Both the position numbers and the translations under genes were made by a program. A stretch of 64,000 nt of DNA from Sphingomonas sanxanigenens DSM 19645 = NX02. GTDB taxonomy: Bacteria; Pseudomonadota; Alphaproteobacteria; Sphingomonadales; Sphingomonadaceae. The notes beneath the pieces were generated by a model. That model did not search any database, was not told where the DNA came from, and saw only the letters and a list, made by a program, of their open reading frames with translations. Each line of letters starts with the position of its first letter. The stretch's first letter is position 1. Below are positions 1 to 64,000 of this stretch, piece by piece. Location: assembly GCF_000512205.2 (NCBI RefSeq), contig NZ_CP006644.1, forward strand, positions 4,540,501 to 4,604,500, given 5' to 3'.

Positions 1-19
1 TCGTACCTGTCGTCGCAGG

Positions 20-856
20 TTATATCGTTCGTGTTTCCGCGAGCTCTTCCGCGGTCGGCGATCTGAGAAACACGAGCGCATCCCGGCGCCACGCCACGAG
101 GCCGAGATCGTCCAGCGCTTCGAGCCAGCCTTCCATCGGCCAGCGCCCCCATCGGGCGTGGAAGCGCGTAGCATTGCGGACGATGTCGCGCACATGCTGG
201 ACCGGCGGTTCGTGCGACGCGTGATGCTGGTGGCACGCGGTCGCCCCGCCGACGAAGATCAGCGGCGTGCCCTGCGCCGCCGCGCGATAGCCGAAATCGG
301 TATCTTCGCCGCCATAGCCGACAAAGTCGGCATCGAACCCGCCGAGGGCTGCGTAGCGATCCCGCCGGATGGCGAACGCCAGCGACCAGAACAAGCCCGC
401 ATTCTGCTCGACCCGATAGCCGTGGGACGGAAATCGCCGCACCGGATGCGGCTTGCCGCGCAGGCGCAGTTCGGCTTCGGTCCACGCGCCGCGGGCGTCG
501 TCCGGCCCGAGATAAAGCACGTCCGCGCACAGCAGCCCGTCGATCGTTTCCAGCAGCGAACCCAGGCCGCCGAGGCAATCGGACATCGGAATGCAATCGA
601 CATCGAGGAAGACCAGCTGATCCTGCCGCGCACGTGCGGCGGCGCGATTGCGTGCCGCCGCCAGCGGCAGCCCCTGGGTCTCGAACCGATCGACGACAAC
701 CGGAAACGGGCAGGATGGAATGGCGGCGGGCGTATCGCTCATGTCGACGATGACGAGTTCGTCGGGCTGGCGCGCGCTCCGGCGAAGACCTTCGATCAGT
801 TGATGGAGATGCGCCTCGCGATTTCGCACGAGCGTAAGGACGGAGATGCCGCTCAC
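20..856 (-). CDS. Family 2 glycosyltransferase, last gene of a glycan operon
   Basis: Predicted 278-aa cytoplasmic GT-A sugar transferase. The N-terminus begins ISVLTLVRNREAH, typical of GT2 enzymes. A DVDC element serves as the metal/nucleotide-sugar DxD motif, and GYGGEDTDFGYR matches the C-terminal acceptor segment of the galactosyltransferase-like (GT7C) subgroup. The GTG start at 856 is chosen because it overlaps the stop of the upstream methyltransferase (GTGA) and removes an Arg-rich, out-of-family N-terminal extension. It is the promoter-distal gene of a seven-gene operon. Donor and acceptor cannot be read from sequence. Confidence 0.85.
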   Translation of the reverse strand: MSGISVLTLVRNREAHLHQLIEGLRRSARQPDELVIVDMSDTPAAIPSCPFPVVVDRFETQGLPLAAARNRAAARARQDQLVFLDVDCIPMSDCLGGLGSLLETIDGLLCADVLYLGPDDARGAWTEAELRLRGKPHPVRRFPSHGYRVEQNAGLFWSLAFAIRRDRYAALGGFDADFVGYGGEDTDFGYRAAAQGTPLIFVGGATACHQHHASHEPPVQHVRDIVRNATRFHARWGRWPMEGWLEALDDLGLVAWRRDALVFLRSPTAEELAETRTI

Positions 857-1437
857 CGCCGGGCCCACAGATCCAGCCGATAGCGGTCGTGCCGTTCCGC
901 CCGCACCACCCCGAAATCGCGCCCGATCGCGTTCCAAAGCCGCTCGACCGCCGCGTCGCCGCCTTGCGGATAGTCGGTCGCGCCGGTGTAGTGGACGAGG
1001 ATGACGCGCCCGCCCGGGGCGATGTTCTCCCGCAGCCAGTCGGCGGCGCGGGCAAGGTCGCCAGTGTCCCAATAATAGATGACCTCCGACAGGATCACGA
1101 GGTCGAACGTCTCGCCCACCGGAGCCTCGCGGGGGAATGCCATCGTCCTGAAGACCGCTTGCGCGCGGTCACCCAGTCGCTGCTGCGCCAGCGCCAATGC
1201 GCGATGGCTGATGTCGACCGCGAGCAGCGTGTCGCACAGATCGACGATCTGCGCCGTCAGCACGCCATGCGCGCACCCCACCTCGAACGCGCTGGCATAG
1301 CGGCGGTCGGCGAGCACGGCGCGCGTCTGCGCGAACTTCGCGGCTTCATAATCGCTGGATGCGAGACCCCAGGGATCGTCATCCTTCGCGAAGATGCCAT
1401 CGAAATAGGCGGCATCGAGGCTGCCACCGCCGGTCAT
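853..1437 (-). CDS. SAM-dependent methyltransferase (NodS-like class I)
   Basis: 194-aa class I methyltransferase. The SAM-binding motif I is FEVGCAHG, followed by the acidic strand LLAVDIS; LVILSEVIYYW is the motif-IV region. The family includes NodS, which N-methylates a deacetylated sugar. That fits its position directly after a PIG-L deacetylase: deacetylation followed by methylation of the freed amine is a reasonable inference, not shown. The ATG at 1437 overlaps the PIG-L stop (ATGA), and its own stop overlaps the next GTG start, so translation is probably coupled. Confidence 0.85.
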   Translation of the reverse strand: MTGGGSLDAAYFDGIFAKDDDPWGLASSDYEAAKFAQTRAVLADRRYASAFEVGCAHGVLTAQIVDLCDTLLAVDISHRALALAQQRLGDRAQAVFRTMAFPREAPVGETFDLVILSEVIYYWDTGDLARAADWLRENIAPGGRVILVHYTGATDYPQGGDAAVERLWNAIGRDFGVVRAERHDRYRLDLWARR

Positions 1438-2102
1438 GCCCGAACCCGGCAAAGATCGAGGATATCGAACGGCGTCATCCGGCATTGCTCCGCTGACAAT
1501 CTGAACCCGTCGCCCATGACCGGGGAAAGCTGGCTGCGATGGGCGCGCAACGCATGGCGGCGATGCCCCGGCCGCAAGGCTGCCGTCCGGATCCGCCGGC
1601 GTGCGTTCGGCGGCGCCGCGCTCCACACATGATAGGCGAACAGCGCGACGCGCCGACGCGCCTGCCGAACCGCGGCCGCCGCGAAGCCGAAGGCGGCGAC
1701 ATGATCGCAATGGCTTTCGGCCCGGTCGGTCACCGCGATCGCATCGATCCGGCGGCGGCGCAGCATGGCGGCAAGCCATGCGACATCGCGATCGAAGCGC
1801 GGGCTGCCGGGTGCATGCGGATGCGCATCCTGCCAGCCGACCCAGTCGATCGCCGTGCCGCGGGGCGAGAGCCGGCGGATCGCAGCCCTCGCCTCGGCCC
1901 TGCGCGCTGCGGCGAGCCGCGGCGTTCCGTCGGGATGCGAGCCTGACCCGTCCGTGAGATAGAGGATGCCGCCCAGGCGCCCACCCCGCGCCGCCTGCCC
2001 GATCAAAGCCCCCGCACCCAGCGTTTCGTCGTCGGGATGCGGCGCGATCACCAGCCAGCGGGAACGCGCCCAGACGCTGCGATCGAGCGGTTCGGGGTTC
2101 AC
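1434..2102 (-). CDS. PIG-L family de-N-acetylase
   Basis: 222-aa member of the PIG-L/LmbE zinc-dependent deacetylase family (GlcNAc-PI, GlcNAc-inositol and related substrates). The metal and catalytic signature APHPDDE lies near residues 22-28 and the second metal motif HCDH near residues 134-137. The GTG start at 2102 overlaps the upstream TGA (GTGA), matching the junction style of the operon. An upstream ATG at 2129 is possible but lies inside the previous gene. It probably removes an N-acetyl group from a sugar built by the neighbouring glycosyltransferases. Confidence 0.85.
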   Translation of the reverse strand: MNPEPLDRSVWARSRWLVIAPHPDDETLGAGALIGQAARGGRLGGILYLTDGSGSHPDGTPRLAAARRAEARAAIRRLSPRGTAIDWVGWQDAHPHAPGSPRFDRDVAWLAAMLRRRRIDAIAVTDRAESHCDHVAAFGFAAAAVRQARRRVALFAYHVWSAAPPNARRRIRTAALRPGHRRHALRAHRSQLSPVMGDGFRLSAEQCRMTPFDILDLCRVRA

Positions 2103-3205
2103 CACAGCCTGTCGTCCAGCGGCCAGCAATCATGATCGAGAAAGGCCTGCGCCGCCATGTCGTGCATCTGGTCGCCGCCCGCCTGGCGGAGGTAGAGCGA
2201 GAGGTCGCGGGCGATCTTGTCGGCAAGTTCGCCGTCGAAGGCACTGCGCGTGCCCAGGATCCGGGCAGCCGCTTCCATCACGAAGAAGCCGGAGCGCTCG
2301 ACGACGCCACGCGCCAGCCGTGCGATCGCAGGCGCATCCGCATCCTCGTTCGCAGCGCGCTCCGCCGCTTCGCGGACCCAGAATCCCGCGGTGCGCGCGG
2401 CGATCACGGCATCGGCGAACCGTGCCCGCGCTTGCCCGTCAGCCTCGCGCCGCGACTGCAGCGCCTGGCGGATCTGGCCGAGCAGCGCCTCGATTCCGCC
2501 CAGCTGCACCGCGCAGAAGCGCCACGCGCCGGCGGTGAAGCGCGGATCGCGGTCATAGTCGCCCGCCGCCCCCAGCAGCATTGCGGCGTCGGCCGGAAGC
2601 CCCGTCACATCGTATCGGCCACTTTGGCTGGCCCGCATGCCGCGAACCCGCCATTCACTCAGGTCCGCACGGCCGGCATCGTTTGCCGGAACGATCGCGA
2701 GGCGCCGATCGGTGCCCTCCACCGCGGCGGTGACGATCGCATAGTCCAGTCCGCCGGCCCCGCTCGCGAACGTCTTCGCACCGCTCAGGACCGGAGAAGC
2801 ATCACCCTCCAACCGCACCCCGGGCGTCGGCTCCGTCGCCCAGACCCCGAACCACGCCCCGCGCCGGAGCGCCGACGCGAGCCACGCCCGCTGTTCCGCC
2901 GTTCCATACCAGTCGAACAGCAGCAGCGCGTTGACATGTCCCTCGAAGAGCCTGCCGACACTGAGATCGCCGCGCCCCACCTGCCGCAACGCACCGAGCA
3001 TCGCCGCGTATCGGGACCGGCTGCCGGCGAACGGCTCCCCACCGGCGTCGGGCGGCGCAAACCGGTGATGATAGCCCGCCGCCCGCAGGCGGTGCAGGCT
3101 GTCGATCGGAAACAGGGGCGCGGCATCGTAGCGCGCGCCGAGGCGCTGCAGGACGGTCACGATGTCGGCGGCATCGTTGGCCTCGGACGCGGATGCGATG
3201 GTCAT
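2099..3205 (-). CDS. Acyl-CoA dehydrogenase-like flavoprotein
   Basis: 368 aa, with acyl-CoA dehydrogenase architecture: a helical N-terminal part, a middle beta domain with FGVWATEPTPG and SGAKTFASGAGGLDYA (the flavin/substrate region), and a C-terminal helical bundle. It is divergent from beta-oxidation enzymes and sits between a glycosyltransferase and a deacetylase, so a role in modifying an acyl or sugar intermediate is more likely than fatty acid catabolism. The ATG at 3205 overlaps the preceding stop (ATGA). A catalytic Glu was not assigned with confidence. Confidence 0.8.
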   Translation of the reverse strand: MTIASASEANDAADIVTVLQRLGARYDAAPLFPIDSLHRLRAAGYHHRFAPPDAGGEPFAGSRSRYAAMLGALRQVGRGDLSVGRLFEGHVNALLLFDWYGTAEQRAWLASALRRGAWFGVWATEPTPGVRLEGDASPVLSGAKTFASGAGGLDYAIVTAAVEGTDRRLAIVPANDAGRADLSEWRVRGMRASQSGRYDVTGLPADAAMLLGAAGDYDRDPRFTAGAWRFCAVQLGGIEALLGQIRQALQSRREADGQARARFADAVIAARTAGFWVREAAERAANEDADAPAIARLARGVVERSGFFVMEAAARILGTRSAFDGELADKIARDLSLYLRQAGGDQMHDMAAQAFLDHDCWPLDDRLW

Positions 3206-4239
3206 GCCGATGGCTGCCGGATCGGGGTTGCCGCCATCGCCACCAGCCATTGCGCGGCCTTCGCGGCGCCGTCGCGATCGTGGAGGCCGGCGAGCGCGGC
3301 CGGATCGAGCGCCTCGACGCGCTCGATCATCGCCGGCCATTGCGGCGACGCCGGCCAGTCGGGCGAGACGATCGCGGCGCCCAGGTGCGACAGCCGCCGC
3401 GCCTTGCAATGCTGCTCGTCGAACGGACGTCGCTCCGGGATGCAGATGAAGGGACGCCGATTGGCGATCACCGACGCGACCAGACCGTCGCCCCCGGCGC
3501 CGACGACCACGCCCGCGCTGGCGATATGCCGGTCGGCGTCGTTGACCCAGCCCCGCAGTTCGAGATTGGGCGGCGTGTCGCGCGGCGCCGTGCAGGGCCC
3601 GATCACGCGCCAGCGGCGGTTCGGGACCGCGCGCGCGGCCTCCGCCCAGAGCGCGCCATCCGATGGCTGGCCGCCCCGGCCGACGACGCCAACGACGAGA
3701 TCGGTCTGGACATGTTCGGGGGCGGCCGCCGCGCCGATCCCGGAGGCATAGAAGCTCTTGCCGCGGATCACCGCGTCCACCGCCTCGTCGTCGAGGTCCG
3801 GATGGAAGGGTGCCAGGAGCGCCGAGGCGCCCTGATAGGCATCGAGGTGCGGGCGATCGGTACGGTGGCCGCTCAGGCGGACATAGACCGTGGGTACGGA
3901 GGCGAGCCGCGCGAGCATCGCGACCTCCACCGACACGTCGACCACGAACAGCCGGGGGCGCGCCGACGCGATCCAGTCGGCGATTTTCGCCACCCGCCAG
4001 CGTATGCCCTCATGGTCGAGCGGCGCATAATGGAGCGAGCCCGGGCGGCCGACATGATCGGCGCCATCGAACGATCCGGCCGTCAAGCGGTCGTCGGGAA
4101 GATCGACGCAGGGAATGCGGCCGGTACGGCCGGTGAGACCGGTGCCCAGCAAGGTGATTCCACCGCCGGCGGCCTGGGCGATCGCCAGCGCGCGCTGGCG
4201 GTGGCCGTCGCCATGATGGTGGACATAATAGCCGATCAT
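3202..4239 (-). CDS. Glycosyltransferase of the MurG/GT28-like GT-B fold
   Basis: 345 aa. The opening IGYYVHHHGDGHRQRA carries the 'GHG.G H..RA' style N-terminus of GT-B transferases and of the predicted glycosyltransferase family related to MurG. The C-terminal half holds SAGVVVGAGGDGLVASVIANRRPFICIPERRPFDEQ, a typical nucleotide-sugar pocket. It starts 16 nt after the GT2 gene upstream, the only non-overlapping junction in the operon, and ends by ATGA overlap with the dehydrogenase gene. Confidence 0.75.
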   Translation of the reverse strand: MIGYYVHHHGDGHRQRALAIAQAAGGGITLLGTGLTGRTGRIPCVDLPDDRLTAGSFDGADHVGRPGSLHYAPLDHEGIRWRVAKIADWIASARPRLFVVDVSVEVAMLARLASVPTVYVRLSGHRTDRPHLDAYQGASALLAPFHPDLDDEAVDAVIRGKSFYASGIGAAAAPEHVQTDLVVGVVGRGGQPSDGALWAEAARAVPNRRWRVIGPCTAPRDTPPNLELRGWVNDADRHIASAGVVVGAGGDGLVASVIANRRPFICIPERRPFDEQHCKARRLSHLGAAIVSPDWPASPQWPAMIERVEALDPAALAGLHDRDGAAKAAQWLVAMAATPIRQPSA

Positions 4240-4255
4240 CCGCGCTTTTCTCCCG

Positions 4256-5161
4256 TCATTCGGGCAGCGCCATGTCGCAAATCATCGGCGCCAGCCTGCG
4301 TTCGGCCAAGATGAGCTCGCGACCCAGGCCCCGCACGCGGCGATCGCGCCGCCAAGCGGCACGGCTGCGCCATTGATCGAAATGGGGAACGTGAACCGCC
4401 GCCCCTTCGTCGGCCGCATCCGCCCATGCCCGCATGACGTCGGCCATTCCCCCGGCCGCGCGGCCATCGGTGCGGGGCGAAACCCAGATCCAGACCCCGG
4501 GCGGATGCAAGAGCCGGCCACCCACGGCCACCGCCGCGTCGACCAGCGCCCGGTCCTCGCCCGTCGCGATCAGCGGCACGCCGCCGGCGCGCCGATACAG
4601 CGCCGCAGTCAGCGCAAGGCTGGCACCGGTATGATCGCCATGCCGCGGCGGCGGATCCCAGGGCCTGGGATCCAGCCCGTCCTCGATCTCGCGCACCTGC
4701 TGCCAGTACCGATCGAACCGCGCCCGCAGTCGAAGGATGCCGATGGGGGCATCGGCCTGCGGATCGAGGTCGATCCGGCCGCCGAGGATATGGTCGTCCG
4801 CTGCGGCGGCGAGATTGGCGGCGATCCAGCCCGGCGGCGGCCGGCAATCGGCGTCCGTCGAAATGAGCAGCCCCCGGTCGTCCTGAAGCATCTCCACGCC
4901 CAGGTCCATCGCGCCGCGCCTTGCCGAGCCGGCATGCGCGGCGGGCGCATCGAAGCTGCGCTCGTCGACGGCGAGCGCGATGTTGCCGAAGCGGCGTGCC
5001 ACCGCTCTGGCGACGTCCGCGGTGGCATCGCTGCAATTGTTGGCGCACAGCGCAACGCGGATCGTCGATGCGATCGTCTGCGCGGCAAGCGCCTCGATCA
5101 GCGTTCCGATATGATCCACCTCGTTGCGCGCGGGCACGCAGACGCAGAACGGGCGCGTCAT
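4256..5161 (-). CDS. Family 2 glycosyltransferase
   Basis: 301 aa with the GT2 N-terminal fold (FCVCVPARNEVDHIGTLIEAL) and a TDADC metal/nucleotide motif around residue 102. The region HTGASLALTAALYRRAGG is the acceptor-side segment of GT2 enzymes. The ATG at 5161 overlaps the stop of the preceding GT4 gene (ATGA). Soluble as predicted, with no membrane helices seen. Confidence 0.85.
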   Translation of the reverse strand: MTRPFCVCVPARNEVDHIGTLIEALAAQTIASTIRVALCANNCSDATADVARAVARRFGNIALAVDERSFDAPAAHAGSARRGAMDLGVEMLQDDRGLLISTDADCRPPPGWIAANLAAAADDHILGGRIDLDPQADAPIGILRLRARFDRYWQQVREIEDGLDPRPWDPPPRHGDHTGASLALTAALYRRAGGVPLIATGEDRALVDAAVAVGGRLLHPPGVWIWVSPRTDGRAAGGMADVMRAWADAADEGAAVHVPHFDQWRSRAAWRRDRRVRGLGRELILAERRLAPMICDMALPE

Positions 5162-6276
5162 GCGGCGCTCATCGCCACGGAAGCCGCCGGTGCGCGGGCG
5201 TTGCCGGGGATGATCGCCTGCGGCTTCGCCGCCGCGACCATTTCGCGATAGATCGTCTCATAGCGATCGACCATTCGTTCGGCGTCGCAATGGCTCTCGG
5301 CACGCCGCCGGCACGCTGCGCGATCCAGCGTCAACGCCTTGCCGATGGCACCCGCAAGAGACGCGACATCGTCCGGATCGGCCAGGGCGCCGCAATGGGG
5401 ATCGAGGATGCCCGGCACGCCGCCGCGGCGGAAGGCCGCGACCGGGGTACCGCAGGCCAGCGCTTCGGCAACCACCAGCCCATAGGGCTCTTCCCAGCGC
5501 GGCGTACACAACGCGGCGCGGGCGCCACCGACGAGGCGTGCCAGCGCCGAATGCGCCAGGTGCCCGACATGAACGACATCATCCCCCAGGCGCGGACGGA
5601 TGACGTTCTCGAAGAAATCCGGATCCGAAATCGGGCCGGCGATCCGCAGCGGCAGTCCAACCGCACGTGCAGCGTCGATCGCCATATCCAGGCCCTTCTC
5701 GGGCACGATGCGGCCATACCACACGAGATAGCAGGAAGCATCCGGCGCGGCCTGATAGGGAAACTGGGCGAGATCGATGCCATTGGCCACGACATCGCCG
5801 ACATGCGCAACATGCGCCCACATCTGCGCGGTCGCATCCGAGACGGCCACGTAGCGGACCGGCCCGCGGCTCACGCGCATGCCGCTCTCCAGCCAGCAGA
5901 AGGGCGGCGTATGAAGCGTCGTCAGCAACGGCGTCGCGATCGTTTCGGCCATGCTGACCGGGAGATAATGCAGCGAGTTGTTGTGGATCACGTCGAACGT
6001 CCGGCGGCGCAGATCGGTCATCAGGCGGAGATAGGCGTGATGTTCGCGGAAGAAGGCGACGTCGTTCGCTTCGGCAACGCCGGTGCCCAACAGCGACGTT
6101 TCGTCGCAGATCGCCTCGACGCCGAGAGCGGGATCGGACCGTGTCGAGGCGAACAGCGTCACGTCATGACCGCGCCGTCGCAACGACGCCGTCAGCAGAT
6201 GGGTGTGCATTTCGAGGCCACCGGCAAATGCCTCTGTAATCGCATGTTTGAGGTGCGCAATGACGGCGATACGCAA
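5158..6276 (-). CDS. Family 4 glycosyltransferase, first gene of the operon
   Basis: 372-aa GT-B retaining transferase. The N-terminal GGLEMHTHLL loop and the C-terminal EEPYGLVVAEALACGTPV (the EX7E motif binding the donor nucleotide) identify GT4. The start is taken as TTG at 6276 because GGGAGG lies 5 nt upstream and the preceding in-frame stretch has no family similarity; an ATG at 6399 would add 41 unrelated residues. A longer AT-rich gap upstream probably holds the operon promoter. Confidence 0.85.
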   Translation of the reverse strand: MRIAVIAHLKHAITEAFAGGLEMHTHLLTASLRRRGHDVTLFASTRSDPALGVEAICDETSLLGTGVAEANDVAFFREHHAYLRLMTDLRRRTFDVIHNNSLHYLPVSMAETIATPLLTTLHTPPFCWLESGMRVSRGPVRYVAVSDATAQMWAHVAHVGDVVANGIDLAQFPYQAAPDASCYLVWYGRIVPEKGLDMAIDAARAVGLPLRIAGPISDPDFFENVIRPRLGDDVVHVGHLAHSALARLVGGARAALCTPRWEEPYGLVVAEALACGTPVAAFRRGGVPGILDPHCGALADPDDVASLAGAIGKALTLDRAACRRRAESHCDAERMVDRYETIYREMVAAAKPQAIIPGNARAPAASVAMSAA

Positions 6277-6500
6277 GACGGCCTCCCGTTGGAACTGGAG
6301 CGACCAAGACCCGCCAGCCCTTATCAAACGACCGACCGCGCTATAGTTTCCGTTGATAAATGTTACGTTCGACTGATAAATGTTAGCCTTATCCAACACG
6401 GCTCCCGAATAAATCTTTTAGAAATGTACCAATAATTTTGGCACAATTATCCCGTTGTCGCGTTAAGGCCATCTCACTTTCACGACATGAAGGAATCCCC
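6277..6500. promoter_or_regulatory. Divergent AT-rich intergenic region
   Basis: About 220 nt between the leftward glycan operon and the rightward DUF2383 gene. The stretch 6340-6450 is markedly AT-rich against the local background (repeated TGATAAATGTTA-type tracts at 6354-6385) and is the only place for both promoters. No confident -35/-10 pair was assigned. Confidence 0.5.
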
Positions 6501-6944
6501 ATGTCCGATTATGACATCAAGACATTGAACACGCTCATCGAGACGACGCTCGACAGCGCCGATGGCTATCGCGAAGCCGCAGAGGACAGTTCACGCTTCA
6601 CGGCGCTTTTCCAGAGCCGCGCCACGGAGCGTAGCGCCGCCGCTGCCCGGCTTCAGCGGGAAGTCGTGACGCTGGGGGGAACCCCGGAAGAGGACGGCAC
6701 GGTCCTGGCGAAAGCGCACCGTCTCTTCGTCAACCTGCGCAACAGCATCTCCAGCGGCGATACCGCGGTGGTCGACGAGGTCGAGCGCGGTGAGGATCAT
6801 ATCAAGGCGAAGTTCGAGGCGGCGCTTGCCGACAACGAGCTCGGCGTATCGACCCGTGCCGCGATCCAGGATGTCTATAGGTCGGTGAAATCCGGGCATG
6901 ACCAGATGCGGGATCTCAAGCACAGCCTCCACGGCGCCGCCTGA
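6501..6944 (+). CDS. PA2169-family four-helix-bundle protein (DUF2383)
   Basis: 147 aa, almost wholly helical. It starts MSDYDIKTLNTLIETTLDSADGY, the hallmark of the ferritin-like DUF2383/PA2169 family, whose members are often stress-associated and of unknown activity. The ATG at 6501 has AAGGAA just upstream; a longer reading from 6438 would include promoter sequence. It is monocistronic, followed by a strong hairpin at 6951. Confidence 0.85.
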   Translation: MSDYDIKTLNTLIETTLDSADGYREAAEDSSRFTALFQSRATERSAAAARLQREVVTLGGTPEEDGTVLAKAHRLFVNLRNSISSGDTAVVDEVERGEDHIKAKFEAALADNELGVSTRAAIQDVYRSVKSGHDQMRDLKHSLHGAA

Positions 6945-6950
6945 CCGCTG

Positions 6951-6974
6951 CGCGGCCCCGGCAACGGGGCCGCG
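6951..6974 (+). terminator. GC-rich hairpin after the DUF2383 gene
   Basis: Perfect 10-bp stem (CGCGGCCCCG / CGGGGCCGCG) with a GCAA tetraloop, 6 nt after the stop codon. A T-run is lacking (TCCCGTTCG follows), so it may be a weak intrinsic terminator or an mRNA 3'-end stabiliser. Confidence 0.55.
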
Positions 6975-7084
6975 TCCCGTTCGCGCCATCGTTGCTCCCC
7001 TGTCGGAACCTCGATCGATCCCGCGCGATCAGCTTGTGCGAGCCGTCCTCGTCGCATGCTGTCGCGCGTTCCAGGTGGGTAAGA

Positions 7085-8152
7085 ATGATGGATATGTTCA
7101 AGACGTTTCGTAAGGCGACGCGTCTGGCGAGAAATCGGCGCCCGCTTTCGGCAGCGCTCGAGTTGAACAAATTGCTTTTGGCGCCTGCGGCAAAGCCCGC
7201 ACGCAAACGCAAACCGCAGACAAAGAAAGCCACGCGCATCAAAACGGCGCTCAACCCGCTGCCGCGGCCGGCGGCGGGCTCATTCGTTTCGGCGGATTTC
7301 ACCTGTTCGCACGGCTCGCTCGCCTACATGCTGTATACGCCGGTCGGATCGATCCGACGGCGCATGCCGATGGTCGTCATGCTGCATGGCTGTTCCCAGA
7401 CCGCCGGCGATTTCGCGGTCGGCACCGCGATGAACAGGCTGGCGGACGAATTGGGCTTCATCGTCCTCTATCCGGAGCAGGCGCGCTCGGCAAACCTTGC
7501 GCGCTGCTGGAACTGGCACCGCACGAACCATCAGCGCCGCGGCAGCGGCGAGCCCGCGGTGATTGCCGCGCTCACCCGACACGCGATGCTGGCGACCCGC
7601 GCCAACCCCGCCCGGGTCTATATCGCCGGCATCTCCGCCGGCGGGGCTGCGGCCGCGATCGTCGCCGCCGCCTATCCGGAATTGTTTGCCGCGGTGGGCG
7701 TGCATTCCGGCGTCGCCGTCGGCGACATCAGCACCCTGAGCGAGGCGATGGCGGCGATGGGCGGGAAGCGCGAGGCGCGCTCGAACCGCAGATTGCCGAC
7801 CCAGCGCCCGACCATCGTCTTTCACGGCGACCATGATCGTACGGTGCATCCGTCGAACGCGGCCGGCTTCCTGACCAATCTCGAGCAGGCGGCCCCCGGA
7901 CCCCTGACCTCGCGTACGCAATCCGGCGTCGCATCCGGCGGACGCGCGTTCACGCGGCGCACCTTCCGGGACCAGAGCGGACGGCTGATGCTCGAGGACT
8001 GGACGATTCACGGCAGCGGCCACAGCTGGTCCGGCGGCAGCCGGCTCGGATCCCATACCGATCCCGCAGGGCCGGATGCCTCACGGGAAATGCTTCGCTT
8101 TTTCCTGGCACAGAGACGCGCGGCATCGAAGGCAGCAGCCGGCGGGACGTGA
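7085..8152 (+). CDS. PHB depolymerase-family esterase
   Basis: 355-aa alpha/beta hydrolase of the esterase PHB depolymerase family. It has the oxyanion segment VVMLHGCSQTAGDFA, the nucleophile elbow GISAGG (Ser), an acidic residue in HGDHDRTV and a catalytic His near GSGHSWSGG. The basic N-terminal 60 residues (RKRKPQTKK) are not a signal peptide, so it looks intracellular, which would fit stored polyester or an unrelated ester. The ATG at 7085 (or 7088) follows AGGTGGGT. No PHA synthase is in the window. Confidence 0.85.
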   Translation: MMDMFKTFRKATRLARNRRPLSAALELNKLLLAPAAKPARKRKPQTKKATRIKTALNPLPRPAAGSFVSADFTCSHGSLAYMLYTPVGSIRRRMPMVVMLHGCSQTAGDFAVGTAMNRLADELGFIVLYPEQARSANLARCWNWHRTNHQRRGSGEPAVIAALTRHAMLATRANPARVYIAGISAGGAAAAIVAAAYPELFAAVGVHSGVAVGDISTLSEAMAAMGGKREARSNRRLPTQRPTIVFHGDHDRTVHPSNAAGFLTNLEQAAPGPLTSRTQSGVASGGRAFTRRTFRDQSGRLMLEDWTIHGSGHSWSGGSRLGSHTDPAGPDASREMLRFFLAQRRAASKAAAGGT

Positions 8153-8256
8153 CGGCAACCCTGCGCGCACCGCGCCGTATCGACGTTTGACGCGGCCATG
8201 CATGCCGGTCGTCATCGTCCGGGCGGCGATGGCCGCTTTCTGGTGCTGCGGCGCGG

Positions 8257-8892
8257 TCAGAGGACCGGTGCGGGCGCCTCGACCGCGTCGAGCGGCACCG
8301 CCGCGTCGAGTTCCAGGAGCGGCTTGATCACGCCGTCGCGCAGGTCATAGACCCATCCATGCAGCGCCAGCGGGTGGCCGGACGCCCAACGGGCCTGCAC
8401 GACCGCCGTGCGGGCCAGGCGGATAAGCTGCTCGCGAACGTTGAACTCGACGAACCGGTTGACGCACGCGTCTTCATCGCCGGCGGTCTCGATCTCTTCG
8501 GCGTGCGCCGCATGAACCGAGCGGGCGTTGGCAAGCCATCGATCGACCGCGCCCTCGGTCCCGCCGGACCGCGCGGCCTTGATCCCCCCGCAGCCATGAT
8601 GCCCGCACAGAATGATATGCTTCACCCCCAGCACATCGACCGCATATTGCAGCACCGCCATGCAATTCAGATCGTCGGCGTCGATCAGGTTCGCAATATT
8701 GCGGTGGATGAACATCCCGCCCGGAGGCGTCATCGTGATCTGCTCGGGACCGACCCTGCTGTCCGAACAGCCGATCCACAGGAAATCGGGCTTCTGGCCG
8801 GCCACCTGACGGCTGAAGAAATCCGTGTTCTCGTCGAGCAGCTCGAACGACCAGGCCCGGTTCGCCAGGAGCAGCTGTTTGTACGTTCTCAT
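8257..8892 (-). CDS. Beta-class carbonic anhydrase
   Basis: 211 aa. Zinc ligands are in CSDSRVGPE (Cys, with the Asp-Arg dyad) and HHGCGG (His, Cys), the complete beta-CA set. It interconverts CO2 and bicarbonate in the cytoplasm. It overlaps the SulP transporter gene by ATGA and is certainly co-translated, so it probably equilibrates bicarbonate moved by that transporter. Confidence 0.93.
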   Translation of the reverse strand: MRTYKQLLLANRAWSFELLDENTDFFSRQVAGQKPDFLWIGCSDSRVGPEQITMTPPGGMFIHRNIANLIDADDLNCMAVLQYAVDVLGVKHIILCGHHGCGGIKAARSGGTEGAVDRWLANARSVHAAHAEEIETAGDEDACVNRFVEFNVREQLIRLARTAVVQARWASGHPLALHGWVYDLRDGVIKPLLELDAAVPLDAVEAPAPVL

Positions 8893-10466
8893 GCGAAGCT
8901 GACCTCGAGCCCGGGGGCATTGATGAGCGGGGCGCTGCGCCGGGCGATGTCGCCCCGGACCACCACGCTGATACCGCGGTATTTCGCCCCGGTGATGAAT
9001 GCGTTGATCACGTCGATATTGTCGAGATCGACGTAGCTCGTCGACGAGAGGTCGATCAGGAGATTGCGACCGTCGGGAACCCGCGCCAGCTCGCGCTGCA
9101 GTTCATATTTGTGGATGAAGTACAGATTGCGGCGGGCGCGGATCAGGCAATCCTCGTCGTCGCAGACGAACGTTATCGCCGAGCGGAAATTCCTGCCGAC
9201 GACGAAGATGAAGCCGATCGCCAGGCCGACCAGGATGCCGGTCAGCAGTTCCGTGAGAAGGATGGCCGCCACGGTGGCAACGAACGGGATGAACTGCGTC
9301 CAGCCCTGCCGATAGCGCTGGAGAAACAGTTTGGGTTTGGCGAGCTTGTAGCCCGTCGCGATCAGGATCGCGGCCAGGGCGGATAGCGGGATAAGGTTCA
9401 ACAGCGTCGGAATCAGCATCACGCTCAGCAGCAGCCACGCCCCGTGAAGGATCGTCGACAGCTTGCTTTCCGCGCCCGCCTCGACGTTCGCCGACGAGCG
9501 GACGATCACCGACGTGATGGGAATACCCCCGATCAGGCCCGAGACGATGTTGCCGCTGCCTTGCGCGAACAGCTCGCGATTCTTGTCCGTCAAAGCGCGC
9601 CGCGGGTCGATCTCGTCGACCGCCTTGACGCTCAGAAGCGATTCCAGCGTCGCGACGATCGCCACCGTCACCGCGGTGATCCAGACCATGCGGTTGCCGA
9701 TCGCCGAGAAATCCGGAAGGTCGAACAGCGAAAAAAAGCCGCCGATGCCGTTCGCGACGGGCACCTGGACGAGGTGCGAAGGCTGGATGTGCAGCGCGGG
9801 CGCGACATAGCCCAGCAGCAGATTGCCGAGCACGCCGATCAGCACGACGACGAGCGGGCCGGGAAGAAACCTGAACGGTCCCGTCGAGGGGCGGGCATGA
9901 TCCCACCAGAAGAGAAAGGCGAGGCTGGCCGCGCTGATCAGGAGCGCGCCCCACAGAACGCTTTCCCGCAGCGCATGCGAGATCGCCGAGAAGGTGTTGT
10001 AGCCATTGCCCTGGAAGAAGGCGAAGCTGCCGGAATAGTCGCCGTCATACCCGACCGCGTGCGGCACCTGCTTCAGGATCAGTATGAGGCCGATCGCTGC
10101 GAGCATGCCCGTCACCACCGAGGAGGGCACGAACTCGCTGAGGACGCCCGACCGGGTCAGACCGAACAGGATCTGCATGATGCCGGCAAGCACCACGGCG
10201 AGCAGGAACGCCTGGAAGCTCGGGAGCGTCTGAATGGCGTCGAAGACGATGACGGTGAGCCCCGCCGCCGGTCCGCTCACCGACAGGCGCGCCCCGGACA
10301 AGGCCCCGACGACCACACCGCCGACGACGCCCGCGATGATGCCGGAAAAAAGCGGCGCGCCCGAAGCCAGTGCGACACCGAGGCAAAGCGGCAATGCGAC
10401 AAGGAAGACGACAAGCGAAGCGGGGGCATCCGATTTGATTGATTTCAGCAAATTGCCTGTCGGCAC
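8889..10466 (-). CDS. SulP family anion (bicarbonate-type) transporter
   Basis: 525-aa inner-membrane SulP/SLC26 protein with 11-14 hydrophobic segments across residues 15-425 and a C-terminal STAS-like tail (FIHKYELQRELARVPDGRNLLIDLSS). The N-terminal LPLCLGVALASGAP and the ESLLSVKAVDEIDP segment are typical of the subgroup fused to or adjacent to carbonic anhydrases, so bicarbonate rather than sulfate is the likelier substrate. It is the first gene of a two-gene operon with the carbonic anhydrase. Confidence 0.88.
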   Translation of the reverse strand: MPTGNLLKSIKSDAPASLVVFLVALPLCLGVALASGAPLFSGIIAGVVGGVVVGALSGARLSVSGPAAGLTVIVFDAIQTLPSFQAFLLAVVLAGIMQILFGLTRSGVLSEFVPSSVVTGMLAAIGLILILKQVPHAVGYDGDYSGSFAFFQGNGYNTFSAISHALRESVLWGALLISAASLAFLFWWDHARPSTGPFRFLPGPLVVVLIGVLGNLLLGYVAPALHIQPSHLVQVPVANGIGGFFSLFDLPDFSAIGNRMVWITAVTVAIVATLESLLSVKAVDEIDPRRALTDKNRELFAQGSGNIVSGLIGGIPITSVIVRSSANVEAGAESKLSTILHGAWLLLSVMLIPTLLNLIPLSALAAILIATGYKLAKPKLFLQRYRQGWTQFIPFVATVAAILLTELLTGILVGLAIGFIFVVGRNFRSAITFVCDDEDCLIRARRNLYFIHKYELQRELARVPDGRNLLIDLSSTSYVDLDNIDVINAFITGAKYRGISVVVRGDIARRSAPLINAPGLEVSFA

Positions 10467-11871
<1,405 letters not shown>

Positions 11872-11901
11872 CCCGAAATCGTGCGTGCCATCGACGGGCC
11901 G

Positions 11902-12153
11902 CTACGGCGCCACATCCCGTTCGAGCGCGGCCTGCAGGTCGGCAGGATCGACCGTTACGGTACGGATCGTGCCGCCGGCCTCGATGTAGAGCAGCGTGGC
12001 CACGCGCACATAGGTCGTGCGGTCATTGCCCTCGATAACCTCTTCGTCGGTTTCGACCGCGTAGACGCCCGGCGGCTCGGGCGCCTTGAAGCCCTTCAGC
12101 CGGAACGGCGACCGGAAGGTAACCGACGACCCGGTGGTGCGCATGCCGGTCAT
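11902..12153 (-). CDS. Small hypothetical protein (83 aa)
   Basis: Not recognised. A soluble, beta-rich-looking protein (VTFRSPFRLKGFKAPEPPGVYAVETDEE). It overlaps the gene upstream by ATGA and converges on mreB. The coupled start and coding-like composition support it. Confidence 0.6.
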   Translation of the reverse strand: MTGMRTTGSSVTFRSPFRLKGFKAPEPPGVYAVETDEEVIEGNDRTTYVRVATLLYIEAGGTIRTVTVDPADLQAALERDVAP

Positions 12154-12383
12154 CGCGGACGGGTGGTCGATCCGCGATTGACGCGGCGCATGCCGGACGC
12201 ATAGGTCGCGCCGCTTTGGCCGGCCGGCTGATACGGCGCCACCGGGATGCGGCTTTCGGCCAGGCGCGCACGATACCGGGTCACGAAACCCTCATGCGCC
12301 TTGCGGACGCACGGATCGACCGCCGCTTCCATGAGGCGGATCGACGCGTCCAGCCGGCCTTCCAAATAGCTGGAGGTGGTCAT
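12150..12383 (-). CDS. Small hypothetical protein (77 aa)
   Basis: Not recognised. Helical N-terminus (TTSSYLEGRLDASIRLMEAAVDP) and an Arg/Gly/Ser-rich tail. The ATG at 12383 is preferred over 12389 because GGGAG lies 8 nt before it. Translationally coupled to the 83-aa gene downstream. Confidence 0.55.
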   Translation of the reverse strand: MTTSSYLEGRLDASIRLMEAAVDPCVRKAHEGFVTRYRARLAESRIPVAPYQPAGQSGATYASGMRRVNRGSTTRPR

Positions 12384-12493
12384 GAGCATGGCTCCCGTTC
12401 GGCAAGCGAGAGCGCAATCGTCTCTCTGTCACGGCATGCTTGCGGTCAGAACCGGGTGATGTCCCATCATAGCACGGCCTGCCGCAAGCGGCA

Positions 12494-13381
12494 CTATGCT
12501 ATCCGCAGCGGCCAGGGTTTGTCGGTGACCGAAACGGCGATCGTCATGCCCTCGAACGCGTCGGGATCGCCGACATAGCTGCCGGCCACCGGCACCGCAT
12601 GGACCATGTCGCGCACGACCGCGACGGGCACGAGATTATGGCCGCCGAACCCGTGATTGGTGGGATCGAAGGCGATCCAGCCGGCGCCCGGCAGATAGAT
12701 TTCGGCCCAGGCATGCGTGGTGCCGCTGCCGGCCGCGCCGGCCAGATCGCCATCGCTGTTGTGGACATAGCCGGAGATCAGTCGCGCCCCGAAGCCGAGC
12801 AGACGCGCCGCCTCCACGAACAGGAGCGCGAAGTCGCGACACGATCCCATGCCGCGATCGAGCGTCTGCAAGGGCGGCTGGGTGCCTTCCTCGTCGCGCG
12901 TCTGATAGACGGTGCCCGCCGCCACGCCGGCGCTGAGATCCTTCAGCAGCGACAGCGTATCGGTGGGGTTGCCGCGCACGAACGCCCGCGCCCAGTTGCC
13001 GAGACGACCGGCGGGATCGGCATGGCATGGAACGGCGAGCACGCCCAGTTCGGCCCATTCGTCGTCGGAATAGAAAAACGGATAGGAAATGGCCGACGCC
13101 GCGATGTCGAACACGGGCCACTCGGCCGCATCGATGCGGACCTGGGCGACGCTTTCGACCACGAGGCTGTCGGTCATCTCCGAGAAGGTCGCGGCGACGA
13201 CGGTGTTTCCGTAGACATCCTGACCCCAGGTCAGGCGCGCGCGCGGCGTAATGCTGATGTCGAATGCGATCAGCCTTATGTCGCGGCTTTCGCGCGGACG
13301 CAGCATCAGGCGATGCGGCCCGAGGCTCACGGGCTCCCTATAGCGATAGGCGGTGCGATGGCGGATGCCGATGACGGTCAT
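12494..13381 (-). CDS. Transglutaminase-like cysteine protease family protein
   Basis: 295 aa. An N-terminal beta region (RHRTAYRYREPVSLGPHRLMLRP) is followed by the transglutaminase core with catalytic Cys in GMGSCRDFALLF, His in THAWAEIYLPG and Asp in FDPTNH. Cytoplasmic, with no signal peptide. Family members cleave or cross-link peptide or isopeptide bonds, but the bacterial role is mostly unknown. The ATG at 13381 is the family start; the longer reading adds unrelated Arg/Ser-rich sequence. Confidence 0.87.
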   Translation of the reverse strand: MTVIGIRHRTAYRYREPVSLGPHRLMLRPRESRDIRLIAFDISITPRARLTWGQDVYGNTVVAATFSEMTDSLVVESVAQVRIDAAEWPVFDIAASAISYPFFYSDDEWAELGVLAVPCHADPAGRLGNWARAFVRGNPTDTLSLLKDLSAGVAAGTVYQTRDEEGTQPPLQTLDRGMGSCRDFALLFVEAARLLGFGARLISGYVHNSDGDLAGAAGSGTTHAWAEIYLPGAGWIAFDPTNHGFGGHNLVPVAVVRDMVHAVPVAGSYVGDPDAFEGMTIAVSVTDKPWPLRIA

Positions 13382-13388
13382 CCGGCAG

Positions 13389-13655
13389 TCACGGATTCGT
13401 GAAGCCGCGATCCGGATTCTCGCTGAACGCCCGCTCATGCTGCTCGCGCTGCTCCCGCTTGGCATCGGCGAGCGCCAGCGCCGTCACGCGCGTGCGATCC
13501 TGGCGCTGCTCGCGCTTTTCGGCCTGGACGGCTTCGAGGTTCCAGGCGGCGGCCGCCTTCTCCGCGACGGAACGGATGTTCGCCAGCGGTGTGGCCGCGG
13601 CGCGGCTTCGTTGCAGCTTTTCCTGCGCGCGGCAGAGAATGGATGACGGATACAT
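13389..13655 (-). CDS. Small charged coiled-coil-like protein (88 aa)
   Basis: Rich in Ala/Arg/Glu/Gln with a long predicted helix (AEKAAAAWNLEAVQAEKREQRQ). Not a recognised family. The ATG at 13655 has AAAGG upstream. It lies 41 nt downstream of the 40-aa gene, same strand, and ends 7 nt before the transglutaminase start. Confidence 0.6.
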   Translation of the reverse strand: MYPSSILCRAQEKLQRSRAAATPLANIRSVAEKAAAAWNLEAVQAEKREQRQDRTRVTALALADAKREQREQHERAFSENPDRGFTNP

Positions 13656-13696
13656 GGAGGCCGACCTTTCGTGGGAGGAGATGTGCGGTGCGGCGA

Positions 13697-13819
13697 TCAG
13701 TTCTTCATCAGGTTTGACAGCGTTCCCTTTTGCGAAGGCTGGGATGCGTTGGGCTTGGGCGGTTGCGGTTTCTTGGGCTTGCGGGCTTCCTTGGTGCCCT
13801 TGCGCTGACTCTTGGCCAT
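13697..13819 (-). CDS. 40-aa basic Lys/Pro-rich peptide
   Basis: Reads MAKSQRKGTKEARKPKKPQP and ends GTLSNLMKN. The ribosome-binding site AAGGAA is 8 nt before the ATG. Very small basic proteins of this type occur in sphingomonads (general recollection). Probably nucleic-acid- or ribosome-associated because of its charge, but this is inference. It lies 14 nt downstream of the 59-aa gene. Confidence 0.65.
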   Translation of the reverse strand: MAKSQRKGTKEARKPKKPQPPKPNASQPSQKGTLSNLMKN

Positions 13820-13833
13820 GCCGTTCGTTCCTT

Positions 13834-14013
13834 CTACTTATCGAATGTGGGCGGTGAGAGCGCGGCGTCGCGCTCCGCCTGGGCAACGGCGTCGGCAAGC
13901 CGCGTGTAGCGAAAACCCTTGTAGTGGAACTGATCCGCGGGAACGCGGGTGATTCCCAGCCGGGACATCCGGTCCAGCGTTTCGGTTTCAGTCCGTGACG
14001 TCGGGATGCTCAT
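13834..14013 (-). CDS. 59-aa hypothetical protein
   Basis: Starts MSIPTSRTETETLDRMSRLG and contains FHYKGFRYTRLADAVAQAER, an amphipathic segment. The RBS GGAGGAG is 7 nt upstream of the ATG at 14013, one of the strongest in the region. It is the first gene of a run of three small proteins. Function unknown. Confidence 0.65.
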   Translation of the reverse strand: MSIPTSRTETETLDRMSRLGITRVPADQFHYKGFRYTRLADAVAQAERDAALSPPTFDK

Positions 14014-14371
14014 CGTTGGGCTCCTCCACGTGAGCGCGCGGAAGCGTGCGCGGGAGGCTCGATCGCCGAGATCTGTCGGGCCCGTAACAAGGCGTATGGA
14101 TCGTCATCGGGCGAGGGCCCTTGCACTGGCGCTGCGACGAGATCGTCGCGTTCACAAGCGGAAGCCAGCGCTGCCAAGTGCGATCCGGTGCTGCATGCGC
14201 AGGCGCCGGTACATCTACAGATGGTGTGCCGGGCACCATCCGTCAAGGGCCTGCGGCGTCGATCGCGCCGTCGCGCCACAAGGGGTCACGCCACAAGGGG
14301 CCGCGTCCGAAAGGGGACAGCCGCTTTTGAAGGCCCTCCGCGCACCGCCGCTTCGGTCGCTTCCGCCTGGG
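14014..14371. other. Intergenic region with no supported gene
   Basis: 358 nt between the small-protein operon and the response regulator. Open frames here look like shadows. A short tandem repeat (CGCCACAAGGGG twice, period 15 bp, 14274-14300) is the only structure noted. Confidence 0.5.
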
Positions 14372-14746
14372 CTATCGTCTGTCGAGAATGGCGCGGAGCC
14401 GGTCCACCACATCGCGCTCTTTCCACGGCTTCCGCAGGAACAGACCGTCATCGGGAAGGTCTGCGGCCTGCGGCCGCTGGTGGCCCGACGTCAGCAGAAG
14501 GCCGATTCCGGGCCACCGTTTGTGAACGAGCGCAGCCAGTTCGATGCCGGTCATGCCGCCCGGCAGATCGACGTCCGAAAACAGCAGACGGATATCGCCA
14601 TGTTGCTCCAGGATACCAACCGCTTCGTCCGCGGACCCCGCCTCAAGCACCCCGAAGCCGGCGCCCTCGAGAACAGCGCATCCGTGCATTCGCACCAGCG
14701 CTTCATCTTCGACGATAAGGACAAGAGCCCGTTTTTCGGTTGGCAT
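14372..14746 (-). CDS. Single-domain response regulator (receiver)
   Basis: 124-aa CheY-like receiver: acidic pocket LIVEDE, phospho-acceptor Asp in LLFSDVDLPGG, Thr/Ser in LLLTSGH, Lys in LRKPW. No output domain. The ATG at 14746 follows AGGAGA, and the longer reading (14764) would place the RBS inside the gene. It probably transmits or drains phosphate in a stress pathway; no histidine kinase is adjacent. Confidence 0.87.
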   Translation of the reverse strand: MPTEKRALVLIVEDEALVRMHGCAVLEGAGFGVLEAGSADEAVGILEQHGDIRLLFSDVDLPGGMTGIELAALVHKRWPGIGLLLTSGHQRPQAADLPDDGLFLRKPWKERDVVDRLRAILDRR

Positions 14747-14914
14747 CGTGGTTCTCCTGCCCATCGTGCCATTCTTCCTGAACGCTCGGGATAGAATGAA
14801 TGATCGAGCAGGCCATTAGTTACACCCAAAATGGTTCGCCCCGCGCACGGACATCTTGACCGAAAGGCGGTTGGGTGATCGTCGCCGGGGAGAATGTCTA
14901 CGGGCGACATGCGT

Positions 14915-15001
14915 TCAGGCAAGGGTTTCGATCGCCGCGATGATCGCGTCGTTCATCGCAACGGGTTTGGCGACGCCCTGCTCACACGCTGCGCGGGCCG
15001 C
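14915..15001 (-). pseudogene. Possible remnant of a receiver-domain C-terminus
   Basis: This frame reads GVAKPVAMNDAIIAAIETLA then stop, resembling the last helix of a CheY-like receiver after its conserved Lys-Pro. No start codon and no upstream receiver body are present; the frame is closed a little further upstream, inside the end of the LuxR-type gene. It may be debris of a lost regulator gene or chance. Confidence 0.25.
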
Positions 15002-15716
15002 TGAGCTTCAATCCGCAGGAATTTTCCCATGCGCGCTGGATCGCTTCACAGTCGCGCGCCTTGATCGCCGCCTGGGTGCGGTTGCTGACCTGGAGCTTTC
15101 GAAGCACCGCCCTGACGGCCAGCTTGACGGTCAGTTCGCTCAGGCACAGTTCGCAAGCGATCGTCTTGTTCGACATGCCCTGGACGAGCCCCGCGAGAAC
15201 GGCCTGCCCGCGCATATCGAGCACGCTCGCATCCCATGCGTCCGGCGGCGCCGGCCGCGCCAGGCCCGGCAGCCGCACGAGCGTCTCCAGGAAGGCTGAC
15301 GGCATCACTTTTTCACCCAGCCGCACCAAAGCCAGCTTGATCAAAAAGGATTGATGCGAGTCCTGGCCGCTGAGATAACCATGCCCACCCGCCGCAAACA
15401 CGCGCAACATCGTATCGACATCGAACCCATGGGCGATGACGACCAACCGCGGCATCTCGACATCCGCTCCGGTATCGGGAATCGGGTCGAAACCGGCGGC
15501 ATCGAAGGTGTCGCTATCGATGATGACGAGATCGTCTCTGGTCCACGAAAGACTGTTCAGGTCGGTCGTGTCAGCCCCGACCCGCGTGATCGCGTAGCCA
15601 CCATCGGCCAGGATCCTGCGCAATCCTTCGCGCGCGAGCGCGTTGCGCATGACGAGGGTTACGGTGCCGCCGCCCCCGTCGATCCCCCACCCATTCGACA
15701 ATGGCGCACCATTCAT
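14982..15716 (-). CDS. LuxR/NarL-type transcriptional regulator with degenerate receiver
   Basis: 244 aa. The N-terminal 150 residues keep the receiver fold (TLVMRNALAREGLRRIL, DLVIIDSDTFD), but the usual Lys region reads GYLSGQDSH, so phosphorylation control is doubtful. The C-terminal LuxR HTH (VLAGLVQGMSNKTIACELCL, then LTVKLAVRAVLRKLQVSNRTQAA) is complete. The ATG at 15716 has AAGGGG 7 nt upstream; 15794 is a weaker alternative. Target genes unknown. Confidence 0.8.
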   Translation of the reverse strand: MNGAPLSNGWGIDGGGGTVTLVMRNALAREGLRRILADGGYAITRVGADTTDLNSLSWTRDDLVIIDSDTFDAAGFDPIPDTGADVEMPRLVVIAHGFDVDTMLRVFAAGGHGYLSGQDSHQSFLIKLALVRLGEKVMPSAFLETLVRLPGLARPAPPDAWDASVLDMRGQAVLAGLVQGMSNKTIACELCLSELTVKLAVRAVLRKLQVSNRTQAAIKARDCEAIQRAWENSCGLKLSGPRSV

Positions 15717-15946
15717 CGCAGCGCCCCTTATGGCGACGACGCCCGCTGACACAATGCCGGTCAGCGCGTCGATTCGGAGCGACGTTAGATGCAATTACAA
15801 GAATTGCGGTCGAACATGGATCAATTCCATTCAAAATTAACTGAGATTATATCTGGGGGACCAGCGATCCTTTCATATTTCTCAGGGAAGTTTGAACGTA
15901 AATCTATCATTGTGAGTTCAGAACAAGCACCATGTCCCGTTTGCCG

Positions 15947-16213
15947 TCAGATGTCGTGACTGAGGCTCAGCGCGATAGTCTGCAATATGGTCAATACCTC
16001 TTGATGCTTGGCTGAATCTTCGGCCTCGCCGGCAATATCAGTGCAAACGTCCATGGCCACGGTTACAATTTCGAGAGCATCGTTCGCACTGATCACCGAA
16101 CGCGCGATAAGCCCGTGGATCAGGCTCTCGACCAGAAGAATGGCGCCTTCGCCATGGGGATCCGCGCCGAGGACGGTTGGTCCGTCCCCGCTATGGGTTT
16201 GTCGTTCGGCCAT
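15947..16213 (-). CDS. Hypothetical helical protein (88 aa)
   Basis: Starts MAERQTHSGDGPTVLG and is followed by a long helical region (LLVESLIHGLIARSVISAND) with acidic residues. Not recognised. The ATG at 16213 is 8 nt after GGAG; 16219 is an alternative. It diverges from the Crp/Fnr gene, with 172 nt between them. Confidence 0.6.
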   Translation of the reverse strand: MAERQTHSGDGPTVLGADPHGEGAILLVESLIHGLIARSVISANDALEIVTVAMDVCTDIAGEAEDSAKHQEVLTILQTIALSLSHDI

Positions 16214-16385
16214 GACCATTGCTCCGCGAGGCGAGAGCGCGGGTCTCTCAGCCGCCGGTGCCTGGACTCCGTCCGACGATGGATCATTCCTAGCGCAATT
16301 TCGTTGTTTCCAGCATCATTTATATCAACTTTCGACAACAACATTGCTCAATGTAATTTTCTGGCTGCGCGTGGGATGAGGCGGG

Positions 16386-17108
16386 ATGGAAAACTCCTTC
16401 ATCGCCAAGCTGAAAGGCCTGGCGCCGATGGCGCCGGTCGAGATCGCTGCGCTTGAATCCGCGACAGCATCTGCCCAGAGTTTTTCCGCGCGGCACGATC
16501 TTATCCGCGAGGGCGACCGGCCGGGCCCGGTGTTCGTGGTTCTCGAAGGCTGGGTGTGCCGCTACAAGGTCCTGCCCAACGGCACGCGGCAGGTCCTCGC
16601 CTACCTGATGCCCGGCGATGCCTGCGATCTCCACGTCGGTCTGCTGGCTGAAATGGATCACAGCATTCAGACGATTACCCCGGCCGTCGTCGCGACCATC
16701 GAGCGCGAGATGATGGACGACTTGATGACGCGCCATCCGGGAATCGCCAGGGCGATGTATGTCGCGCAGTTGATCGATGAGGGGACGATGCGGGCGTGGA
16801 TTACCAGCATGGGGCGGCGGGCCAGCATCGAGCGGGTGGCGCACCTGATGTGCGAACTCTATCTGCGTGCGCGCAACATCGGTCTCGCCTCCGAACCGCA
16901 GTTCACTCTGCCGCTGTCGCAACTGATGCTCGCGGATTCGCTGGGGATGACGCCGGTGCACCTCAATCGCGTGTTGAAGGAGCTGCGCTTGAGCGGGGCG
17001 ATGAAGCTTGAGCGCGGGCGCTTGCTGATCTCGGATCCCAACCGACTGATCCAGATTGCGGGGTTCGACGAGAATTATCTTCACCGGCGACTGCGCCGCG
17101 CGGGCTGA
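16386..17108 (+). CDS. Crp/Fnr family transcriptional regulator
   Basis: 240 aa: a cyclic-nucleotide-binding-like N-terminal domain (LIREGDRPGPVFVVLEGWVCRYKVLPNGTRQ) and a C-terminal winged helix (LPLSQLMLADSLGMTPVHLNRVLKELR). No Fnr-type cysteine cluster is apparent, so it is not an obvious oxygen sensor. In this subgroup the ligand is usually unknown. The upstream gap 16214-16385 is AT-rich and probably contains its promoter. Confidence 0.88.
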   Translation: MENSFIAKLKGLAPMAPVEIAALESATASAQSFSARHDLIREGDRPGPVFVVLEGWVCRYKVLPNGTRQVLAYLMPGDACDLHVGLLAEMDHSIQTITPAVVATIEREMMDDLMTRHPGIARAMYVAQLIDEGTMRAWITSMGRRASIERVAHLMCELYLRARNIGLASEPQFTLPLSQLMLADSLGMTPVHLNRVLKELRLSGAMKLERGRLLISDPNRLIQIAGFDENYLHRRLRRAG

Positions 17109-17351
17109 GCCCGGCAGGACAAGCGCCGCCTCGGTCTGCCGCGCCTTTTCCGTCGCAAACCGGTCGCCCGCCCCGTCTCCTCGCCACGACGATCAGATGC
17201 GGGATCGGCGCGAACCAACGGCTTGCGTTTTGAACAGGGAAAGAAAAGCTGCCGGGAGCGGAACGACCTGGGTCATGTTCCGTTCTGATAGCGCGCGGAC
17301 ATGATGTCTGCCAGAAATCTGGCGCGGTACGCGCACTGCGGGAGAAATTAC

Positions 17352-17609
17352 ATGGGCATACTCATCTGGCTCGTCGTGGGCGGCGTGGTCGGCTGGCTTG
17401 CGAGCATCATTATGCGGACCAACGCCCAACAGGGCATTGTTCTTAATGTTGTCGTGGGTATCGTTGGCGCTTTTCTTGGCGGACTTATCTTCGCCCGGGG
17501 CGATATCAACGACACCCCGTTGAACATCATGAGCTTTCTCGTCTCGCTGGCGGGCGCAGTCATCCTGCTTGCGATCGTCAATCTCGTGCGCCGCGGACGT
17601 GTGCGCTAA
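17352..17609 (+). CDS. GlsB/YeaQ/YmgE family membrane protein
   Basis: 85 aa with three hydrophobic segments: ILIWLVVGGVVGWLASIIM, VLNVVVGIVGAFLGGLIF and LVSLAGAVILLAIVNLV. The GWLA and GxxGA spacing is the family signature. An inner-membrane stress-associated protein of unknown mechanism. RBS GGAGAAA before the ATG at 17352. Confidence 0.88.
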   Translation: MGILIWLVVGGVVGWLASIIMRTNAQQGIVLNVVVGIVGAFLGGLIFARGDINDTPLNIMSFLVSLAGAVILLAIVNLVRRGRVR

Positions 17610-17785
17610 AACATAAGCGGGCTGCGCCATGAGCGGCGTGGCATGAACGGCCCAAGGCTCGTGGCAACGCTCGCGGGAATCACTCGCGCAGCGACGTCAC
17701 GACCCTCTGGCGGGCCGGGCGGGGCAGGCCTAGCCGCTTCAGGCGCCTAGGCACCCTACGAACCCCACCCCACGAACCCGATGTG

Positions 17786-19072
17786 TCAGGCCGATGCCTC
17801 CGCCGCGGACGCGCCGCGCGCCATCCATCCCACCAGCAGCACCGCCGCCAGCACACCCGTCATCCCCGCGATCATGAAGGCGGAGGCGTAGCTTCCCATC
17901 GTCTCGCGCAGCACGCCTGCGCCGAGCGCAGCCACCGCGGCGCCGATCTGGTGACCGGTCTGGATCCAGCCGAACACAATCGGCGCTTCCTGCTGGCCGA
18001 ACGCCTCGTTGGCGAGCTTCACGGTCGGCGGCACCGTCGCGATCCAGTCCAGCCCATAGAAGATCGCGAAGATGGCGAGGCTGGTCGCGTCGAAGCTGAT
18101 GAAGGGCAGGGCGATCAGCGACAGGCCGCGCAGGCCGTAATAGACGACCAGCAGCTTGCGCGGATCATAGCGATCGGTCAGCCAGCCCGAGGCGGTGGTG
18201 CCGACCAGATCGAACAACCCCATCATCGAGAGCAAGCCGGCGGCGGCAACCGGGGCCACGCCATTGTCGCCGCAAAAGGCGATCATGTGGGTGCCGACGA
18301 GGCCGTTGGTGGTGAGGCCGCACACGAAGAAGGTGCCGAACAGCATCCAGAAGATCGGCCGGCGGCCCGCACGCAGCAGCACCCGGATGGCGAGGCCGGC
18401 GCTGCCCGCCTGCTTCATCGCCGGCGGCGTCGCGGCATCCTCCGCCTCGCCGAAGCGCCGCGTGCCGATATCGCCCGGTCGCTCGGGCACCAGCAGCGCC
18501 ACGACCGGAATCAGCGCCATGCAGGCGAGGCTGACGGCAAGGACCACCGGCCGCCACGCGCCAGCGCTCGACAGCCAGGCCAGCAAGGGCAGGAAGACGA
18601 GCGCACCGGTCGCGGTGCTCGCGCTCAGCAGCCCCATCACCAGCCCCTGGCGCGTGGCGAACCAGCGGTTGACGATCGCGGCGCCCAGCACCGAGGCGAC
18701 CGCGCCGCTGCCGATGCCCGAGAGCACGCCCCAGCTCAGCACATAATGCCAGGGCTCCGTCATCCACAGGCTGGCGAAGGTGGCGCCCGCCATCAGCGCG
18801 AGGCCGGCCAGCATCGTGCGGCGGATGCCGAACGACACCATCAGCGCCGCCGCGAACGGCCCGACCAGGCCATAGAGAAAGATGCCGATCGCGGCGGCGA
18901 GCGAGATGGTGGCGCGGTCCCAGCCGAAATGCAGTTCGAGCGGCTGCATGATGACGCCCGGCGTCGCGCGCAGCCCCGCCGAGACGAGCAGCGCGACGAA
19001 GGTCGCTGCGATCACCAGCAGGATATGGAAGCGGGCGCTAACCAGCCCGGTGCGGTGGAGCAGCCGGCTCAT
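17786..19072 (-). CDS. MFS transporter
   Basis: 428 aa with about 12 hydrophobic segments and the MFS loop signature GWLTDRYDPRKLL in the second half. It resembles the oxalate/monocarboxylate-type MFS group. Substrate not predictable. The ATG at 19072 has GGAAGGG 6 nt upstream. It converges with the GlsB gene; no clear terminator in 17610-17785. Confidence 0.85.
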   Translation of the reverse strand: MSRLLHRTGLVSARFHILLVIAATFVALLVSAGLRATPGVIMQPLELHFGWDRATISLAAAIGIFLYGLVGPFAAALMVSFGIRRTMLAGLALMAGATFASLWMTEPWHYVLSWGVLSGIGSGAVASVLGAAIVNRWFATRQGLVMGLLSASTATGALVFLPLLAWLSSAGAWRPVVLAVSLACMALIPVVALLVPERPGDIGTRRFGEAEDAATPPAMKQAGSAGLAIRVLLRAGRRPIFWMLFGTFFVCGLTTNGLVGTHMIAFCGDNGVAPVAAAGLLSMMGLFDLVGTTASGWLTDRYDPRKLLVVYYGLRGLSLIALPFISFDATSLAIFAIFYGLDWIATVPPTVKLANEAFGQQEAPIVFGWIQTGHQIGAAVAALGAGVLRETMGSYASAFMIAGMTGVLAAVLLVGWMARGASAAEASA

Positions 19073-19388
19073 GCCGGACCCTTCCGGCTGGCGGCGACCA
19101 GACCCTGCCATTCCGGCACGATCGTCATGCGCGAGTCACGCCGCCCGGCGCCTTTGCCGCAGAGATGCAGCGCAAGGCCAGCGGGGAACGGGAATCACGA
19201 TGCATAGGCGTGATGCATAGGCATCGGCATAGCGGCGTCCAAAGTCTTTTCCGCCGTGTCGAGCGCATATTGTTCCGCGCGCTGCAACAGTGAATGCCGG
19301 ATCCGCCCGATACCGCCGGGCGGCGCAACGCCCTAGATCATGGCCCGGCACGGCGTTCGATTGCCATGCGCCACGAAGGGCAGACACC
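19073..19388. promoter_or_regulatory. Divergent intergenic region with an 11-bp direct repeat
   Basis: 316 nt between the MFS gene and the PNPOx gene. Two copies of GATGCATAGGC lie at 19199-19209 and 19212-19222 (period 13 bp), each containing the palindrome ATGCAT. A possible operator for either promoter. No gene supported. Confidence 0.4.
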
Positions 19389-20024
19389 ATGGACATGGGC
19401 CATCAGATTTCCAGCGATGTCGCCTTCACCCCCACGGTGAAAGCGATCCAGGCGCGCAAGGGATCGCGCGCCGGCTATGCCCAGATGGAGCGGCGCGGCG
19501 GTTGGGAGACCAAGATCACCCCCGATCTCGCGCAGTTCATCGCCGCCCAGCGCAGCATCTTCCTCGCGACCGCCACCGCGGATGGGCAGCCCTATATCCA
19601 GCACCGCGGCGGCCCGCCGGGGTTCCTGCGCGTGATCGACGACGAGACCATCGCCTTCGTCGATTTCGCGGGCAACCGGCAGTTCATCAGCCAGGGCAAT
19701 CTGGCGGACAACCCCAAGGCGCACCTGTTCCTGATCGATTACCGGCATCGCCGCCGCGTGAAGATCTGGGGCGAAGCGCGGATGGTCGAGGGGGACGACG
19801 CGCTGGTCGCCAGCCTGATGCCCGCGGATTATCGCGCACGGCCCGAACAGGTGCTGCTGTTCACGGTGCACGCCTGGGATGCCAATTGCCCGCAACACAT
19901 TCCGGTCCGCTTCGATGCCGAGGAGGTCGCCGCGCTCGTCGGCGAGCGCGACGCGCGCATCCGCGTGCTGGAGACCGAGGTTGCCCGCCTGTCGGGGCTG
20001 GTGCCCCGCACCCCCGATGCCTGA
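19389..20024 (+). CDS. Pyridoxamine 5'-phosphate oxidase family protein
   Basis: 211-aa FMN-binding split-barrel protein: FIAAQRSIFLATATADGQPY and FVDFAGNRQFISQGNLADNP form the flavin site, and HLFLIDYRHRRRVKIWGEAR is the following strand pair. A helical tail (ERDARIRVLETEVARLSGL) may be an oligomerisation coil. It heads a set of co-directional genes with the NTF2-like and CMD-like proteins. Substrate unknown; true PdxH activity is unlikely. Confidence 0.85.
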   Translation: MDMGHQISSDVAFTPTVKAIQARKGSRAGYAQMERRGGWETKITPDLAQFIAAQRSIFLATATADGQPYIQHRGGPPGFLRVIDDETIAFVDFAGNRQFISQGNLADNPKAHLFLIDYRHRRRVKIWGEARMVEGDDALVASLMPADYRARPEQVLLFTVHAWDANCPQHIPVRFDAEEVAALVGERDARIRVLETEVARLSGLVPRTPDA

Positions 20025-20045
20025 CGTCCGAGAAGGAGATCGACC

Positions 20046-20510
20046 ATGTCCCGTCCGCCCCTGCCCCCGTTCACGCATGACAGCGCCGTCCAGAAGGTCC
20101 GCCTCGCGGAGGATGGCTGGAACAGCCGCAACCCGCAGCAGGTCGCGCAGGCCTATACGGTCGACAGCCGGTGGCGGAACCGCGCGGAGTTCGTGACCGG
20201 CCGCGAGGCGATCGAGGCTTTCCTCGCGCGCAAATGGGCGAAGGAACTCGACTATCGCCTGATCAAGGAACTGTGGGCGCATGACGGCAACCGCATCGCG
20301 GTGCGCTTCGCCTATGAATATCGCGACGACAGCGGCACCTGGTTCCGCGCTTATGGCAATGAGAATTGGGAATTCGGCGAGGACGGGCTGATGCGCCACC
20401 GCCACGCCAGCATCAACGAGCATCCGATCGCTGAGGCAGACCGCAGGTTCCACTGGCCACTCGGCCGCCGTCCCGACGATCATCCGGGGCTCAGCGATTT
20501 CGGTTTCTGA
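20046..20510 (+). CDS. NTF2-like protein (DUF1348)
   Basis: 154 aa: the N-terminal helix [18 protein letters not shown] and the strands [13 protein letters not shown] followed by [12 protein letters not shown] give the NTF2/SnoaL cone fold of the DUF1348 family. RBS AAGGAG 7-8 nt before the ATG. It lies 21 nt after the PNPOx gene, probably one operon. Enzymatic role unknown. Confidence 0.85.
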
Positions 20511-20514
20511 CGCC

Positions 20515-20892
20515 ATGGACGATGACGCCCCGCCCCGCCGGCGGTTGATGGCCGAGGTCGACCTGGCGCTCGATGCGGGCGATGCCGACCCCGGGCGCCG
20601 CCGCCGGCAGGACGTGGAGGCGGCGCGGCTCGGCCTGACCGGTGCGGAGATCGACGCGGCGCGCGCCGGGCGCAGCTTCGATGCCCGCGCAGCGGCGGCG
20701 ATCGCGCTTGCGCTCGCCTGCCGTTCGGGTGACCGCGCCGCGATCAAGGTTGCCGCCATCCGCGCGGACCATGCCGGGCTCGGCGCCGCCGCACGGCGCG
20801 CGATCCGCGATGCGGCGGCGCGCCGCGCCATCCCCACGGCTTGCGCCGCGCCCGCCGAAGCGGCAACCCGGACCGGTACCACCCGGCACTGA
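20515..20892 (+). CDS. Hypothetical protein, possibly carboxymuconolactone-decarboxylase-like
   Basis: 125 aa, Ala/Arg-rich and all helical. Segments such as EAARLGLTGAEIDAARAGRSFDARAAAAIALALA faintly resemble the CMD/AhpD fold, but the CxxC redox motif is absent, so peroxidase activity is not expected. It starts 4 nt after the DUF1348 gene and ends 27 nt before the LysR gene. Confidence 0.55.
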   Translation: MDDDAPPRRRLMAEVDLALDAGDADPGRRRRQDVEAARLGLTGAEIDAARAGRSFDARAAAAIALALACRSGDRAAIKVAAIRADHAGLGAAARRAIRDAAARRAIPTACAAPAEAATRTGTTRH

Positions 20893-20919
20893 CCGCCGGG
20901 CGCGGATCTGGGAGGCGGA

Positions 20920-21816
20920 ATGGATCGCTGGCAAGCCATGCGGGTCTATGTGAAGGTGGCCGAAACCGGCAGTTTCGCCCAGGCGGGGCGCCAGCTGCAC
21001 ATGAGCCCGCCCGCCGTGACCCGCGCGATTGCGACGCTCGAGGACCTGATCGGCGTCCGTCTCCTCACCCGCACCACGCGATCGGTGAAGATGACCGAGG
21101 CGGGCGCCCGCTATTTCGAGGATTGCCGCCGCATCCTGGCCGACATCGCCGATGCGGAAGCGTCGGCGGCGGGATCGCACGCCAACCCTACCGGCACATT
21201 GACGGTTACCGCCTCGACCATGTTCGGGCGCATCTATGTGCTGCCGGTGCTGCTCGACTATCTCGATCGCCATCCGGCGGTGACGGGGCGCAGCCTGTTC
21301 GTCGATCGCATCGTCAACATCGTCGAGGAGGGCATCGATGTCGCGGTGCGCATCGGCCATCTCCCCGCCTCCGGGCTCAGCGCGATCAAGGTCGGCACGA
21401 TCCGGCGCGTGATTTGCGCCGCGCCCGCCTATTTCGAGCGGCACGGCATCCCGCAGACGCCCGCCGACCTCGCGCAGCATCGTATCGTCGTCCCCACCGG
21501 CGCCTGGACCTCCCCCGAATGGCAGTTCGGCACCACGAGGAAGACCAGCGTCACGGTGCGGCCGCGCCTGCAATGCAACACCATCGACGCCGCGATTGCC
21601 GCCGCCGAGCAAGGCTGGGGGCTGACCCGCGTGCTGTCCTACCAGATCGGCCCGGCCTTGCTGGAGGGCCGGCTGCAGACCGTGCTGACCGAGCATGAGG
21701 AGGCGCCGATGCCGATCCATGTCGTCCACGCCGAGGGACGGCACGCGACCGCGAAGGTGCGCGCGTTCGTGGATATCGCGGTGGCCCAACTCCGCGCCAA
21801 TCGGCTGTTCAACTGA
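20920..21816 (+). CDS. LysR family transcriptional regulator
   Basis: 298 aa: the N-terminal winged HTH (FAQAGRQLHMSPPAVTRAIA) is followed by the inducer-binding domain from about residue 90 (LTVTASTMFGRIYVLPVL). It belongs to the CrgA/AaeR-like branch. It lies in the same direction as the flanking genes; the AT-rich gap after it holds a TTGT-N6-ACAA dyad (21878-21891) that could be its operator on the hydrolase gene. Confidence 0.9.
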   Translation: MDRWQAMRVYVKVAETGSFAQAGRQLHMSPPAVTRAIATLEDLIGVRLLTRTTRSVKMTEAGARYFEDCRRILADIADAEASAAGSHANPTGTLTVTASTMFGRIYVLPVLLDYLDRHPAVTGRSLFVDRIVNIVEEGIDVAVRIGHLPASGLSAIKVGTIRRVICAAPAYFERHGIPQTPADLAQHRIVVPTGAWTSPEWQFGTTRKTSVTVRPRLQCNTIDAAIAAAEQGWGLTRVLSYQIGPALLEGRLQTVLTEHEEAPMPIHVVHAEGRHATAKVRAFVDIAVAQLRANRLFN

Positions 21817-21948
21817 GGGCGGGCGTCTACTGTTTCCTATTCTGGAATAATGAGTTCACAACTACCACAATTAACCATTGTTCACGGACAAATTACTTCC
21901 GATCTCACGGCCGAAGCGCGACGCTGAGTGGCCTTAAGGGAGGAAATC

Positions 21949-22908
21949 ATGAAGCTTCTGGTTCTGTCTGCGCTGCTCGCAACCGCCGCGCTCGCCCCGC
22001 TTGCCCCCGCCGCCGCCCAGGCCCCGGCGGCTTCGGCACCCGCGCCCGTCACCGTCCATTATCGGCAGAAGATGATCGACGGCGTGCCGATGTTCTATCG
22101 CGAGGCCGGCCCCGCCGACGCGCCCGTCGTGCTGCTGCTGCACGGCTTCCCGACATCGTCGCACATGTTCCGCAACCTGATCCCGCAGCTTGCCGACAAA
22201 TATCATGTCATCGCGCCCGACTATCCCGGCTATGGCCAGAGCGGCGCCCCCGATAACACCAAATTCAACTACAGCTTCGCCCATGTCACCGACATGGTCG
22301 ATACCTTGCTCGGCCAGCTCGGCGCGCAGCGCTATACGATGTACGTCATGGATTATGGCGCCCCCGTCGGCTACCGGCTGGCGCTGAAGCATCCGGAACG
22401 CGTCAGCGGGCTGATCGTCCAGAACGGCAACGCCTATGAAGAGGGGCTCGCCGCGTTCTGGGACCCGATCAAGACCTATTGGAAGAGCGGTGCGGCGAAG
22501 GATCGCGCGGCGCTGTCGAACCTCGTCACGCTGGAGATCACCAAGTTCCAGTACACCGATGGCGTCAAGGATGTGTCGCGGATCAGCCCCGACAATTGGG
22601 TGCATGATCAGGCGCTGCTCGATCGGCCGGGAAACAAGGATATCCAGCTCGACATGCTCTACGACTATCGCACCAACGTGCCGCTCTACCCGCAATTCCA
22701 GAACTTCTTCCGCGAGCGCAAGCCGCCGACGCTGATCGTGTGGGGCAAGAACGACAAGATCTTCCCCGAACCCGGCGCCCACCCCTATCTGCGCGACCTG
22801 CCCGACGCGGAGATCCACATCCTCGACACCGGCCATTTCGCGCTGGAAGACAAGCTGGACGAGATGGCGCCGCTGATCCGGGATTTCCTGGATCGCAAGG
22901 TGCGCTGA
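21949..22908 (+). CDS. Exported alpha/beta hydrolase with Asp nucleophile (dehalogenase/epoxide hydrolase-like)
   Basis: 319 aa with a signal peptide ([20 protein letters not shown], likely cleavage after AAAQA near residue 25). Oxyanion motif [10 protein letters not shown]; the nucleophile elbow reads VMDYGAP, with Asp near residue 135 rather than Ser; acid in GKNDKIF; His in DTGHFALED. Asp at the elbow points to haloalkane/haloacid dehalogenase or epoxide hydrolase chemistry. The LysR gene upstream may control it. Substrate unknown. Confidence 0.83.
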
Positions 22909-22920
22909 TTATTCCTCTTC

Positions 22921-22953
22921 TTGTCCTCCCCGAGCTTTGCTCGGGGAGGACAA
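22921..22953. terminator. Perfect inverted repeat between convergent genes
   Basis: 15-bp arms (TTGTCCTCCCCGAGC and its exact complement) around a TTT loop, placed between the convergent hydrolase and JmjC genes; a likely bidirectional terminator. Similar CCTCCCCGAGC dyads are frequent in sphingomonad genomes (general recollection). Confidence 0.75.
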
Positions 22954-22964
22954 TGCACCGGCGC

Positions 22965-24005
22965 CTACATCGCGCCGTAGCTCGTGTACCCGGTCTGGAA
23001 ATCGTTGAAGAGGCGGAAGTTGGTGAAGGACATGCCGATCGTCATGTCCAGCCCTTCGACATGGTGCCACCAGCCGATCGGCAGGAACAGCGCCTCGCCC
23101 GGCCCGATCGTGCAGTCCAGCACGCGCGGGCGGCCGGGCGCGGCTTCGCCGGCTTCGAGCTCCGCGCCGTCCCACTCCGAGAAGCAGTGCACTATATTGC
23201 GCATCAGCGGACCGTCATGCGCGGCGACCATCCTGATCCGCTTCCGGCCGACGATCTGCAGCAGCAGATTGTTGGTCAGATCATGATGATAGGGCGTGAT
23301 CGTGCCCTTGGGCCCCATCCAGAAGAAGCCGTCGCGCGCCTCGCGCTGGGCGAGGATGGAGATCGGCGCGACGTCCGCCCACAGCGGTGCCAGCGCCTGC
23401 TTGTTGATGCCGCTGTTATAAGCGGTCAGGTAGAAATCATTGCCGGTTTCGGTGCGCAGCCGCCGGGTGACGTCGCGCAGCGGCGCGCGCATCTGGTGCG
23501 GATCCTTGGCGATCTCGAAATCGGGGTCGGCCTCGCGATCGCCCTGCAGTTCGACGATGCTGTCGCCCAGGGTCGCGTCGAAATGGTCGAGCGACCAGCG
23601 CTCCAGCGCGGGCCAATGGTCGACCAGCCCGGTCAGCTTCACCGGCCGGTTGCTCAGGTAGAAATCGCGGTAGAAGCGGTCCGGATCGATATCGTGGATC
23701 GTCGGAATGCGCGCGCGGTCGGGATCGAGCTGGGCGAGGCGGGAAAAGACCCCCAAGGTCCAGTCGCGCTTGGCGAGGCGCGCGTTCAGCCGGGTCGCGG
23801 CCTTCAGATAGGGGCTCTTGACCGCGCGTTCGACTTCGTAGCGCGCGGCGGAGGCCGGATGTCCCTCGGCGATCAGCCGGTCGGCGAGCGACGCGGGGCC
23901 CTCGCCGTCCAGCAAGGCGGTTGCGATCGCGACGCGAAGGGAATCGTCACCGGCCGGCGCGGCGGTCGCAGGCTGCTTCTTGCGTTGCACCTTGCTTTTC
24001 GCCAC
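22965..24005 (-). CDS. JmjC/cupin-8-like 2-oxoglutarate oxygenase family protein
   Basis: 346 aa. The C-terminal cupin/JmjC domain has the iron ligands HxD in YHHDLTNN and a distal His in GWWHHVEG, with the typical LFLPIGWWH strand. The N-terminal basic stretch ([10 protein letters not shown]) is followed by a helical domain. The start codon is GTG at 24005, 15 nt after etfA, so it is probably the third gene of the etfBA operon. Such enzymes hydroxylate proteins or small molecules; the substrate is unknown. Confidence 0.85.
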
Positions 24006-24020
24006 CGCGCCGGTTCCGGA

Positions 24021-24950
24021 TCAGAGCTTGGAGGTCAGTTCGGGGACGACCTTGAAGAGGTCGCCGACGAGGCCGAGGTCTGCGACCTGGAAGATCGGCG
24101 CGTCCTCATCCTTGTTGATGGCGATGATGGTCTTGCTGTCCTTCATGCCGGCGAGGTGCTGGATCGCGCCGGAGATGCCGATGGCGATATAGACCTCCGG
24201 GGCGACGATCTTGCCGGTCTGGCCGACCTGATAGTCGTTGGGGACATAGCCCGCATCGACCGCGGCGCGGCTGGCGCCGACCGCCGCACCGAGCTTGTCG
24301 GCGAGCGGCTCGATGATCTCGTGGAAGTTCTCGCTGTTCTGCAGCGCGCGCCCGCCCGAGACGATGATCTTCGCCGAGGTCAGTTCGGGACGCTCCGACT
24401 TCGAGATCTCGGCACCGACGAAGCTGGAGAGGCCGGCATCGCCCGCCCCCGAAACCGCCTCGACGACACCGCTGCCACCCTCGCGCGACGCCTTCTCGAA
24501 GGCGGTGCCGCGCACCGTGATCACCTTCTTGGTATCCGACGACTGCACCCTGGCGATCGCGTTGCCGGCATAGATCGGCCGGGTGAAAATATCCTCGCTC
24601 TCGACCGAGAGGATGTCGGAGATCTGCATCACGTCGAGCAACGCGGCCACGCGCGGCGCGACATTCTTGCCGATCGAGGTGGCGGGCACCACGAACGCGT
24701 CATGATCGGCCATCAGCTGGACGATCAGCGGCGCGACATTCTCGGCCAGCGCGTGCGCATAGGCCGCGTCGTCGGCGACATGCACCTTGCCGACGCCGGC
24801 GATCGCCGCGGCGGCCTCGGCAACGCCGCCGACGCCCTCGCCCGCGACCAGCAGATGGACCTCGCCCAGCTGCGCTGCGGCGGTGACGGCGGACAGCGTC
24901 GCGTCCTTGACCGCGCCGCCCTCATGCTCGACCCAAACCAGCGTCTTCAT
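24021..24950 (-). CDS. etfA: Electron transfer flavoprotein alpha subunit
   Basis: 309 aa, standard EtfA length. The C-terminal FAD-binding signature [20 protein letters not shown] and the following [25 protein letters not shown] are intact. With EtfB it carries electrons from acyl-CoA and related dehydrogenases to ETF-ubiquinone oxidoreductase. The ATG overlaps the etfB stop (ATGA). Confidence 0.95.
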
Positions 24951-25696
24951 GCCGCAACTCCCATCGCCTTGAGCTTGCCGACCAGTTCGTCGACATCGGC
25001 CACCTTCACCCCCGCGCTCCGCTTCGGCGGCTCGGCGACGTGCAGCGTCTTGAGGCGCGGCGTCGTGTCGACGCCGTAATCCTCGGGCGTCTTCTGCGCG
25101 AGCGGCTTGGACTTCGCCTTCATGATGTTGGGCAGCGAGGCATAGCGCGGCTCGTTGAGGCGCAGGTCGGTGGTGACGATCGCCGGGGTCTTGAGGCTCA
25201 CCGTCTCCAGGCCGCCATCGACCTCGCGCGTGACCGTCACGCTGTCGCCCGCGACCTCGACCTTCGACGCGAACGTGCCCTGCGGCCGGCCGGTAAGCGC
25301 CGCCAGCATCTGGCCGGTCTGGTTGCTGTCGTCGTCGATCGCCTGCTTGCCCAGGATCACCAGACCCGGCTGCTCGTCCTCGACGATCTTCGCCAGGATC
25401 TTGGCGACCGCAAGCGGCTCGACCTCACCGGTGGCAGTCACCAGGATCGCGCGGTCCGCGCCCATCGCCAGCGCGGTGCGCAGCGTGTCCTGCGCCTTCG
25501 CCTCGCCGATCGAGACCGCGACGATCTCCGTCGCCACGCCCTTCTCCTTCAGGCGGATCGCCTCTTCCACCGCGATCTCGTCGAACGGGTTCATCGACAT
25601 CTTGACGTTGGCCAGGTCGACACCCGACCCGTCCATCTTCACCCGCGGCTTCACGTTGTAATCGATAACCCGCTTCACGGGCACAAGGATCTTCAT
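24947..25696 (-). CDS. etfB: Electron transfer flavoprotein beta subunit
   Basis: 249 aa: [20 protein letters not shown] start and the AMP-binding/partner-recognition regions ([38 protein letters not shown]) are intact. RBS GAGGGAG before the ATG. First gene of etfB-etfA-JmjC, 150 nt after sucC on the same strand. Confidence 0.95.
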
Positions 25697-25846
25697 CTGC
25701 TCCCTCCTCGTTACGGGCGAGGGGCAAGCCTTGTGCCTGCGCGGCTGTTTCGCCGTTCACCCTCTCCCTTTCGGACCCGGATGCGCGACCGAAGGCACGC
25801 ACCCGGTTCCTGAATCCCGCCCTCCCTTGGGGCAGGCGCTTGGTCG

Positions 25847-27046
<1,200 letters not shown>

Positions 27047-27140
27047 GGGCGCGTCTAATCCTTTCGGACGGAGAGTCGCCGCGGGCTTAAGCACAGCCGA
27101 CAGGGGATTGAAAGCCCCGCTTCCCGCCGGACCGCGCCGA

Positions 27141-27461
27141 TCAGCCGGAGATCGCGCACCCCAGCGCGGCGCGCGTCGTCACCTCGATCAGTTCGACGTC
27201 GCGGAATCCTCGCACCCTGAACAGGAACTCCTCGACGGTCATCTGGCCGACGTCGCGATCCTTGAGGCTGGCGATCGACTGGAGCCGGCGCAGCTGATCG
27301 ATCGACAGCCGGTCTGCCATGCGTTCCGCCATGCAACCGGCGACTCGCGGCGGCAGCCCCGCGTCGACCAGCCCGGAACGCAGCCGCGCCTCGGGCGAGA
27401 CGGTGGCGCAGCCGGCTAAGGCGAGCAGCGGCAAGGCGAACAGGGCGAATGGCTTCATCAT
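27141..27461 (-). CDS. Small lipoprotein of unknown function
   Basis: 106 aa. Signal peptide with lipobox LALAGC (Cys near residue 18), then a helical mature part ([20 protein letters not shown], then [12 protein letters not shown]). A double ATG at 27461/27458. Probably outer-membrane anchored. It lies 94 nt downstream of, and divergent in function from, the sucC promoter region. Confidence 0.75.
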
Positions 27462-27640
27462 CTCTGGCGGACTCCGGCGTGCGGGACGCTCCACGCATTG
27501 CCATCGCACGCTGAACTGCCGATGACCAGCGCCGCCGCGCCGGCGCGATCCATTGCACGGCAAGGGATCGTTACGCCGCCGCAAGCCGGGACTTGCGCGC
27601 GCCGCTCGCAAGCTGCCGCGTTCGCGCCTATACGGGCGCC

Positions 27641-28159
27641 ATGCCCCTCTGGATCGGCCTTGCCCTGTTCGCCCTCACCGTCACGCTGATGGAAGGCTTC
27701 GCCTATGTCGCGCATCGCTGGCTGATGCACGGCCCGGGCTGGTTCCTGCACGAGAGCCATCACCGCCCGCGCACCGGCCCGTTCGAGCTCAACGATCTCT
27801 ACGCGGTCATCTTCGCCGTCCCCTCGATCCTGCTGATCTTCGGCGGGGTGCAGGGCGGCTGGGGCGACTGGGCGACCTGGGTGGGCGCCGGCATCGCCGC
27901 CTATGGCGCGATCTATTTCGGGTTTCACGACGTGATCGTCCACCGCCGCCTGTCGCACCGCTACGTGCCGCGCTCCGCCTATATGAAGCGCATCGTCCAG
28001 GCGCACCGGCTGCACCATGTCGTCGAGACCAAGGAAGGCACGGTCAGCTTCGGCTTCCTCTGGGCGCCAAAGCCCGAGGCGCTGAAGGCCGAACTCAAGC
28101 GCCGCGCCCGCGCCGGCGTGCGCGCGCCCGAGGGCCGCGAAAAGGCCGGCGCATCCTGA
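27641..28159 (+). CDS. crtZ: Beta-carotene hydroxylase
   Basis: 172-aa membrane di-iron hydroxylase. All histidine boxes are visible: HRWLMH, HESHH, FHDVIVHRRLSH and HRLHH. It converts beta-carotene to zeaxanthin via cryptoxanthin in the yellow/orange carotenoid pathway of sphingomonads. It stands alone, away from other crt genes. The ATG at 27641 fits the family length. Confidence 0.93.
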   Translation: MPLWIGLALFALTVTLMEGFAYVAHRWLMHGPGWFLHESHHRPRTGPFELNDLYAVIFAVPSILLIFGGVQGGWGDWATWVGAGIAAYGAIYFGFHDVIVHRRLSHRYVPRSAYMKRIVQAHRLHHVVETKEGTVSFGFLWAPKPEALKAELKRRARAGVRAPEGREKAGAS

Positions 28160-28175
28160 TCGGGCGCGGCCGGCG

Positions 28176-29075
28176 ATGACCGAAGCCACCTTCATCGACG
28201 GGCTCCGCGCCCTCGCCCCCCACCCCGCCGCGCGCGGCCTGGCCGACGATGCCGCGGTGCTCGGCGATCTCGTGCTGACGCACGACATGATCGTCGAGGG
28301 CGTCCATTTCCTCGCCACCGACCCGCCCGGCGACGTCGCGTGGAAGCTGCTGGCGGTCAATCTCTCGGATCTCGCCGCCAAGGGCGCCGAGCCGGTCGGC
28401 TGCCTGATGGGCTATAGCCTGGCCGGCGACGATGCATGGGACGCGGCCTTCCTTGCCGGCCTGGCCGAAGCGCTGACCGCGTTCGACATCCCGCTGCTGG
28501 GCGGCGACACCGTGTCGGTCCCCACCGGCACGCCGCGCGCGCTGGGGCTGACAGCGATCGGGCGCGGCGCCGATGCTCCCGCCCGCGGCGGCGCGCGCGC
28601 CGGCGACACGCTTTGGGTCACGGGCGTGATCGGCGCAGCGGGGATCGGGCTTGCCCGCGCGATGGGCGGCGGCGATGCCAGCGATCCTTGCGTCATCGCC
28701 TATCGCCGGCCGGTGCCGCGGCTGGCCGAGGGCGCCGCGGTCGCGCCGCTGGCGACAGCGATGATGGACGTCTCGGACGGGCTGTTGATCGACGCCGGCC
28801 GGCTGGCGGAGGCGAGCGGCACCGGCATCACGATCATGCTGGACGCGGTACCGGTCACCGCCGCCGCGCCGCCGGGGCTCGACGGCGCGCTTGCCGCCGT
28901 GACCGCCGGCGACGACTACGAACTGCTGTTCGCCCTCCCCCCCGGCGTCGTTCCGCCCGGCATCGCCGGGGCGACGCGCATCGGTTCGATCGGCGCGGGC
29001 AGCGGCCTGGCGTTGACCTATGCGAAGCGACCGGTGCCGCTCCCGACGCGTCTCGGCTATCTCCACGGTGCCTGA
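28176..29075 (+). CDS. thiL: Thiamine-monophosphate kinase
   Basis: 299 aa, PurM/ThiL fold: GLADDAAVLGDLVLTHDMIVEGVHF (ATP/Mg region), LAVNLSDLAAKGAEPVG, MMDVSDGLLIDAGRLAEAS and TAGDDYELLFALPP are conserved. Phosphorylates thiamine monophosphate to the pyrophosphate. It lies 16 nt after crtZ and 130 nt before hppA. Confidence 0.95.
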   Translation: MTEATFIDGLRALAPHPAARGLADDAAVLGDLVLTHDMIVEGVHFLATDPPGDVAWKLLAVNLSDLAAKGAEPVGCLMGYSLAGDDAWDAAFLAGLAEALTAFDIPLLGGDTVSVPTGTPRALGLTAIGRGADAPARGGARAGDTLWVTGVIGAAGIGLARAMGGGDASDPCVIAYRRPVPRLAEGAAVAPLATAMMDVSDGLLIDAGRLAEASGTGITIMLDAVPVTAAAPPGLDGALAAVTAGDDYELLFALPPGVVPPGIAGATRIGSIGAGSGLALTYAKRPVPLPTRLGYLHGA

Positions 29076-29205
29076 GCGCCGAACGCGTGCTTGCGCGCGC
29101 GATACCGCCCATATACCCCTGTGATTCCAACGATGAGCGCACCCGGATAACCAGGGGCGCCGCCCAACCGGCCCGGCGTCGGGCATAGGGAAGGAAGCGA
29201 GAGGA

Positions 29206-31320
29206 ATGACGATCGTCACGATTTCGATCGCGTGCGGATTGCTCGCCGTGATCTACGGCTTCATCACGTCACGACAGGTGCTGGCGGCAAGCCCCGGCAC
29301 CGAGGCGATGCAGGATATCGCCGCTGCCATCCAGGAAGGCGCGAAGGCCTATCTCGGGCGGCAATATCGTACCATCGCGGTCGTCGGCGTCATCGTCGCC
29401 ATCCTTATCGCGATCCTCCTCGGGCCGATCTCGGCGATCGGCTTCGCGATCGGCGCGCTGCTTTCGGGCGCGACCGGCTTCATCGGCATGAACATCTCGG
29501 TGCGCGCCAACGTCCGCACCGCAGAGGCGGCGCGCCAGTCGCTGCAATCGGGGCTGACCGTCGCGTTCCGCGCGGGCGCGATCACCGGCATGCTGGTGGC
29601 CGGCCTCGCGCTGCTCGCGATCTCGGTCTTCTTCTGGTACCTGACCGGTCCCGCGGCGCACGCCCCCGACGAGCGCATCGTCATCGACGCGCTGGTGGCG
29701 CTGGCGTTCGGCGCATCCCTGATCTCGATCTTCGCGCGGCTCGGCGGCGGCATCTTCACCAAGGCCGCCGACGTCGGCGCCGACCTCGTCGGCAAAGTCG
29801 AGGCGGGCATCCCCGAGGACGACCCCCGCAACCCGGCGGTGATCGCCGACAATGTCGGCGACAATGTCGGCGACTGCGCGGGCATGGCCGCCGACCTGTT
29901 CGAGACCTATGTCGTGACGATCGGCGCGACGATGGTGCTGACCGCCCTGCTGGTGCAGACCGGCGGCGAGCAGCTGATGGCGTTGATGTCGTTGCCGCTC
30001 GCGGTCGGCGGCATCTGCGTGATCACCTCGATCATCGGCACCTATTTCGTGCGGCTCGGATCGAGCAATTCGATCATGGGCGCGCTCTACAAGGGCTTCA
30101 TCGCCACCGCTTTGCTGTCGATCCCGGCGATCTGGTACGTCACCCGGCAGACGCTGGGCGATCTCGACGCGGTGATCGGCGCCGGGCTGGACGGCGCCGG
30201 CGGCTTCACCGGCATGGACCTGTTCTGGTCGATGATGGTCGGCCTCGCCGTCACCGGCCTGATCGTGTGGATCACCGAATATTATACCGGCACCAATTAT
30301 CGCCCGGTCCGCAGCATCGCCAAGGCGTCCGAAACCGGCCACGGCACCAACGTCATCCAGGGCCTCGCGATCAGCCTGGAGGCAACCGCGCTGCCGACGC
30401 TGGTGATCGTCGTCGGCATCATCGTCGCCTATCAGCTCGCGGGGCTGATCGGCATCGCCTTCGCCGCCACCGCGATGCTGGCGCTGGCCGGCATGGTCGT
30501 CGCGCTCGACGCCTATGGCCCGGTCACCGACAATGCCGGCGGCATCGCCGAGATGGCGGGACTGGACGACAGCGTCCGCGAAAAGACCGACGCGCTCGAC
30601 GCGGTGGGCAACACCACCAAGGCGGTGACCAAGGGCTATGCGATCGGCTCCGCCGGTCTTGCGGCGCTGGTGCTGTTCAGCGCCTACACCACCGACCTCA
30701 AGGAGTTCTTCCCCGATCTGGAGGTGAGCTTCAGCCTCGAAAATCCCTATGTGATCGTCGGCCTGCTGCTGGGCGCGCTGCTGCCCTATCTGTTCGGCGC
30801 GATGGGGATGACCGCGGTCGGCCGCGCCGCCGGCGACGTGGTGAAGGATGTGCGCGAACAGTTCGCAAGCAATCCCGGCATCATGGATCGCACCAGTCGC
30901 CCCGATTATGCCCGCACCGTCGATCTCGTCACCAAGGCGGCGATCAAGGAGATGATCGTGCCGTCGCTGCTGCCGGTGCTGGCGCCGATCATCGTCTATT
31001 TCGCGGTGACGGCGGTGGCGGGGCAGGCCAATGGCTTCGCCGCCCTGGGCGCGCTGCTGCTGGGCGTGATCGTTTCCGGCCTGTTCGTCGCGCTCTCGAT
31101 GACCTCGGGCGGCGGCGCGTGGGACAATGCCAAGAAATATATCGAGGACGGCCATCATGGCGGCAAGGGATCGGAGGCGCACAAGGCGGCGGTGACCGGC
31201 GACACGGTGGGCGATCCCTACAAGGACACCGCCGGGCCGGCGGTTAACCCGATGATCAAGATCACCAACATCGTCGCGCTGCTGCTGCTCGCGGCCCTGG
31301 CGCAGGGGGCGGTGGGGTGA
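29206..31320 (+). CDS. hppA: Membrane-bound proton-translocating pyrophosphatase
   Basis: 704 aa with about 16 transmembrane segments. The substrate loop [20 protein letters not shown] with DNVGDNVGD and the C-terminal [18 protein letters not shown] are intact. The region [18 protein letters not shown] carries Lys and Thr at the positions that mark K+-independent H+-pumping enzymes. It hydrolyses PPi and pumps H+ at the inner membrane. RBS GAAGGAAG upstream of the ATG. Confidence 0.95.
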
Positions 31321-31361
31321 GGTCTCAGTCGTTCAAGGAATAATGCGATAATGCCCCCTCT

Positions 31362-31487
31362 CCGTTCGCCCCGAGCGCGGTCGAGGGGCCGTCGAGCCCA
31401 GCCGAGACGGCTTGGGGCCCCGCTCCGAGCGGGTCTCGGTTCTCGGCTTCGCTCGAACTATCCCTCGACTTCGCTCGGGACGAACGG
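31362..31487. repeat. REP-like imperfect inverted repeat
   Basis: Arms of about 26 bp at 31362-31388 (CCGTTCGCCCCGAGCGCGGT...) and 31462-31487 (its near-complement, ending CTCGGGACGAACGG) flank a 70-nt GC-rich centre, which itself contains GGCCCCG/CGGGTCTCGG dyads. It lies in the 319-nt hppA-infA gap. It has the look of dispersed extragenic palindromes of alphaproteobacteria and may also end the hppA transcript. Confidence 0.65.
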
Positions 31488-31639
31488 AGTTGAGAGACAG
31501 TAGACGCGAGGTGATTTGGGCCAAGCATTGGCCCCCACCCTACCCCGTTGGATAGCGCCAGTGGCATGTGTGCCGCCGGCCTTTCCTTTTTGACGATCAG
31601 GCGCTAAGGCGGCGCGATTTTCCGACAATCAGGATTTGC

Positions 31640-31858
31640 ATGGCCAAGGAAGAACTGCTCGAAATGCGCGGACAGGTTGTGGAGCTTCTCCCCAACGCAA
31701 TGTTCCGCGTACGCCTTGAGAATGATCACGAGATTCTCGGGCACACCGCCGGCAAGATGCGCAAGAACCGCATTCGCGTGCTGGTGGGCGACGAGGTGCT
31801 GGTCGAACTGACCCCGTATGACCTGACCAAGGGCCGTATCACCTATCGCTTCAAGTGA
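31640..31858 (+). CDS. infA: Translation initiation factor IF-1
   Basis: 72 aa, S1-like OB fold; [20 protein letters not shown] and [20 protein letters not shown] match the family throughout. First gene of the conserved infA-maf-RNase G-yacG run. Confidence 0.97.
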
Positions 31859-31901
31859 CCGGCCGCGGCCGGACGCCGGCCGCGCCTCGGGAGGACAGCC
31901 G

Positions 31902-32477
31902 ATGCGCCTGATCCTCGCTTCCGCATCGCCCCGCCGGCTGGATCTGCTCGCGCGGATCGGGCTGACGCCCGATGCCGTCGATCCTGCGGATATCGACGAG
32001 ACACCGCTCAAGGCCGAACTGCCTGCGGATTATGCGCGCCGCATCGCCGCCGCCAAGGCCGCGGCGGTGGCGCCGCGCCATGCCGGCGCGCTGGTGCTTG
32101 CCGCCGATACCGTCGTCGCCGCGGGCCGCCGGATCCTTCCCAAGGCGGAGGATGAGGCCACCGCGCGCCGCTGCATCGAACTGCTGTCGGGCCGCCGCCA
32201 CCGCGTGCTGAGCGCGGTGACCCTGATCGACGCCACCGGCACCGCGCGCCATCGCCTGTCCACCACCACCGTCACCTTCAAGCGGCTGACCGCGCGGGAG
32301 GTGGATGCCTATGTCGCCGCCGGCGAATGGCACGGCAAGGCCGGCGGCTATGCGATCCAGGGCAGCGCCGAGGCGTGGGTGCGGATGCTGGCCGGCAGCC
32401 ATTCCGGCGTCGTCGGCCTGCCGCTCTACGAGACGCGCGCGCTGATCGAGGCGGCAAGCGGGTCGGCGCTTGGCTGA
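31902..32477 (+). CDS. maf: Maf family nucleotide pyrophosphatase
   Basis: 191 aa. N-terminal LILASASPRRLDLLARIGL (the Maf signature), ADTVVAAGRRILPK with the acidic catalytic site, and GGYAIQGSAEAWVRMLAGSHSGVVGLPL near the C-terminus. A house-cleaning hydrolase of non-canonical or pyrimidine NTPs. It overlaps the RNase gene by 8 nt. Confidence 0.93.
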   Translation: MRLILASASPRRLDLLARIGLTPDAVDPADIDETPLKAELPADYARRIAAAKAAAVAPRHAGALVLAADTVVAAGRRILPKAEDEATARRCIELLSGRRHRVLSAVTLIDATGTARHRLSTTTVTFKRLTAREVDAYVAAGEWHGKAGGYAIQGSAEAWVRMLAGSHSGVVGLPLYETRALIEAASGSALG

Positions 32478-33471
32478 GTGGCTCTACGAGGCCGGCATCG
32501 GTGAGAACCGCGCCGTGCTGGTGGAGGACGACGCGATCGTCGAGGCGCTGATCGAGCGCGAAGGCGCCGGACTCTCCGCCGGTGCGATCCTGCCCGCGCG
32601 GCTGACCGAAATCGTCATTCCCGGCCGCCGCGGCATCGCCACCGCCGAAACCGGCGAACAGGCGCTGGTCGAGCCGCTGCCGCCCGGCGTGACGCAGGGC
32701 GCCACCTTCCTGGCCGAAGTGACGCGCGAGGCGATCGGCGAGGCGCGCCGCGCCAAGCTCGCCAAGCTGCGCGCCGCGCCCGCCGATGCGACGGCGCGCC
32801 CCGCCCCCACGATTGCCGAGCGCATCGCGGCGACCGGCGCGCGCGTCACCCGGCTGACCGGTCATGGCCCCGACCGCCTCGAAGCCGTCGGCTGGTCCGA
32901 ACTGCTCGAGGAAGCCGCCACCGGCGAGATCCGCTTCGTCGGCGGCGCGCTCGATGTCGCGCTCACCCCGGCGATGACCTTGATCGACGTCGACGGCCAT
33001 CTGCCGCCCGCCGCGCTGGCGGTAGCCGGCGCGCACGCCGCGGCACAGGCGATTCGCCGCCACGGCATCGCCGGCTCGATCGGCATCGACCTGCCGACCG
33101 TCCCCGACAAGGCGGCGCGCCTCGCCGCCGCCGAAGCCTTCGATTCGGCGCTGCCGCAGCCGTTCGAGCGCACTGCGGTCAACGGCTTCGGCTTCCTCCA
33201 GATCGTCCGTCGGCGCACGCGCCGTTCGCTGCCCGAACTGCTCCAGCGCGATCCGGTGCGCGCCGGCGCGCTCGCGCTGCTGCGCGCCGGGGAGCGCGCG
33301 CAGGGCGCCGGCGCGCGGACGCTGGTGGCGGCGCCGGCGGTGATCGCGCTGATCGCGGCCGAATCGGCGTGGACGGCGGCGCTTGCGCAGCGCACCGGCA
33401 CCGCCATCGCCTTGCGGGCAGAGCCGGCGCTCGCCATATCGGCATTCTATGTCGAAACCGAGCACCCTTAA
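32470..33471 (+). CDS. Short ribonuclease E/G family protein
   Basis: 333 aa, shorter than RNase G (about 490). The TTG start at 32470 overlaps the end of maf. N-terminal AEWLYEAGIGENRAVLVEDD is the RNase E/G opening, a weak S1 region follows, and the catalytic-site analogue reads TLIDVDGHLPPAAL with IGIDLPTVPD later. The CPxC zinc-link of RNase E is absent. Shortened forms of this kind occur at this locus in sphingomonads (general recollection), so it is probably functional. Confidence 0.82.
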   Translation: MAEWLYEAGIGENRAVLVEDDAIVEALIEREGAGLSAGAILPARLTEIVIPGRRGIATAETGEQALVEPLPPGVTQGATFLAEVTREAIGEARRAKLAKLRAAPADATARPAPTIAERIAATGARVTRLTGHGPDRLEAVGWSELLEEAATGEIRFVGGALDVALTPAMTLIDVDGHLPPAALAVAGAHAAAQAIRRHGIAGSIGIDLPTVPDKAARLAAAEAFDSALPQPFERTAVNGFGFLQIVRRRTRRSLPELLQRDPVRAGALALLRAGERAQGAGARTLVAAPAVIALIAAESAWTAALAQRTGTAIALRAEPALAISAFYVETEHP

Positions 33472-33658
33472 GCGCCGCAAAGGCTGCCCGCTGTGCGGCG
33501 CGCCGGTAAGCGCCGATCACAGCCCTTTCTGCAGCCAGGGCTGCCGCGACCGTGACTTGCTGCAGTGGCTGGGTGAGGGATATCGCGTGCCCGGCGACTC
33601 AGCCGATCCCGACGGTCGGGAAATTGATACGGATGGGCTGGACAACCGGTTGGATTGA
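33449..33658 (+). CDS. yacG: DNA gyrase inhibitor YacG, zinc-finger protein
   Basis: 69 aa. Four-Cys zinc site CPLCG and CSQGC, with the family tail GWLGEGYRVPG (here WLGEGYRVPGDS). The ATG at 33449 lies inside the end of the RNase gene (23-nt overlap). Homologues bind GyrB and inhibit supercoiling. Confidence 0.92.
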   Translation: MSKPSTLKRRKGCPLCGAPVSADHSPFCSQGCRDRDLLQWLGEGYRVPGDSADPDGREIDTDGLDNRLD

Positions 33659-33693
33659 CCTCTATAGGCCCGCTTCCCGCTCGTCAGGGCAGG

Positions 33694-33769
33694 GCCCGGG
33701 TAGCTCAGTTGGTAGAGCATGCGACTGAAAATCGCAGTGTCGGCGGTTCGACTCCGTCCCCGGGCACCA
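33694..33769 (+). tRNA. tRNA-Phe (GAA)
   Basis: 76-nt cloverleaf: acceptor GCCCGGG/CCCGGGC, D-arm GCTC/GAGC, anticodon stem TGCGA/TCGCA with loop CTGAAAA (anticodon GAA at 33727-33729), T-loop TTCGACT, and an encoded CCA at 33767-33769. Confidence 0.97.
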
Positions 33770-34149
33770 TCTTCCAGACCCTGATCGATAGCGCGTTTTG
33801 CGGCCCCTGAGCGGGTGGGCAGTCGCGCGTCCGCCGACGTCTTCCTCCCCCACGCGCCGCCTCGAACCCTTGTCGCGTCGTCGGAACATCGATTCGAACG
33901 CGAGCGTCGTGAAGCGGACGGGTCCGTCGTCGGGCGCCGCCCCTTTCCATCGGAAAGCCCGCCCCTTCGGCGCGCGCTGCGGCACCGTCTTCAACGCGGT
34001 TGCTGCCGCGAAATTCATGCGCGGGGGGCGGGTATCATCGGCGACGGGAATCGTTTGAAACGTCCCGAAACGCGGCTATGCGCGGTCGGGCCGCCGGGCG
34101 GGCGACGTTGTGCGCCGCCCGCCGATCATCGCGGTTTTCCTGAAAAATT
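33770..34149. other. Intergenic region between tRNA-Phe and prophage boundary
   Basis: 380 nt. Open frames exist on both strands, but the ones covering the tRNA give the well-known spurious peptide (ESNRRHCDFQSHALPTEL) from antisense tRNA reading. No gene, terminator or promoter supported. Confidence 0.5.
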
Positions 34150-34195
34150 TGGTCGGGGAGAGAGGATTCGAACCTCCGGCCCCTGCCTCCCGAAG
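34150..34195 (-). other. Prophage attachment site: 3' fragment of tRNA-Pro (CGG)
   Basis: On the minus strand this reads, from 34195 to 34150, the anticodon loop TTCGGGA (anticodon CGG), the 3' anticodon stem, the T-arm (GGAGGTTCGAATCCTCT), the acceptor strand CTCCCCG, A and CCA. The 5' half is missing: the sequence beyond 34195 does not pair. This is the signature of tyrosine-integrase insertion into a tRNA 3' end. The orientation means the element lies to the right and the intact tRNA is at its far, unseen end. Confidence 0.8.
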
Positions 34196-34252
34196 ATAGG
34201 GGTTGGCTTTGTTTTCCGCGCTTTTCGGCGCTAGCGGCGCCGGAACGCACGC

Positions 34253-34267
34253 GAACATGGCTGGAAC
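34253..34267. promoter_or_regulatory. LexA-type SOS box (GAAC-N7-GAAC)
   Basis: GAAC ATGGCTG GAAC, i.e. GTTC-N7-GTTC on the minus strand, the direct-repeat operator of alphaproteobacterial LexA. Located 120 nt before the first rightward prophage gene. A third GAAC at 34243 is 6 nt away and off-spacing. Confidence 0.45.
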
Positions 34268-34331
34268 GTAACGGGGATATCGGCCAGTTTCACCGGAGAC
34301 GCACCGGAGCAATATTGCGCGCCTACTTCTG

Positions 34332-34346
34332 GAACAAACGCGGAAC
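34332..34346. promoter_or_regulatory. Second LexA-type SOS box (GAAC-N7-GAAC)
   Basis: GAAC AAACGCG GAAC, directly upstream of a plausible -10 (TATAGG, 34351-34356) and 41 nt before the ATG at 34387. The box would sit in the spacer of that promoter, the position expected for LexA repression. Confidence 0.55.
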
Positions 34347-34386
34347 ATGGTATAGGCTGGGGCCTGTCGATTCGAAGGAGGCGAGC

Positions 34387-34656
34387 ATGCGCCGTTCGCG
34401 CAGCCGGGCCCAGCCGCGGCCCCCGATCATCATCCCCGGCGCCGAGCACGCGGGCAAGGCGAACCCACGCCTGGCGGCCGTGATCGATCACTATCGGGAA
34501 TCCTATACCGGGCTGTCGCAGATGCTGGGCCGACCGAAGACCTACCTGGGCGAGCATGTCCGCCGCGGGCGTCCGGCGCGGCTCACGGCGGCGGAGATCG
34601 ATTCGCTTGCCCGCTACCTCGGCGTGTTGCCGGAAGACATCGGCGAGGCCGCCTGA
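34387..34656 (+). CDS. Small HTH-like DNA-binding protein of the prophage
   Basis: 89 aa. Basic N-terminus (MRRSRSRAQPRPP) followed by a helix-turn-helix-like segment YTGLSQMLGRPKTYLGEHVR, then LTAAEIDSLARYLGVLPEDIGE, a layout seen in phage regulators. RBS AAGGAG 6 nt before the ATG. Preceded by two LexA-type boxes and overlapping the next gene by one nucleotide (TGATG). Its role (repressor, Cro or anti-repressor) is inference. Confidence 0.6.
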   Translation: MRRSRSRAQPRPPIIIPGAEHAGKANPRLAAVIDHYRESYTGLSQMLGRPKTYLGEHVRRGRPARLTAAEIDSLARYLGVLPEDIGEAA

Positions 34657-35072
34657 TGTATCGCATTGCCCGCCGCGATCTGGAGATCCTGATCGGCGTC
34701 ACGCTCACCACCCTGCCCCGGCCGGTGAAGAGCCGGATACGCGAGCGGCAGGGCTGGAACTACGAGGCGGAGTTCATCCGCCTGGTGTGCGACAAGCTCG
34801 ACAACCCGAGCACGTGCGTCGTCTCATCGGACAGGGTTGCCACGGGCGGCTACGGTCGGCCGGGGCGGTTCGGGGAAGATGAGCCGGCGCCGCCCGAATA
34901 TCACCCCTTCCGCAAGCCGTGGCATCTGCCCGCGGCGCCGGCGCCGGCCGGGATCGAGGGGGAGTTGCCGGCGCTGTCGGACGAGGCCCTTGTCGCGCGA
35001 TGGAGCACGGTCGATTGGCCCTCGGCCGAAGCGGACATCCTGACCGCCGAGATGGAGCGGCGGCAGCTGTGA
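34656..35072 (+). CDS. Hypothetical prophage protein (138 aa)
   Basis: Not recognised. Starts MYRIARRDLEILIGVTLTTL, contains a Pro-rich middle and an acidic helix near the end (LSDEALVARWSTVDWPSAEA). Coupled to the HTH-like gene (TGATG). Likely SOS co-regulated with it. Confidence 0.6.
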   Translation: MYRIARRDLEILIGVTLTTLPRPVKSRIRERQGWNYEAEFIRLVCDKLDNPSTCVVSSDRVATGGYGRPGRFGEDEPAPPEYHPFRKPWHLPAAPAPAGIEGELPALSDEALVARWSTVDWPSAEADILTAEMERRQL

Positions 35073-35111
35073 CTCTCGCCATTGCCGCGCGGTAGTGATA
35101 TTGATACATAG

Positions 35112-35234
35112 CCCCCAGCTTCGCGGTCTAGGGTTCGCCTCCGAATAATCGCGCCAGTGGATTCCCACACGTACAAATGGGAGGCTGGGGGAATCGGCTT
35201 TCGACCCGGCGAGCGTTGGAGCGCCCGCCGGGTC
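35112..35234 (+). ncRNA. Candidate structured leader or small RNA
   Basis: Three perfect complementary pairs nest or follow each other: CCCCCAGC (35112-35119) with GCTGGGGG (35185-35192), inside it TCCCA (35164-35168) with TGGGA, and then ACCCGGCG (35205-35212) with CGCCGGGT (35227-35234). It ends 27 nt before the start of a 48-aa ORF, so it could be its 5' leader. No known RNA family recognised. Confidence 0.3.
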
Positions 35235-35261
35235 TGACCACAACCGTGTTGGAGCACGACC

Positions 35262-35408
35262 ATGGCTGAACTTCTTCTACATACCTTCGCGCCGCCATCA
35301 CAGATATTCGTTCCGGTGCGAGCCGATGGCACGTTGCTTCCCGATAACGTCCTATGTAGGGAAGCAGCAGCGGGCAAAGGCCAGCAGGTCTCGTTGCGCC
35401 GAGTGTAA
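35262..35408 (+). CDS. 48-aa prophage ORF
   Basis: MAELLLHTFAPPSQIFVPVR start, one Cys, ending QQVSLRRV. GGAG 7 nt before the ATG. No family recognised. Less GC-rich than the surrounding genes, suggesting an accessory origin. The following 35409-35540 holds only a 36-aa open frame without support. Confidence 0.45.
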   Translation: MAELLLHTFAPPSQIFVPVRADGTLLPDNVLCREAAAGKGQQVSLRRV

Positions 35409-35562
35409 TCGGCGCTGATGATTTTTATGATCCAGATGGCTTCCATCGTCAAGGAATGCGCTCTCGGCCATAGCAAACACAGGATCCAGCAGCCGCGTGG
35501 GTCGTGGTCCTCACCGTCCTTAAAATGAGATACGGATGCCAGATGGAAGGCCCGAACATTAT

Positions 35563-36855
35563 CTACAGGGTCGCGGTAGCGCCCTCACGGCTGCACAGAG
35601 AGGGGTCCTTCCATCTGGTGTCCGCCCGTTCGACGAACGGACGGTACTCGGTTCCCGTCTTGATGACGGCATGCGCAACGCGCGCCATTTTGGCGGTGAG
35701 CGCGGTCATCGCCTTGCGACGGCGATCGGGGTCGTTGGGATACCCGGCGACATAGCGCCCCAGCTTATCGCGGAAGCTGTTGTCGCGCTGGCGGATCGCG
35801 ACCTGCGTCGCCATCCAGAATGTACGCCGCAACCGGGCATTGCCATACTTTGACAGCTTGGTCCGACCGCGGAACATACCGGACTGACAGGTAGCGAGGT
35901 CGAGGCCACAGAACTTGAGAAACTGGCGATGATGGCTGAAGCGGCGCAGATCACCGGCCTCGGCAAGGATCGTCAGGGCATTGATCGGTCCGATGCCTGG
36001 GATCATCCGCAGAAGCTGATAATCGCGGTTCGCGGCCAGCGCGTCATGGGCGATCCGCTCAATCTCATTGCGTTGTTGGATCAGGGTACGAGCCTGAGCG
36101 ACGACCATGCGGAACATCGTGATCGCAGTGGAATCCTCGTCAATCGGCAGCGCGATCGATGCAGAGGCGGTCTCATAGATATCGTTGACTACCCGGGCCT
36201 TGGAGACCTTGCGACCGATCAACGGCCAGGCCTGTTCAGTGAAGGCTTCGCGGCCGATCGAGATGATGCTCCCCGGCGTCGGGAAACGTTCGATCAGCGC
36301 CAGGAACCAGTCAGACCGGCTGTTGCCGGCGAAACGCTCGATCTCCGGGAAATACAGCGGCAGGTAGTGGGTCAGGATCCTATGCCAGGCCTGGGTCTTC
36401 GCCTTTGATATGGCTTCATGCGTCTTCGACATCTCCTGCAGATCGTTGATACCGGCTGCCAGCGGATCGACATAGCGCTGGGTCGCACCGATCCTCAACA
36501 TATGCAGGATCACTTGCGCGTCCTTGGAATCGTTCTTGTCCCAGCCATTGTGCAGCGCTTCGCGCGTCCGGGCCAAGGCGACCGACGAGATCAGGCGCAA
36601 CTCAAACCCGGCGGACAGCAATCGATGCGCCAGCGTGCGGTGATAGTTGCCAGTCGCTTCGAAACCGACAATCACGGGCTTGCCAATGATCGTCAGATCG
36701 TCGGCCAGGCGATCATAATCCGCCTTCGTCGCCATCACTGTCATGCGGCGCCGGCGGCCGCCCTCCGGTCGTTCAAGCAGAACTTCCTGGCGGTGCTTGG
36801 ACATATCGATGGCTACCAGCACGGCGTCGGCGGGAGTAGAACTGCGCTTGGTCAT
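35563..36855 (-). CDS. IS110-family transposase
   Basis: 430 aa. N-terminal DEDD_Tnp_IS110 RuvC-like domain with acidic residues in VLVAIDMSKHRQE, VIVGFEATGNYHRTLAHRL and NDSKDAQVILHML. C-terminal transposase_20 domain with MIPGIGPINALTILAEAGD, FCGLDLATCQSGMFRGRTKLSKYGNARLRRTFW (the Ser-containing region). Full length, no frameshift, so probably active. These enzymes use an element-encoded bridge RNA to choose target and donor. Confidence 0.93.
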   Translation of the reverse strand: MTKRSSTPADAVLVAIDMSKHRQEVLLERPEGGRRRRMTVMATKADYDRLADDLTIIGKPVIVGFEATGNYHRTLAHRLLSAGFELRLISSVALARTREALHNGWDKNDSKDAQVILHMLRIGATQRYVDPLAAGINDLQEMSKTHEAISKAKTQAWHRILTHYLPLYFPEIERFAGNSRSDWFLALIERFPTPGSIISIGREAFTEQAWPLIGRKVSKARVVNDIYETASASIALPIDEDSTAITMFRMVVAQARTLIQQRNEIERIAHDALAANRDYQLLRMIPGIGPINALTILAEAGDLRRFSHHRQFLKFCGLDLATCQSGMFRGRTKLSKYGNARLRRTFWMATQVAIRQRDNSFRDKLGRYVAGYPNDPDRRRKAMTALTAKMARVAHAVIKTGTEYRPFVERADTRWKDPSLCSREGATATL

Positions 36856-36920
36856 GATCGGTCAGTCTCCAAAGGGTTGAGTCGACAACTTCACTTTAGA
36901 GACCTGCTGACCGGTCATGG

Positions 36921-36995
36921 CCGCCTTGATGAAGTCTGCGGGCGCTACGCGCCCTTGCCTCCATCAAGGCAATCCGGCCTTCAACAGGCCGCTTC
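36921..36995 (-). ncRNA. Candidate IS110 bridge RNA segment
   Basis: The non-coding end upstream of the transposase ATG is strongly structured: GCCTTGATG (36923-36931) pairs with CATCAAGGC (36962-36970), enclosing the hairpin GGGCGC-TAC-GCGCCC (36940-36954); an adjacent hairpin CGGCCT-TCAAC-AGGCCG covers 36975-36991. IS110-group elements encode their bridge RNA in this end. Boundaries and guide loops were not assigned. Confidence 0.4.
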
Positions 36996-37016
36996 CCAAT
37001 GTGCTACGGAGGCGAC

Positions 37017-37097
37017 GTGATTGGCACGTTTTTCACACCGGAGATGGCTGCGCGCGTTGCTGACCTTCTCAATAGTGATGCCGGGTTGCGCCCATGA
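37017..37097 (+). CDS. Very small or truncated ORF after the IS
   Basis: 26 codons from a GTG at 37017 (VIGTFFTPEMAARVADLLNS). GGAGG is 4 nt upstream, and the stop overlaps the next ATG (ATGA). It may be the surviving 3' end of a gene cut by the IS110 insertion. Low support. Confidence 0.3.
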   Translation: MIGTFFTPEMAARVADLLNSDAGLRP

Positions 37098-37381
37098 CCC
37101 CGATCGAGCGGGCGGCGCGGGCAATATGCGTCAGATATGGATACGATCCTGACAGCGATGACGAGGTCGGGCTCGGCGAGGATGGGCATGTTAACTGGAA
37201 CATGTTTGAGGGAGACGCCCGCGCCGTTTTCGCCGTCGTCCAATCTGAAATTGCCGACCTCGCCTCTGGTGCGGAGCAGATGGTTGAGATGGAGGGCAGT
37301 CGCGACGCGCAGATTGCTGTCGATACCTATCAGCGTGTGGACGAGTGGTTTGACGAAGCGCTGGCGGTGCGCGGCGGCTGA
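37094..37381 (+). CDS. Hypothetical acidic prophage protein (95 aa)
   Basis: MTPIERAARAICVRYGYDPD start, then NMFEGDARAVFAVVQSEIADL; acidic, helical, a type common in phage genomes. Last rightward gene of the accessory region; it converges on the late operon. Confidence 0.6.
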   Translation: MTPIERAARAICVRYGYDPDSDDEVGLGEDGHVNWNMFEGDARAVFAVVQSEIADLASGAEQMVEMEGSRDAQIAVDTYQRVDEWFDEALAVRGG

Positions 37382-37382
37382 T

Positions 37383-37418
37383 ACGAAAAAGGCGGCAGGG
37401 CCGAAGCCCCACCGCCTT
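37383..37418 (-). terminator. Intrinsic terminator of the leftward late operon
   Basis: On the minus strand AAGGCGG-TGGGGCTTCGGCCCTG-CCGCCTT is followed by TTTCG: a GC-rich stem with internal GGGC/GCCC pairing and a T-run. It lies 66 nt after the last late gene. The plus-strand gene 37094-37381 may share it. Confidence 0.75.
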
Positions 37419-37483
37419 ATCGGCCATCGTGTGATGGCATTGCTTGCCAGCCCGGCTCTTATGCCACGCCCGCGCGAATCAGT

Positions 37484-38059
37484 CTAGCTCGGCACCAGCC
37501 GCCGGCTGACCAGCACCGCCGGATCGTCGGCATGCTTGAACACCTTCGCAAGCGCCCGGCTGCGCCGCTCGATGCGCGCGCGGTGCTTGTCCACATAGTC
37601 GGTCGCCCAGCCCTCCAGCAGCGCGAGGTCGTGCTCGATCGCCTTGATCGCCCGGCCCTTGCTGTGCGAGTTGGTCGCGAGTGATCCCGCCTCGCCGAGC
37701 CGGTACGCCGCCTTGTCCCGTCGATAATATCGCCATGCCACCTCGGTCTCGATGGCACGCGATCGATATTCCACCCAGCGGGCGAGCGGCGTGATGGTGT
37801 TGGTGAAGGTCGCCGGCAGCAGCCCGATCGGGATCGCGAACATGACGCCGATCCAGCCCCAGAAATAGTAACCGGTCGCCACCGCGAGGATCAGCGCCGG
37901 CACCCATATCATCGCCCGCTTGAAGACCTCGAAATCCTCCTGCGCATCGACCGCGCCGGCGCAGGGGATCCCGTGATTGATGACGATCCAGAACAGGTTG
38001 TTGGACGCGTTGGCGCTGTGGCGGGCCTTCACCCAGGTGGGCGGGAAATAGGAAATCAT
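37484..38059 (-). CDS. Prophage membrane protein, last gene of the lysis block
   Basis: 191 aa. Two hydrophobic segments (MIWVPALILAVATGYYFWG and IGVMFAIPIGLLPATFTNTI) and a charged C-terminal helix. The ATG at 38059 overlaps the preceding stop (ATGA), which excludes the longer frame. Function unknown; not a recognised holin. Confidence 0.7.
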   Translation of the reverse strand: MISYFPPTWVKARHSANASNNLFWIVINHGIPCAGAVDAQEDFEVFKRAMIWVPALILAVATGYYFWGWIGVMFAIPIGLLPATFTNTITPLARWVEYRSRAIETEVAWRYYRRDKAAYRLGEAGSLATNSHSKGRAIKAIEHDLALLEGWATDYVDKHRARIERRSRALAKVFKHADDPAVLVSRRLVPS

Positions 38060-38364
38060 TCCGACACCTTCGTGCAGATCGCCAGCGCCGCGGCCGCGCG
38101 ATCGCCATAGCCCCCAGGGCCCGCCCATTCGGCCAGCCGCGCGCCGAGCAGCGCGGCCAGCGCCGCAGCATCGGCGGGAAGCGGGCGCTCGAGCGGCGCC
38201 GGGCGCACGGGTGGAGTGACGGGGCACGGCCGCTGCACCTCGCGCACGACCTCCACCGTCTCGACGCGGATGCCGGGCGAAGGCACAGTAGCGCAGCCGG
38301 TTAACAGACGGAACGTGACAACAAAGGCGGCAGCGAAAGCGGCCATTCTGATAACAGTGCGCAT
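38056..38364 (-). CDS. o-spanin (Rz1-like outer-membrane lipoprotein)
   Basis: 102 aa. Signal peptide with lipobox LLTGC (Cys about residue 22) and a Pro-rich mature part (CPVTPPVRPAPLERPLP). Paired with the upstream Rz-like gene (TGATG overlap) in the usual i-spanin/o-spanin order. Acts in the last step of lysis by fusing inner and outer membranes. Confidence 0.75.
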   Translation of the reverse strand: MRTVIRMAAFAAAFVVTFRLLTGCATVPSPGIRVETVEVVREVQRPCPVTPPVRPAPLERPLPADAAALAALLGARLAEWAGPGGYGDRAAAALAICTKVSE

Positions 38365-38795
38365 CACAGCCCCTCCAGTTCCTTGAGCAGCGCCTTCGAC
38401 GCCTCGCACCCCGGCCGCGCCGGCTGCCGCGCGAGCGCCTTCAGCCGTTCGACCTGGTCGGCCGTCGACTGCCACCGCTCATCCGCCGCGGCGACATCGG
38501 CCGCCGCCTGCGCCTTCGCCTGTTCCAGCGCCGCCGCCCGCGCCTTGGCGTCGGCGTTCTGTCGCTCGATCGAGATCTGCAGCGTATGGACGGACGCGAG
38601 CGTCACCGCGTGCGCCGCCCGCTCGCCGGCGAGCTCTTCCTGCCGCTTGCCGGCCTTCTCCTCCCACGCCGCCGCGTCGCGTCGCGCGAGCCACAGCGCG
38701 CCGACCAGCGCCAGCACGACGGCGCCGGCGGCGAAGGCCTTCCAGTGGCGCATGGCGAAGCTGCCTGCGCCGGCGAGGATGGTCCCGGGGATCAT
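38364..38795 (-). CDS. i-spanin (Rz-like inner-membrane protein)
   Basis: 143 aa. N-terminal membrane anchor (FAAGAVVLALVGALWLAR) and a long coiled coil (EEKAGKRQEELAGERAAHAV ... ADVAAADERWQSTADQVERL). ATG at 38795 overlaps the preceding stop. Forms the envelope-spanning complex with the downstream lipoprotein. Confidence 0.75.
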   Translation of the reverse strand: MIPGTILAGAGSFAMRHWKAFAAGAVVLALVGALWLARRDAAAWEEKAGKRQEELAGERAAHAVTLASVHTLQISIERQNADAKARAAALEQAKAQAAADVAAADERWQSTADQVERLKALARQPARPGCEASKALLKELEGL

Positions 38796-39019
38796 GCCGT
38801 CACATGCTTCACGGCCCACATGACGGCTTCCTCCGTCTTCGTGCGGGCGATCGACAGTTCGCGACTGCTGCCGGTCTGTTCGATGAGGGCCAGCAGCGCG
38901 GCGCCGGCATCCTTGATCGCGACCATCTGCGCCTTCTCGCGCTCGCTCAGCACGCGATACTGGTGGCGCACGGCGTTGTTGGCAGTGCGGTCGTCACCTT
39001 CGCTCGATACGTGCGTCAT
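38792..39019 (-). CDS. Acb2/Tad1-like domain protein (candidate anti-CBASS/anti-Thoeris sponge)
   Basis: 75 aa: a variable N-terminus, then HQYRVLSEREKAQMVAIKDA and SSRELSIARTKTEEAVMWAV KHVT, the two helices that define the Acb2/Tad1-like domain. Known members form hexamers that sequester cyclic oligonucleotides or ADP-ribose-derived signals and block CBASS or Thoeris. It lies in the lysis block, ATGA-coupled to the i-spanin gene. The family call rests on motif memory; the ligand is unknown. Confidence 0.65.
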   Translation of the reverse strand: MTHVSSEGDDRTANNAVRHQYRVLSEREKAQMVAIKDAGAALLALIEQTGSSRELSIARTKTEEAVMWAVKHVTA

Positions 39020-39035
39020 TTGCCTTCTCCTTCGA

Positions 39036-39290
39036 TCATGGCTTCACCTGCTTTTCGACGATGGTTGCGTTGCGATCGGCCAGCTCGCCACCGCCCTTGG
39101 TCGCCGCATAGGCCCACGCCAGCACGCTGCCCGTCCATCCGGTGATGACGATCGCGGTGGCGAGGATCAGGAAGGCGTCGACGCGCAGCAGCGCCGGTTG
39201 GCAGATGATCGCGATCACGATGATCAGCGTCAGGCCATATTGGCCGATGCCGATCCAGCCGCGCGCGTCGGGCCAGCCGGGGCCGGTCAA
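39036..39290 (-). CDS. Small two-helix membrane protein (holin-like)
   Basis: 84 aa. Two hydrophobic segments (YGLTLIIVIAIICQPALL and FLILATAIVITGWTGSVLAW) with a charged tail (ELADRNATIVEKQVKP). The start is TTG at 39290, overlapping the preceding stop (TTGA). Could be a second holin or pinholin/antiholin. Confidence 0.6.
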   Translation of the reverse strand: MTGPGWPDARGWIGIGQYGLTLIIVIAIICQPALLRVDAFLILATAIVITGWTGSVLAWAYAATKGGGELADRNATIVEKQVKP

Positions 39291-39592
39291 CGATCCCACT
39301 CCGGCCACACCGCCTTGCCATCGCCGCCGGCCGCCACGAAGCCCTCGATATAGAAGATGATCTCGGTGCCCTTGGTCGCGCCGCAGTGCCGGCAGCGGAA
39401 CTTGGTCGGCAGCTTGCCCTCGATACGATCGACGACGTGGTGTGGCGCCGGGCAGTTGCGCCACGCCTCGCCGTTCGCCTTCACCTGGTCGAAGATCGAT
39501 TGGACTTCGCCTGGCGATATCCGGCCGCCCGACAGCTCGCTGAGAACCTTGCGGCCGTCATAGGTGCCGTCGGGGTTGCGGGCGCCCTTCAC
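39287..39592 (-). CDS. Small zinc-binding-like protein of the lysis block
   Basis: 101 aa. Cys47, His51/52, Cys67 and Cys70 (NCPAPHH ... FRCRHCG) could bind zinc. The GTG start at 39592 overlaps the endolysin stop (GTGA). Not recognised. Confidence 0.6.
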   Translation of the reverse strand: MKGARNPDGTYDGRKVLSELSGGRISPGEVQSIFDQVKANGEAWRNCPAPHHVVDRIEGKLPTKFRCRHCGATKGTEIIFYIEGFVAAGGDGKAVWPEWDR

Positions 39593-40350
39593 AGAAGCGC
39601 CTTCCACGTCTTCGGGCCGACGATGCCATCGGCACCCAGCCCGTTCGCTTTCTGGAAGGCGATCACCGCCGCCTCGGTCGCCGGGCCGAACACGCCATCG
39701 GCGCTGATGCCGAGCTCATCCTGCAGCTTGCGCACATCATCGCCGCGGTCGCCGCGCTTCAGCATCGCCAGCACCGGATCAACCGTCGCCACGGGCGCGG
39801 CCGGCGGCGTCGTGCCGGCCATCGCCGCGGACACCCGCGAGCGGAAAGCCTGCATGTCGAACGACGGATCGATCTTGCGCCCGCGCGGCGTCGCATATTC
39901 CTTGTGGCCGGCGCACATCGTCACCGGCGCACCGATGTGCTTGAGGATGGCTGCGCAGCCGCGGGCATAGGCGTCCAGCTGGATCTCGGGCCACGGCTCC
40001 GATCCGTCGCCGCGATTCTCCGCCTCGATGCCGATCAGGCTCGAGTTGCCGGCGGTCACACCCTGCCAGGCGCCGGCGCCCGCATGGTTCGCGCGGCCCG
40101 CCGCCACGACATAGAAGGTGCCGTCGCGGCCGAGCACCAACTGAGAGAGCGGACCACGCAGATCGGGCCGGCCATTCTCGACCAGCGAAAGGCTGGGCGC
40201 ATTGCCCTTGAGCCCGCCGGCGGTGTGGTGGCACAGCACCCCGCGCACGGTGCCGAGCTCGCCCGTGCCGCGGGTCTTCCAGGCGGGCCGCTCTTCCACC
40301 TTCAGGCCGGCGCCGCGCAGCACGTCGGCAAGCCATGTCGCATTGGGCAT
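39589..40350 (-). CDS. Endolysin: N-acetylmuramoyl-L-alanine amidase with peptidoglycan-binding domain
   Basis: 253 aa. Amidase_2 domain with the zinc-site region VLCHHTAGG and IGIEAENRG ... CAGHKEYATPRGRKIDPSFD. C-terminal PG_binding_1 repeat (LKRGDRGDDVRKLQDELGIS ... FQKANGLGADGIVGPKTW). No signal peptide, so export to the wall depends on the holin. ATG 40350 with GGAGCG upstream is preferred over 40362. Confidence 0.92.
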   Translation of the reverse strand: MPNATWLADVLRGAGLKVEERPAWKTRGTGELGTVRGVLCHHTAGGLKGNAPSLSLVENGRPDLRGPLSQLVLGRDGTFYVVAAGRANHAGAGAWQGVTAGNSSLIGIEAENRGDGSEPWPEIQLDAYARGCAAILKHIGAPVTMCAGHKEYATPRGRKIDPSFDMQAFRSRVSAAMAGTTPPAAPVATVDPVLAMLKRGDRGDDVRKLQDELGISADGVFGPATEAAVIAFQKANGLGADGIVGPKTWKALL

Positions 40351-40487
40351 CACACGCTCCATTCATCAGGGGGCATCAGCGGCGCGAGGCCGCACAGGAT
40401 CCGCTCGCGATCGGTCTGCGCCGGGCGCGGCTCGTCGGCGGCGTCGGCATCGGCCGGCCGCTCGACGGGCTCGGGATCGGGGGTCAT
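40350..40487 (-). CDS. Small acidic phage protein (45 aa)
   Basis: MTPDPEPVERPADADAADEP start, one Cys, ending MPPDEWSV. It bridges holin and endolysin with overlaps at both ends (ATGA upstream, TGATG downstream). Too small for family assignment. Confidence 0.6.
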   Translation of the reverse strand: MTPDPEPVERPADADAADEPRPAQTDRERILCGLAPLMPPDEWSV

Positions 40488-40933
40488 GTCAGGTCGTCGA
40501 GATCTGGCCGCGGGCGGAGCGCGGCATATTCGGTCGGCGCCCGGCCGCTCAGCGTGTCATCGATGATGGCCTGCCCGCTGAGCTCGGTCTGCACTTCCTG
40601 CCGTACAGCGCCCCGCACGCGTTCCGACACGGCCACGACGTCGTTCTCGACTTGGCGGAAGAAGTGCTCGGTCAGCAGCTTGACCAGTCGATCGGCGCCG
40701 ACCGCGGAGAATGCCGCCAGCAGCGCCGCCGCCTCCCCGCTCGCGCCGAACTGGTTGGCGATGTGGTAGGCGATCAGCGCGACCATCGGCCACAGCAGCA
40801 CGTCCGCGAGCACCAGCGAGGGCTTGATGACCTCCCCGCGCTTGAGCAGCAGCGCGTATTTGGCGAGGAAGCCGAACGACAGCCCGATCAGAATCCATCC
40901 ATATTTTGCGAAGGCCGCTTCGACCCAAGCCAT
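40484..40933 (-). CDS. Putative holin
   Basis: 149 aa. Three hydrophobic segments (WILIGLSFGFLAKYALLL, LVLADVLLWPMVALIAYHI, AALLAAFSAVGADRLVKLL), then an acidic C-terminal domain. The chosen ATG at 40933 has AGGGGG 5 nt upstream. The same frame stays open to 41215 (GTGATG junction with the fibre gene), so a longer form with an extra 80-90 hydrophilic residues is possible. It sits directly before the endolysin, as holins do. Confidence 0.72.
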   Translation of the reverse strand: MAWVEAAFAKYGWILIGLSFGFLAKYALLLKRGEVIKPSLVLADVLLWPMVALIAYHIANQFGASGEAAALLAAFSAVGADRLVKLLTEHFFRQVENDVVAVSERVRGAVRQEVQTELSGQAIIDDTLSGRAPTEYAALRPRPDLDDLT

Positions 40934-41029
40934 TGCGACCCCCTGTTCTTTGTGGGTGGTGGTGTGAACGGCGGCGCTCATGCGTCCGCCATTGCGGTGG
41001 TGATCACAGCGCCGTATTCTGTTGAGACT

Positions 41030-41212
41030 ATGCAAGCTCGGTTCCCCCTTTTCTCTGCCGTTTTCCACGCGCCGCTGCGCATATTGCGCGGCGGCATCGC
41101 CGAGGTCCGGCTTGAAAGAGCGAGAGATCGCGACGGCCTTTGCATCAGGTGCGGCGATCGGCGCGAAGAAGGCATCATGTGCCACTCGTGCACCGCCCGC
41201 GAGTTCATCTAG
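41030..41212 (+). CDS. Possible zinc-ribbon ORF opposite the late operon
   Basis: 60 codons from an ATG at 41030, ending CIRCGDRREEGIMCHSCTAR with a well-formed CxxC...CxxC. Third-position G+C looks higher (about 75%) than in the antisense frame of the 41215-starting reading (about 62%). It has no strong RBS and lies between the fibre and holin genes on the opposite strand. It may be a moron or an accident of antisense reading. Confidence 0.3.
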   Translation: MQARFPLFSAVFHAPLRILRGGIAEVRLERARDRDGLCIRCGDRREEGIMCHSCTAREFI

Positions 41213-41214
41213 CA

Positions 41215-44172
41215 TCACAGCGCCACCTCCGGCGGCGACGACATGCTAATCAGACTGCTGTCGATCCACGTCGACAGATAGACTTGACCGCCCGAGCCGA
41301 GGTTGCGGCCCGAGGCCCAGTCACCCCAATAGCCTAAGTTATAGAAAAACGGCGTGATACCGCCGACCACACCTGTGGCGCCCAGGTCCTTGGGGGTGTC
41401 TGTCGTTCCGGTCGCGCAAAAGGCATCGCGGTTGGCTTGCACCGAGAAATCGATGCTATCTGCAGCCATCCACAGCGACTTGATGTCGACGTTGGTCAGA
41501 GGCAGTGCCGTCGAGCTGAACAGACTGAGGATGTTGTTGAGCGCAAGATCCGCGTCGGCAGTGGGCGTCGTGGTCGCCACGGCCTTATTATTCGCCGCAG
41601 CCTGCATCCGCTGCACGCCCGTCGTCGTGTCGATCGTGAAGAAATACATGTTGTAGCGATCGGGATAGTCGGCAACTGCCGGCGTTACAGAACCAATTGA
41701 GGCTACGCTGTCGTAGCCGATCCAGCGGAAGACGTTGCCATTGAGGACGTTCAGCCAGGTGGTGGGGCCGAGCAGGCCTCCGGATGCGGCAGGAAGGAAG
41801 CGGGCACAGACAACGATCGTGATCTTCTTGCCGTTCGACACGCCATCCCAACCCGGCGTGCCGAGCGCCTGCATGCCCCCCCCGGTGAAGCGCGCGCCGC
41901 CGTTGGCCGGATTGGTGCCGGCCATGCCGCGAACCAGCGTCCGCCGGCCGATATGATGGCCGTAATGGTGACGGGCCTCGATGAAATAGTCGCGTACCTC
42001 GAAATTGATCGCGCCGGCGCCGCGCTGCAACTCGCCGGTCGACGTCAGCCGCACCACGTCATCGGAAGGCGCTCGGAACAGCGCCACATGTTTCGGCGTG
42101 CCTGCGATCCGCGCCGGAGCGATGGTCGCCGCGACGGCGTCCGAGGATCGGATGGGAAACACGATCCGCTCAGGCTGCACATAGGGCTGGCCACGTTCCA
42201 TGCACAGCACCAGCCGCGCCTTCTCGCGGGCACCCGGCTCCGCGATCGGGTCGTCGTAGTGGGTGCCGTCGGCCATGATCGAAAGCGGCATGCCGCCCAA
42301 GGCGAGGCTATCGAGGTCGGCCTTGCTACGGTTCGACACATACGGGTGAAGCGCCGCGTAATGGTCCCAGAAATTGACGCCGAATGCCGTGCGCATCAGT
42401 CGCGCCAGCTTGCTGATCGTCCCGAAATTGCGCGTACCGACGGTCCCGGTTTGACCGCCCCAGAACATCTTGCGCGAATGCGGGATCGCGTCGAACGCCT
42501 CCTGGTTGACGGTCATGATCGCGGCCGTCTGATCCGACGTGGTGACGTTCGGCTGATTGCTCGGATTGAGGTTGTTCGTATCGAGCCCGACGATCGCCGA
42601 TTCCTGCTTCTGCGTCGTCGACCATGCGATGATGCGGTCGCGGATCTCCTGCGCGGTCTGGCCCGACTTGCCCTTGTTGTTCACGGCGGCTTTCAACCAG
42701 GTGATCATCAGGTCAGAGGTACGATCCCAAATGCCATCAGCATCGCCCTGGCCGCCGGAAATAGGCCCGATCTGGGTCTCTTCCGTCGTGCTGTCGCCGG
42801 TGACATTGATGCGCCCGACCGCGACCCAATAGTAATTGGCGACCGTCGGATAGGTCGGCGGCGCATTGCCGGCCGTGCTGGTCGGCGCGCGATAAAGCCA
42901 CACATAGCCCTGATCGGTGCAGCACTGGTTGACCAGAGCAACGCCGACCTCGCCGCGTGAGTAGCTCGTCGCTGGATTGTAGGCGAGCGCCACCTCATAG
43001 GCTTCGCCTGGCGCGGTCAGCGTGGCGGCGGGCCATGGCGTCTGAGCAAGTGGGTAAACCTGAAGGCTCGTCGCCAGCGCGGCATCGTTGAGCCGCTGCA
43101 CCTCCATCAGGGCCTGCACCTCAGCGATCTGCGCAGCCTTCAAGGACTTGGCATCGATCGACGCGATATAATCCTGCAGGTCGAGCACATCGGTGAGCGC
43201 CTTGGTGCCGGCGCGCAGCGCGATCTTCTGCGTCGCAAGGTGGTTTGACCATGTGCCGGTACCGGTGGTCTGATGGTACCAGCCGTAGAAGCGCTGACGC
43301 CCGTCGCCCGTTTTGTCGACATAGCCATAGCCATAGCGCAAACGCGCGTTGCTGGCGTCGTAGACATCGATCGCGACGGCATAGGTTTTGCCTGCGGCTG
43401 TAACCATCGGCGCCGCCAAGCTGGTCGGGAAACGCGCAGTCGCCAGCGCCGAGGCGCCGGGAGTGAGACCCGCATCGGCCGGCGTGATGCTGATCGTCTC
43501 GACCACCGTCCACGCGCCACCGCTAGCCGGAGATCCGGCTGCTGCGACGTGCGGCGGCGCCGTGTTGATGCTCGCATGGGCCGTGTTGGCCACATAGACA
43601 TAGGCCTTGATGAGCGTCGCTGTCGCATCGACGATCATGTCGGCGAACCAAGCGTCGATCACCAGCCCGGCCGCGATGTCGGCACCGACATCTATCGCAG
43701 CGGCCACATATGCCCGGTTGGCACTGATCGCGAGCGTCGTCGCGGAGGGCTGTCCGGAAAGAACGGTGTAAGAGTCCGCAGTTCCCAGCAACGCATCGAC
43801 GCGCGAGGTCAGCAGCGGGCCGTTAAGCTGAGAGCCGAGAACCTCAATCGCTGCGCGGTCGGCAGCAGAAAGACTTGCCCACTCCTTCGCCGATTTCGTC
43901 CCAGTACCGCCAGGCTCAGCGCCTTCGCTTTCCGCCCATTCTTCCGCCTTGTCGGCCGCCTCCCCAGCGCGGTTTGCCTCGAAGCGCGCACCCCGGTCGG
44001 TCGGCTCATCTGCTCCGGGAATCGGGTCGTCGGTGTCGCTCACAGCGTAAGAGCGGGCGAGGTCAGCGCTGCCACCTGCCTCTTCTACTTTTTCGTCGAT
44101 GAGATCGAGATCGCCGGGCAGTAGCCCCGGACCGCGAAGCCCGCGCACCTGCACTTTGCGAATGTCGGCCAT
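41215..44172 (-). CDS. Tail fibre/spike with internal SGNH-hydrolase domain
   Basis: 985 aa. The N-terminal 120 residues resemble fibre adaptor regions (SAKEWASLSAADRAA). Residues about 455-640 match the SGNH set: GDSTTE (Ser461), AAVNNKGKSG, GLDTNN (Asn533/534) and ADGTHYDD (Asp635/His638). The C-terminal 330 residues look like a LamG-type beta sandwich (TPGWDGVSNGKKITIVVCAR). Probably host-binding with esterase activity on an acetylated surface sugar. Confidence 0.8.
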   Translation of the reverse strand: MADIRKVQVRGLRGPGLLPGDLDLIDEKVEEAGGSADLARSYAVSDTDDPIPGADEPTDRGARFEANRAGEAADKAEEWAESEGAEPGGTGTKSAKEWASLSAADRAAIEVLGSQLNGPLLTSRVDALLGTADSYTVLSGQPSATTLAISANRAYVAAAIDVGADIAAGLVIDAWFADMIVDATATLIKAYVYVANTAHASINTAPPHVAAAGSPASGGAWTVVETISITPADAGLTPGASALATARFPTSLAAPMVTAAGKTYAVAIDVYDASNARLRYGYGYVDKTGDGRQRFYGWYHQTTGTGTWSNHLATQKIALRAGTKALTDVLDLQDYIASIDAKSLKAAQIAEVQALMEVQRLNDAALATSLQVYPLAQTPWPAATLTAPGEAYEVALAYNPATSYSRGEVGVALVNQCCTDQGYVWLYRAPTSTAGNAPPTYPTVANYYWVAVGRINVTGDSTTEETQIGPISGGQGDADGIWDRTSDLMITWLKAAVNNKGKSGQTAQEIRDRIIAWSTTQKQESAIVGLDTNNLNPSNQPNVTTSDQTAAIMTVNQEAFDAIPHSRKMFWGGQTGTVGTRNFGTISKLARLMRTAFGVNFWDHYAALHPYVSNRSKADLDSLALGGMPLSIMADGTHYDDPIAEPGAREKARLVLCMERGQPYVQPERIVFPIRSSDAVAATIAPARIAGTPKHVALFRAPSDDVVRLTSTGELQRGAGAINFEVRDYFIEARHHYGHHIGRRTLVRGMAGTNPANGGARFTGGGMQALGTPGWDGVSNGKKITIVVCARFLPAASGGLLGPTTWLNVLNGNVFRWIGYDSVASIGSVTPAVADYPDRYNMYFFTIDTTTGVQRMQAAANNKAVATTTPTADADLALNNILSLFSSTALPLTNVDIKSLWMAADSIDFSVQANRDAFCATGTTDTPKDLGATGVVGGITPFFYNLGYWGDWASGRNLGSGGQVYLSTWIDSSLISMSSPPEVAL

Positions 44173-44567
44173 TATACGGTAACCCCCGGCTGCAGAAGGA
44201 AATCACCGAAGCCGATCTTCTCTTCGACCGTGTCGGTGTAAGTGATGATGATGTCGTACGAGAACAGATCTGCATCGCCCGGATCTGGCTGGTTGAGCCC
44301 AGCTGGCATGCCCTCCAGCGCGGATTGCGGCGCCGATGGCATGACGCGCAGGATGCGTTGCAGCGGATCTTCCTCGGTAGGGTCGGCCAGATCCTCGAAG
44401 GTCACCGTCGGCGTCAGCAGCGCGTCGCCGGGCGCGCCAGGATAGAGGCGCACCTCCATGTCGATCGAGGTGATCGGCGGCAGCGGCGCGCCGCTGTAGA
44501 TGAAATCGATGGTGTCACCCCACGGGTCGACGTTCCTCGACGCCGCCAGATCGACGCGTTCGGTCAT
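44172..44567 (-). CDS. Small tail protein, between fibre and tail tip
   Basis: 131 aa, beta-rich (FIYSGAPLPPITSIDMEVRL, FSYDIIITYTDTVEEKIGF). It overlaps the fibre ATG by one nucleotide (TAATG). Possibly a fibre adaptor; not a recognised family. Confidence 0.65.
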   Translation of the reverse strand: MTERVDLAASRNVDPWGDTIDFIYSGAPLPPITSIDMEVRLYPGAPGDALLTPTVTFEDLADPTEEDPLQRILRVMPSAPQSALEGMPAGLNQPDPGDADLFSYDIIITYTDTVEEKIGFGDFLLQPGVTV

Positions 44568-44611
44568 AGAATCTCCGTTCAGAAGCGCCGCGCCCGGCGG
44601 CGCGGAGGATG

Positions 44612-46765
44612 TCAGGTGACGGTGGCCGTCACGGGCCCGGCAATGGCGCCCGGCACATCGTCATCGGAGAAGGGCTGCACCCACCATGAGCGCACACCCG
44701 CCGCCACGACATGGTTGAACGCCCCATCGGCACCAAGCCCGCCGCGAAGTTCGCCCGAGACGGCGACGGCGTCCTCGAAATCGGTCGTCGTGGCGGAGTA
44801 GACGACCACATAGTCGAAATTGCTGGTGGTCGGGTTGCGCCACGCGATGTCCGCCTCGCCGACGCCGGGCGTGGCGCTCAGGAAGGTCACCGGGCCCGGC
44901 GGCACATCCTCCGAGGCATAGCTCACCGGCCCCAGCACGAGCCGGTCACCGCGCTCGCCGTCAACCACATAGGAGACCGCGGCATAATAGTCGGTATCGA
45001 CCGCCACGCCGGCCAGCTCCGCGCGCGTCGCGGTCTGCCCGCCCGTGGAAATCAGCGTCCAGTCGTCATCGACATCGGGGTCCGGCGCCGATCCGCTGGC
45101 AAATTCGAATGTGATCGATGAGGCATAGTCGTCATCGGCGGCGCCGGTGATCACCAGGGTGTTGCCAACGAGCGCGACTGACCAGGCACCGGCGCCGGGC
45201 GCCCCGATGCCGCCCGGCACATCGGGATTCACGGCCACGCTCTTGTCGTCCAGCTCGTCGAGCGCAGCGTTCCAGTCCGCGAAGTCCGCGGAGACCTGCC
45301 GGAGCGACAGGGTGTTCCTCCATTCGCGGCCGAGCTGATCGCTCTCCACCCGCATCAGCATGGTGCCGCCGTAGCGGGCGGAGTTCCACAGCAGCCAGTC
45401 GCCATGTTCTACGCCCGCGAAGCGCGGCGGCAGCACGATCGAACGGCGCTTCCACAACCTGCCCAGACGGCGCGCCATCTCGGCGACCCGCTGCGCCTGC
45501 GTGCCCGACGTCACCAGATCCAGCGCGGGCGTCACCTCGCGCGGGCCCTTGTCGGCGATCACGTCAGCGGTGGAGCGGCGCACCGGCGCCCCGTGCAGCT
45601 TGTATTTCTGCGAAGGCTCGATGTAGCGGGCCGCCACGGTGTTGACCCAGTCATTGTCCGTGCGGGTCGGCACGTCGCGCCGCGTCACCTGCGTGCCGAC
45701 GACGAGATCGTCATCGGTGATCGACCATACCGGCGACTTGGCGTGGCCGGGCTCAACCTCCACGCTGCCCTCGCGCTCGATCAGCACACCGCCGCACGCC
45801 GACGCGAACATCAGCTCGACGTCGACGAACTCCTGATCCGCGGACCACTGGCCGTTGGCACGATAGCGCGGCTCGGTTCCGCCAGCTTTCAGGGCGACAG
45901 GCTCATCGCAGATGTTCGCATAGAAGGCGACATGCTCGGGCGGCGCCTCCACCGCCGTGAGCCCGCGGCCGAGCAGCAGCATGTCGGGTTCGTCCACCCG
46001 GTCGCCGGCATAGATGCCGCGGGCCCAGGTGTAGCGACAGTCGATCAGGTTGTCGGACCATTCCCGCGTCTCCGGATCATCCCAGCGGTGCGCGCCGCTG
46101 CCGCCCGCCACCGTCGAATCGTCGCGCGCCGAATAGACCTGCAGGCCCTTCACCACCCACAGGAACTGCGGGCGGCCCGACGTCCACACCGGATCCTTGG
46201 CGTCGGACTTGTCGGCCTTGTAGCCGACCACGACATAGGAAACGCCGCGCCCGCGGTCGTTCGCGGTCCATGTCGGCTGTCCCGCCAGCGCGTGCCCGGC
46301 CGGGAATACCGGCGCGGTCGTCAGCACGTAGGAAGGAACCGCCTGGTCCCATGTGCCCGGTCGCCAAAAGACCTGCAGTTGCTCCTTATAGCCAGCGACC
46401 ATACCATCGCCGGCGAAGGCGACATACTGATCGTTGACGTAAAATCCCTCGAGCGCCTCGCACCGATGGTCAGCAAGCGCGATAATGAGCACCGTCCAGT
46501 CAGTGCCGTACTTTCCGCCATGATTGTAAGCGTCGACCAGCGATCCCGCTACGGCGGCCTTGCCGAAAATCCCTGATCTCGCAACCTCACCAATTTGTGC
46601 CGTGGTAGGTTGTGCGCGTGGCGCCTTTTGGCCCGGCGACAAAGCAATCGCCGCTACGCTGGTCCAGAACAGGTTGCCACCCGCAAGCGCAAGTTGCGGG
46701 TTGCCAATGATAACGCCGATGCCGGCGATCGCAGCGCCGGCGATGGCGCGAACCACCTTTCCCAT
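44612..46765 (-). CDS. Phage tail-tip / host-specificity protein
   Basis: 717 aa. Hydrophobic N-terminus (MGKVVRAIAGAAIAGIGVII), central tail-tip region (TDWTVLIIALADHRCEALEG; NVNDQYV area) and a fibronectin-III-like C-terminus (PPGPVTFLSATPGVGEADIA). Equivalent to the gpJ/GTA-tail-protein position before the fibres. ATG 46765 overlaps the upstream stop (TGATG); TTG at 46771 is less likely. Confidence 0.8.
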   Translation of the reverse strand: MGKVVRAIAGAAIAGIGVIIGNPQLALAGGNLFWTSVAAIALSPGQKAPRAQPTTAQIGEVARSGIFGKAAVAGSLVDAYNHGGKYGTDWTVLIIALADHRCEALEGFYVNDQYVAFAGDGMVAGYKEQLQVFWRPGTWDQAVPSYVLTTAPVFPAGHALAGQPTWTANDRGRGVSYVVVGYKADKSDAKDPVWTSGRPQFLWVVKGLQVYSARDDSTVAGGSGAHRWDDPETREWSDNLIDCRYTWARGIYAGDRVDEPDMLLLGRGLTAVEAPPEHVAFYANICDEPVALKAGGTEPRYRANGQWSADQEFVDVELMFASACGGVLIEREGSVEVEPGHAKSPVWSITDDDLVVGTQVTRRDVPTRTDNDWVNTVAARYIEPSQKYKLHGAPVRRSTADVIADKGPREVTPALDLVTSGTQAQRVAEMARRLGRLWKRRSIVLPPRFAGVEHGDWLLWNSARYGGTMLMRVESDQLGREWRNTLSLRQVSADFADWNAALDELDDKSVAVNPDVPGGIGAPGAGAWSVALVGNTLVITGAADDDYASSITFEFASGSAPDPDVDDDWTLISTGGQTATRAELAGVAVDTDYYAAVSYVVDGERGDRLVLGPVSYASEDVPPGPVTFLSATPGVGEADIAWRNPTTSNFDYVVVYSATTTDFEDAVAVSGELRGGLGADGAFNHVVAAGVRSWWVQPFSDDDVPGAIAGPVTATVT

Positions 46766-47154
46766 CAGCAAATGCTCCAGGCGAGAACCATCGCCGATCT
46801 CGGCAGGCGGACGATGCCACTCTCGCCCGGGCCTGCAAGCGTCTCGCCCTCCACCAGCACCAGGCTGATCTCGCCATCGACACGGATTGCCGCCACGTCA
46901 CCGCGCAAAGCGCGCGCGGAGGCGACTGGCGTCAGCACGCTGTTGACGACCCCGTCGAGACCGCCATGGCTGCGGATCACACGCAGCGCCCCGCGTGCCG
47001 TCGCCCAGCTGATGCCCGGCAGCACGTCGCGACCAGTCTGCGCCTCAATGCCGAGCAGCACGAAGCTTCCGCAGTCGTTCCGCCGGCGCCCCCAATCGAA
47101 GGGCATCGCCTCACGTTCTGCCAGATAATGGCGAAGTGCCACCAGGTCGCGCAT
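46765..47154 (-). CDS. DUF6950-like tail assembly protein (NlpC/P60-type fold)
   Basis: 129 aa. RRRNDCGSFVLLG places a Cys at residue 28 as in NlpC/P60 or CHAP-like tail peptidases, followed by GGLDGVVNSVLTPV. Gene order before the tail tip matches the peptidase (gpK-like) slot. Peptidoglycan cleavage at entry is inferred. Confidence 0.7.
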   Translation of the reverse strand: MRDLVALRHYLAEREAMPFDWGRRRNDCGSFVLLGIEAQTGRDVLPGISWATARGALRVIRSHGGLDGVVNSVLTPVASARALRGDVAAIRVDGEISLVLVEGETLAGPGESGIVRLPRSAMVLAWSIC

Positions 47155-47164
47155 TCCTGCCCCC

Positions 47165-47749
47165 TTAGAAAGACGATCTGACGGCGGAACTGATTTTGCC
47201 TCCGAAGTAGATTTGCTTCTCGCCCGCATAGGCGGTGTGCTTGAAGAACCCGTCGTTCGGGTCGATCAGCCGCTGATCCGCATCGCTGCGCATCCGGCCA
47301 TTGTTCCGGCCGAGCCCGCGCGCCGCGCTCTCCACCTGCACGGTGATGGTCGACGTGCCGCCGATCGTCTCTTCCGCGACGATCTCGTCGACGCGGCCAC
47401 GCTTGTAGGGCCGGACATCGAGCAGGTTGCGGCCCGATCCGTCGAAGATCATGCGGTAGATCACGACGCCCACGCCCATGACCTCTTCGGCGTCCATCAG
47501 CGCGGCCGCTTCCGGATCGACGCCGGAGAGCGTCAGCGTGACATTCTGTTCCGAACCGCCGATCGCGCCGCCCGTCACCTCGGCGAGCGCGCGGTCGCCG
47601 AGACCATGGAAGGCGTCGCCGCCCATCTCGAACACGCCATAGCCGCCGAACACATGGATCGGCTCGACGCTGAAGAACGACACCGCCGCGGTGACGATCG
47701 CCTCGCCGCGCGCCATCGCCGCGACGGCCGAAACGCCGATCGTCTTCAT
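47165..47749 (-). CDS. Minor tail protein
   Basis: 194 aa, beta-rich (AIVTAAVSFFSVEPIHVFGG; GTSTITVQVESAARGLGRNN; EKQIYFGGK). The ATG at 47749 overlaps the previous stop. Occupies the position of the DUF2163/gpL-like distal tail component, but family identity is not certain. Confidence 0.7.
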   Translation of the reverse strand: MKTIGVSAVAAMARGEAIVTAAVSFFSVEPIHVFGGYGVFEMGGDAFHGLGDRALAEVTGGAIGGSEQNVTLTLSGVDPEAAALMDAEEVMGVGVVIYRMIFDGSGRNLLDVRPYKRGRVDEIVAEETIGGTSTITVQVESAARGLGRNNGRMRSDADQRLIDPNDGFFKHTAYAGEKQIYFGGKISSAVRSSF

Positions 47750-48393
47750 GCGATGATGTCCTGCACGGCCGCGATGCGGCTGCCGGCGCCGACGAAGGCC
47801 AACCCCTGATCCATCAGTTCGGTGTCGTCGGTCAGGATCCGCATCAGGCACGATGGCCGATAGAGCTGCACCGTCGCGGTGGGCGGCACGACCGCATGCA
47901 CCGCAGGCTCCACAGCGATCGTCACCGTCCCGCCGGCGTTGACCACACCAGGCTCCATGCTTCGCACCAGCGCGCGGCGATTGTCGCCCCACTCGAAGCC
48001 GACATAGTCCCGTGGCGAGAACACCTGCCCCCTCAGCAGCCCGCCGAGCGTCAGGTTGCAGGTGCCCCCGCTGTCGATCGACTCCGACCATGTCGTCGTC
48101 GTTTTCGTGTAGGGGCGCCCGTCCGCATGGAAGCGCGGCTCGGGCCGCGTCTGGTCATAGCCGAAGAACCGCTTCTGCGATCCGCGCAGGCTGTCCAGCC
48201 AGGCGGTCAGTTCGTCGTCGTCGCGGAACGCCATGTTGTTGAACGACAGCCGCATCATCCACAGCGGCCAGCCCGCCGTCACCCCGCCGATGACGCCGGT
48301 GCGCTCGGGCGAGAGATAGTCCACCCGTTCCAGCGTCAGGCGACCGGCCATCCCGGTAAGCTCGGGCATCGGCCGGGGATAGGTGATCGCCAT
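47746..48393 (-). CDS. Distal tail-type minor tail protein
   Basis: 215 aa: MAITYPRPMPELTGMAGRLT, WMMRLSFNNMAFRDDDELTA and FEWGDNRRALVRSMEPG are typical of phage distal-tail/gpM-like proteins. It directly follows the tape measure gene, as in many siphophages. Confidence 0.7.
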   Translation of the reverse strand: MAITYPRPMPELTGMAGRLTLERVDYLSPERTGVIGGVTAGWPLWMMRLSFNNMAFRDDDELTAWLDSLRGSQKRFFGYDQTRPEPRFHADGRPYTKTTTTWSESIDSGGTCNLTLGGLLRGQVFSPRDYVGFEWGDNRRALVRSMEPGVVNAGGTVTIAVEPAVHAVVPPTATVQLYRPSCLMRILTDDTELMDQGLAFVGAGSRIAAVQDIIA

Positions 48394-51300
48394 TACCAGA
48401 AGCGCCTTTCCTTGCCCTTGCTGGCGACCTGGATCACCATGCCCGGCAGGTTCTGCTCGAACTGGTCGAGCCGGGCGCTCATCGCGGTCACCGCCTCGGG
48501 GCTGGCGCCGCGGAAGTCGGCATTGATCATGACGGATGGCCGCCGGCCCATGTCATTCGTCGGGGTCACGCTCAACATCTCGCCGCGGCTCACCCGCGCC
48601 AGCGGAATACCATTCATCGACAGCGTATTCCGGTCGAGACCCGACAACCCCTTGATCAAGCCGCCACCGCCGCTCGCCCAGCCCGAAAGAGACCAATTGC
48701 CTGCGGTTGCCGCGCTTGACTGCGCGATAGCGGTAGGACTGGGCGATGCGCCGCCGCCGAACGCGGCGCCAAGAGCACTGCCGACGCCGCTCAGGAAGCC
48801 GCCGACCCCGCTGCCGTTCGATGCGGCGAGGATGGCCTGCTGCGCTACGATCCGCAGAAGCATGCCGAGCGTCTCGCCCAGCGCGCCGTTCACGCCGAGC
48901 ACCTTCTGCGCGATGCCGGCAAAGCTGTCCTCGATCGCCTTCAGCCGGTTGACCGCCATTTCCTCGAGCTGCTCGTTGATCTCCCCGATCGTGCTCGGGA
49001 TGTTGTCGAGATAGCTTTCCAGCGGGCCGGCCGTGTCCCGCCTCGTGCGCTCGCGCTGGTTGCGCTGGATCTCGTCGAGTTGATCGATGCGCGTCTGCGC
49101 GATCTCTTTTTCCCAATCGTCGGCGCTCGTCGAGTTGCGGATCTTAATGAGTTCGTCGCGCTCATTCTTCTGCTGCGCCTCCAGCATGCGCATCTCGATT
49201 TCGCGACGCTCAGCCGCGGTGCGCGCCAGATCGAGCCGCGACCGCAGCAGGTCCGTCTCCGCATCTACCATCGCCCGTTTGATGCGCAGCGCCTGTTCGT
49301 CGAGCTCGCGATCCCATTCGCGCGCGTGCAGCTGCGCCTGCAACTCCCGGAGCATCGCATTGCGCAGCTTCAGTTCCTCGCCGGCCTTCGGCGTCAGTTC
49401 CTTGCGCTTGACCTTCTCGTCGATCTCCGCGTCATAGGCCTCCAGATCGTTGACGGCGCGCTTCTGCGCGATGAGCAGGCGGTCTTCGAGGTTGGTCGCC
49501 AACTCCTGCTGCATATCGAGGATCCGATCCTCGATGCGGCTCAACTCGTCGTCATAGTTGCGGCGGCGGTCCTCATCGGTAGGTCCGCTCCGCCCTTTCT
49601 TCTTTTTCTTGTCGTCACCGATGGCCGGGCGCGGCTTGGCATTCGCGGCCAGGAACCCGCCGATCGCAGAACCTGCCGCTGCGCCGGCCGCGTCACCGGA
49701 CTGGCCGGTGCCGCCATCGCCGCCCAGCCCCATCCGCTTCTTCAGCGCGACATAGGCGTCGCCGATTTCCTTCGCCGCCCACTTGGCGAACTCGACCAGC
49801 GGCCCGAACGCCTTCACGAGCCACTTCTCGACCTCGCCATATACCCATTGCGCGGTGCTCGCGATCTCGGGGAACTGGTTGTTGAAGGCGGAGACGATGG
49901 CATCGACGATCGCCGAAAACCCGCTGGCCAGCTTGCCGAACTCGTCCACCAGCCACTTTTTCGCGCTGCCATAGACTGAACGCAGCGACGCCTCCGCCTC
50001 CTTCGAGAACACGCCGAGCGAATCGATCCAGCCGCCAGCGACGGCATCGACGACGGCGCCGGCCGCAGTCCACGCCTTCGCCCAATCACCGGTCAGCAGG
50101 CCGGTGACGACGTCGACAAGGCCGCTGATCGCCTCCACCACATAACGGATGGTGATCAGCACCAGCTCGAACGCCTTGACGAGCTGCTGACCGGTCTCGC
50201 TGACGAACAGCGCCATGACCGTGCTGACGACGTCGAACAGCACCTCGATCGCGCCGATCAGCCACGTGATCGCGGTGCCGACGGGGCCGTTCGCCAGCTT
50301 CCCGAACAACTCCGCCAGCGCTGCGAAGATCTGATGCAGCCGCGGACCCAGCGTTGCCTGCATCGCCTGCCACAGCTGATCGAGAACGGGTATGATGTAG
50401 TCGCGGAACAGAAGGAAGGTCGATACGACGACGGCGACCGGTCCGGCCAGCCGCTTAAGCACAACCGAGGCGATGCTTACCAGCCCCTGGATAGAGACAA
50501 GACGGACAGCGACGATGCCGAGCGTGGTGGCGAGCGTCTGCAGCGGCGCGATCAGATACGACAGGATCGAGCCGAACACGCCGAACGTCGACATGATCCA
50601 CCGTGCGGTGAAGAACACCACCAGCCCCTTGATCACCACCAGCAGCGGGCCCAGCGCCGCGGCAAACGCGACGACGGCGGCGATCACGCGGTGCGTCGTC
50701 TCCGACAGGTTCGAAAACCATGTCACCAGTCGGGTGAGCAGCGTCACCAGCTTCTCGGCGAAGGGCAGCAGGATCTTGCCGATCTTGACCGACAACTCCT
50801 CGAATTGCGAGCGCAGCGCGCGCACCTGGTTCTCATAGCTGCCGGCGGTGCGGGTCGCGTCGCCCTGCGCGGTGACGGTCTCCCGCAGGATGATGTTCGC
50901 GCGCGCAAGGATCTTCGCCTGTTCGGAGACATCCTTCGTCGTCTTCGCCGCGCCCATGCTGACCGCTTCCTGCGCGACGGCCGCTTCGGTCAGGAACACG
51001 CCGAAATCGCGGATCGGCTCGCTCTCGCCCTGCAGCGCGGAGCGCAGCTTCATCAGCGCCACGTCACCGGTGACGTTGTAGAAGCTAGACAGATCCTGCG
51101 TCAGCAGCGCGAACTGCTTCGACAGGCCCGCCGCTGCCTCTCCCGTCGGCGCCGCCACGCGGAACATCTGCTGGAAGGCTAGCGCGCCCTGCTGCAGTTC
51201 GTAGGTCGATCGGCCGATCGCATCGCCCGTGCGCTCCGCCCAGGCTTCGACGTCGTCCGCCATCTTGCCGAAGGTATATTCGAACGCACTCTGCATCTCC

Positions 51301-51536
51301 GCGACGCTGGACGCCGCGTTGACCGCCATCCGGGCCGAAAGGGCCGCCGGCAGCGTTATCGCCACCGTCATCCGGGCGCTGATCCGGTTGATGGAATCGT
51401 TCAGCCGGGCGAACTGCGCTTCGACACGGCCGGCGAACGCCGCAAGCGAACGCTGCGCCTGTACGAGGCCGCCGAGGAAACTGGAGCTGTCGAGGCTGAG
51501 GCTGATGCGCAGCCCGCCGATCTCGGTTGTTGCCAC
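48393..51536 (-). CDS. Tail tape measure protein
   Basis: 1047 aa. Opens ATTEIGGLRISLSLDSSSFLG, then helical regions with several hydrophobic stretches (residues about 260-510) and a long charged coiled coil (about 650-860) before a Gly/Ser-rich end. Length sets the tail length. The GTG at 51536 with AAGGAA 8 nt upstream is preferred over the ATG at 51584. Confidence 0.88.
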   Translation of the reverse strand: MATTEIGGLRISLSLDSSSFLGGLVQAQRSLAAFAGRVEAQFARLNDSINRISARMTVAITLPAALSARMAVNAASSVAEMQSAFEYTFGKMADDVEAWAERTGDAIGRSTYELQQGALAFQQMFRVAAPTGEAAAGLSKQFALLTQDLSSFYNVTGDVALMKLRSALQGESEPIRDFGVFLTEAAVAQEAVSMGAAKTTKDVSEQAKILARANIILRETVTAQGDATRTAGSYENQVRALRSQFEELSVKIGKILLPFAEKLVTLLTRLVTWFSNLSETTHRVIAAVVAFAAALGPLLVVIKGLVVFFTARWIMSTFGVFGSILSYLIAPLQTLATTLGIVAVRLVSIQGLVSIASVVLKRLAGPVAVVVSTFLLFRDYIIPVLDQLWQAMQATLGPRLHQIFAALAELFGKLANGPVGTAITWLIGAIEVLFDVVSTVMALFVSETGQQLVKAFELVLITIRYVVEAISGLVDVVTGLLTGDWAKAWTAAGAVVDAVAGGWIDSLGVFSKEAEASLRSVYGSAKKWLVDEFGKLASGFSAIVDAIVSAFNNQFPEIASTAQWVYGEVEKWLVKAFGPLVEFAKWAAKEIGDAYVALKKRMGLGGDGGTGQSGDAAGAAAGSAIGGFLAANAKPRPAIGDDKKKKKGRSGPTDEDRRRNYDDELSRIEDRILDMQQELATNLEDRLLIAQKRAVNDLEAYDAEIDEKVKRKELTPKAGEELKLRNAMLRELQAQLHAREWDRELDEQALRIKRAMVDAETDLLRSRLDLARTAAERREIEMRMLEAQQKNERDELIKIRNSTSADDWEKEIAQTRIDQLDEIQRNQRERTRRDTAGPLESYLDNIPSTIGEINEQLEEMAVNRLKAIEDSFAGIAQKVLGVNGALGETLGMLLRIVAQQAILAASNGSGVGGFLSGVGSALGAAFGGGASPSPTAIAQSSAATAGNWSLSGWASGGGGLIKGLSGLDRNTLSMNGIPLARVSRGEMLSVTPTNDMGRRPSVMINADFRGASPEAVTAMSARLDQFEQNLPGMVIQVASKGKERRFW

Positions 51537-51633
51537 CGGCTCGGTTCCTTCGATCTGGATGGTACAGGGCCACGCGTTGAACAAGCCGATCGCGGGGCGT
51601 AGAACCGCATTGGCTCAGGCAGGGAGGTGGCGG

Positions 51634-52020
51634 ATGTTGGGTGGTGCAGCGACGGCGGCGGTGATGACGTTCAATTTGGTCTGCGCCGGCACTGTGACGA
51701 CAACATCATTCGCGGAAACAAAATCCGCTCCCTATCGGAGCGAATATCGGGTCGATCTGAATATGAATCGGTGGTGCGAGACCGATTGTAAGGCCATTCA
51801 CACTATCGCGGCCGTTCAACCCGCACAGATTACCCTGACCGAGAAGAAAGGTGAGGGGCGCTTCGACGCTTCGGTTTCGAACTTCATCAATAGGGAGACA
51901 GGAGCGCACTTCGGCTTGGTGCGTAGTGGCTACGGCCGAAGTGCTGTGGGTATGAAGTACGAGGGCACCTGCACCCCAGCCCCCTTCACCGGCTTTCCCG
52001 ACTTCAAGACGAAGTTTTAG
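51634..52020 (+). CDS. Exported moron protein, opposite to the late operon
   Basis: 128 aa with a signal-peptide-like N-terminus (MLGGAATAAVMTFNLVCAGT) and a mature part rich in Thr/Lys and with three Cys (NMNRWCETDCKAIH; EGTCTPAPF). RBS GGGAGGTGG 3 nt before the ATG. It is the only well-supported rightward gene in the structural region and converges on the chaperone gene with a 17-nt overlap. A moron, probably expressed in the lysogen. No family recognised. Confidence 0.65.
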   Translation: MLGGAATAAVMTFNLVCAGTVTTTSFAETKSAPYRSEYRVDLNMNRWCETDCKAIHTIAAVQPAQITLTEKKGEGRFDASVSNFINRETGAHFGLVRSGYGRSAVGMKYEGTCTPAPFTGFPDFKTKF

Positions 52021-52420
52021 CCGCCCGCTTCAACAGCGCCCCCCATGCGCGCAGGTTGGCATTCAACTCGACCTCGCTCTGCGGTTTCGCGACCGGCTTG
52101 GGTTTCAGCCCCATCAGGCGTTCGAGCTTCGGATATTTGTTCGGGGCGTTGGTCCCGATGCCGGTGAGCAGGCCCGCATGCCAGACGATCCAGCCCGCGA
52201 TCTCATAGAGGCGCTCGTTCGCCGAGCGGCGCCCCTTCATCACCGCGGAGAAGGATCGCGGCGTCTGCGTCCAGAAGGCATCGGGCGCGAAACCCTCCGC
52301 CGACCATTCCGCGATCAGCGCTTCCCAGCTCCACGCCGCGTCTCCGCCCGCGGCGCGCCGTTCTGAGGGTCCGGCGCGGGCATCGCTGCTTCGAACAGCT
52401 TGCCGAGCACCTCCCCGATC
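52004..52420 (-). CDS. Tail chaperone T-frame, reached by -1 frameshift (gpGT-like)
   Basis: The -1 frame of the tail chaperone gene reads AAWSWEALIAEWSAEGFAPD AFWTQTPRSFSAVMKGRR and continues to KTSS. It is open from 52420, has no ATG/GTG/TTG before about 52243, and encodes the rcc01693/gpT-type domain. Expression by programmed frameshift from the G gene (52315-52674) is inferred; the open frame is given here. Confidence 0.5.
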   Translation of the reverse strand, partial: DRGGARQAVRSSDARAGPSERRAAGGDAAWSWEALIAEWSAEGFAPDAFWTQTPRSFSAVMKGRRSANERLYEIAGWIVWHAGLLTGIGTNAPNKYPKLERLMGLKPKPVAKPQSEVELNANLRAWGALLKRAAKTSS

Positions 52421-52674
52421 TCATCCTGATCGACGACCGACAGCAACTCGCCAGCCTGCCGCTCGGTCGTGCCGGGATGATGGTGCTGCAGGCACGCGCA
52501 GACGAGCGCGCGGAGGAGGGTCGCGGAGGGGTTCTTCGACAGCGCCGGCCCAAGCTGCTGGATGCCCAGGCCGGTGCTGGTCTCGATATCGCAGAACGTG
52601 TTGAAGTCGAGCCGGAGGGTGAGCTCCCGGTCTTCAACCTTGATCGTCGCCTCACCGCGCATCTTGTTCGCCAT
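52315..52674 (-). CDS. Tail assembly chaperone (gpG-like / GTA gp10-like)
   Basis: 119 aa: MANKMRGEATIKVEDRELTL, FNTFCDIETSTGLGIQQLG and the final RAETRRGAGKR. Located between tail tube and tape measure like lambda gpG. The last 105 nt overlap the -1 frame that carries the T-like domain. Confidence 0.78.
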   Translation of the reverse strand: MANKMRGEATIKVEDRELTLRLDFNTFCDIETSTGLGIQQLGPALSKNPSATLLRALVCACLQHHHPGTTERQAGELLSVVDQDEIGEVLGKLFEAAMPAPDPQNGAPRAETRRGAGKR

Positions 52675-52676
52675 GA

Positions 52677-53117
52677 TCAGGGCTCCTCGGGCTGCGCCGC
52701 CTGTTCAACGGCGCCGCTCACCTTGCCGGTGATTGTCGCCTGGCGAACGCCGTCGATCGGTGCGTCGTCGGGCTCATAGGATGTTAGGATCACCATACCC
52801 TCGTTATCCTCGAGCGCGCCGGCGGGGCCCTTCGTCACGATGTTGAACGCCCGCTTCTCGCGCGAGACGAGATGCTCGAGCAGCAGGTCGTCGGTCGCGG
52901 AGCCCGGCTCGTAATGGATCGTCGCCGAAAGTTCGCCGGGGTCGGCGAGCGCGGCGATGAACTCGCGGATGCCATCGGCGCTGTCATGCGTCGTGGTATC
53001 CACCGTCTCCACGGTCAGGTTCGGGCGGTTGACGTTGAGCAGGCCGTTGACCTTGGTCAGCACGCCGGCCCCATTGGTCAGGTACAGCGCGGTACCCAAC
53101 CCCAGAACACCAGTCAT
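52677..53117 (-). CDS. Major tail tube protein
   Basis: 146 aa, beta-barrel-like (MTGVLGLGTALYLTNGAGVL; PNLTVETVDTTTHDSADGIR; GKVSGAVEQ). Starts 2 nt before the chaperone gene and follows the DUF3168 gene in the usual siphophage order. Forms the stacked tail rings. Confidence 0.85.
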   Translation of the reverse strand: MTGVLGLGTALYLTNGAGVLTKVNGLLNVNRPNLTVETVDTTTHDSADGIREFIAALADPGELSATIHYEPGSATDDLLLEHLVSREKRAFNIVTKGPAGALEDNEGMVILTSYEPDDAPIDGVRQATITGKVSGAVEQAAQPEEP

Positions 53118-53130
53118 AATTCACGTCCTC

Positions 53131-53529
53131 TCAGCTTTGAGGTTTCCACCACACGAAAAAATCCTGGCTGACGCGGTAGGCCTTGCCCCCGCCGGGAATG
53201 TCGGTGATCGGCATGTCCCGTTCAGAATCGAGGAACCCGGCATCGAACCGGATGCCACCCACGATCGCGGGAAGCTCCACCGCAGCCGTCACCTGCCGCG
53301 AGACCAGCTTCGCGTCCTCGTAGCTGGCTCCCCAACTGTCGAACTGGACCCGGGGCCCGTAGAAGCCCGACGGACCGTCCTGCGTGTATGTCCGGTTCGG
53401 CGAGATGACCTGCAGCGTCAGCGCCGGCAGCGGCGTGCCCTCCGGCCGCACCAGCGGCCACACGCGCTCGCCGACAATGTTAGCGATGCCGGCGAACGCC
53501 AGCAGCCGCGCGATCAGCGCCTCTTCCAT
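53131..53529 (-). CDS. DUF3168 tail completion/terminator protein
   Basis: 132 aa: MEEALIARLLAFAGIANIVG, PALTLQVISPNRTYTQDGPS and the C-terminal RVSQDFFVWWKP fit DUF3168 (gp17/neck-tail interface family). Between HK97-gp10 and tail tube genes as expected. Confidence 0.82.
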   Translation of the reverse strand: MEEALIARLLAFAGIANIVGERVWPLVRPEGTPLPALTLQVISPNRTYTQDGPSGFYGPRVQFDSWGASYEDAKLVSRQVTAAVELPAIVGGIRFDAGFLDSERDMPITDIPGGGKAYRVSQDFFVWWKPQS

Positions 53530-53532
53530 CGA

Positions 53533-53967
53533 TCACCCCTTCGCCGCCCTGGCGATGGCCGCAGCGAGATCGTTGCGGATGCGCGATTGCACCTGCCCCT
53601 TGGTCGAATCGAAGGCCGGGCGCATGAACGGCTGCGCAGCCGTCTTGACGGTCCCGTACTCCACCAGGTGACCGTACCAGCCGTCCGGTTTGCTGTTGCG
53701 CTGCGGGCCGATGTAAACGGTGACGGCGCCGCCAAGCCCCAGGGTAAGGCCCTGCCCATCATAACCGGCAATCGTGTCGCTGACCGTGATGCTGTCGCGC
53801 AGGTCGCCAGTATCGACGGGGACGAGATCGCGCGCCAGATCTGCGATGATCTCGCCGGCTTCCATGAGGATCTGCCACTGGATTTTCTCGCCGATCGCCT
53901 CGGGAAGCTGATCAAGCTTCCTCATCAGGCTGTCGAGGCCCTCGACCTCCGCCGTCAGGCGCTTCAC
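53533..53967 (-). CDS. HK97-gp10 family neck/head-tail protein
   Basis: 144 aa: EVEGLDSLMRKLDQLPEAIG, LVPVDTGDLRDSI and YGHLVEYGTVKTAAQPFMRP AF are family hallmarks. Start GTG at 53967 (GTGA overlap with the upstream small gene). Confidence 0.85.
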   Translation of the reverse strand: MKRLTAEVEGLDSLMRKLDQLPEAIGEKIQWQILMEAGEIIADLARDLVPVDTGDLRDSITVSDTIAGYDGQGLTLGLGGAVTVYIGPQRNSKPDGWYGHLVEYGTVKTAAQPFMRPAFDSTKGQVQSRIRNDLAAAIARAAKG

Positions 53968-54143
53968 GTGTCGCGTCGATCCACGATATCGACCTCGACA
54001 CGGCACCCGAACACCATCGCGGCGAGCATGAGGATGCGGGTGCCGATCCAGATGCGAACCGCCAGCCTCTTCATGCCGGTCAGCTTGGTCGTCAGCGTCA
54101 ATCCGCGCATCGCGTCTGCTGGATTGACTTTAATCTGGCTCAT
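53964..54143 (-). CDS. Small inserted phage protein (59 aa)
   Basis: MSQIKVNPADAMRGLTLTTK start, hydrophobic middle (IWIGTRILMLAAMVFGC), ending VDRRDT. Overlaps both neighbours (TGATG and GTGA). Possibly a membrane peptide; not known from related head-tail cassettes. Confidence 0.55.
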   Translation of the reverse strand: MSQIKVNPADAMRGLTLTTKLTGMKRLAVRIWIGTRILMLAAMVFGCRVEVDIVDRRDT

Positions 54144-54472
54144 CACTGGGCGATCCTCACGGCTTCGATCTCACGTTCCGCGTTTCGCTCGCGGCTGGGG
54201 ATGTTTGAGACGATGTCCCATGCACTTCCATCGAACATGATCCGGTCTCGGACTGTCACGCCATTGGTCTGCGTGTTGGCCGGAACGATGAATGTCGCGG
54301 CGGCGCTTGCGCTTTCCTGCGCGGCGTCACGCCTCTCTGAGCCTTTGGCGAAGATCACGTGGGCAAACTCACCGCCACTCGCCGCCCAGGTCTCGACGTC
54401 CTCATTGAACGCGTTCTTGGTGACCGTCGCCCGTTCGAAGACGATCTTCCGGTCGCGCTTGCCCGCCTTCAT
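54143..54472 (-). CDS. Head closure / head-tail adaptor protein
   Basis: 109 aa, SPP1 gp16-type fold: MKAGKRDRKIVFERATVTKN, TQTNGVTVRDRIMFDGSAWD IVS. ATGA junction with the connector gene upstream. Confidence 0.82.
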   Translation of the reverse strand: MKAGKRDRKIVFERATVTKNAFNEDVETWAASGGEFAHVIFAKGSERRDAAQESASAAATFIVPANTQTNGVTVRDRIMFDGSAWDIVSNIPSRERNAEREIEAVRIAQ

Positions 54473-54750
54473 GCGAGCGCCGGATCGCGATAGCGCCACA
54501 GGATGGCCTTCACGCCCGACGGAATTTCTGCCGTCTCGCGGTCGGCGAACAGGGCGCCGAGCATCAGCAGCACAGCCGATTTCACGAGCGCCGGCGCGGT
54601 TTCCGCGGTCCAACCGTGCTCAGGGCGCTTGATGTAATCGACGATAATGTCGGACGCGCCCTCGCGCTTGAGATCGATATCGGCGTCCTCATCGTTGCTG
54701 AGGATCCGCAGATGCGCCTTCGCCTCGGCGAGCGTGACCAGCGCGACCAT
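54469..54750 (-). CDS. Head-tail connector (gp6-like)
   Basis: 93 aa: VTLAEAKAHLRILSNDEDAD, the DNA-packaging/HK97 gp6 signature, followed by SAVLLMLGALFADRETAE. Located between the repeat protein and head closure genes. Confidence 0.85.
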   Translation of the reverse strand: MVALVTLAEAKAHLRILSNDEDADIDLKREGASDIIVDYIKRPEHGWTAETAPALVKSAVLLMLGALFADRETAEIPSGVKAILWRYRDPALA

Positions 54751-55766
54751 CAGGCCACCTTGTCCTTACCGTCACGGCCGCGCTTCACGGCCAGCCGGAA
54801 GCCGCTGTCCGCGGTGTCGGGCTTGGCGTCTGTACCGCGCTGCGCGATCCAGTAACTGCCCGCCCACGTCACGCCGTCGCCGGCCTCATAGGCGCGCTCC
54901 GCCTGCCACACGCCGCGGTCGATCACGACCGGGAACGACAACTGATAGGTGCGCTCGGTATCGCCGGCCTTCATCGCGAAGCGGATGGTGCGGCCATCCT
55001 CCATGACCTCGGCGGTGAAGTCGTCCAGCGACATCGCGTCGCGCCCGTCCTTCGGCACGGGAATCGCGGCGACCATCTCGCGCAGCTGCTGCTCGAGCGC
55101 GGCCATGTCCGCATCGCGCCCCACCACCTGCCCGAGCGTGTGGATCGTGCCGTCGGTCATGGTGGCGACGCACTCGCCGGCCCGGTTAACGAACATCGCG
55201 GCCAGGCCGATGCCGTCCTTCGGTGTCGGGATCGCCGCAACGGCCGCGCGCACCTGCTCATCGAGCAGCGGCCGGACGTCGTCCACCGTCACACTGGTGC
55301 CGTCCTGCGGCGCCGGGATCGCCGCCACCGCCGCGCGCACCTGCTCGTCGATCAGCGGGCGAACATCATCCACCGTCACGCTGGCGCCGTCCTGCGGCGC
55401 CGGGATGGCAGAGACCGCCGTGCGCACCTGCTCGTCGATCGCCGCGCGGATCGCCTCCATATCGGGCTGCACCGGTGAGGCCGGCGCCGGAAGCGCGGCG
55501 AGCACGCGGGATACGATCTGGTCGGCGGTGGGGATGCCCTCACGCAGCTGGTCGACATCGACCGCGATCAGCCCGCGACGTTCGATCTCGCGGACGACGG
55601 CAGCGTCGACCAGGCTGCCGATCTCGTCGGCGCCCGGGGCCGCTGCGCGCCGCTGCAGCTCCGCCTCGAGGCGCTTGATGGTCTCGATGAGCGGCGCGAC
55701 TTCCTTCGCGAGGAACTCGCGGACGATCGCCGCGGTCGCATCGGCAAGCGCCTTGGTATCAAGCAT
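54750..55766 (-). CDS. Repeat-containing fibre-like protein with CBM5/12-like end
   Basis: 338 aa. Helical N-terminus (residues 1-95), three copies of a 29-aa repeat beginning DEQVRAAVAAIPAPQDG (111-185), and a C-terminal segment VWQAERAYEAGDGVTWAGSY with Trp residues as in chitin/CBM5-12 modules. Lies between portal and connector genes. Could be a head decoration or whisker fibre; not a standard member of the cassette. Confidence 0.7.
   Translation of the reverse strand: MLDTKALADATAAIVREFLAKEVAPLIETIKRLEAELQRRAAAPGADEIGSLVDAAVVREIERRGLIAVDVDQLREGIPTADQIVSRVLAALPAPASPVQPDMEAIRAAIDEQVRTAVSAIPAPQDGASVTVDDVRPLIDEQVRAAVAAIPAPQDGTSVTVDDVRPLLDEQVRAAVAAIPTPKDGIGLAAMFVNRAGECVATMTDGTIHTLGQVVGRDADMAALEQQLREMVAAIPVPKDGRDAMSLDDFTAEVMEDGRTIRFAMKAGDTERTYQLSFPVVIDRGVWQAERAYEAGDGVTWAGSYWIAQRGTDAKPDTADSGFRLAVKRGRDGKDKVA
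55212..55436 (-). repeat. Tandem 87-bp coding repeats
   Basis: Three consecutive units encoding the 29-aa motif DEQVRxAVxAIPxPxDG(x)12 (the third incomplete). In frame and near-identical, so copy number may vary between related phages by recombination or slippage. Confidence 0.7.
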
Positions 55767-57129
55767 GCAGCGCCTCCCGCAGGTCTTTCTCGAACAGCGC
55801 GATCGCCGCGCGCCGCGCATTATCGTTGGCGGCCTGCGCCTCCGGCCCATCGTCGCGCTCTGCCGGCGCGTTCGCCGCCGGCGCGGTCGCGAACGGATCT
55901 TCGCGCGCGTCACGGCGCGCCAGCGCGGCGAGGCTGTAGTTCTGCTGCTGCAGATAGACGGCAGCACCGCCCTCGGTCGGCTTCTTGTCCAGCTTCGCGC
56001 GCTGCTCGTCGATCGTCAGGATGCCGGCCGATTCCTTCAGCACCTGCATCTGCGTCACGCTGTCCATGCGCAGCAGGTTGTCGATGTCGAACTCGGTGCC
56101 CAGCCGGTCGCCCGTCGCCAGCCCCTCATCCAGACACAGCTCGATCGCCTCGATGTGCGACTGAAGACACTGAGAATAATATTCGGTGTTGAGCGCCTGC
56201 ACGTTGTTGTAGCTCGGCATGGTGCCGACGCCGATCTTGTACGGCGGCACGTGATAGGTCGAACAAACGACCTCGGCCGACCACTTCAGCTGCTCGATCA
56301 GCTGCGCGTCGGTCGCCTTGACCGACATCGCCTCGAACTTGAGCCCGTCGCCCAACACGGCAACCTTGCCGGCATTCTCGCCGGTGAAGTTCGCGTCCCA
56401 ATAGGCCTTCAGCCGATCCGCAGTTTCGTCCGCGATAGCTCCGGGTGCCGTGAGCACACCCCCCGGCCGCGCACCGTTCTGGAACAGCCGCGCGCTCGCG
56501 TTCTGGATCGAGATCCCCTGCGTCGCAGCCAGGCCGTTCGCGTAGATCGGCGACAGGCCGACCAGCGGATGGAAGAAACAATTGAACCGGTCGTGGATGA
56601 TCTCGCTGGCCGGTACGACCAGCTCACCCTCGAGGCCGACGAGGTGGTCGGTCTTCAGCTCGTAATAGACATCGCCATTGTTGGCGACCATCGGCCGGGC
56701 CCGCCCGGGGTCCAGAACGTGCAGCTTGATGACGACACCGCGCGCGTCGCGCTGCTTGAGCACATAGGTGTTGCCGGCCTGCAACTTGCTCAGCACCCAG
56801 TTCTCGAAGAACTGGATGCGATTCTGGAAGCCGTTCGGCTTGCGCAGCACCGGCGAATATGCGGGGTTGGTCACCTCGCTCCAGATGCCGTTATTGTCCT
56901 TCGCCACCAACTTGATGCGCAGCTTGGCAATGTCGCTGGCGATCAGCGTCTGACAGGCGAAAACCGCATGGTGCGAGAGGACGGTGTCGACCTTCACCTC
57001 GATGTTGCGCTGCCAAGCACCGGTGAAGGCCTCACGAACGATCGGCCACCACCCATTGCGGCTGTCGACGTTCGCCAGCTGACCTGGCGCCGCCTTCTCG
57101 CGCGTGATGGTGAAGCCGAGGATGCGCAT
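55759..57129 (-). CDS. HK97-family portal protein
   Basis: 456 aa. Contains VFACQTLIASDIAKLRIKLV, NPAYSPVLRKPNGFQNRIQF FENW, SASARLFQNGARPGGV (phage portal patch) and MDSVTQMQVLKESAGILTID EQR. The ATG at 57129 overlaps the upstream stop (TGATG). Forms the dodecameric DNA gate at the capsid vertex. Confidence 0.93.
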   Translation of the reverse strand: MRILGFTITREKAAPGQLANVDSRNGWWPIVREAFTGAWQRNIEVKVDTVLSHHAVFACQTLIASDIAKLRIKLVAKDNNGIWSEVTNPAYSPVLRKPNGFQNRIQFFENWVLSKLQAGNTYVLKQRDARGVVIKLHVLDPGRARPMVANNGDVYYELKTDHLVGLEGELVVPASEIIHDRFNCFFHPLVGLSPIYANGLAATQGISIQNASARLFQNGARPGGVLTAPGAIADETADRLKAYWDANFTGENAGKVAVLGDGLKFEAMSVKATDAQLIEQLKWSAEVVCSTYHVPPYKIGVGTMPSYNNVQALNTEYYSQCLQSHIEAIELCLDEGLATGDRLGTEFDIDNLLRMDSVTQMQVLKESAGILTIDEQRAKLDKKPTEGGAAVYLQQQNYSLAALARRDAREDPFATAPAANAPAERDDGPEAQAANDNARRAAIALFEKDLREALHA

Positions 57130-57392
57130 CACTTGGCCGCGCGGTGCTCTTCGATCTTCTTCGCCAGCGTCTCCGCATCCCAGCCATGGAAGGGCTGCTT
57201 GCCGATCACCTGCTTGTAGGTGTCGCGCAGCGCGTCGAGATCGGGCTTGCCGTCACCGGAATCGCCGGCTTCGGCGCCATCGACAGCCTCGGCGGCCATG
57301 GCGGTGGTATCATAGCCGAGCTTGCCGAGAACACGCGCATAGCGCGGGTCCCGCGCCTTGAGCGCCCGGGTGACATAGGATTGGTGCTTCAT
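57129..57392 (-). CDS. Small phage protein between capsid and portal (87 aa)
   Basis: MKHQSYVTRALKARDPRYAR start, acidic middle (GAEAGDSGDGKPDLDALRDT), ending KIEEHRAAK. Unassigned; possibly a helix-bundle minor head protein. Coupled to the portal gene. Confidence 0.65.
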   Translation of the reverse strand: MKHQSYVTRALKARDPRYARVLGKLGYDTTAMAAEAVDGAEAGDSGDGKPDLDALRDTYKQVIGKQPFHGWDAETLAKKIEEHRAAK

Positions 57393-57451
57393 GTCGATCT
57401 CCCGCGAAAGGGCCCGGCCGCACCGGCAGCCGAGCCCCTCGATTGCCGCGC

Positions 57452-58843
57452 TTACTGGTAGGCGGCGCCGGTGATGTACTGGACGGCGCCCGGACGGCGC
57501 TTGCCCCAGTTGATGTACCGCTCGGCACGGATGCCGACGAGGTTCATCTGCCACAGCGACACGAACACCGTGGCAGCGGCCGGCGGATCGGTCGGCGCGC
57601 TGTCCATCTGCAGCGAGGCCTCGCGGCTGACGTCGAGCATCGTCTCGCCATCGTCCGCGAGAAGGATCTCGCTCGCCTTGGCAAGGATGATGCGCGAACC
57701 GGCCGGGATCGCCGGCGGGCCGGTAACGGCGACCTGCGCGGGGATGTTCTCCGACAGGATCACCGGCAGGCCAAGCCACGTGCCGCCGCTCGCCCCGGAG
57801 ATGCTGATGTCCGGAAACTCACGCTGGCCAAGCGGGTTCATCATGAGCGCCAGGCCGAGCGCCTGGGTCTCCGTCATGATCCAGACGGCGCCCGCCAGCG
57901 AAAGGTTCGCGGCAAGGAAGTTCGCCATCAGCTGCTTGGCATCGGCCCGCACCGCGTCGGCGTCCGTTCCGGAAGCGACCACCGGCGTCACGCCATTGGT
58001 GATCGACGCCGGCGAAACGCCGGTCACCGCCGCATTGTCAGGATCGACGAACTCGGTGTCGAGGAACTGCGCGGTCTGCGCGATCAGGTCGTCACGCACG
58101 ACCTGTTCCGCCGAGGGGCTGGACGCGCGCGCCAGCTCGTCGGTGATCACCACGATGCCCGCCGTCTTGGCGCGACCGAGGCTGATCTGGTCGAACGCCA
58201 GCGCGCTGACCGGCTTGGGCTTGCCCTCGCCGACCCAGCCGACGGTCGAACCGCCGGTCTGCCGCGGGATCTTGATCTCGAACGGCACCATGCGCAGGCC
58301 CGGGATGCGGCCGATGATGGTGGCGGGGCGGAGCAGCTCGGCGAACTCGCTGGTCATGTTCGTATATTCGACCAGCGGCTTAGCCCAGGTGGCATCGGTC
58401 GTGGTGCCGGCGGCGACAGCCGCCTTCAGCACGGTTTCGACCTCGGGCGTGCTGTCCTTCCAGCTCTTGGCGATCTCCGCGGCGACCATCAGGTTGCCCT
58501 TCGATCGCGCCAGCGCCATCGCATAGCGGGTGAAGGCCGTGCCCTTCGGCAGGTTGACCCCACGGACCTCGATGCGCTGGCCGCCGCGCGACGCGGCACC
58601 CTCTTCGGTGCTGCCGCCGGCGACCGGCGTCGCCGTGGTTGCCAGCGTCTTCTGCAGCGTCTTGAGGCGCTTGATGTGCGCGTCGATCGCAAGGATCTCG
58701 CCATCGAGCCCATCATATTCCTGCTGCTCGGCCTCATCGAGGGTGGTGCCCTCGCCCGCGGCCTTCTTCATGATTTCCGTCATGCGCGCCTGGTGCGAAG
58801 CACGCTTCGCCTCAAAGGCCGCAATCTGAGCGGCGATATCCAT
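57452..58843 (-). CDS. HK97-family major capsid protein
   Basis: 463 aa. N-terminal delta/scaffold coil (MDIAAQIAAFEAKRASHQAR ... residues 1-75) and the HK97 shell core (SEFAELLRPATIIGRIPGLR; EQVVRDDLIAQTAQFLDTEF VDPD). The delta domain is presumably removed by the protease next door. Stand-alone ATG with 48 nt to the protease gene. Confidence 0.93.
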   Translation of the reverse strand: MDIAAQIAAFEAKRASHQARMTEIMKKAAGEGTTLDEAEQQEYDGLDGEILAIDAHIKRLKTLQKTLATTATPVAGGSTEEGAASRGGQRIEVRGVNLPKGTAFTRYAMALARSKGNLMVAAEIAKSWKDSTPEVETVLKAAVAAGTTTDATWAKPLVEYTNMTSEFAELLRPATIIGRIPGLRMVPFEIKIPRQTGGSTVGWVGEGKPKPVSALAFDQISLGRAKTAGIVVITDELARASSPSAEQVVRDDLIAQTAQFLDTEFVDPDNAAVTGVSPASITNGVTPVVASGTDADAVRADAKQLMANFLAANLSLAGAVWIMTETQALGLALMMNPLGQREFPDISISGASGGTWLGLPVILSENIPAQVAVTGPPAIPAGSRIILAKASEILLADDGETMLDVSREASLQMDSAPTDPPAAATVFVSLWQMNLVGIRAERYINWGKRRPGAVQYITGAAYQ

Positions 58844-58891
58844 TGTCGTTTTCCTTGATCGGGCGGCGCTGCGCGCGGCCGTCTGCTTCGG

Positions 58892-59536
58892 TTACTGCGT
58901 CGCTCGCACCGGTTTGATCGATTTGATGACGACAGGCGGCGCCCGATCGCGGGCGGGGTCCACCAGCTTCACCACGACGACCTTCTTGCCAGGCGCGGCT
59001 TTGTCGTCGGGGTTGGCGGGGATCTCGGGCTCGGGCACGCCGGCGGCCTTGCGGGCGGCGGTGTCCATGCTCTTGATGGCGGTGATCACGGCCTCGGCGT
59101 TCGCGGGAATGGTGACGCCGGAAAGCTCGAAGATCTCGATCTCCTGAAACTCGATGCCGCCGCCATCCATGAAGGCGTATTTGATCGGGCGGAAACCGAT
59201 CGACACGGCGCGCACCAGCCCGGTCTTCACCGAGTCCCACGCCAGTTGCAGCCGATCCTTCAGGGTCGCGCTCTCGACCGAGTCGGGATGAACGAATTTC
59301 GTCTCGAAGGGGATGCCGTTCGCCGTCGGCTTTCCGAACTTGGTCTCACCCACCGGCGCGTCGTGCACGTGCTGCCACAGGAAGGGGATCGTCGCCGCGA
59401 AGCTGGCCCCCATCGGGTCGATGATGTCGCCCACGCGGTCCACCGTGGGGGTCGTGGCGATGCCGGTGATGACGCGCTGAGCGTCGTCGAGCGCCTTCAC
59501 CGACAGGATCGAATAGGCCCGATTGGTCACGGCCAT
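58892..59536 (-). CDS. HK97-family prohead protease
   Basis: 214 aa. Serine protease of the herpesvirus assemblin-like (peptidase U35) group: GIATTPTVDRVGDIIDPMGA, FLWQHVHDAPVG (His) and LVRAVSIGFRPIKY (Ser). ATG 59536 has GAGGAG just upstream. Cleaves the capsid delta domain. C-terminal Pro/Lys-rich tail. Confidence 0.88.
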   Translation of the reverse strand: MAVTNRAYSILSVKALDDAQRVITGIATTPTVDRVGDIIDPMGASFAATIPFLWQHVHDAPVGETKFGKPTANGIPFETKFVHPDSVESATLKDRLQLAWDSVKTGLVRAVSIGFRPIKYAFMDGGGIEFQEIEIFELSGVTIPANAEAVITAIKSMDTAARKAAGVPEPEIPANPDDKAAPGKKVVVVKLVDPARDRAPPVVIKSIKPVRATQ

Positions 59537-59541
59537 GCTCC

Positions 59542-61374
59542 TCAGAAAACCATCATCTGAAACTCGGGCGGACGCGGTTGCTCGCGCTGCATCGGCGCCA
59601 TCGCGTTGACCGCCGCATCGATGCCGTCGATCTTGTTCGGGCTCATCGGCTTTTCCTTCTTCGGCAGGATCGTGCCGTTGACCGCGCGCGTGACGACGAC
59701 ATTGCCGGCCATCCACGTCATCACCGGGTTGCCGTCGTGCCGCAGCTGGCCCGGCCCCGCCTTCACCCGCGCCTCGAGATCCTTGGCCGGGTCGGAGCAA
59801 TTGTTGGCGTTCTTGGCGAGCATGACGGCGAATCCGGTGCCGTCGTCGAAATCGTCGTTGAGCCCGGCCGCCATCGTCTCCCAGCCGGCGAAGCTGTCGC
59901 CCACCGCTTTGCGGACGTTCAGCGCCTTCTTCAGCCGGGCGATGCGCCGGCGGATGACGCGGTGATCGATGAAGTCGCCCTTGGTCAGCACAAGCTTCCG
60001 CCATGCGTGCCACTGGCGATAGAGCGCCTGCTGATCCTTCTCCGACTGGCTGTCGCGTTTCAGCACCGCCTCGGGCAGGTAGAACCACGTCTTGATCAGC
60101 AGCCGCCCGTCATGGTCGATCGCCGCCAGCACCACCGCGGTGATGTCGTCCTTGTCCGAAAGGTCGGTGCCGATGAAGCATTCCAGCCCGCGGAAGTCGG
60201 ACAGGCGCAGCGTCGGATCCGAACACGCTATCCACTGGCTGACGTTGAGCCAAGCGGTCGCGGCGCCGATCCACAGGTTGAGGCGCTTCGTCTTGAACTC
60301 CCCCTCCGCCAGGGGGCTGTTCTGCGCCTCGATCGCGTATTGCCGCAACTCGTCCAGCTGCACCGCCGCGCCGAGCAGCGGGTTCGCCTTGACCCAGTTG
60401 CGCTCGTCGTAGGGGTCGTCGCCCGCCTTGCGCTCGGGCTCGAAATCCTTGGGGCCATCCAGCGTGAAGATGATGCCGAAGATGTGCTCGGCGATCACCG
60501 ACCGCTCCAGCACCTTCGTCGCCATCGTCCGCTGCTCGTAGCAGACGCCGTGCACGTTCGAGCCGGCGGTCGTGATCTGCCATAGAAGCGGCTGCTTGCG
60601 CGCGCCGAAGGCCGACCGCATCACGTCATAGAGGCCGCGGTCGCTGTGCGCGTGCAGCTCGTCCATCGTGACCAGGTGCGGGTTGTGGCCGTCCTGCGTT
60701 TTCGACTTCGCGTGCAGCGGCTGCATATAGCCGCCATTGTCCGCGCAGGTGATCGACTTCGCCCAGGGGATGATGCCGAACGCTTCCTGCAGCGCCGGCA
60801 TCTTCTCCACCATCCGCTTTGCCGGATGGAAAACCTTCTTCGCCTGGTCGAACGTCGTCGCCGCGGTCAGCACCTGCGGCCCCACCTCATTCTCGCAGGC
60901 GAGACAATAGAGAGAGACCGCCGCCGTCTTGGTCGACTTGGCGTTCTTGCGCGCCACCTCCTCGTAGACCACCGTGAAGCGGCGCAGACCGTTTGCCTTG
61001 CGCCGCCAGCCGAACACCACGGCGAGGATGAAGATCTGCGCCGGCTCGAGGTCGATCAGTCCGCAGCGATCGAGGTGGACGCCCGCGTCCGCGCGCGGGC
61101 AGCGGCACCAGTTTCCCTCGATGTGCGGCAGCTTCTCGGCGAAATCGCAGACGTCGTTCGCGTGCCACGGGTCGAATCGATACGGCCAGTCCTTCGACCG
61201 GGACCGCTTCAGGTCGTCGAGATGCCGCTGCGCCGCCAGCCGCACCCATTTGCAATGGGATACCTGCTGCTTGTCGGCCGCGGCGCGCTTCGCATAGGCG
61301 AGCGCGATGGCGGCATAATCACGCGCGTGCCCGGTGTCCGTTGCGGGCGAACGGGTTGCCCGGCTTGCTGGCAT
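59542..61374 (-). CDS. Terminase large subunit
   Basis: 610 aa. ATPase with Walker-A-like VARKNAKST (about residue 140-150), Walker B LVTMDELHAH (about 234-243), and nuclease domain (FIGTDLSDKDDITAVVLAAI with the acidic residues). An upstream Cys-rich insert (CRCPRADAGVHLDRC) may bind zinc. Packages DNA with the small subunit and HNH protein. Ends 5 nt before the protease start. Confidence 0.93.
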   Translation of the reverse strand: MPASRATRSPATDTGHARDYAAIALAYAKRAAADKQQVSHCKWVRLAAQRHLDDLKRSRSKDWPYRFDPWHANDVCDFAEKLPHIEGNWCRCPRADAGVHLDRCGLIDLEPAQIFILAVVFGWRRKANGLRRFTVVYEEVARKNAKSTKTAAVSLYCLACENEVGPQVLTAATTFDQAKKVFHPAKRMVEKMPALQEAFGIIPWAKSITCADNGGYMQPLHAKSKTQDGHNPHLVTMDELHAHSDRGLYDVMRSAFGARKQPLLWQITTAGSNVHGVCYEQRTMATKVLERSVIAEHIFGIIFTLDGPKDFEPERKAGDDPYDERNWVKANPLLGAAVQLDELRQYAIEAQNSPLAEGEFKTKRLNLWIGAATAWLNVSQWIACSDPTLRLSDFRGLECFIGTDLSDKDDITAVVLAAIDHDGRLLIKTWFYLPEAVLKRDSQSEKDQQALYRQWHAWRKLVLTKGDFIDHRVIRRRIARLKKALNVRKAVGDSFAGWETMAAGLNDDFDDGTGFAVMLAKNANNCSDPAKDLEARVKAGPGQLRHDGNPVMTWMAGNVVVTRAVNGTILPKKEKPMSPNKIDGIDAAVNAMAPMQREQPRPPEFQMMVF

Positions 61375-61741
61375 CCGCGGCGCCTCCGCTACCTACTCGG
61401 CTCTTCGGCCCGGCGATTCTTAGAAGCTCCTCATGCTGACGGAGCACGGTCAGGTACGCGGCTGGCGGCGGTTCTCCGCCGGCGGCAAACGCCTTGCGCA
61501 CGAGCGCCTCGAGCGAGCAGTAGCGCGCGAGCAGCGCGCTATCGACTTCGGTCACCCCCGCCGCCATCACGCGGCCAAGCACCTCATGCCAAACCTCGAT
61601 CGCCTCGGGCGTCAGATAGTCCGGCATTATGGGGGGATCGCCGGGCACTATGACCTCGGTCTTAACCCCATCCCGATAGGGTTTGATCGTTCCGCGTTCG
61701 AATTTTGCCGAAGGCGTTTCAGGCTTTGGCCCACGCTTCAT
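61319..61741 (-). CDS. Terminase small subunit (P27-like)
   Basis: 140 aa. MKRGPKPETPSAKFERGT start, VWHEVLGRVMAAGVTEVDSA LLARY and VLRQHEELLRIAGP are the P27 features. Its 3' end overlaps the large subunit gene by 56 nt. Start ATG at 61741 with GAGGTACT upstream; the TTG at 61753 is less likely. Confidence 0.87.
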   Translation of the reverse strand: MKRGPKPETPSAKFERGTIKPYRDGVKTEVIVPGDPPIMPDYLTPEAIEVWHEVLGRVMAAGVTEVDSALLARYCSLEALVRKAFAAGGEPPPAAYLTVLRQHEELLRIAGPKSRVGSGGAADASKPGNPFARNGHRARA

Positions 61742-61919
61742 AGTACCTCGCAATTATTCGCCAAGTACATCGCGGTTTTACTTGCGCTATACTTGCGGGC
61801 GGCTTGCGCGGCCCAGAAATTTAATTCGTCCCAAAAATTTAATCCGGGCGTGCGAAAAATTGAGTTCACGCGCGGTCCTGAGGCGAGCGGCTCTAGACTT
61901 TGAGGTACCCCCCCGCCCT
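61742..61919. other. Non-coding gap with 18-bp tandem repeat, candidate packaging site
   Basis: AT-rich 178 nt between HNH and terminase genes. Contains CCCAGAAATTTAATTCG (61812-61828) and CCCAAAAATTTAATCCG (61830-61846), an 18-bp tandem repeat. HK97-like phages place cos and terminase-binding repeats here, beside the HNH gene. May also hold a promoter. Confidence 0.4.
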
Positions 61920-62234
61920 CTATCTGCGCCGCCTTGCTGTCGCGCTCTCGCGCGCAGTCTTTGCATCTGAGCATGCTCGGCACAGCGGCTGATAGTTGGA
62001 CCGATCACCGCTGCCGCCGAGAGCGAGGGCCACGATGTGGTCGGCGATCACCGCTGCATTGACACGGCCCGCCTTGGCGCACTCCCGACAAAGCGGCTCA
62101 TCGCGCAACAGCTCCGCGCGAATGCGCTCATGCTCGCGCCCATAACCGCGCGCCTGCCGCGAAGCACGACGCGACCAGTTGCACGGCTTGGCCTGCCTCG
62201 GCTTGGCGTTAAGCTTAGGCGGCCGAGACGGCAT
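61920..62234 (-). CDS. HNH endonuclease-like protein
   Basis: 104 aa, basic N-terminus, then CRECAKAGRVNAAVIADHIV ALALGG and NYQPLCRACSDAKT. The two CxxC pairs and the DH are present, but where family members read CH..K this one reads CS..K, so the terminal His is missing. Location beside the terminase suggests the cos-cleavage partner. Activity uncertain. Confidence 0.75.
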   Translation of the reverse strand: MPSRPPKLNAKPRQAKPCNWSRRASRQARGYGREHERIRAELLRDEPLCRECAKAGRVNAAVIADHIVALALGGSGDRSNYQPLCRACSDAKTARESATARRRR

Positions 62235-62442
62235 CGCTCACATGCGGCTGATCCTCATGCGGGATCGGCAGCTCACGCAGCGACAGCGAGCGCGTGCTCG
62301 TCAGGTACAGGTCGACCGACGTACCCGGCGGCACCGTGGTGGTGACGGCCGTATAGACGTGGCTCTCGCCGCTATCATAGTCGTCGGTCGTCGTGACCTC
62401 GACCGGCCAAGCGTGCGTCTTGATGGTGACGGTGGTGGTCAT
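62215..62442 (-). CDS. Hypothetical phage protein (75 aa)
   Basis: Thr-rich, beta-type (MTTTVTIKTHAWPVEVTTTD; TSTRSLSLRELPIPHE). ATG 62442 with GGAG upstream, overlapping the HNH gene by 20 nt. Unknown function, resembles small beta-sandwich phage proteins. Confidence 0.65.
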   Translation of the reverse strand: MTTTVTIKTHAWPVEVTTTDDYDSGESHVYTAVTTTVPPGTSVDLYLTSTRSLSLRELPIPHEDQPHVSDAVSAA

Positions 62443-62696
62443 GGGAATCTCCGATTGGGTTGCGGTCTCTCCCGCCGTCACGTCCATGCGCCTCAGACGT
62501 TGCAGCCGGTGGCTCGACACGCCGGCAGTCCTACTCCTGGCCAGTCCCCTTACGCGACGTCGTGCTGACGCGCTCGGATCAACCCGACCAGTTTCGCTTG
62601 GATCTCGGTTCTATGCGGCAGCACTCCGCGAGAAGCACGCTTCCCGCGGGTGGTGGCGGGGGCGGTAAGGCCAATGGCCATCCGACTTCGCCCGCA
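62443..62696. other. Gap without supported gene
   Basis: 254 nt between the 75-aa gene and the NusG-like gene. Short open frames (the longest about 28 codons on the minus strand) lack support. It may contain a terminator or anti-termination site acted on by the NusG-like protein; no hairpin with a T-run was found. Confidence 0.45.
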
Positions 62697-63257
62697 TCAT
62701 GCCGCTCGTGCGGCGGTGCCCTGACTGGGCTGCGTTTGTTCTGCCTCATTCGGACGCAAAAGGAAAGATGAGATCTTCAACGGCACGCGAAATCCGGGGA
62801 AGCACACAAGCACGAACTCGCCCTGCGCTCGCTCGACAACACCGCTCATACCCGCGAACGGGCCCTCGGTCAGCTTCACCGCATCACCCGCGCTGAACAC
62901 GCGACGCTGCTCCTTAGGCAACGCCTTGGCTTCAGCGGTCCGCAGCGGCTCCAACCCAGCGTCCGAGATCACCGGCACGCGGCCCTGATAGCGGAATACC
63001 GAGAAGGCTGGCTGGACCTTCTTAGCCGTCGCTGCCAGCCCGAGCAGGTCGTCGAGATGCCGCGCCCGCGCGAACACGAACGTGGGCAGCATCGGCACCG
63101 CCTTGTCGATCCGCACCCGAGAGCGCGGGATACGGCGCGATATCACCAGCGAGGGCGTCCATGCCTCCATGCCGATTTCGTTGAGCGAGGTCGCCAGCCG
63201 CAGCGTGCTGCCACCAGCTGCGCGCAACACGCACCATCCATTAACGTCTTTCATCAT
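62697..63257 (-). CDS. NusG-like transcription factor of the prophage
   Basis: 186 aa. NGN-like N-terminal domain (NGWCVLRAAGGSTLRLATSL NEIGMEAWTP) and a C-terminal KOW motif (VKLTEGPFAGMSGVVERAQG EF). Placed upstream of the packaging genes, so a late anti-terminator (RfaH/LoaP-like) is a reasonable hypothesis. The start (63257 or 63254) overlaps the preceding stop. Confidence 0.75.
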   Translation of the reverse strand: MMKDVNGWCVLRAAGGSTLRLATSLNEIGMEAWTPSLVISRRIPRSRVRIDKAVPMLPTFVFARARHLDDLLGLAATAKKVQPAFSVFRYQGRVPVISDAGLEPLRTAEAKALPKEQRRVFSAGDAVKLTEGPFAGMSGVVERAQGEFVLVCFPGFRVPLKISSFLLRPNEAEQTQPSQGTAARAA

Positions 63258-63946
63258 CCGAGACTCCCACTCACCTTGGCCTGTTTCTCGTCCCGGGCAG
63301 CCTTCCCGGTGCGATCGGTGAAGCTTCCATCGTCATGGTGCCAGAGCAGGCAGCGCTCGGCCGCGATGCGCTTCCATTGGTCGGGCAGCGCGTTGATCTC
63401 GGCCTGGCAAAGCCTGCCCTCTTCCAGTGCTTCGAGCGCCTCGGCGAAGCGCGCTTCCACCTCGCGGCGTACGATCGCCGTCGCCTGGCCATGCCGCGCG
63501 AAAGCGTCGTCGCCGCGGCTCCAGCGCGCGAGGATGGCGTTGCATTCGACGATCGTCGGGAACCACCTGCATTCGGCCAGCGCGTGCTCGAGCAGGAAGG
63601 AGATAGCCTCGTTCGATCGATGGCCGAGCGACTTGTAATAGGCCGTGGCGAACAGGCTGCCGCTGAGATCGTCCTCGGCCGAACGGCTGGGCAGCGTCGT
63701 CCGCATCACTCGCATGCACTGCTTGAAGTGCCGCTCATCGCAGCGCGTAAGCGCCGGCGGCGGTTCGTCCGCGATGCGGCGGACCATCGCCAGCGTCGTA
63801 TCGTCCAACCTCGCCGGCAGCGTGTCGAGATCCAGATCCTGCAGGCTCGTCGGCAAGGCGAGCGATGTCTGCGTCAAGGGCTCGGATGACGGCATCCCGG
63901 CTGCCACCCGCGCCACCACGGCCTTGAGCGGTCGAACGTTGTCCAT
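63254..63946 (-). CDS. Hypothetical phage protein (230 aa), first late gene in window
   Basis: Acidic helical protein with a conserved-looking middle (CDERHFKQCMRVMRTTLPSR; ISFLLEHALAECRWFPTIVE CNAIL) and a Lys/Gly-rich end. Not recognised; possibly replication or regulatory. Complete in the window (start ATG 63946). The last 54 nt before the window end (63947-64000) may be part of an upstream gene. Confidence 0.6.
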   Translation of the reverse strand: MDNVRPLKAVVARVAAGMPSSEPLTQTSLALPTSLQDLDLDTLPARLDDTTLAMVRRIADEPPPALTRCDERHFKQCMRVMRTTLPSRSAEDDLSGSLFATAYYKSLGHRSNEAISFLLEHALAECRWFPTIVECNAILARWSRGDDAFARHGQATAIVRREVEARFAEALEALEEGRLCQAEINALPDQWKRIAAERCLLWHHDDGSFTDRTGKAARDEKQAKVSGSLG

Positions 63947-64000
63947 TGCGATACCTGCCTTCGTCTTCGGCCCTGCGGCACCAGTTGCGCCATGCCGCCT

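Follow-up and report, generated by a model that had tools for sequence, protein, structure and literature searches.

A prophage gene of Sphingomonas sanxanigenens encodes an Acb2 family member predicted to act as a CBASS-directed nucleotide sponge

A prophage of Sphingomonas sanxanigenens DSM 19645 = NX02 carries a gene for a 75-aa protein that, by its match to the family model PF24729, its predicted fold and the conservation of its residues, is a member of the Acb2 family, proteins used by phages to soak up bacterial alarm nucleotides. We put the probability that it is an Acb2-type nucleotide sponge, directed against CBASS by prediction, at roughly three in four. The gene lies in the window, by which we mean the whole stretch of 64,000 nucleotides that was analyzed (contig NZ_CP006644.1, positions 4,540,501 to 4,604,500, forward strand). 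Between 37 and 64 kb the window holds a prophage, whose genes for terminase, portal, major head protein, tape measure and tail fibre share one strand. A first-pass annotation had labeled the protein as Acb2/Tad1-like and as a candidate anti-defence protein encoded in a lysis/spanin block; the Acb2 part of the label is borne out by the HMM, the fold and the pocket residues, whereas the Tad1 part is not, the beta-sheet domain of Tad1 being missing.

The open reading frame (Table 1) was found where it had been annotated, on the minus strand, and its coordinates are exact in the sequence. Its ATG is preceded by a GGAG-type ribosome-binding site (GATCGAAGGAGAAGGCAAATG), and its TGA and the ATG with which the downstream gene begins at 38795 share a 4-nt ATGA. 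The HMM score and the 122 homologous frames described below establish it as a genuine gene, beyond a chance match, and it is present in a single copy in the host genome. The coupling to the inner-membrane spanin gene that had been claimed stands as far as the overlap is concerned, while the identity of the partner is weak. In the same way, the endolysin part of the proposed lysis/spanin block is firm and the spanin part is weaker, resting on marginal PHROG matches together with the transmembrane helix and coiled coil of one protein and the lipobox of the other (Table 1). The small two-TM protein encoded upstream gave no Pfam or PHROG family match.

Table 1. The acb2-like gene and its neighbors at the lysis end of the prophage (window coordinates)
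Feature	Coordinates	Strand	Evidence
Probable outer-membrane spanin, lipobox LLTGC, Pro-rich	38056..38364	-	phrog_456 Rz-like spanin E=0.0086; sequence
Probable inner-membrane spanin, one TM helix and coiled coil; start overlaps the acb2-like stop by 4 nt	38364..38795	-	sequence; PHROG Rz-like E=0.1 only
acb2-like gene, 75 aa, PF24729 hairpin at residues 21-74	38792..39019	-	HMM, AlphaFold, alignment
Small two-TM membrane protein, 16 nt upstream of the acb2-like gene; start tentative	39036..39287	-	sequence
106-aa protein with CxxC pair, phrog_9844 (function not known for the phrog)	39287..39607	-	PHROG
Endolysin, amidase and peptidoglycan-binding domain	39589..40362	-	Amidase_2 3.9e-19; phrog_880 8e-61
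Holin-like region; true start probably internal	40484..41218	-	phrog_6384 matches residues 96-193

Elsewhere in the window, an ORF after the portal gene (54750-55967) contains repeats like PQDGTSVTVDDVRPLIDEQVRAAVAAIP; about 209 nt of it are shared with the end of the portal gene, and its real start is probably internal. An IS110-like transposase, recognized by eye (35563-36855), adjoins the lysis end of the prophage, and a tRNA-Phe near the same end (33694-33769) is a possible integration site.

A search with the family HMM PF24729 (Acb2_Tad1_hairpin) gave 69.4 bits (E=2.9e-19; residues 21-74, profile positions 2-57 of 58) against a curated cut-off of 27 bits, confirming the family that had been proposed. 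With the same model, the proven sponges T4 Vs.4 and PaP2 p26 scored 70.3 and 65.3 bits, respectively. Profile-profile comparison with four Acb2 proteins covered the whole hairpin with a probability of 97.8% (E=9e-13). When the PDB sequences were searched with a profile of 57 relatives, the first nine matches were p26/Acb2, Acb2 homolog 43, Vs.4 and Tad1; a profile is needed at this distance, as phmmer with the single sequence returned a weak match only (E=0.4). Neither PADLOC nor NCBIfam assigned a name to the protein.

The AlphaFold model is all-helical and without strands, with helices at residues 10-16, 26-49 and 53-74 (mean pLDDT 85). The last two form a hairpin with pLDDT above 90 and correspond to the helix pair that had been read from the sequence. 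The Acb2 protomer consists of one short and two long antiparallel helices (PMC12043709; PMC10419184), and this layout is matched by the model, in which the N-terminal antiparallel beta-sheet domain of Tad1 was sought and is absent. The three top structural matches (VIA) were 7uq2, which is T4 Vs.4 (Z 6.8, rmsd 2.3 Å over 60 residues, 33% identity), then 8h2x and 8h2j, both Acb2; a Z of 6-7 is within the range that helical hairpins give, and the best Foldseek E-value of 0.17 is not significant alone for so small a helical hairpin. The structure scores are modest because the protein is a small hairpin, and the weight of the argument rests on the agreement of sequence and fold rather than on these scores alone.

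K26 of p26 is presumably a residue of the dinucleotide pocket, and R67 belongs to what we take to be the cyclic-trinucleotide site. By alignment, K36 of the 75-aa protein corresponds to p26 K26 (T4 K23) and R53 to p26 R67, a position held by Arg in Tad1 and by Asp in T4, while Y21 corresponds to T4 Y8 and p26 Y11, and T60 to T4 T68 and p26 T74. Among the relatives, K36 is kept in 122/122, Y21 and R53 each in 121/122 and T60 in 112/122, counts that are partly biased, since some homologs were gathered by patterns overlapping the counted residues. In T4 Acb2, activity was lost in the Y8A mutant (PMC12657218; PMC12657230), and T68M decreased binding and weakened function (PMC12657230). T4 F82 stacks on the bound dinucleotide (PMC12657218); an aromatic stacking residue at this position was looked for in the 75-aa protein and the 122 relatives, and Thr was found instead (T74; 122/122). 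As p26, a proven Acb2, is also without the Phe and carries Ala, this replacement does not exclude Acb2 membership, and an aromatic of the T4 F82 type is not a general Acb2 requirement. Of the aligned binding-pocket residues, those at Y21, K36 and T60 are kept, and the one at the F82 position is altered.

Viral and genome contigs supplied the 122 distinct homologous frames. All but a few carry the N-terminal signature SxSDxRTxNNxxRHxYRxLSxxEK, which is absent from p26 and T4. The genome records of these relatives come nearly all from Alphaproteobacteria, the few exceptions being mainly metagenome bins; in the phage collection, the isolated or complete carriers are Dunaliella viridis virus SI2, Sinorhizobium phage Aussie and a podovirus from Manatee Spring. 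The known sponges of coliphage and Pseudomonas phage are thereby extended to a large, mostly alphaproteobacterial phage branch, in which we found no characterized member. As the N-terminal motif is unlike p26 and T4, the ligand may differ, and the signature raises the biochemical question of which nucleotide this branch binds and hence which defence it opposes. A tentative proposal, which we hold to be rather unlikely, is that the branch is a distinct Acb2 subfamily in which R11, N14, N15 and R18 together with T74 build a pocket with a novel ligand preference; if true, this would suggest that a cyclic-nucleotide signal, CBASS-like or of another kind, is common among alphaproteobacteria.

Several members of the collection have features of their own. 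At L048:4546-5199 and L071:4998-5666, the hairpin continues in frame into a membrane-associated domain of about 140 aa, downstream of a lysozyme-like gene; this domain is holin-like by eye, gave no family match, and has a homolog at locus L028 that is a separate gene downstream of the sponge gene. At L078:4989-5714, the hairpin is joined to a stretch resembling a coiled coil and to a domain that is weakly Ig-like/Hoc-like, which hints at a possible virion-attached version. Dunaliella viridis virus SI2 (L082, HQ332136.1), deposited as a green-alga virus, carries ERF, endolysin, holin and sponge genes and seems to be a phage of some associated bacterium.

Relatives had been said to lie near structural and lysis genes. 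Head genes, portal being the commonest, and lysis genes do recur beside them, but most neighbors are unrelated and lysis is one of many settings. We scanned 113 upstream and 106 downstream genes with a simple home-made gene caller (some neighbors are possibly spurious, and the PHROG tallies are firmer); the 113 upstream neighbors fell into 87 sequence clusters, the largest made up of 13 portal proteins, and after the portal gene those for head maturation protease or head morphogenesis often come next. Locus L002 (IMG/VR), which represents this provirus at its lysis end with 100% identity, is the only one sharing the whole lysis block. In the closely related loci, a portal gene stands upstream (L004 and L005, 88%) or a terminase gene precedes the sponge gene (L003, 92%), in Sinorhizobium phage Aussie the sponge gene sits between head-tail adaptor and stopper genes, and in the Manatee Spring podovirus it is near recT. 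Lysis neighbors recur independently in SI2 (endolysin upstream, holin nearby downstream), L028, L068 and L123. Conserved synteny with the lysis genes of the window was rejected, as beyond L002 just weak endolysin-domain matches appeared, at two loci. With its mostly unrelated neighbors the gene behaves as a mobile accessory gene, and the way its place changes from phage to phage is in keeping with an anti-defence accessory, with late modules favored. Its recurrence in head or lysis modules points to late expression, a matter relevant to the timing of CBASS sensing of infection. Late expression may suit a sponge, because phages deleted for acb2 escape CBASS via major-capsid mutations (PMC10419184).

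No CBASS synthase was found in the host genome with the SMODS profile; the lack of CBASS in a lysogen is not evidence against a sponge role. Among 250 genomes of the same family, PF24729 was above cut-off in 6 and SMODS in 27, so that potential targets are commoner among these relatives than the sponge. A search of the host genome for Thoeris yielded two large TIR proteins only, neither with the usual form of ThsB. A TIR-domain protein encoded on the second contig of that genome (L148:895-2253) resembles PADLOC PDC-S66, bSEFIR and ThsB and is a possible defence gene.

A sponge of the same fold might have a main ligand unlike that of the characterized Acb2 proteins, such as another cyclic oligonucleotide, with the pocket remodeled by R11, N14, N15, R18 and T74. 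This is suggested by the near-invariant N-terminal motif that p26 and T4 do not have and by the invariant T74, while the retained Tyr and Thr contact positions and K36 imply that a nucleotide pocket persists. We nevertheless consider it unlikely: p26 binds 3',3'-cGAMP with Ala at the F82 position, so that the change need not alter specificity, and the dinucleotide pocket of Acb2 already includes the N-terminal helix and loop. A mainly anti-Thoeris role, with gcADPR sequestered as by Tad1, would agree with the C-terminal helix, which resembles that of Tad1 (SRENACALTHVEEALMW), and with a host TIR-domain protein of partial ThsB similarity, but the gcADPR pocket of Tad1 uses loops of its N-terminal beta-sheet domain (PMC12043709), which the all-helical model is without, and such a role appears highly improbable. 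The absence of this domain makes CBASS-type cyclic di- or trinucleotides likelier ligands than the gcADPR of Thoeris, and CBASS inhibition is likelier than Thoeris inhibition for this protein.

There is also a slim chance that the hairpin oligomer has been reused, without nucleotide binding, as an accessory of lysis or virion assembly. In several phages the gene does lie among lysis or head genes, and the rare fusions to a membrane or Ig-like domain would make sense in that setting; its upstream genes are nevertheless too diverse for a functional part of the lysis or head machinery, and the reported nucleotide-contact residues are conserved.

We therefore favor the Acb2-type, CBASS-directed sponge. 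If it behaves like Acb2, the protein, probably made from a late lysis operon, would form a compact hexamer. Between head-to-head protomers, Y21, K36 and T60 together with the N-terminal segment would form pockets for cyclic dinucleotides, and R53 may serve to bind cyclic trinucleotides at the threefold ends. Free alarm nucleotide would be lowered below the level needed by CBASS effectors, and the infected cell could live long enough for virions to mature.

Among the known systems, Tad1 (7uav, 8kbf, 8smd) shares with the 75-aa protein the C-terminal hairpin and the signature SRExxxAxTxxEEAxMW, and differs in the N-terminal beta-sheet domain that forms its gcADPR pocket (PMC12043709). Acb2 homolog 43 (9ptq) is likewise a short chain, of 76 residues, with a REKSVxKTKxEEAMxxA helix and a profile E-value of 0.004, but its N-terminus is too short for the N-terminal motif of the branch. 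T4 Vs.4 (Acb2, 7uq2) has in common the conserved Y8 and T68 and the C-terminal helix IAKTKxxEAxMWA; its F82 is Thr here, and at the R53/R67 position it carries Asp in place of the Arg found in this branch and in p26. The p26 protein of PaP2/PaMx33 (Acb2; 8h2j, 8h2x) is longer (93 aa versus 75 aa), the loop between the long helices being much shorter here, and does not have the extra N-terminal SxSDxRTxNNxxRH. Although identity to p26 is about 20-27%, the two proteins share the PF24729 hairpin, with a short N-terminal and two long helices, and the Y11, K26, R67 and T74 positions of p26 are kept as Y21, K36, R53 and T60.
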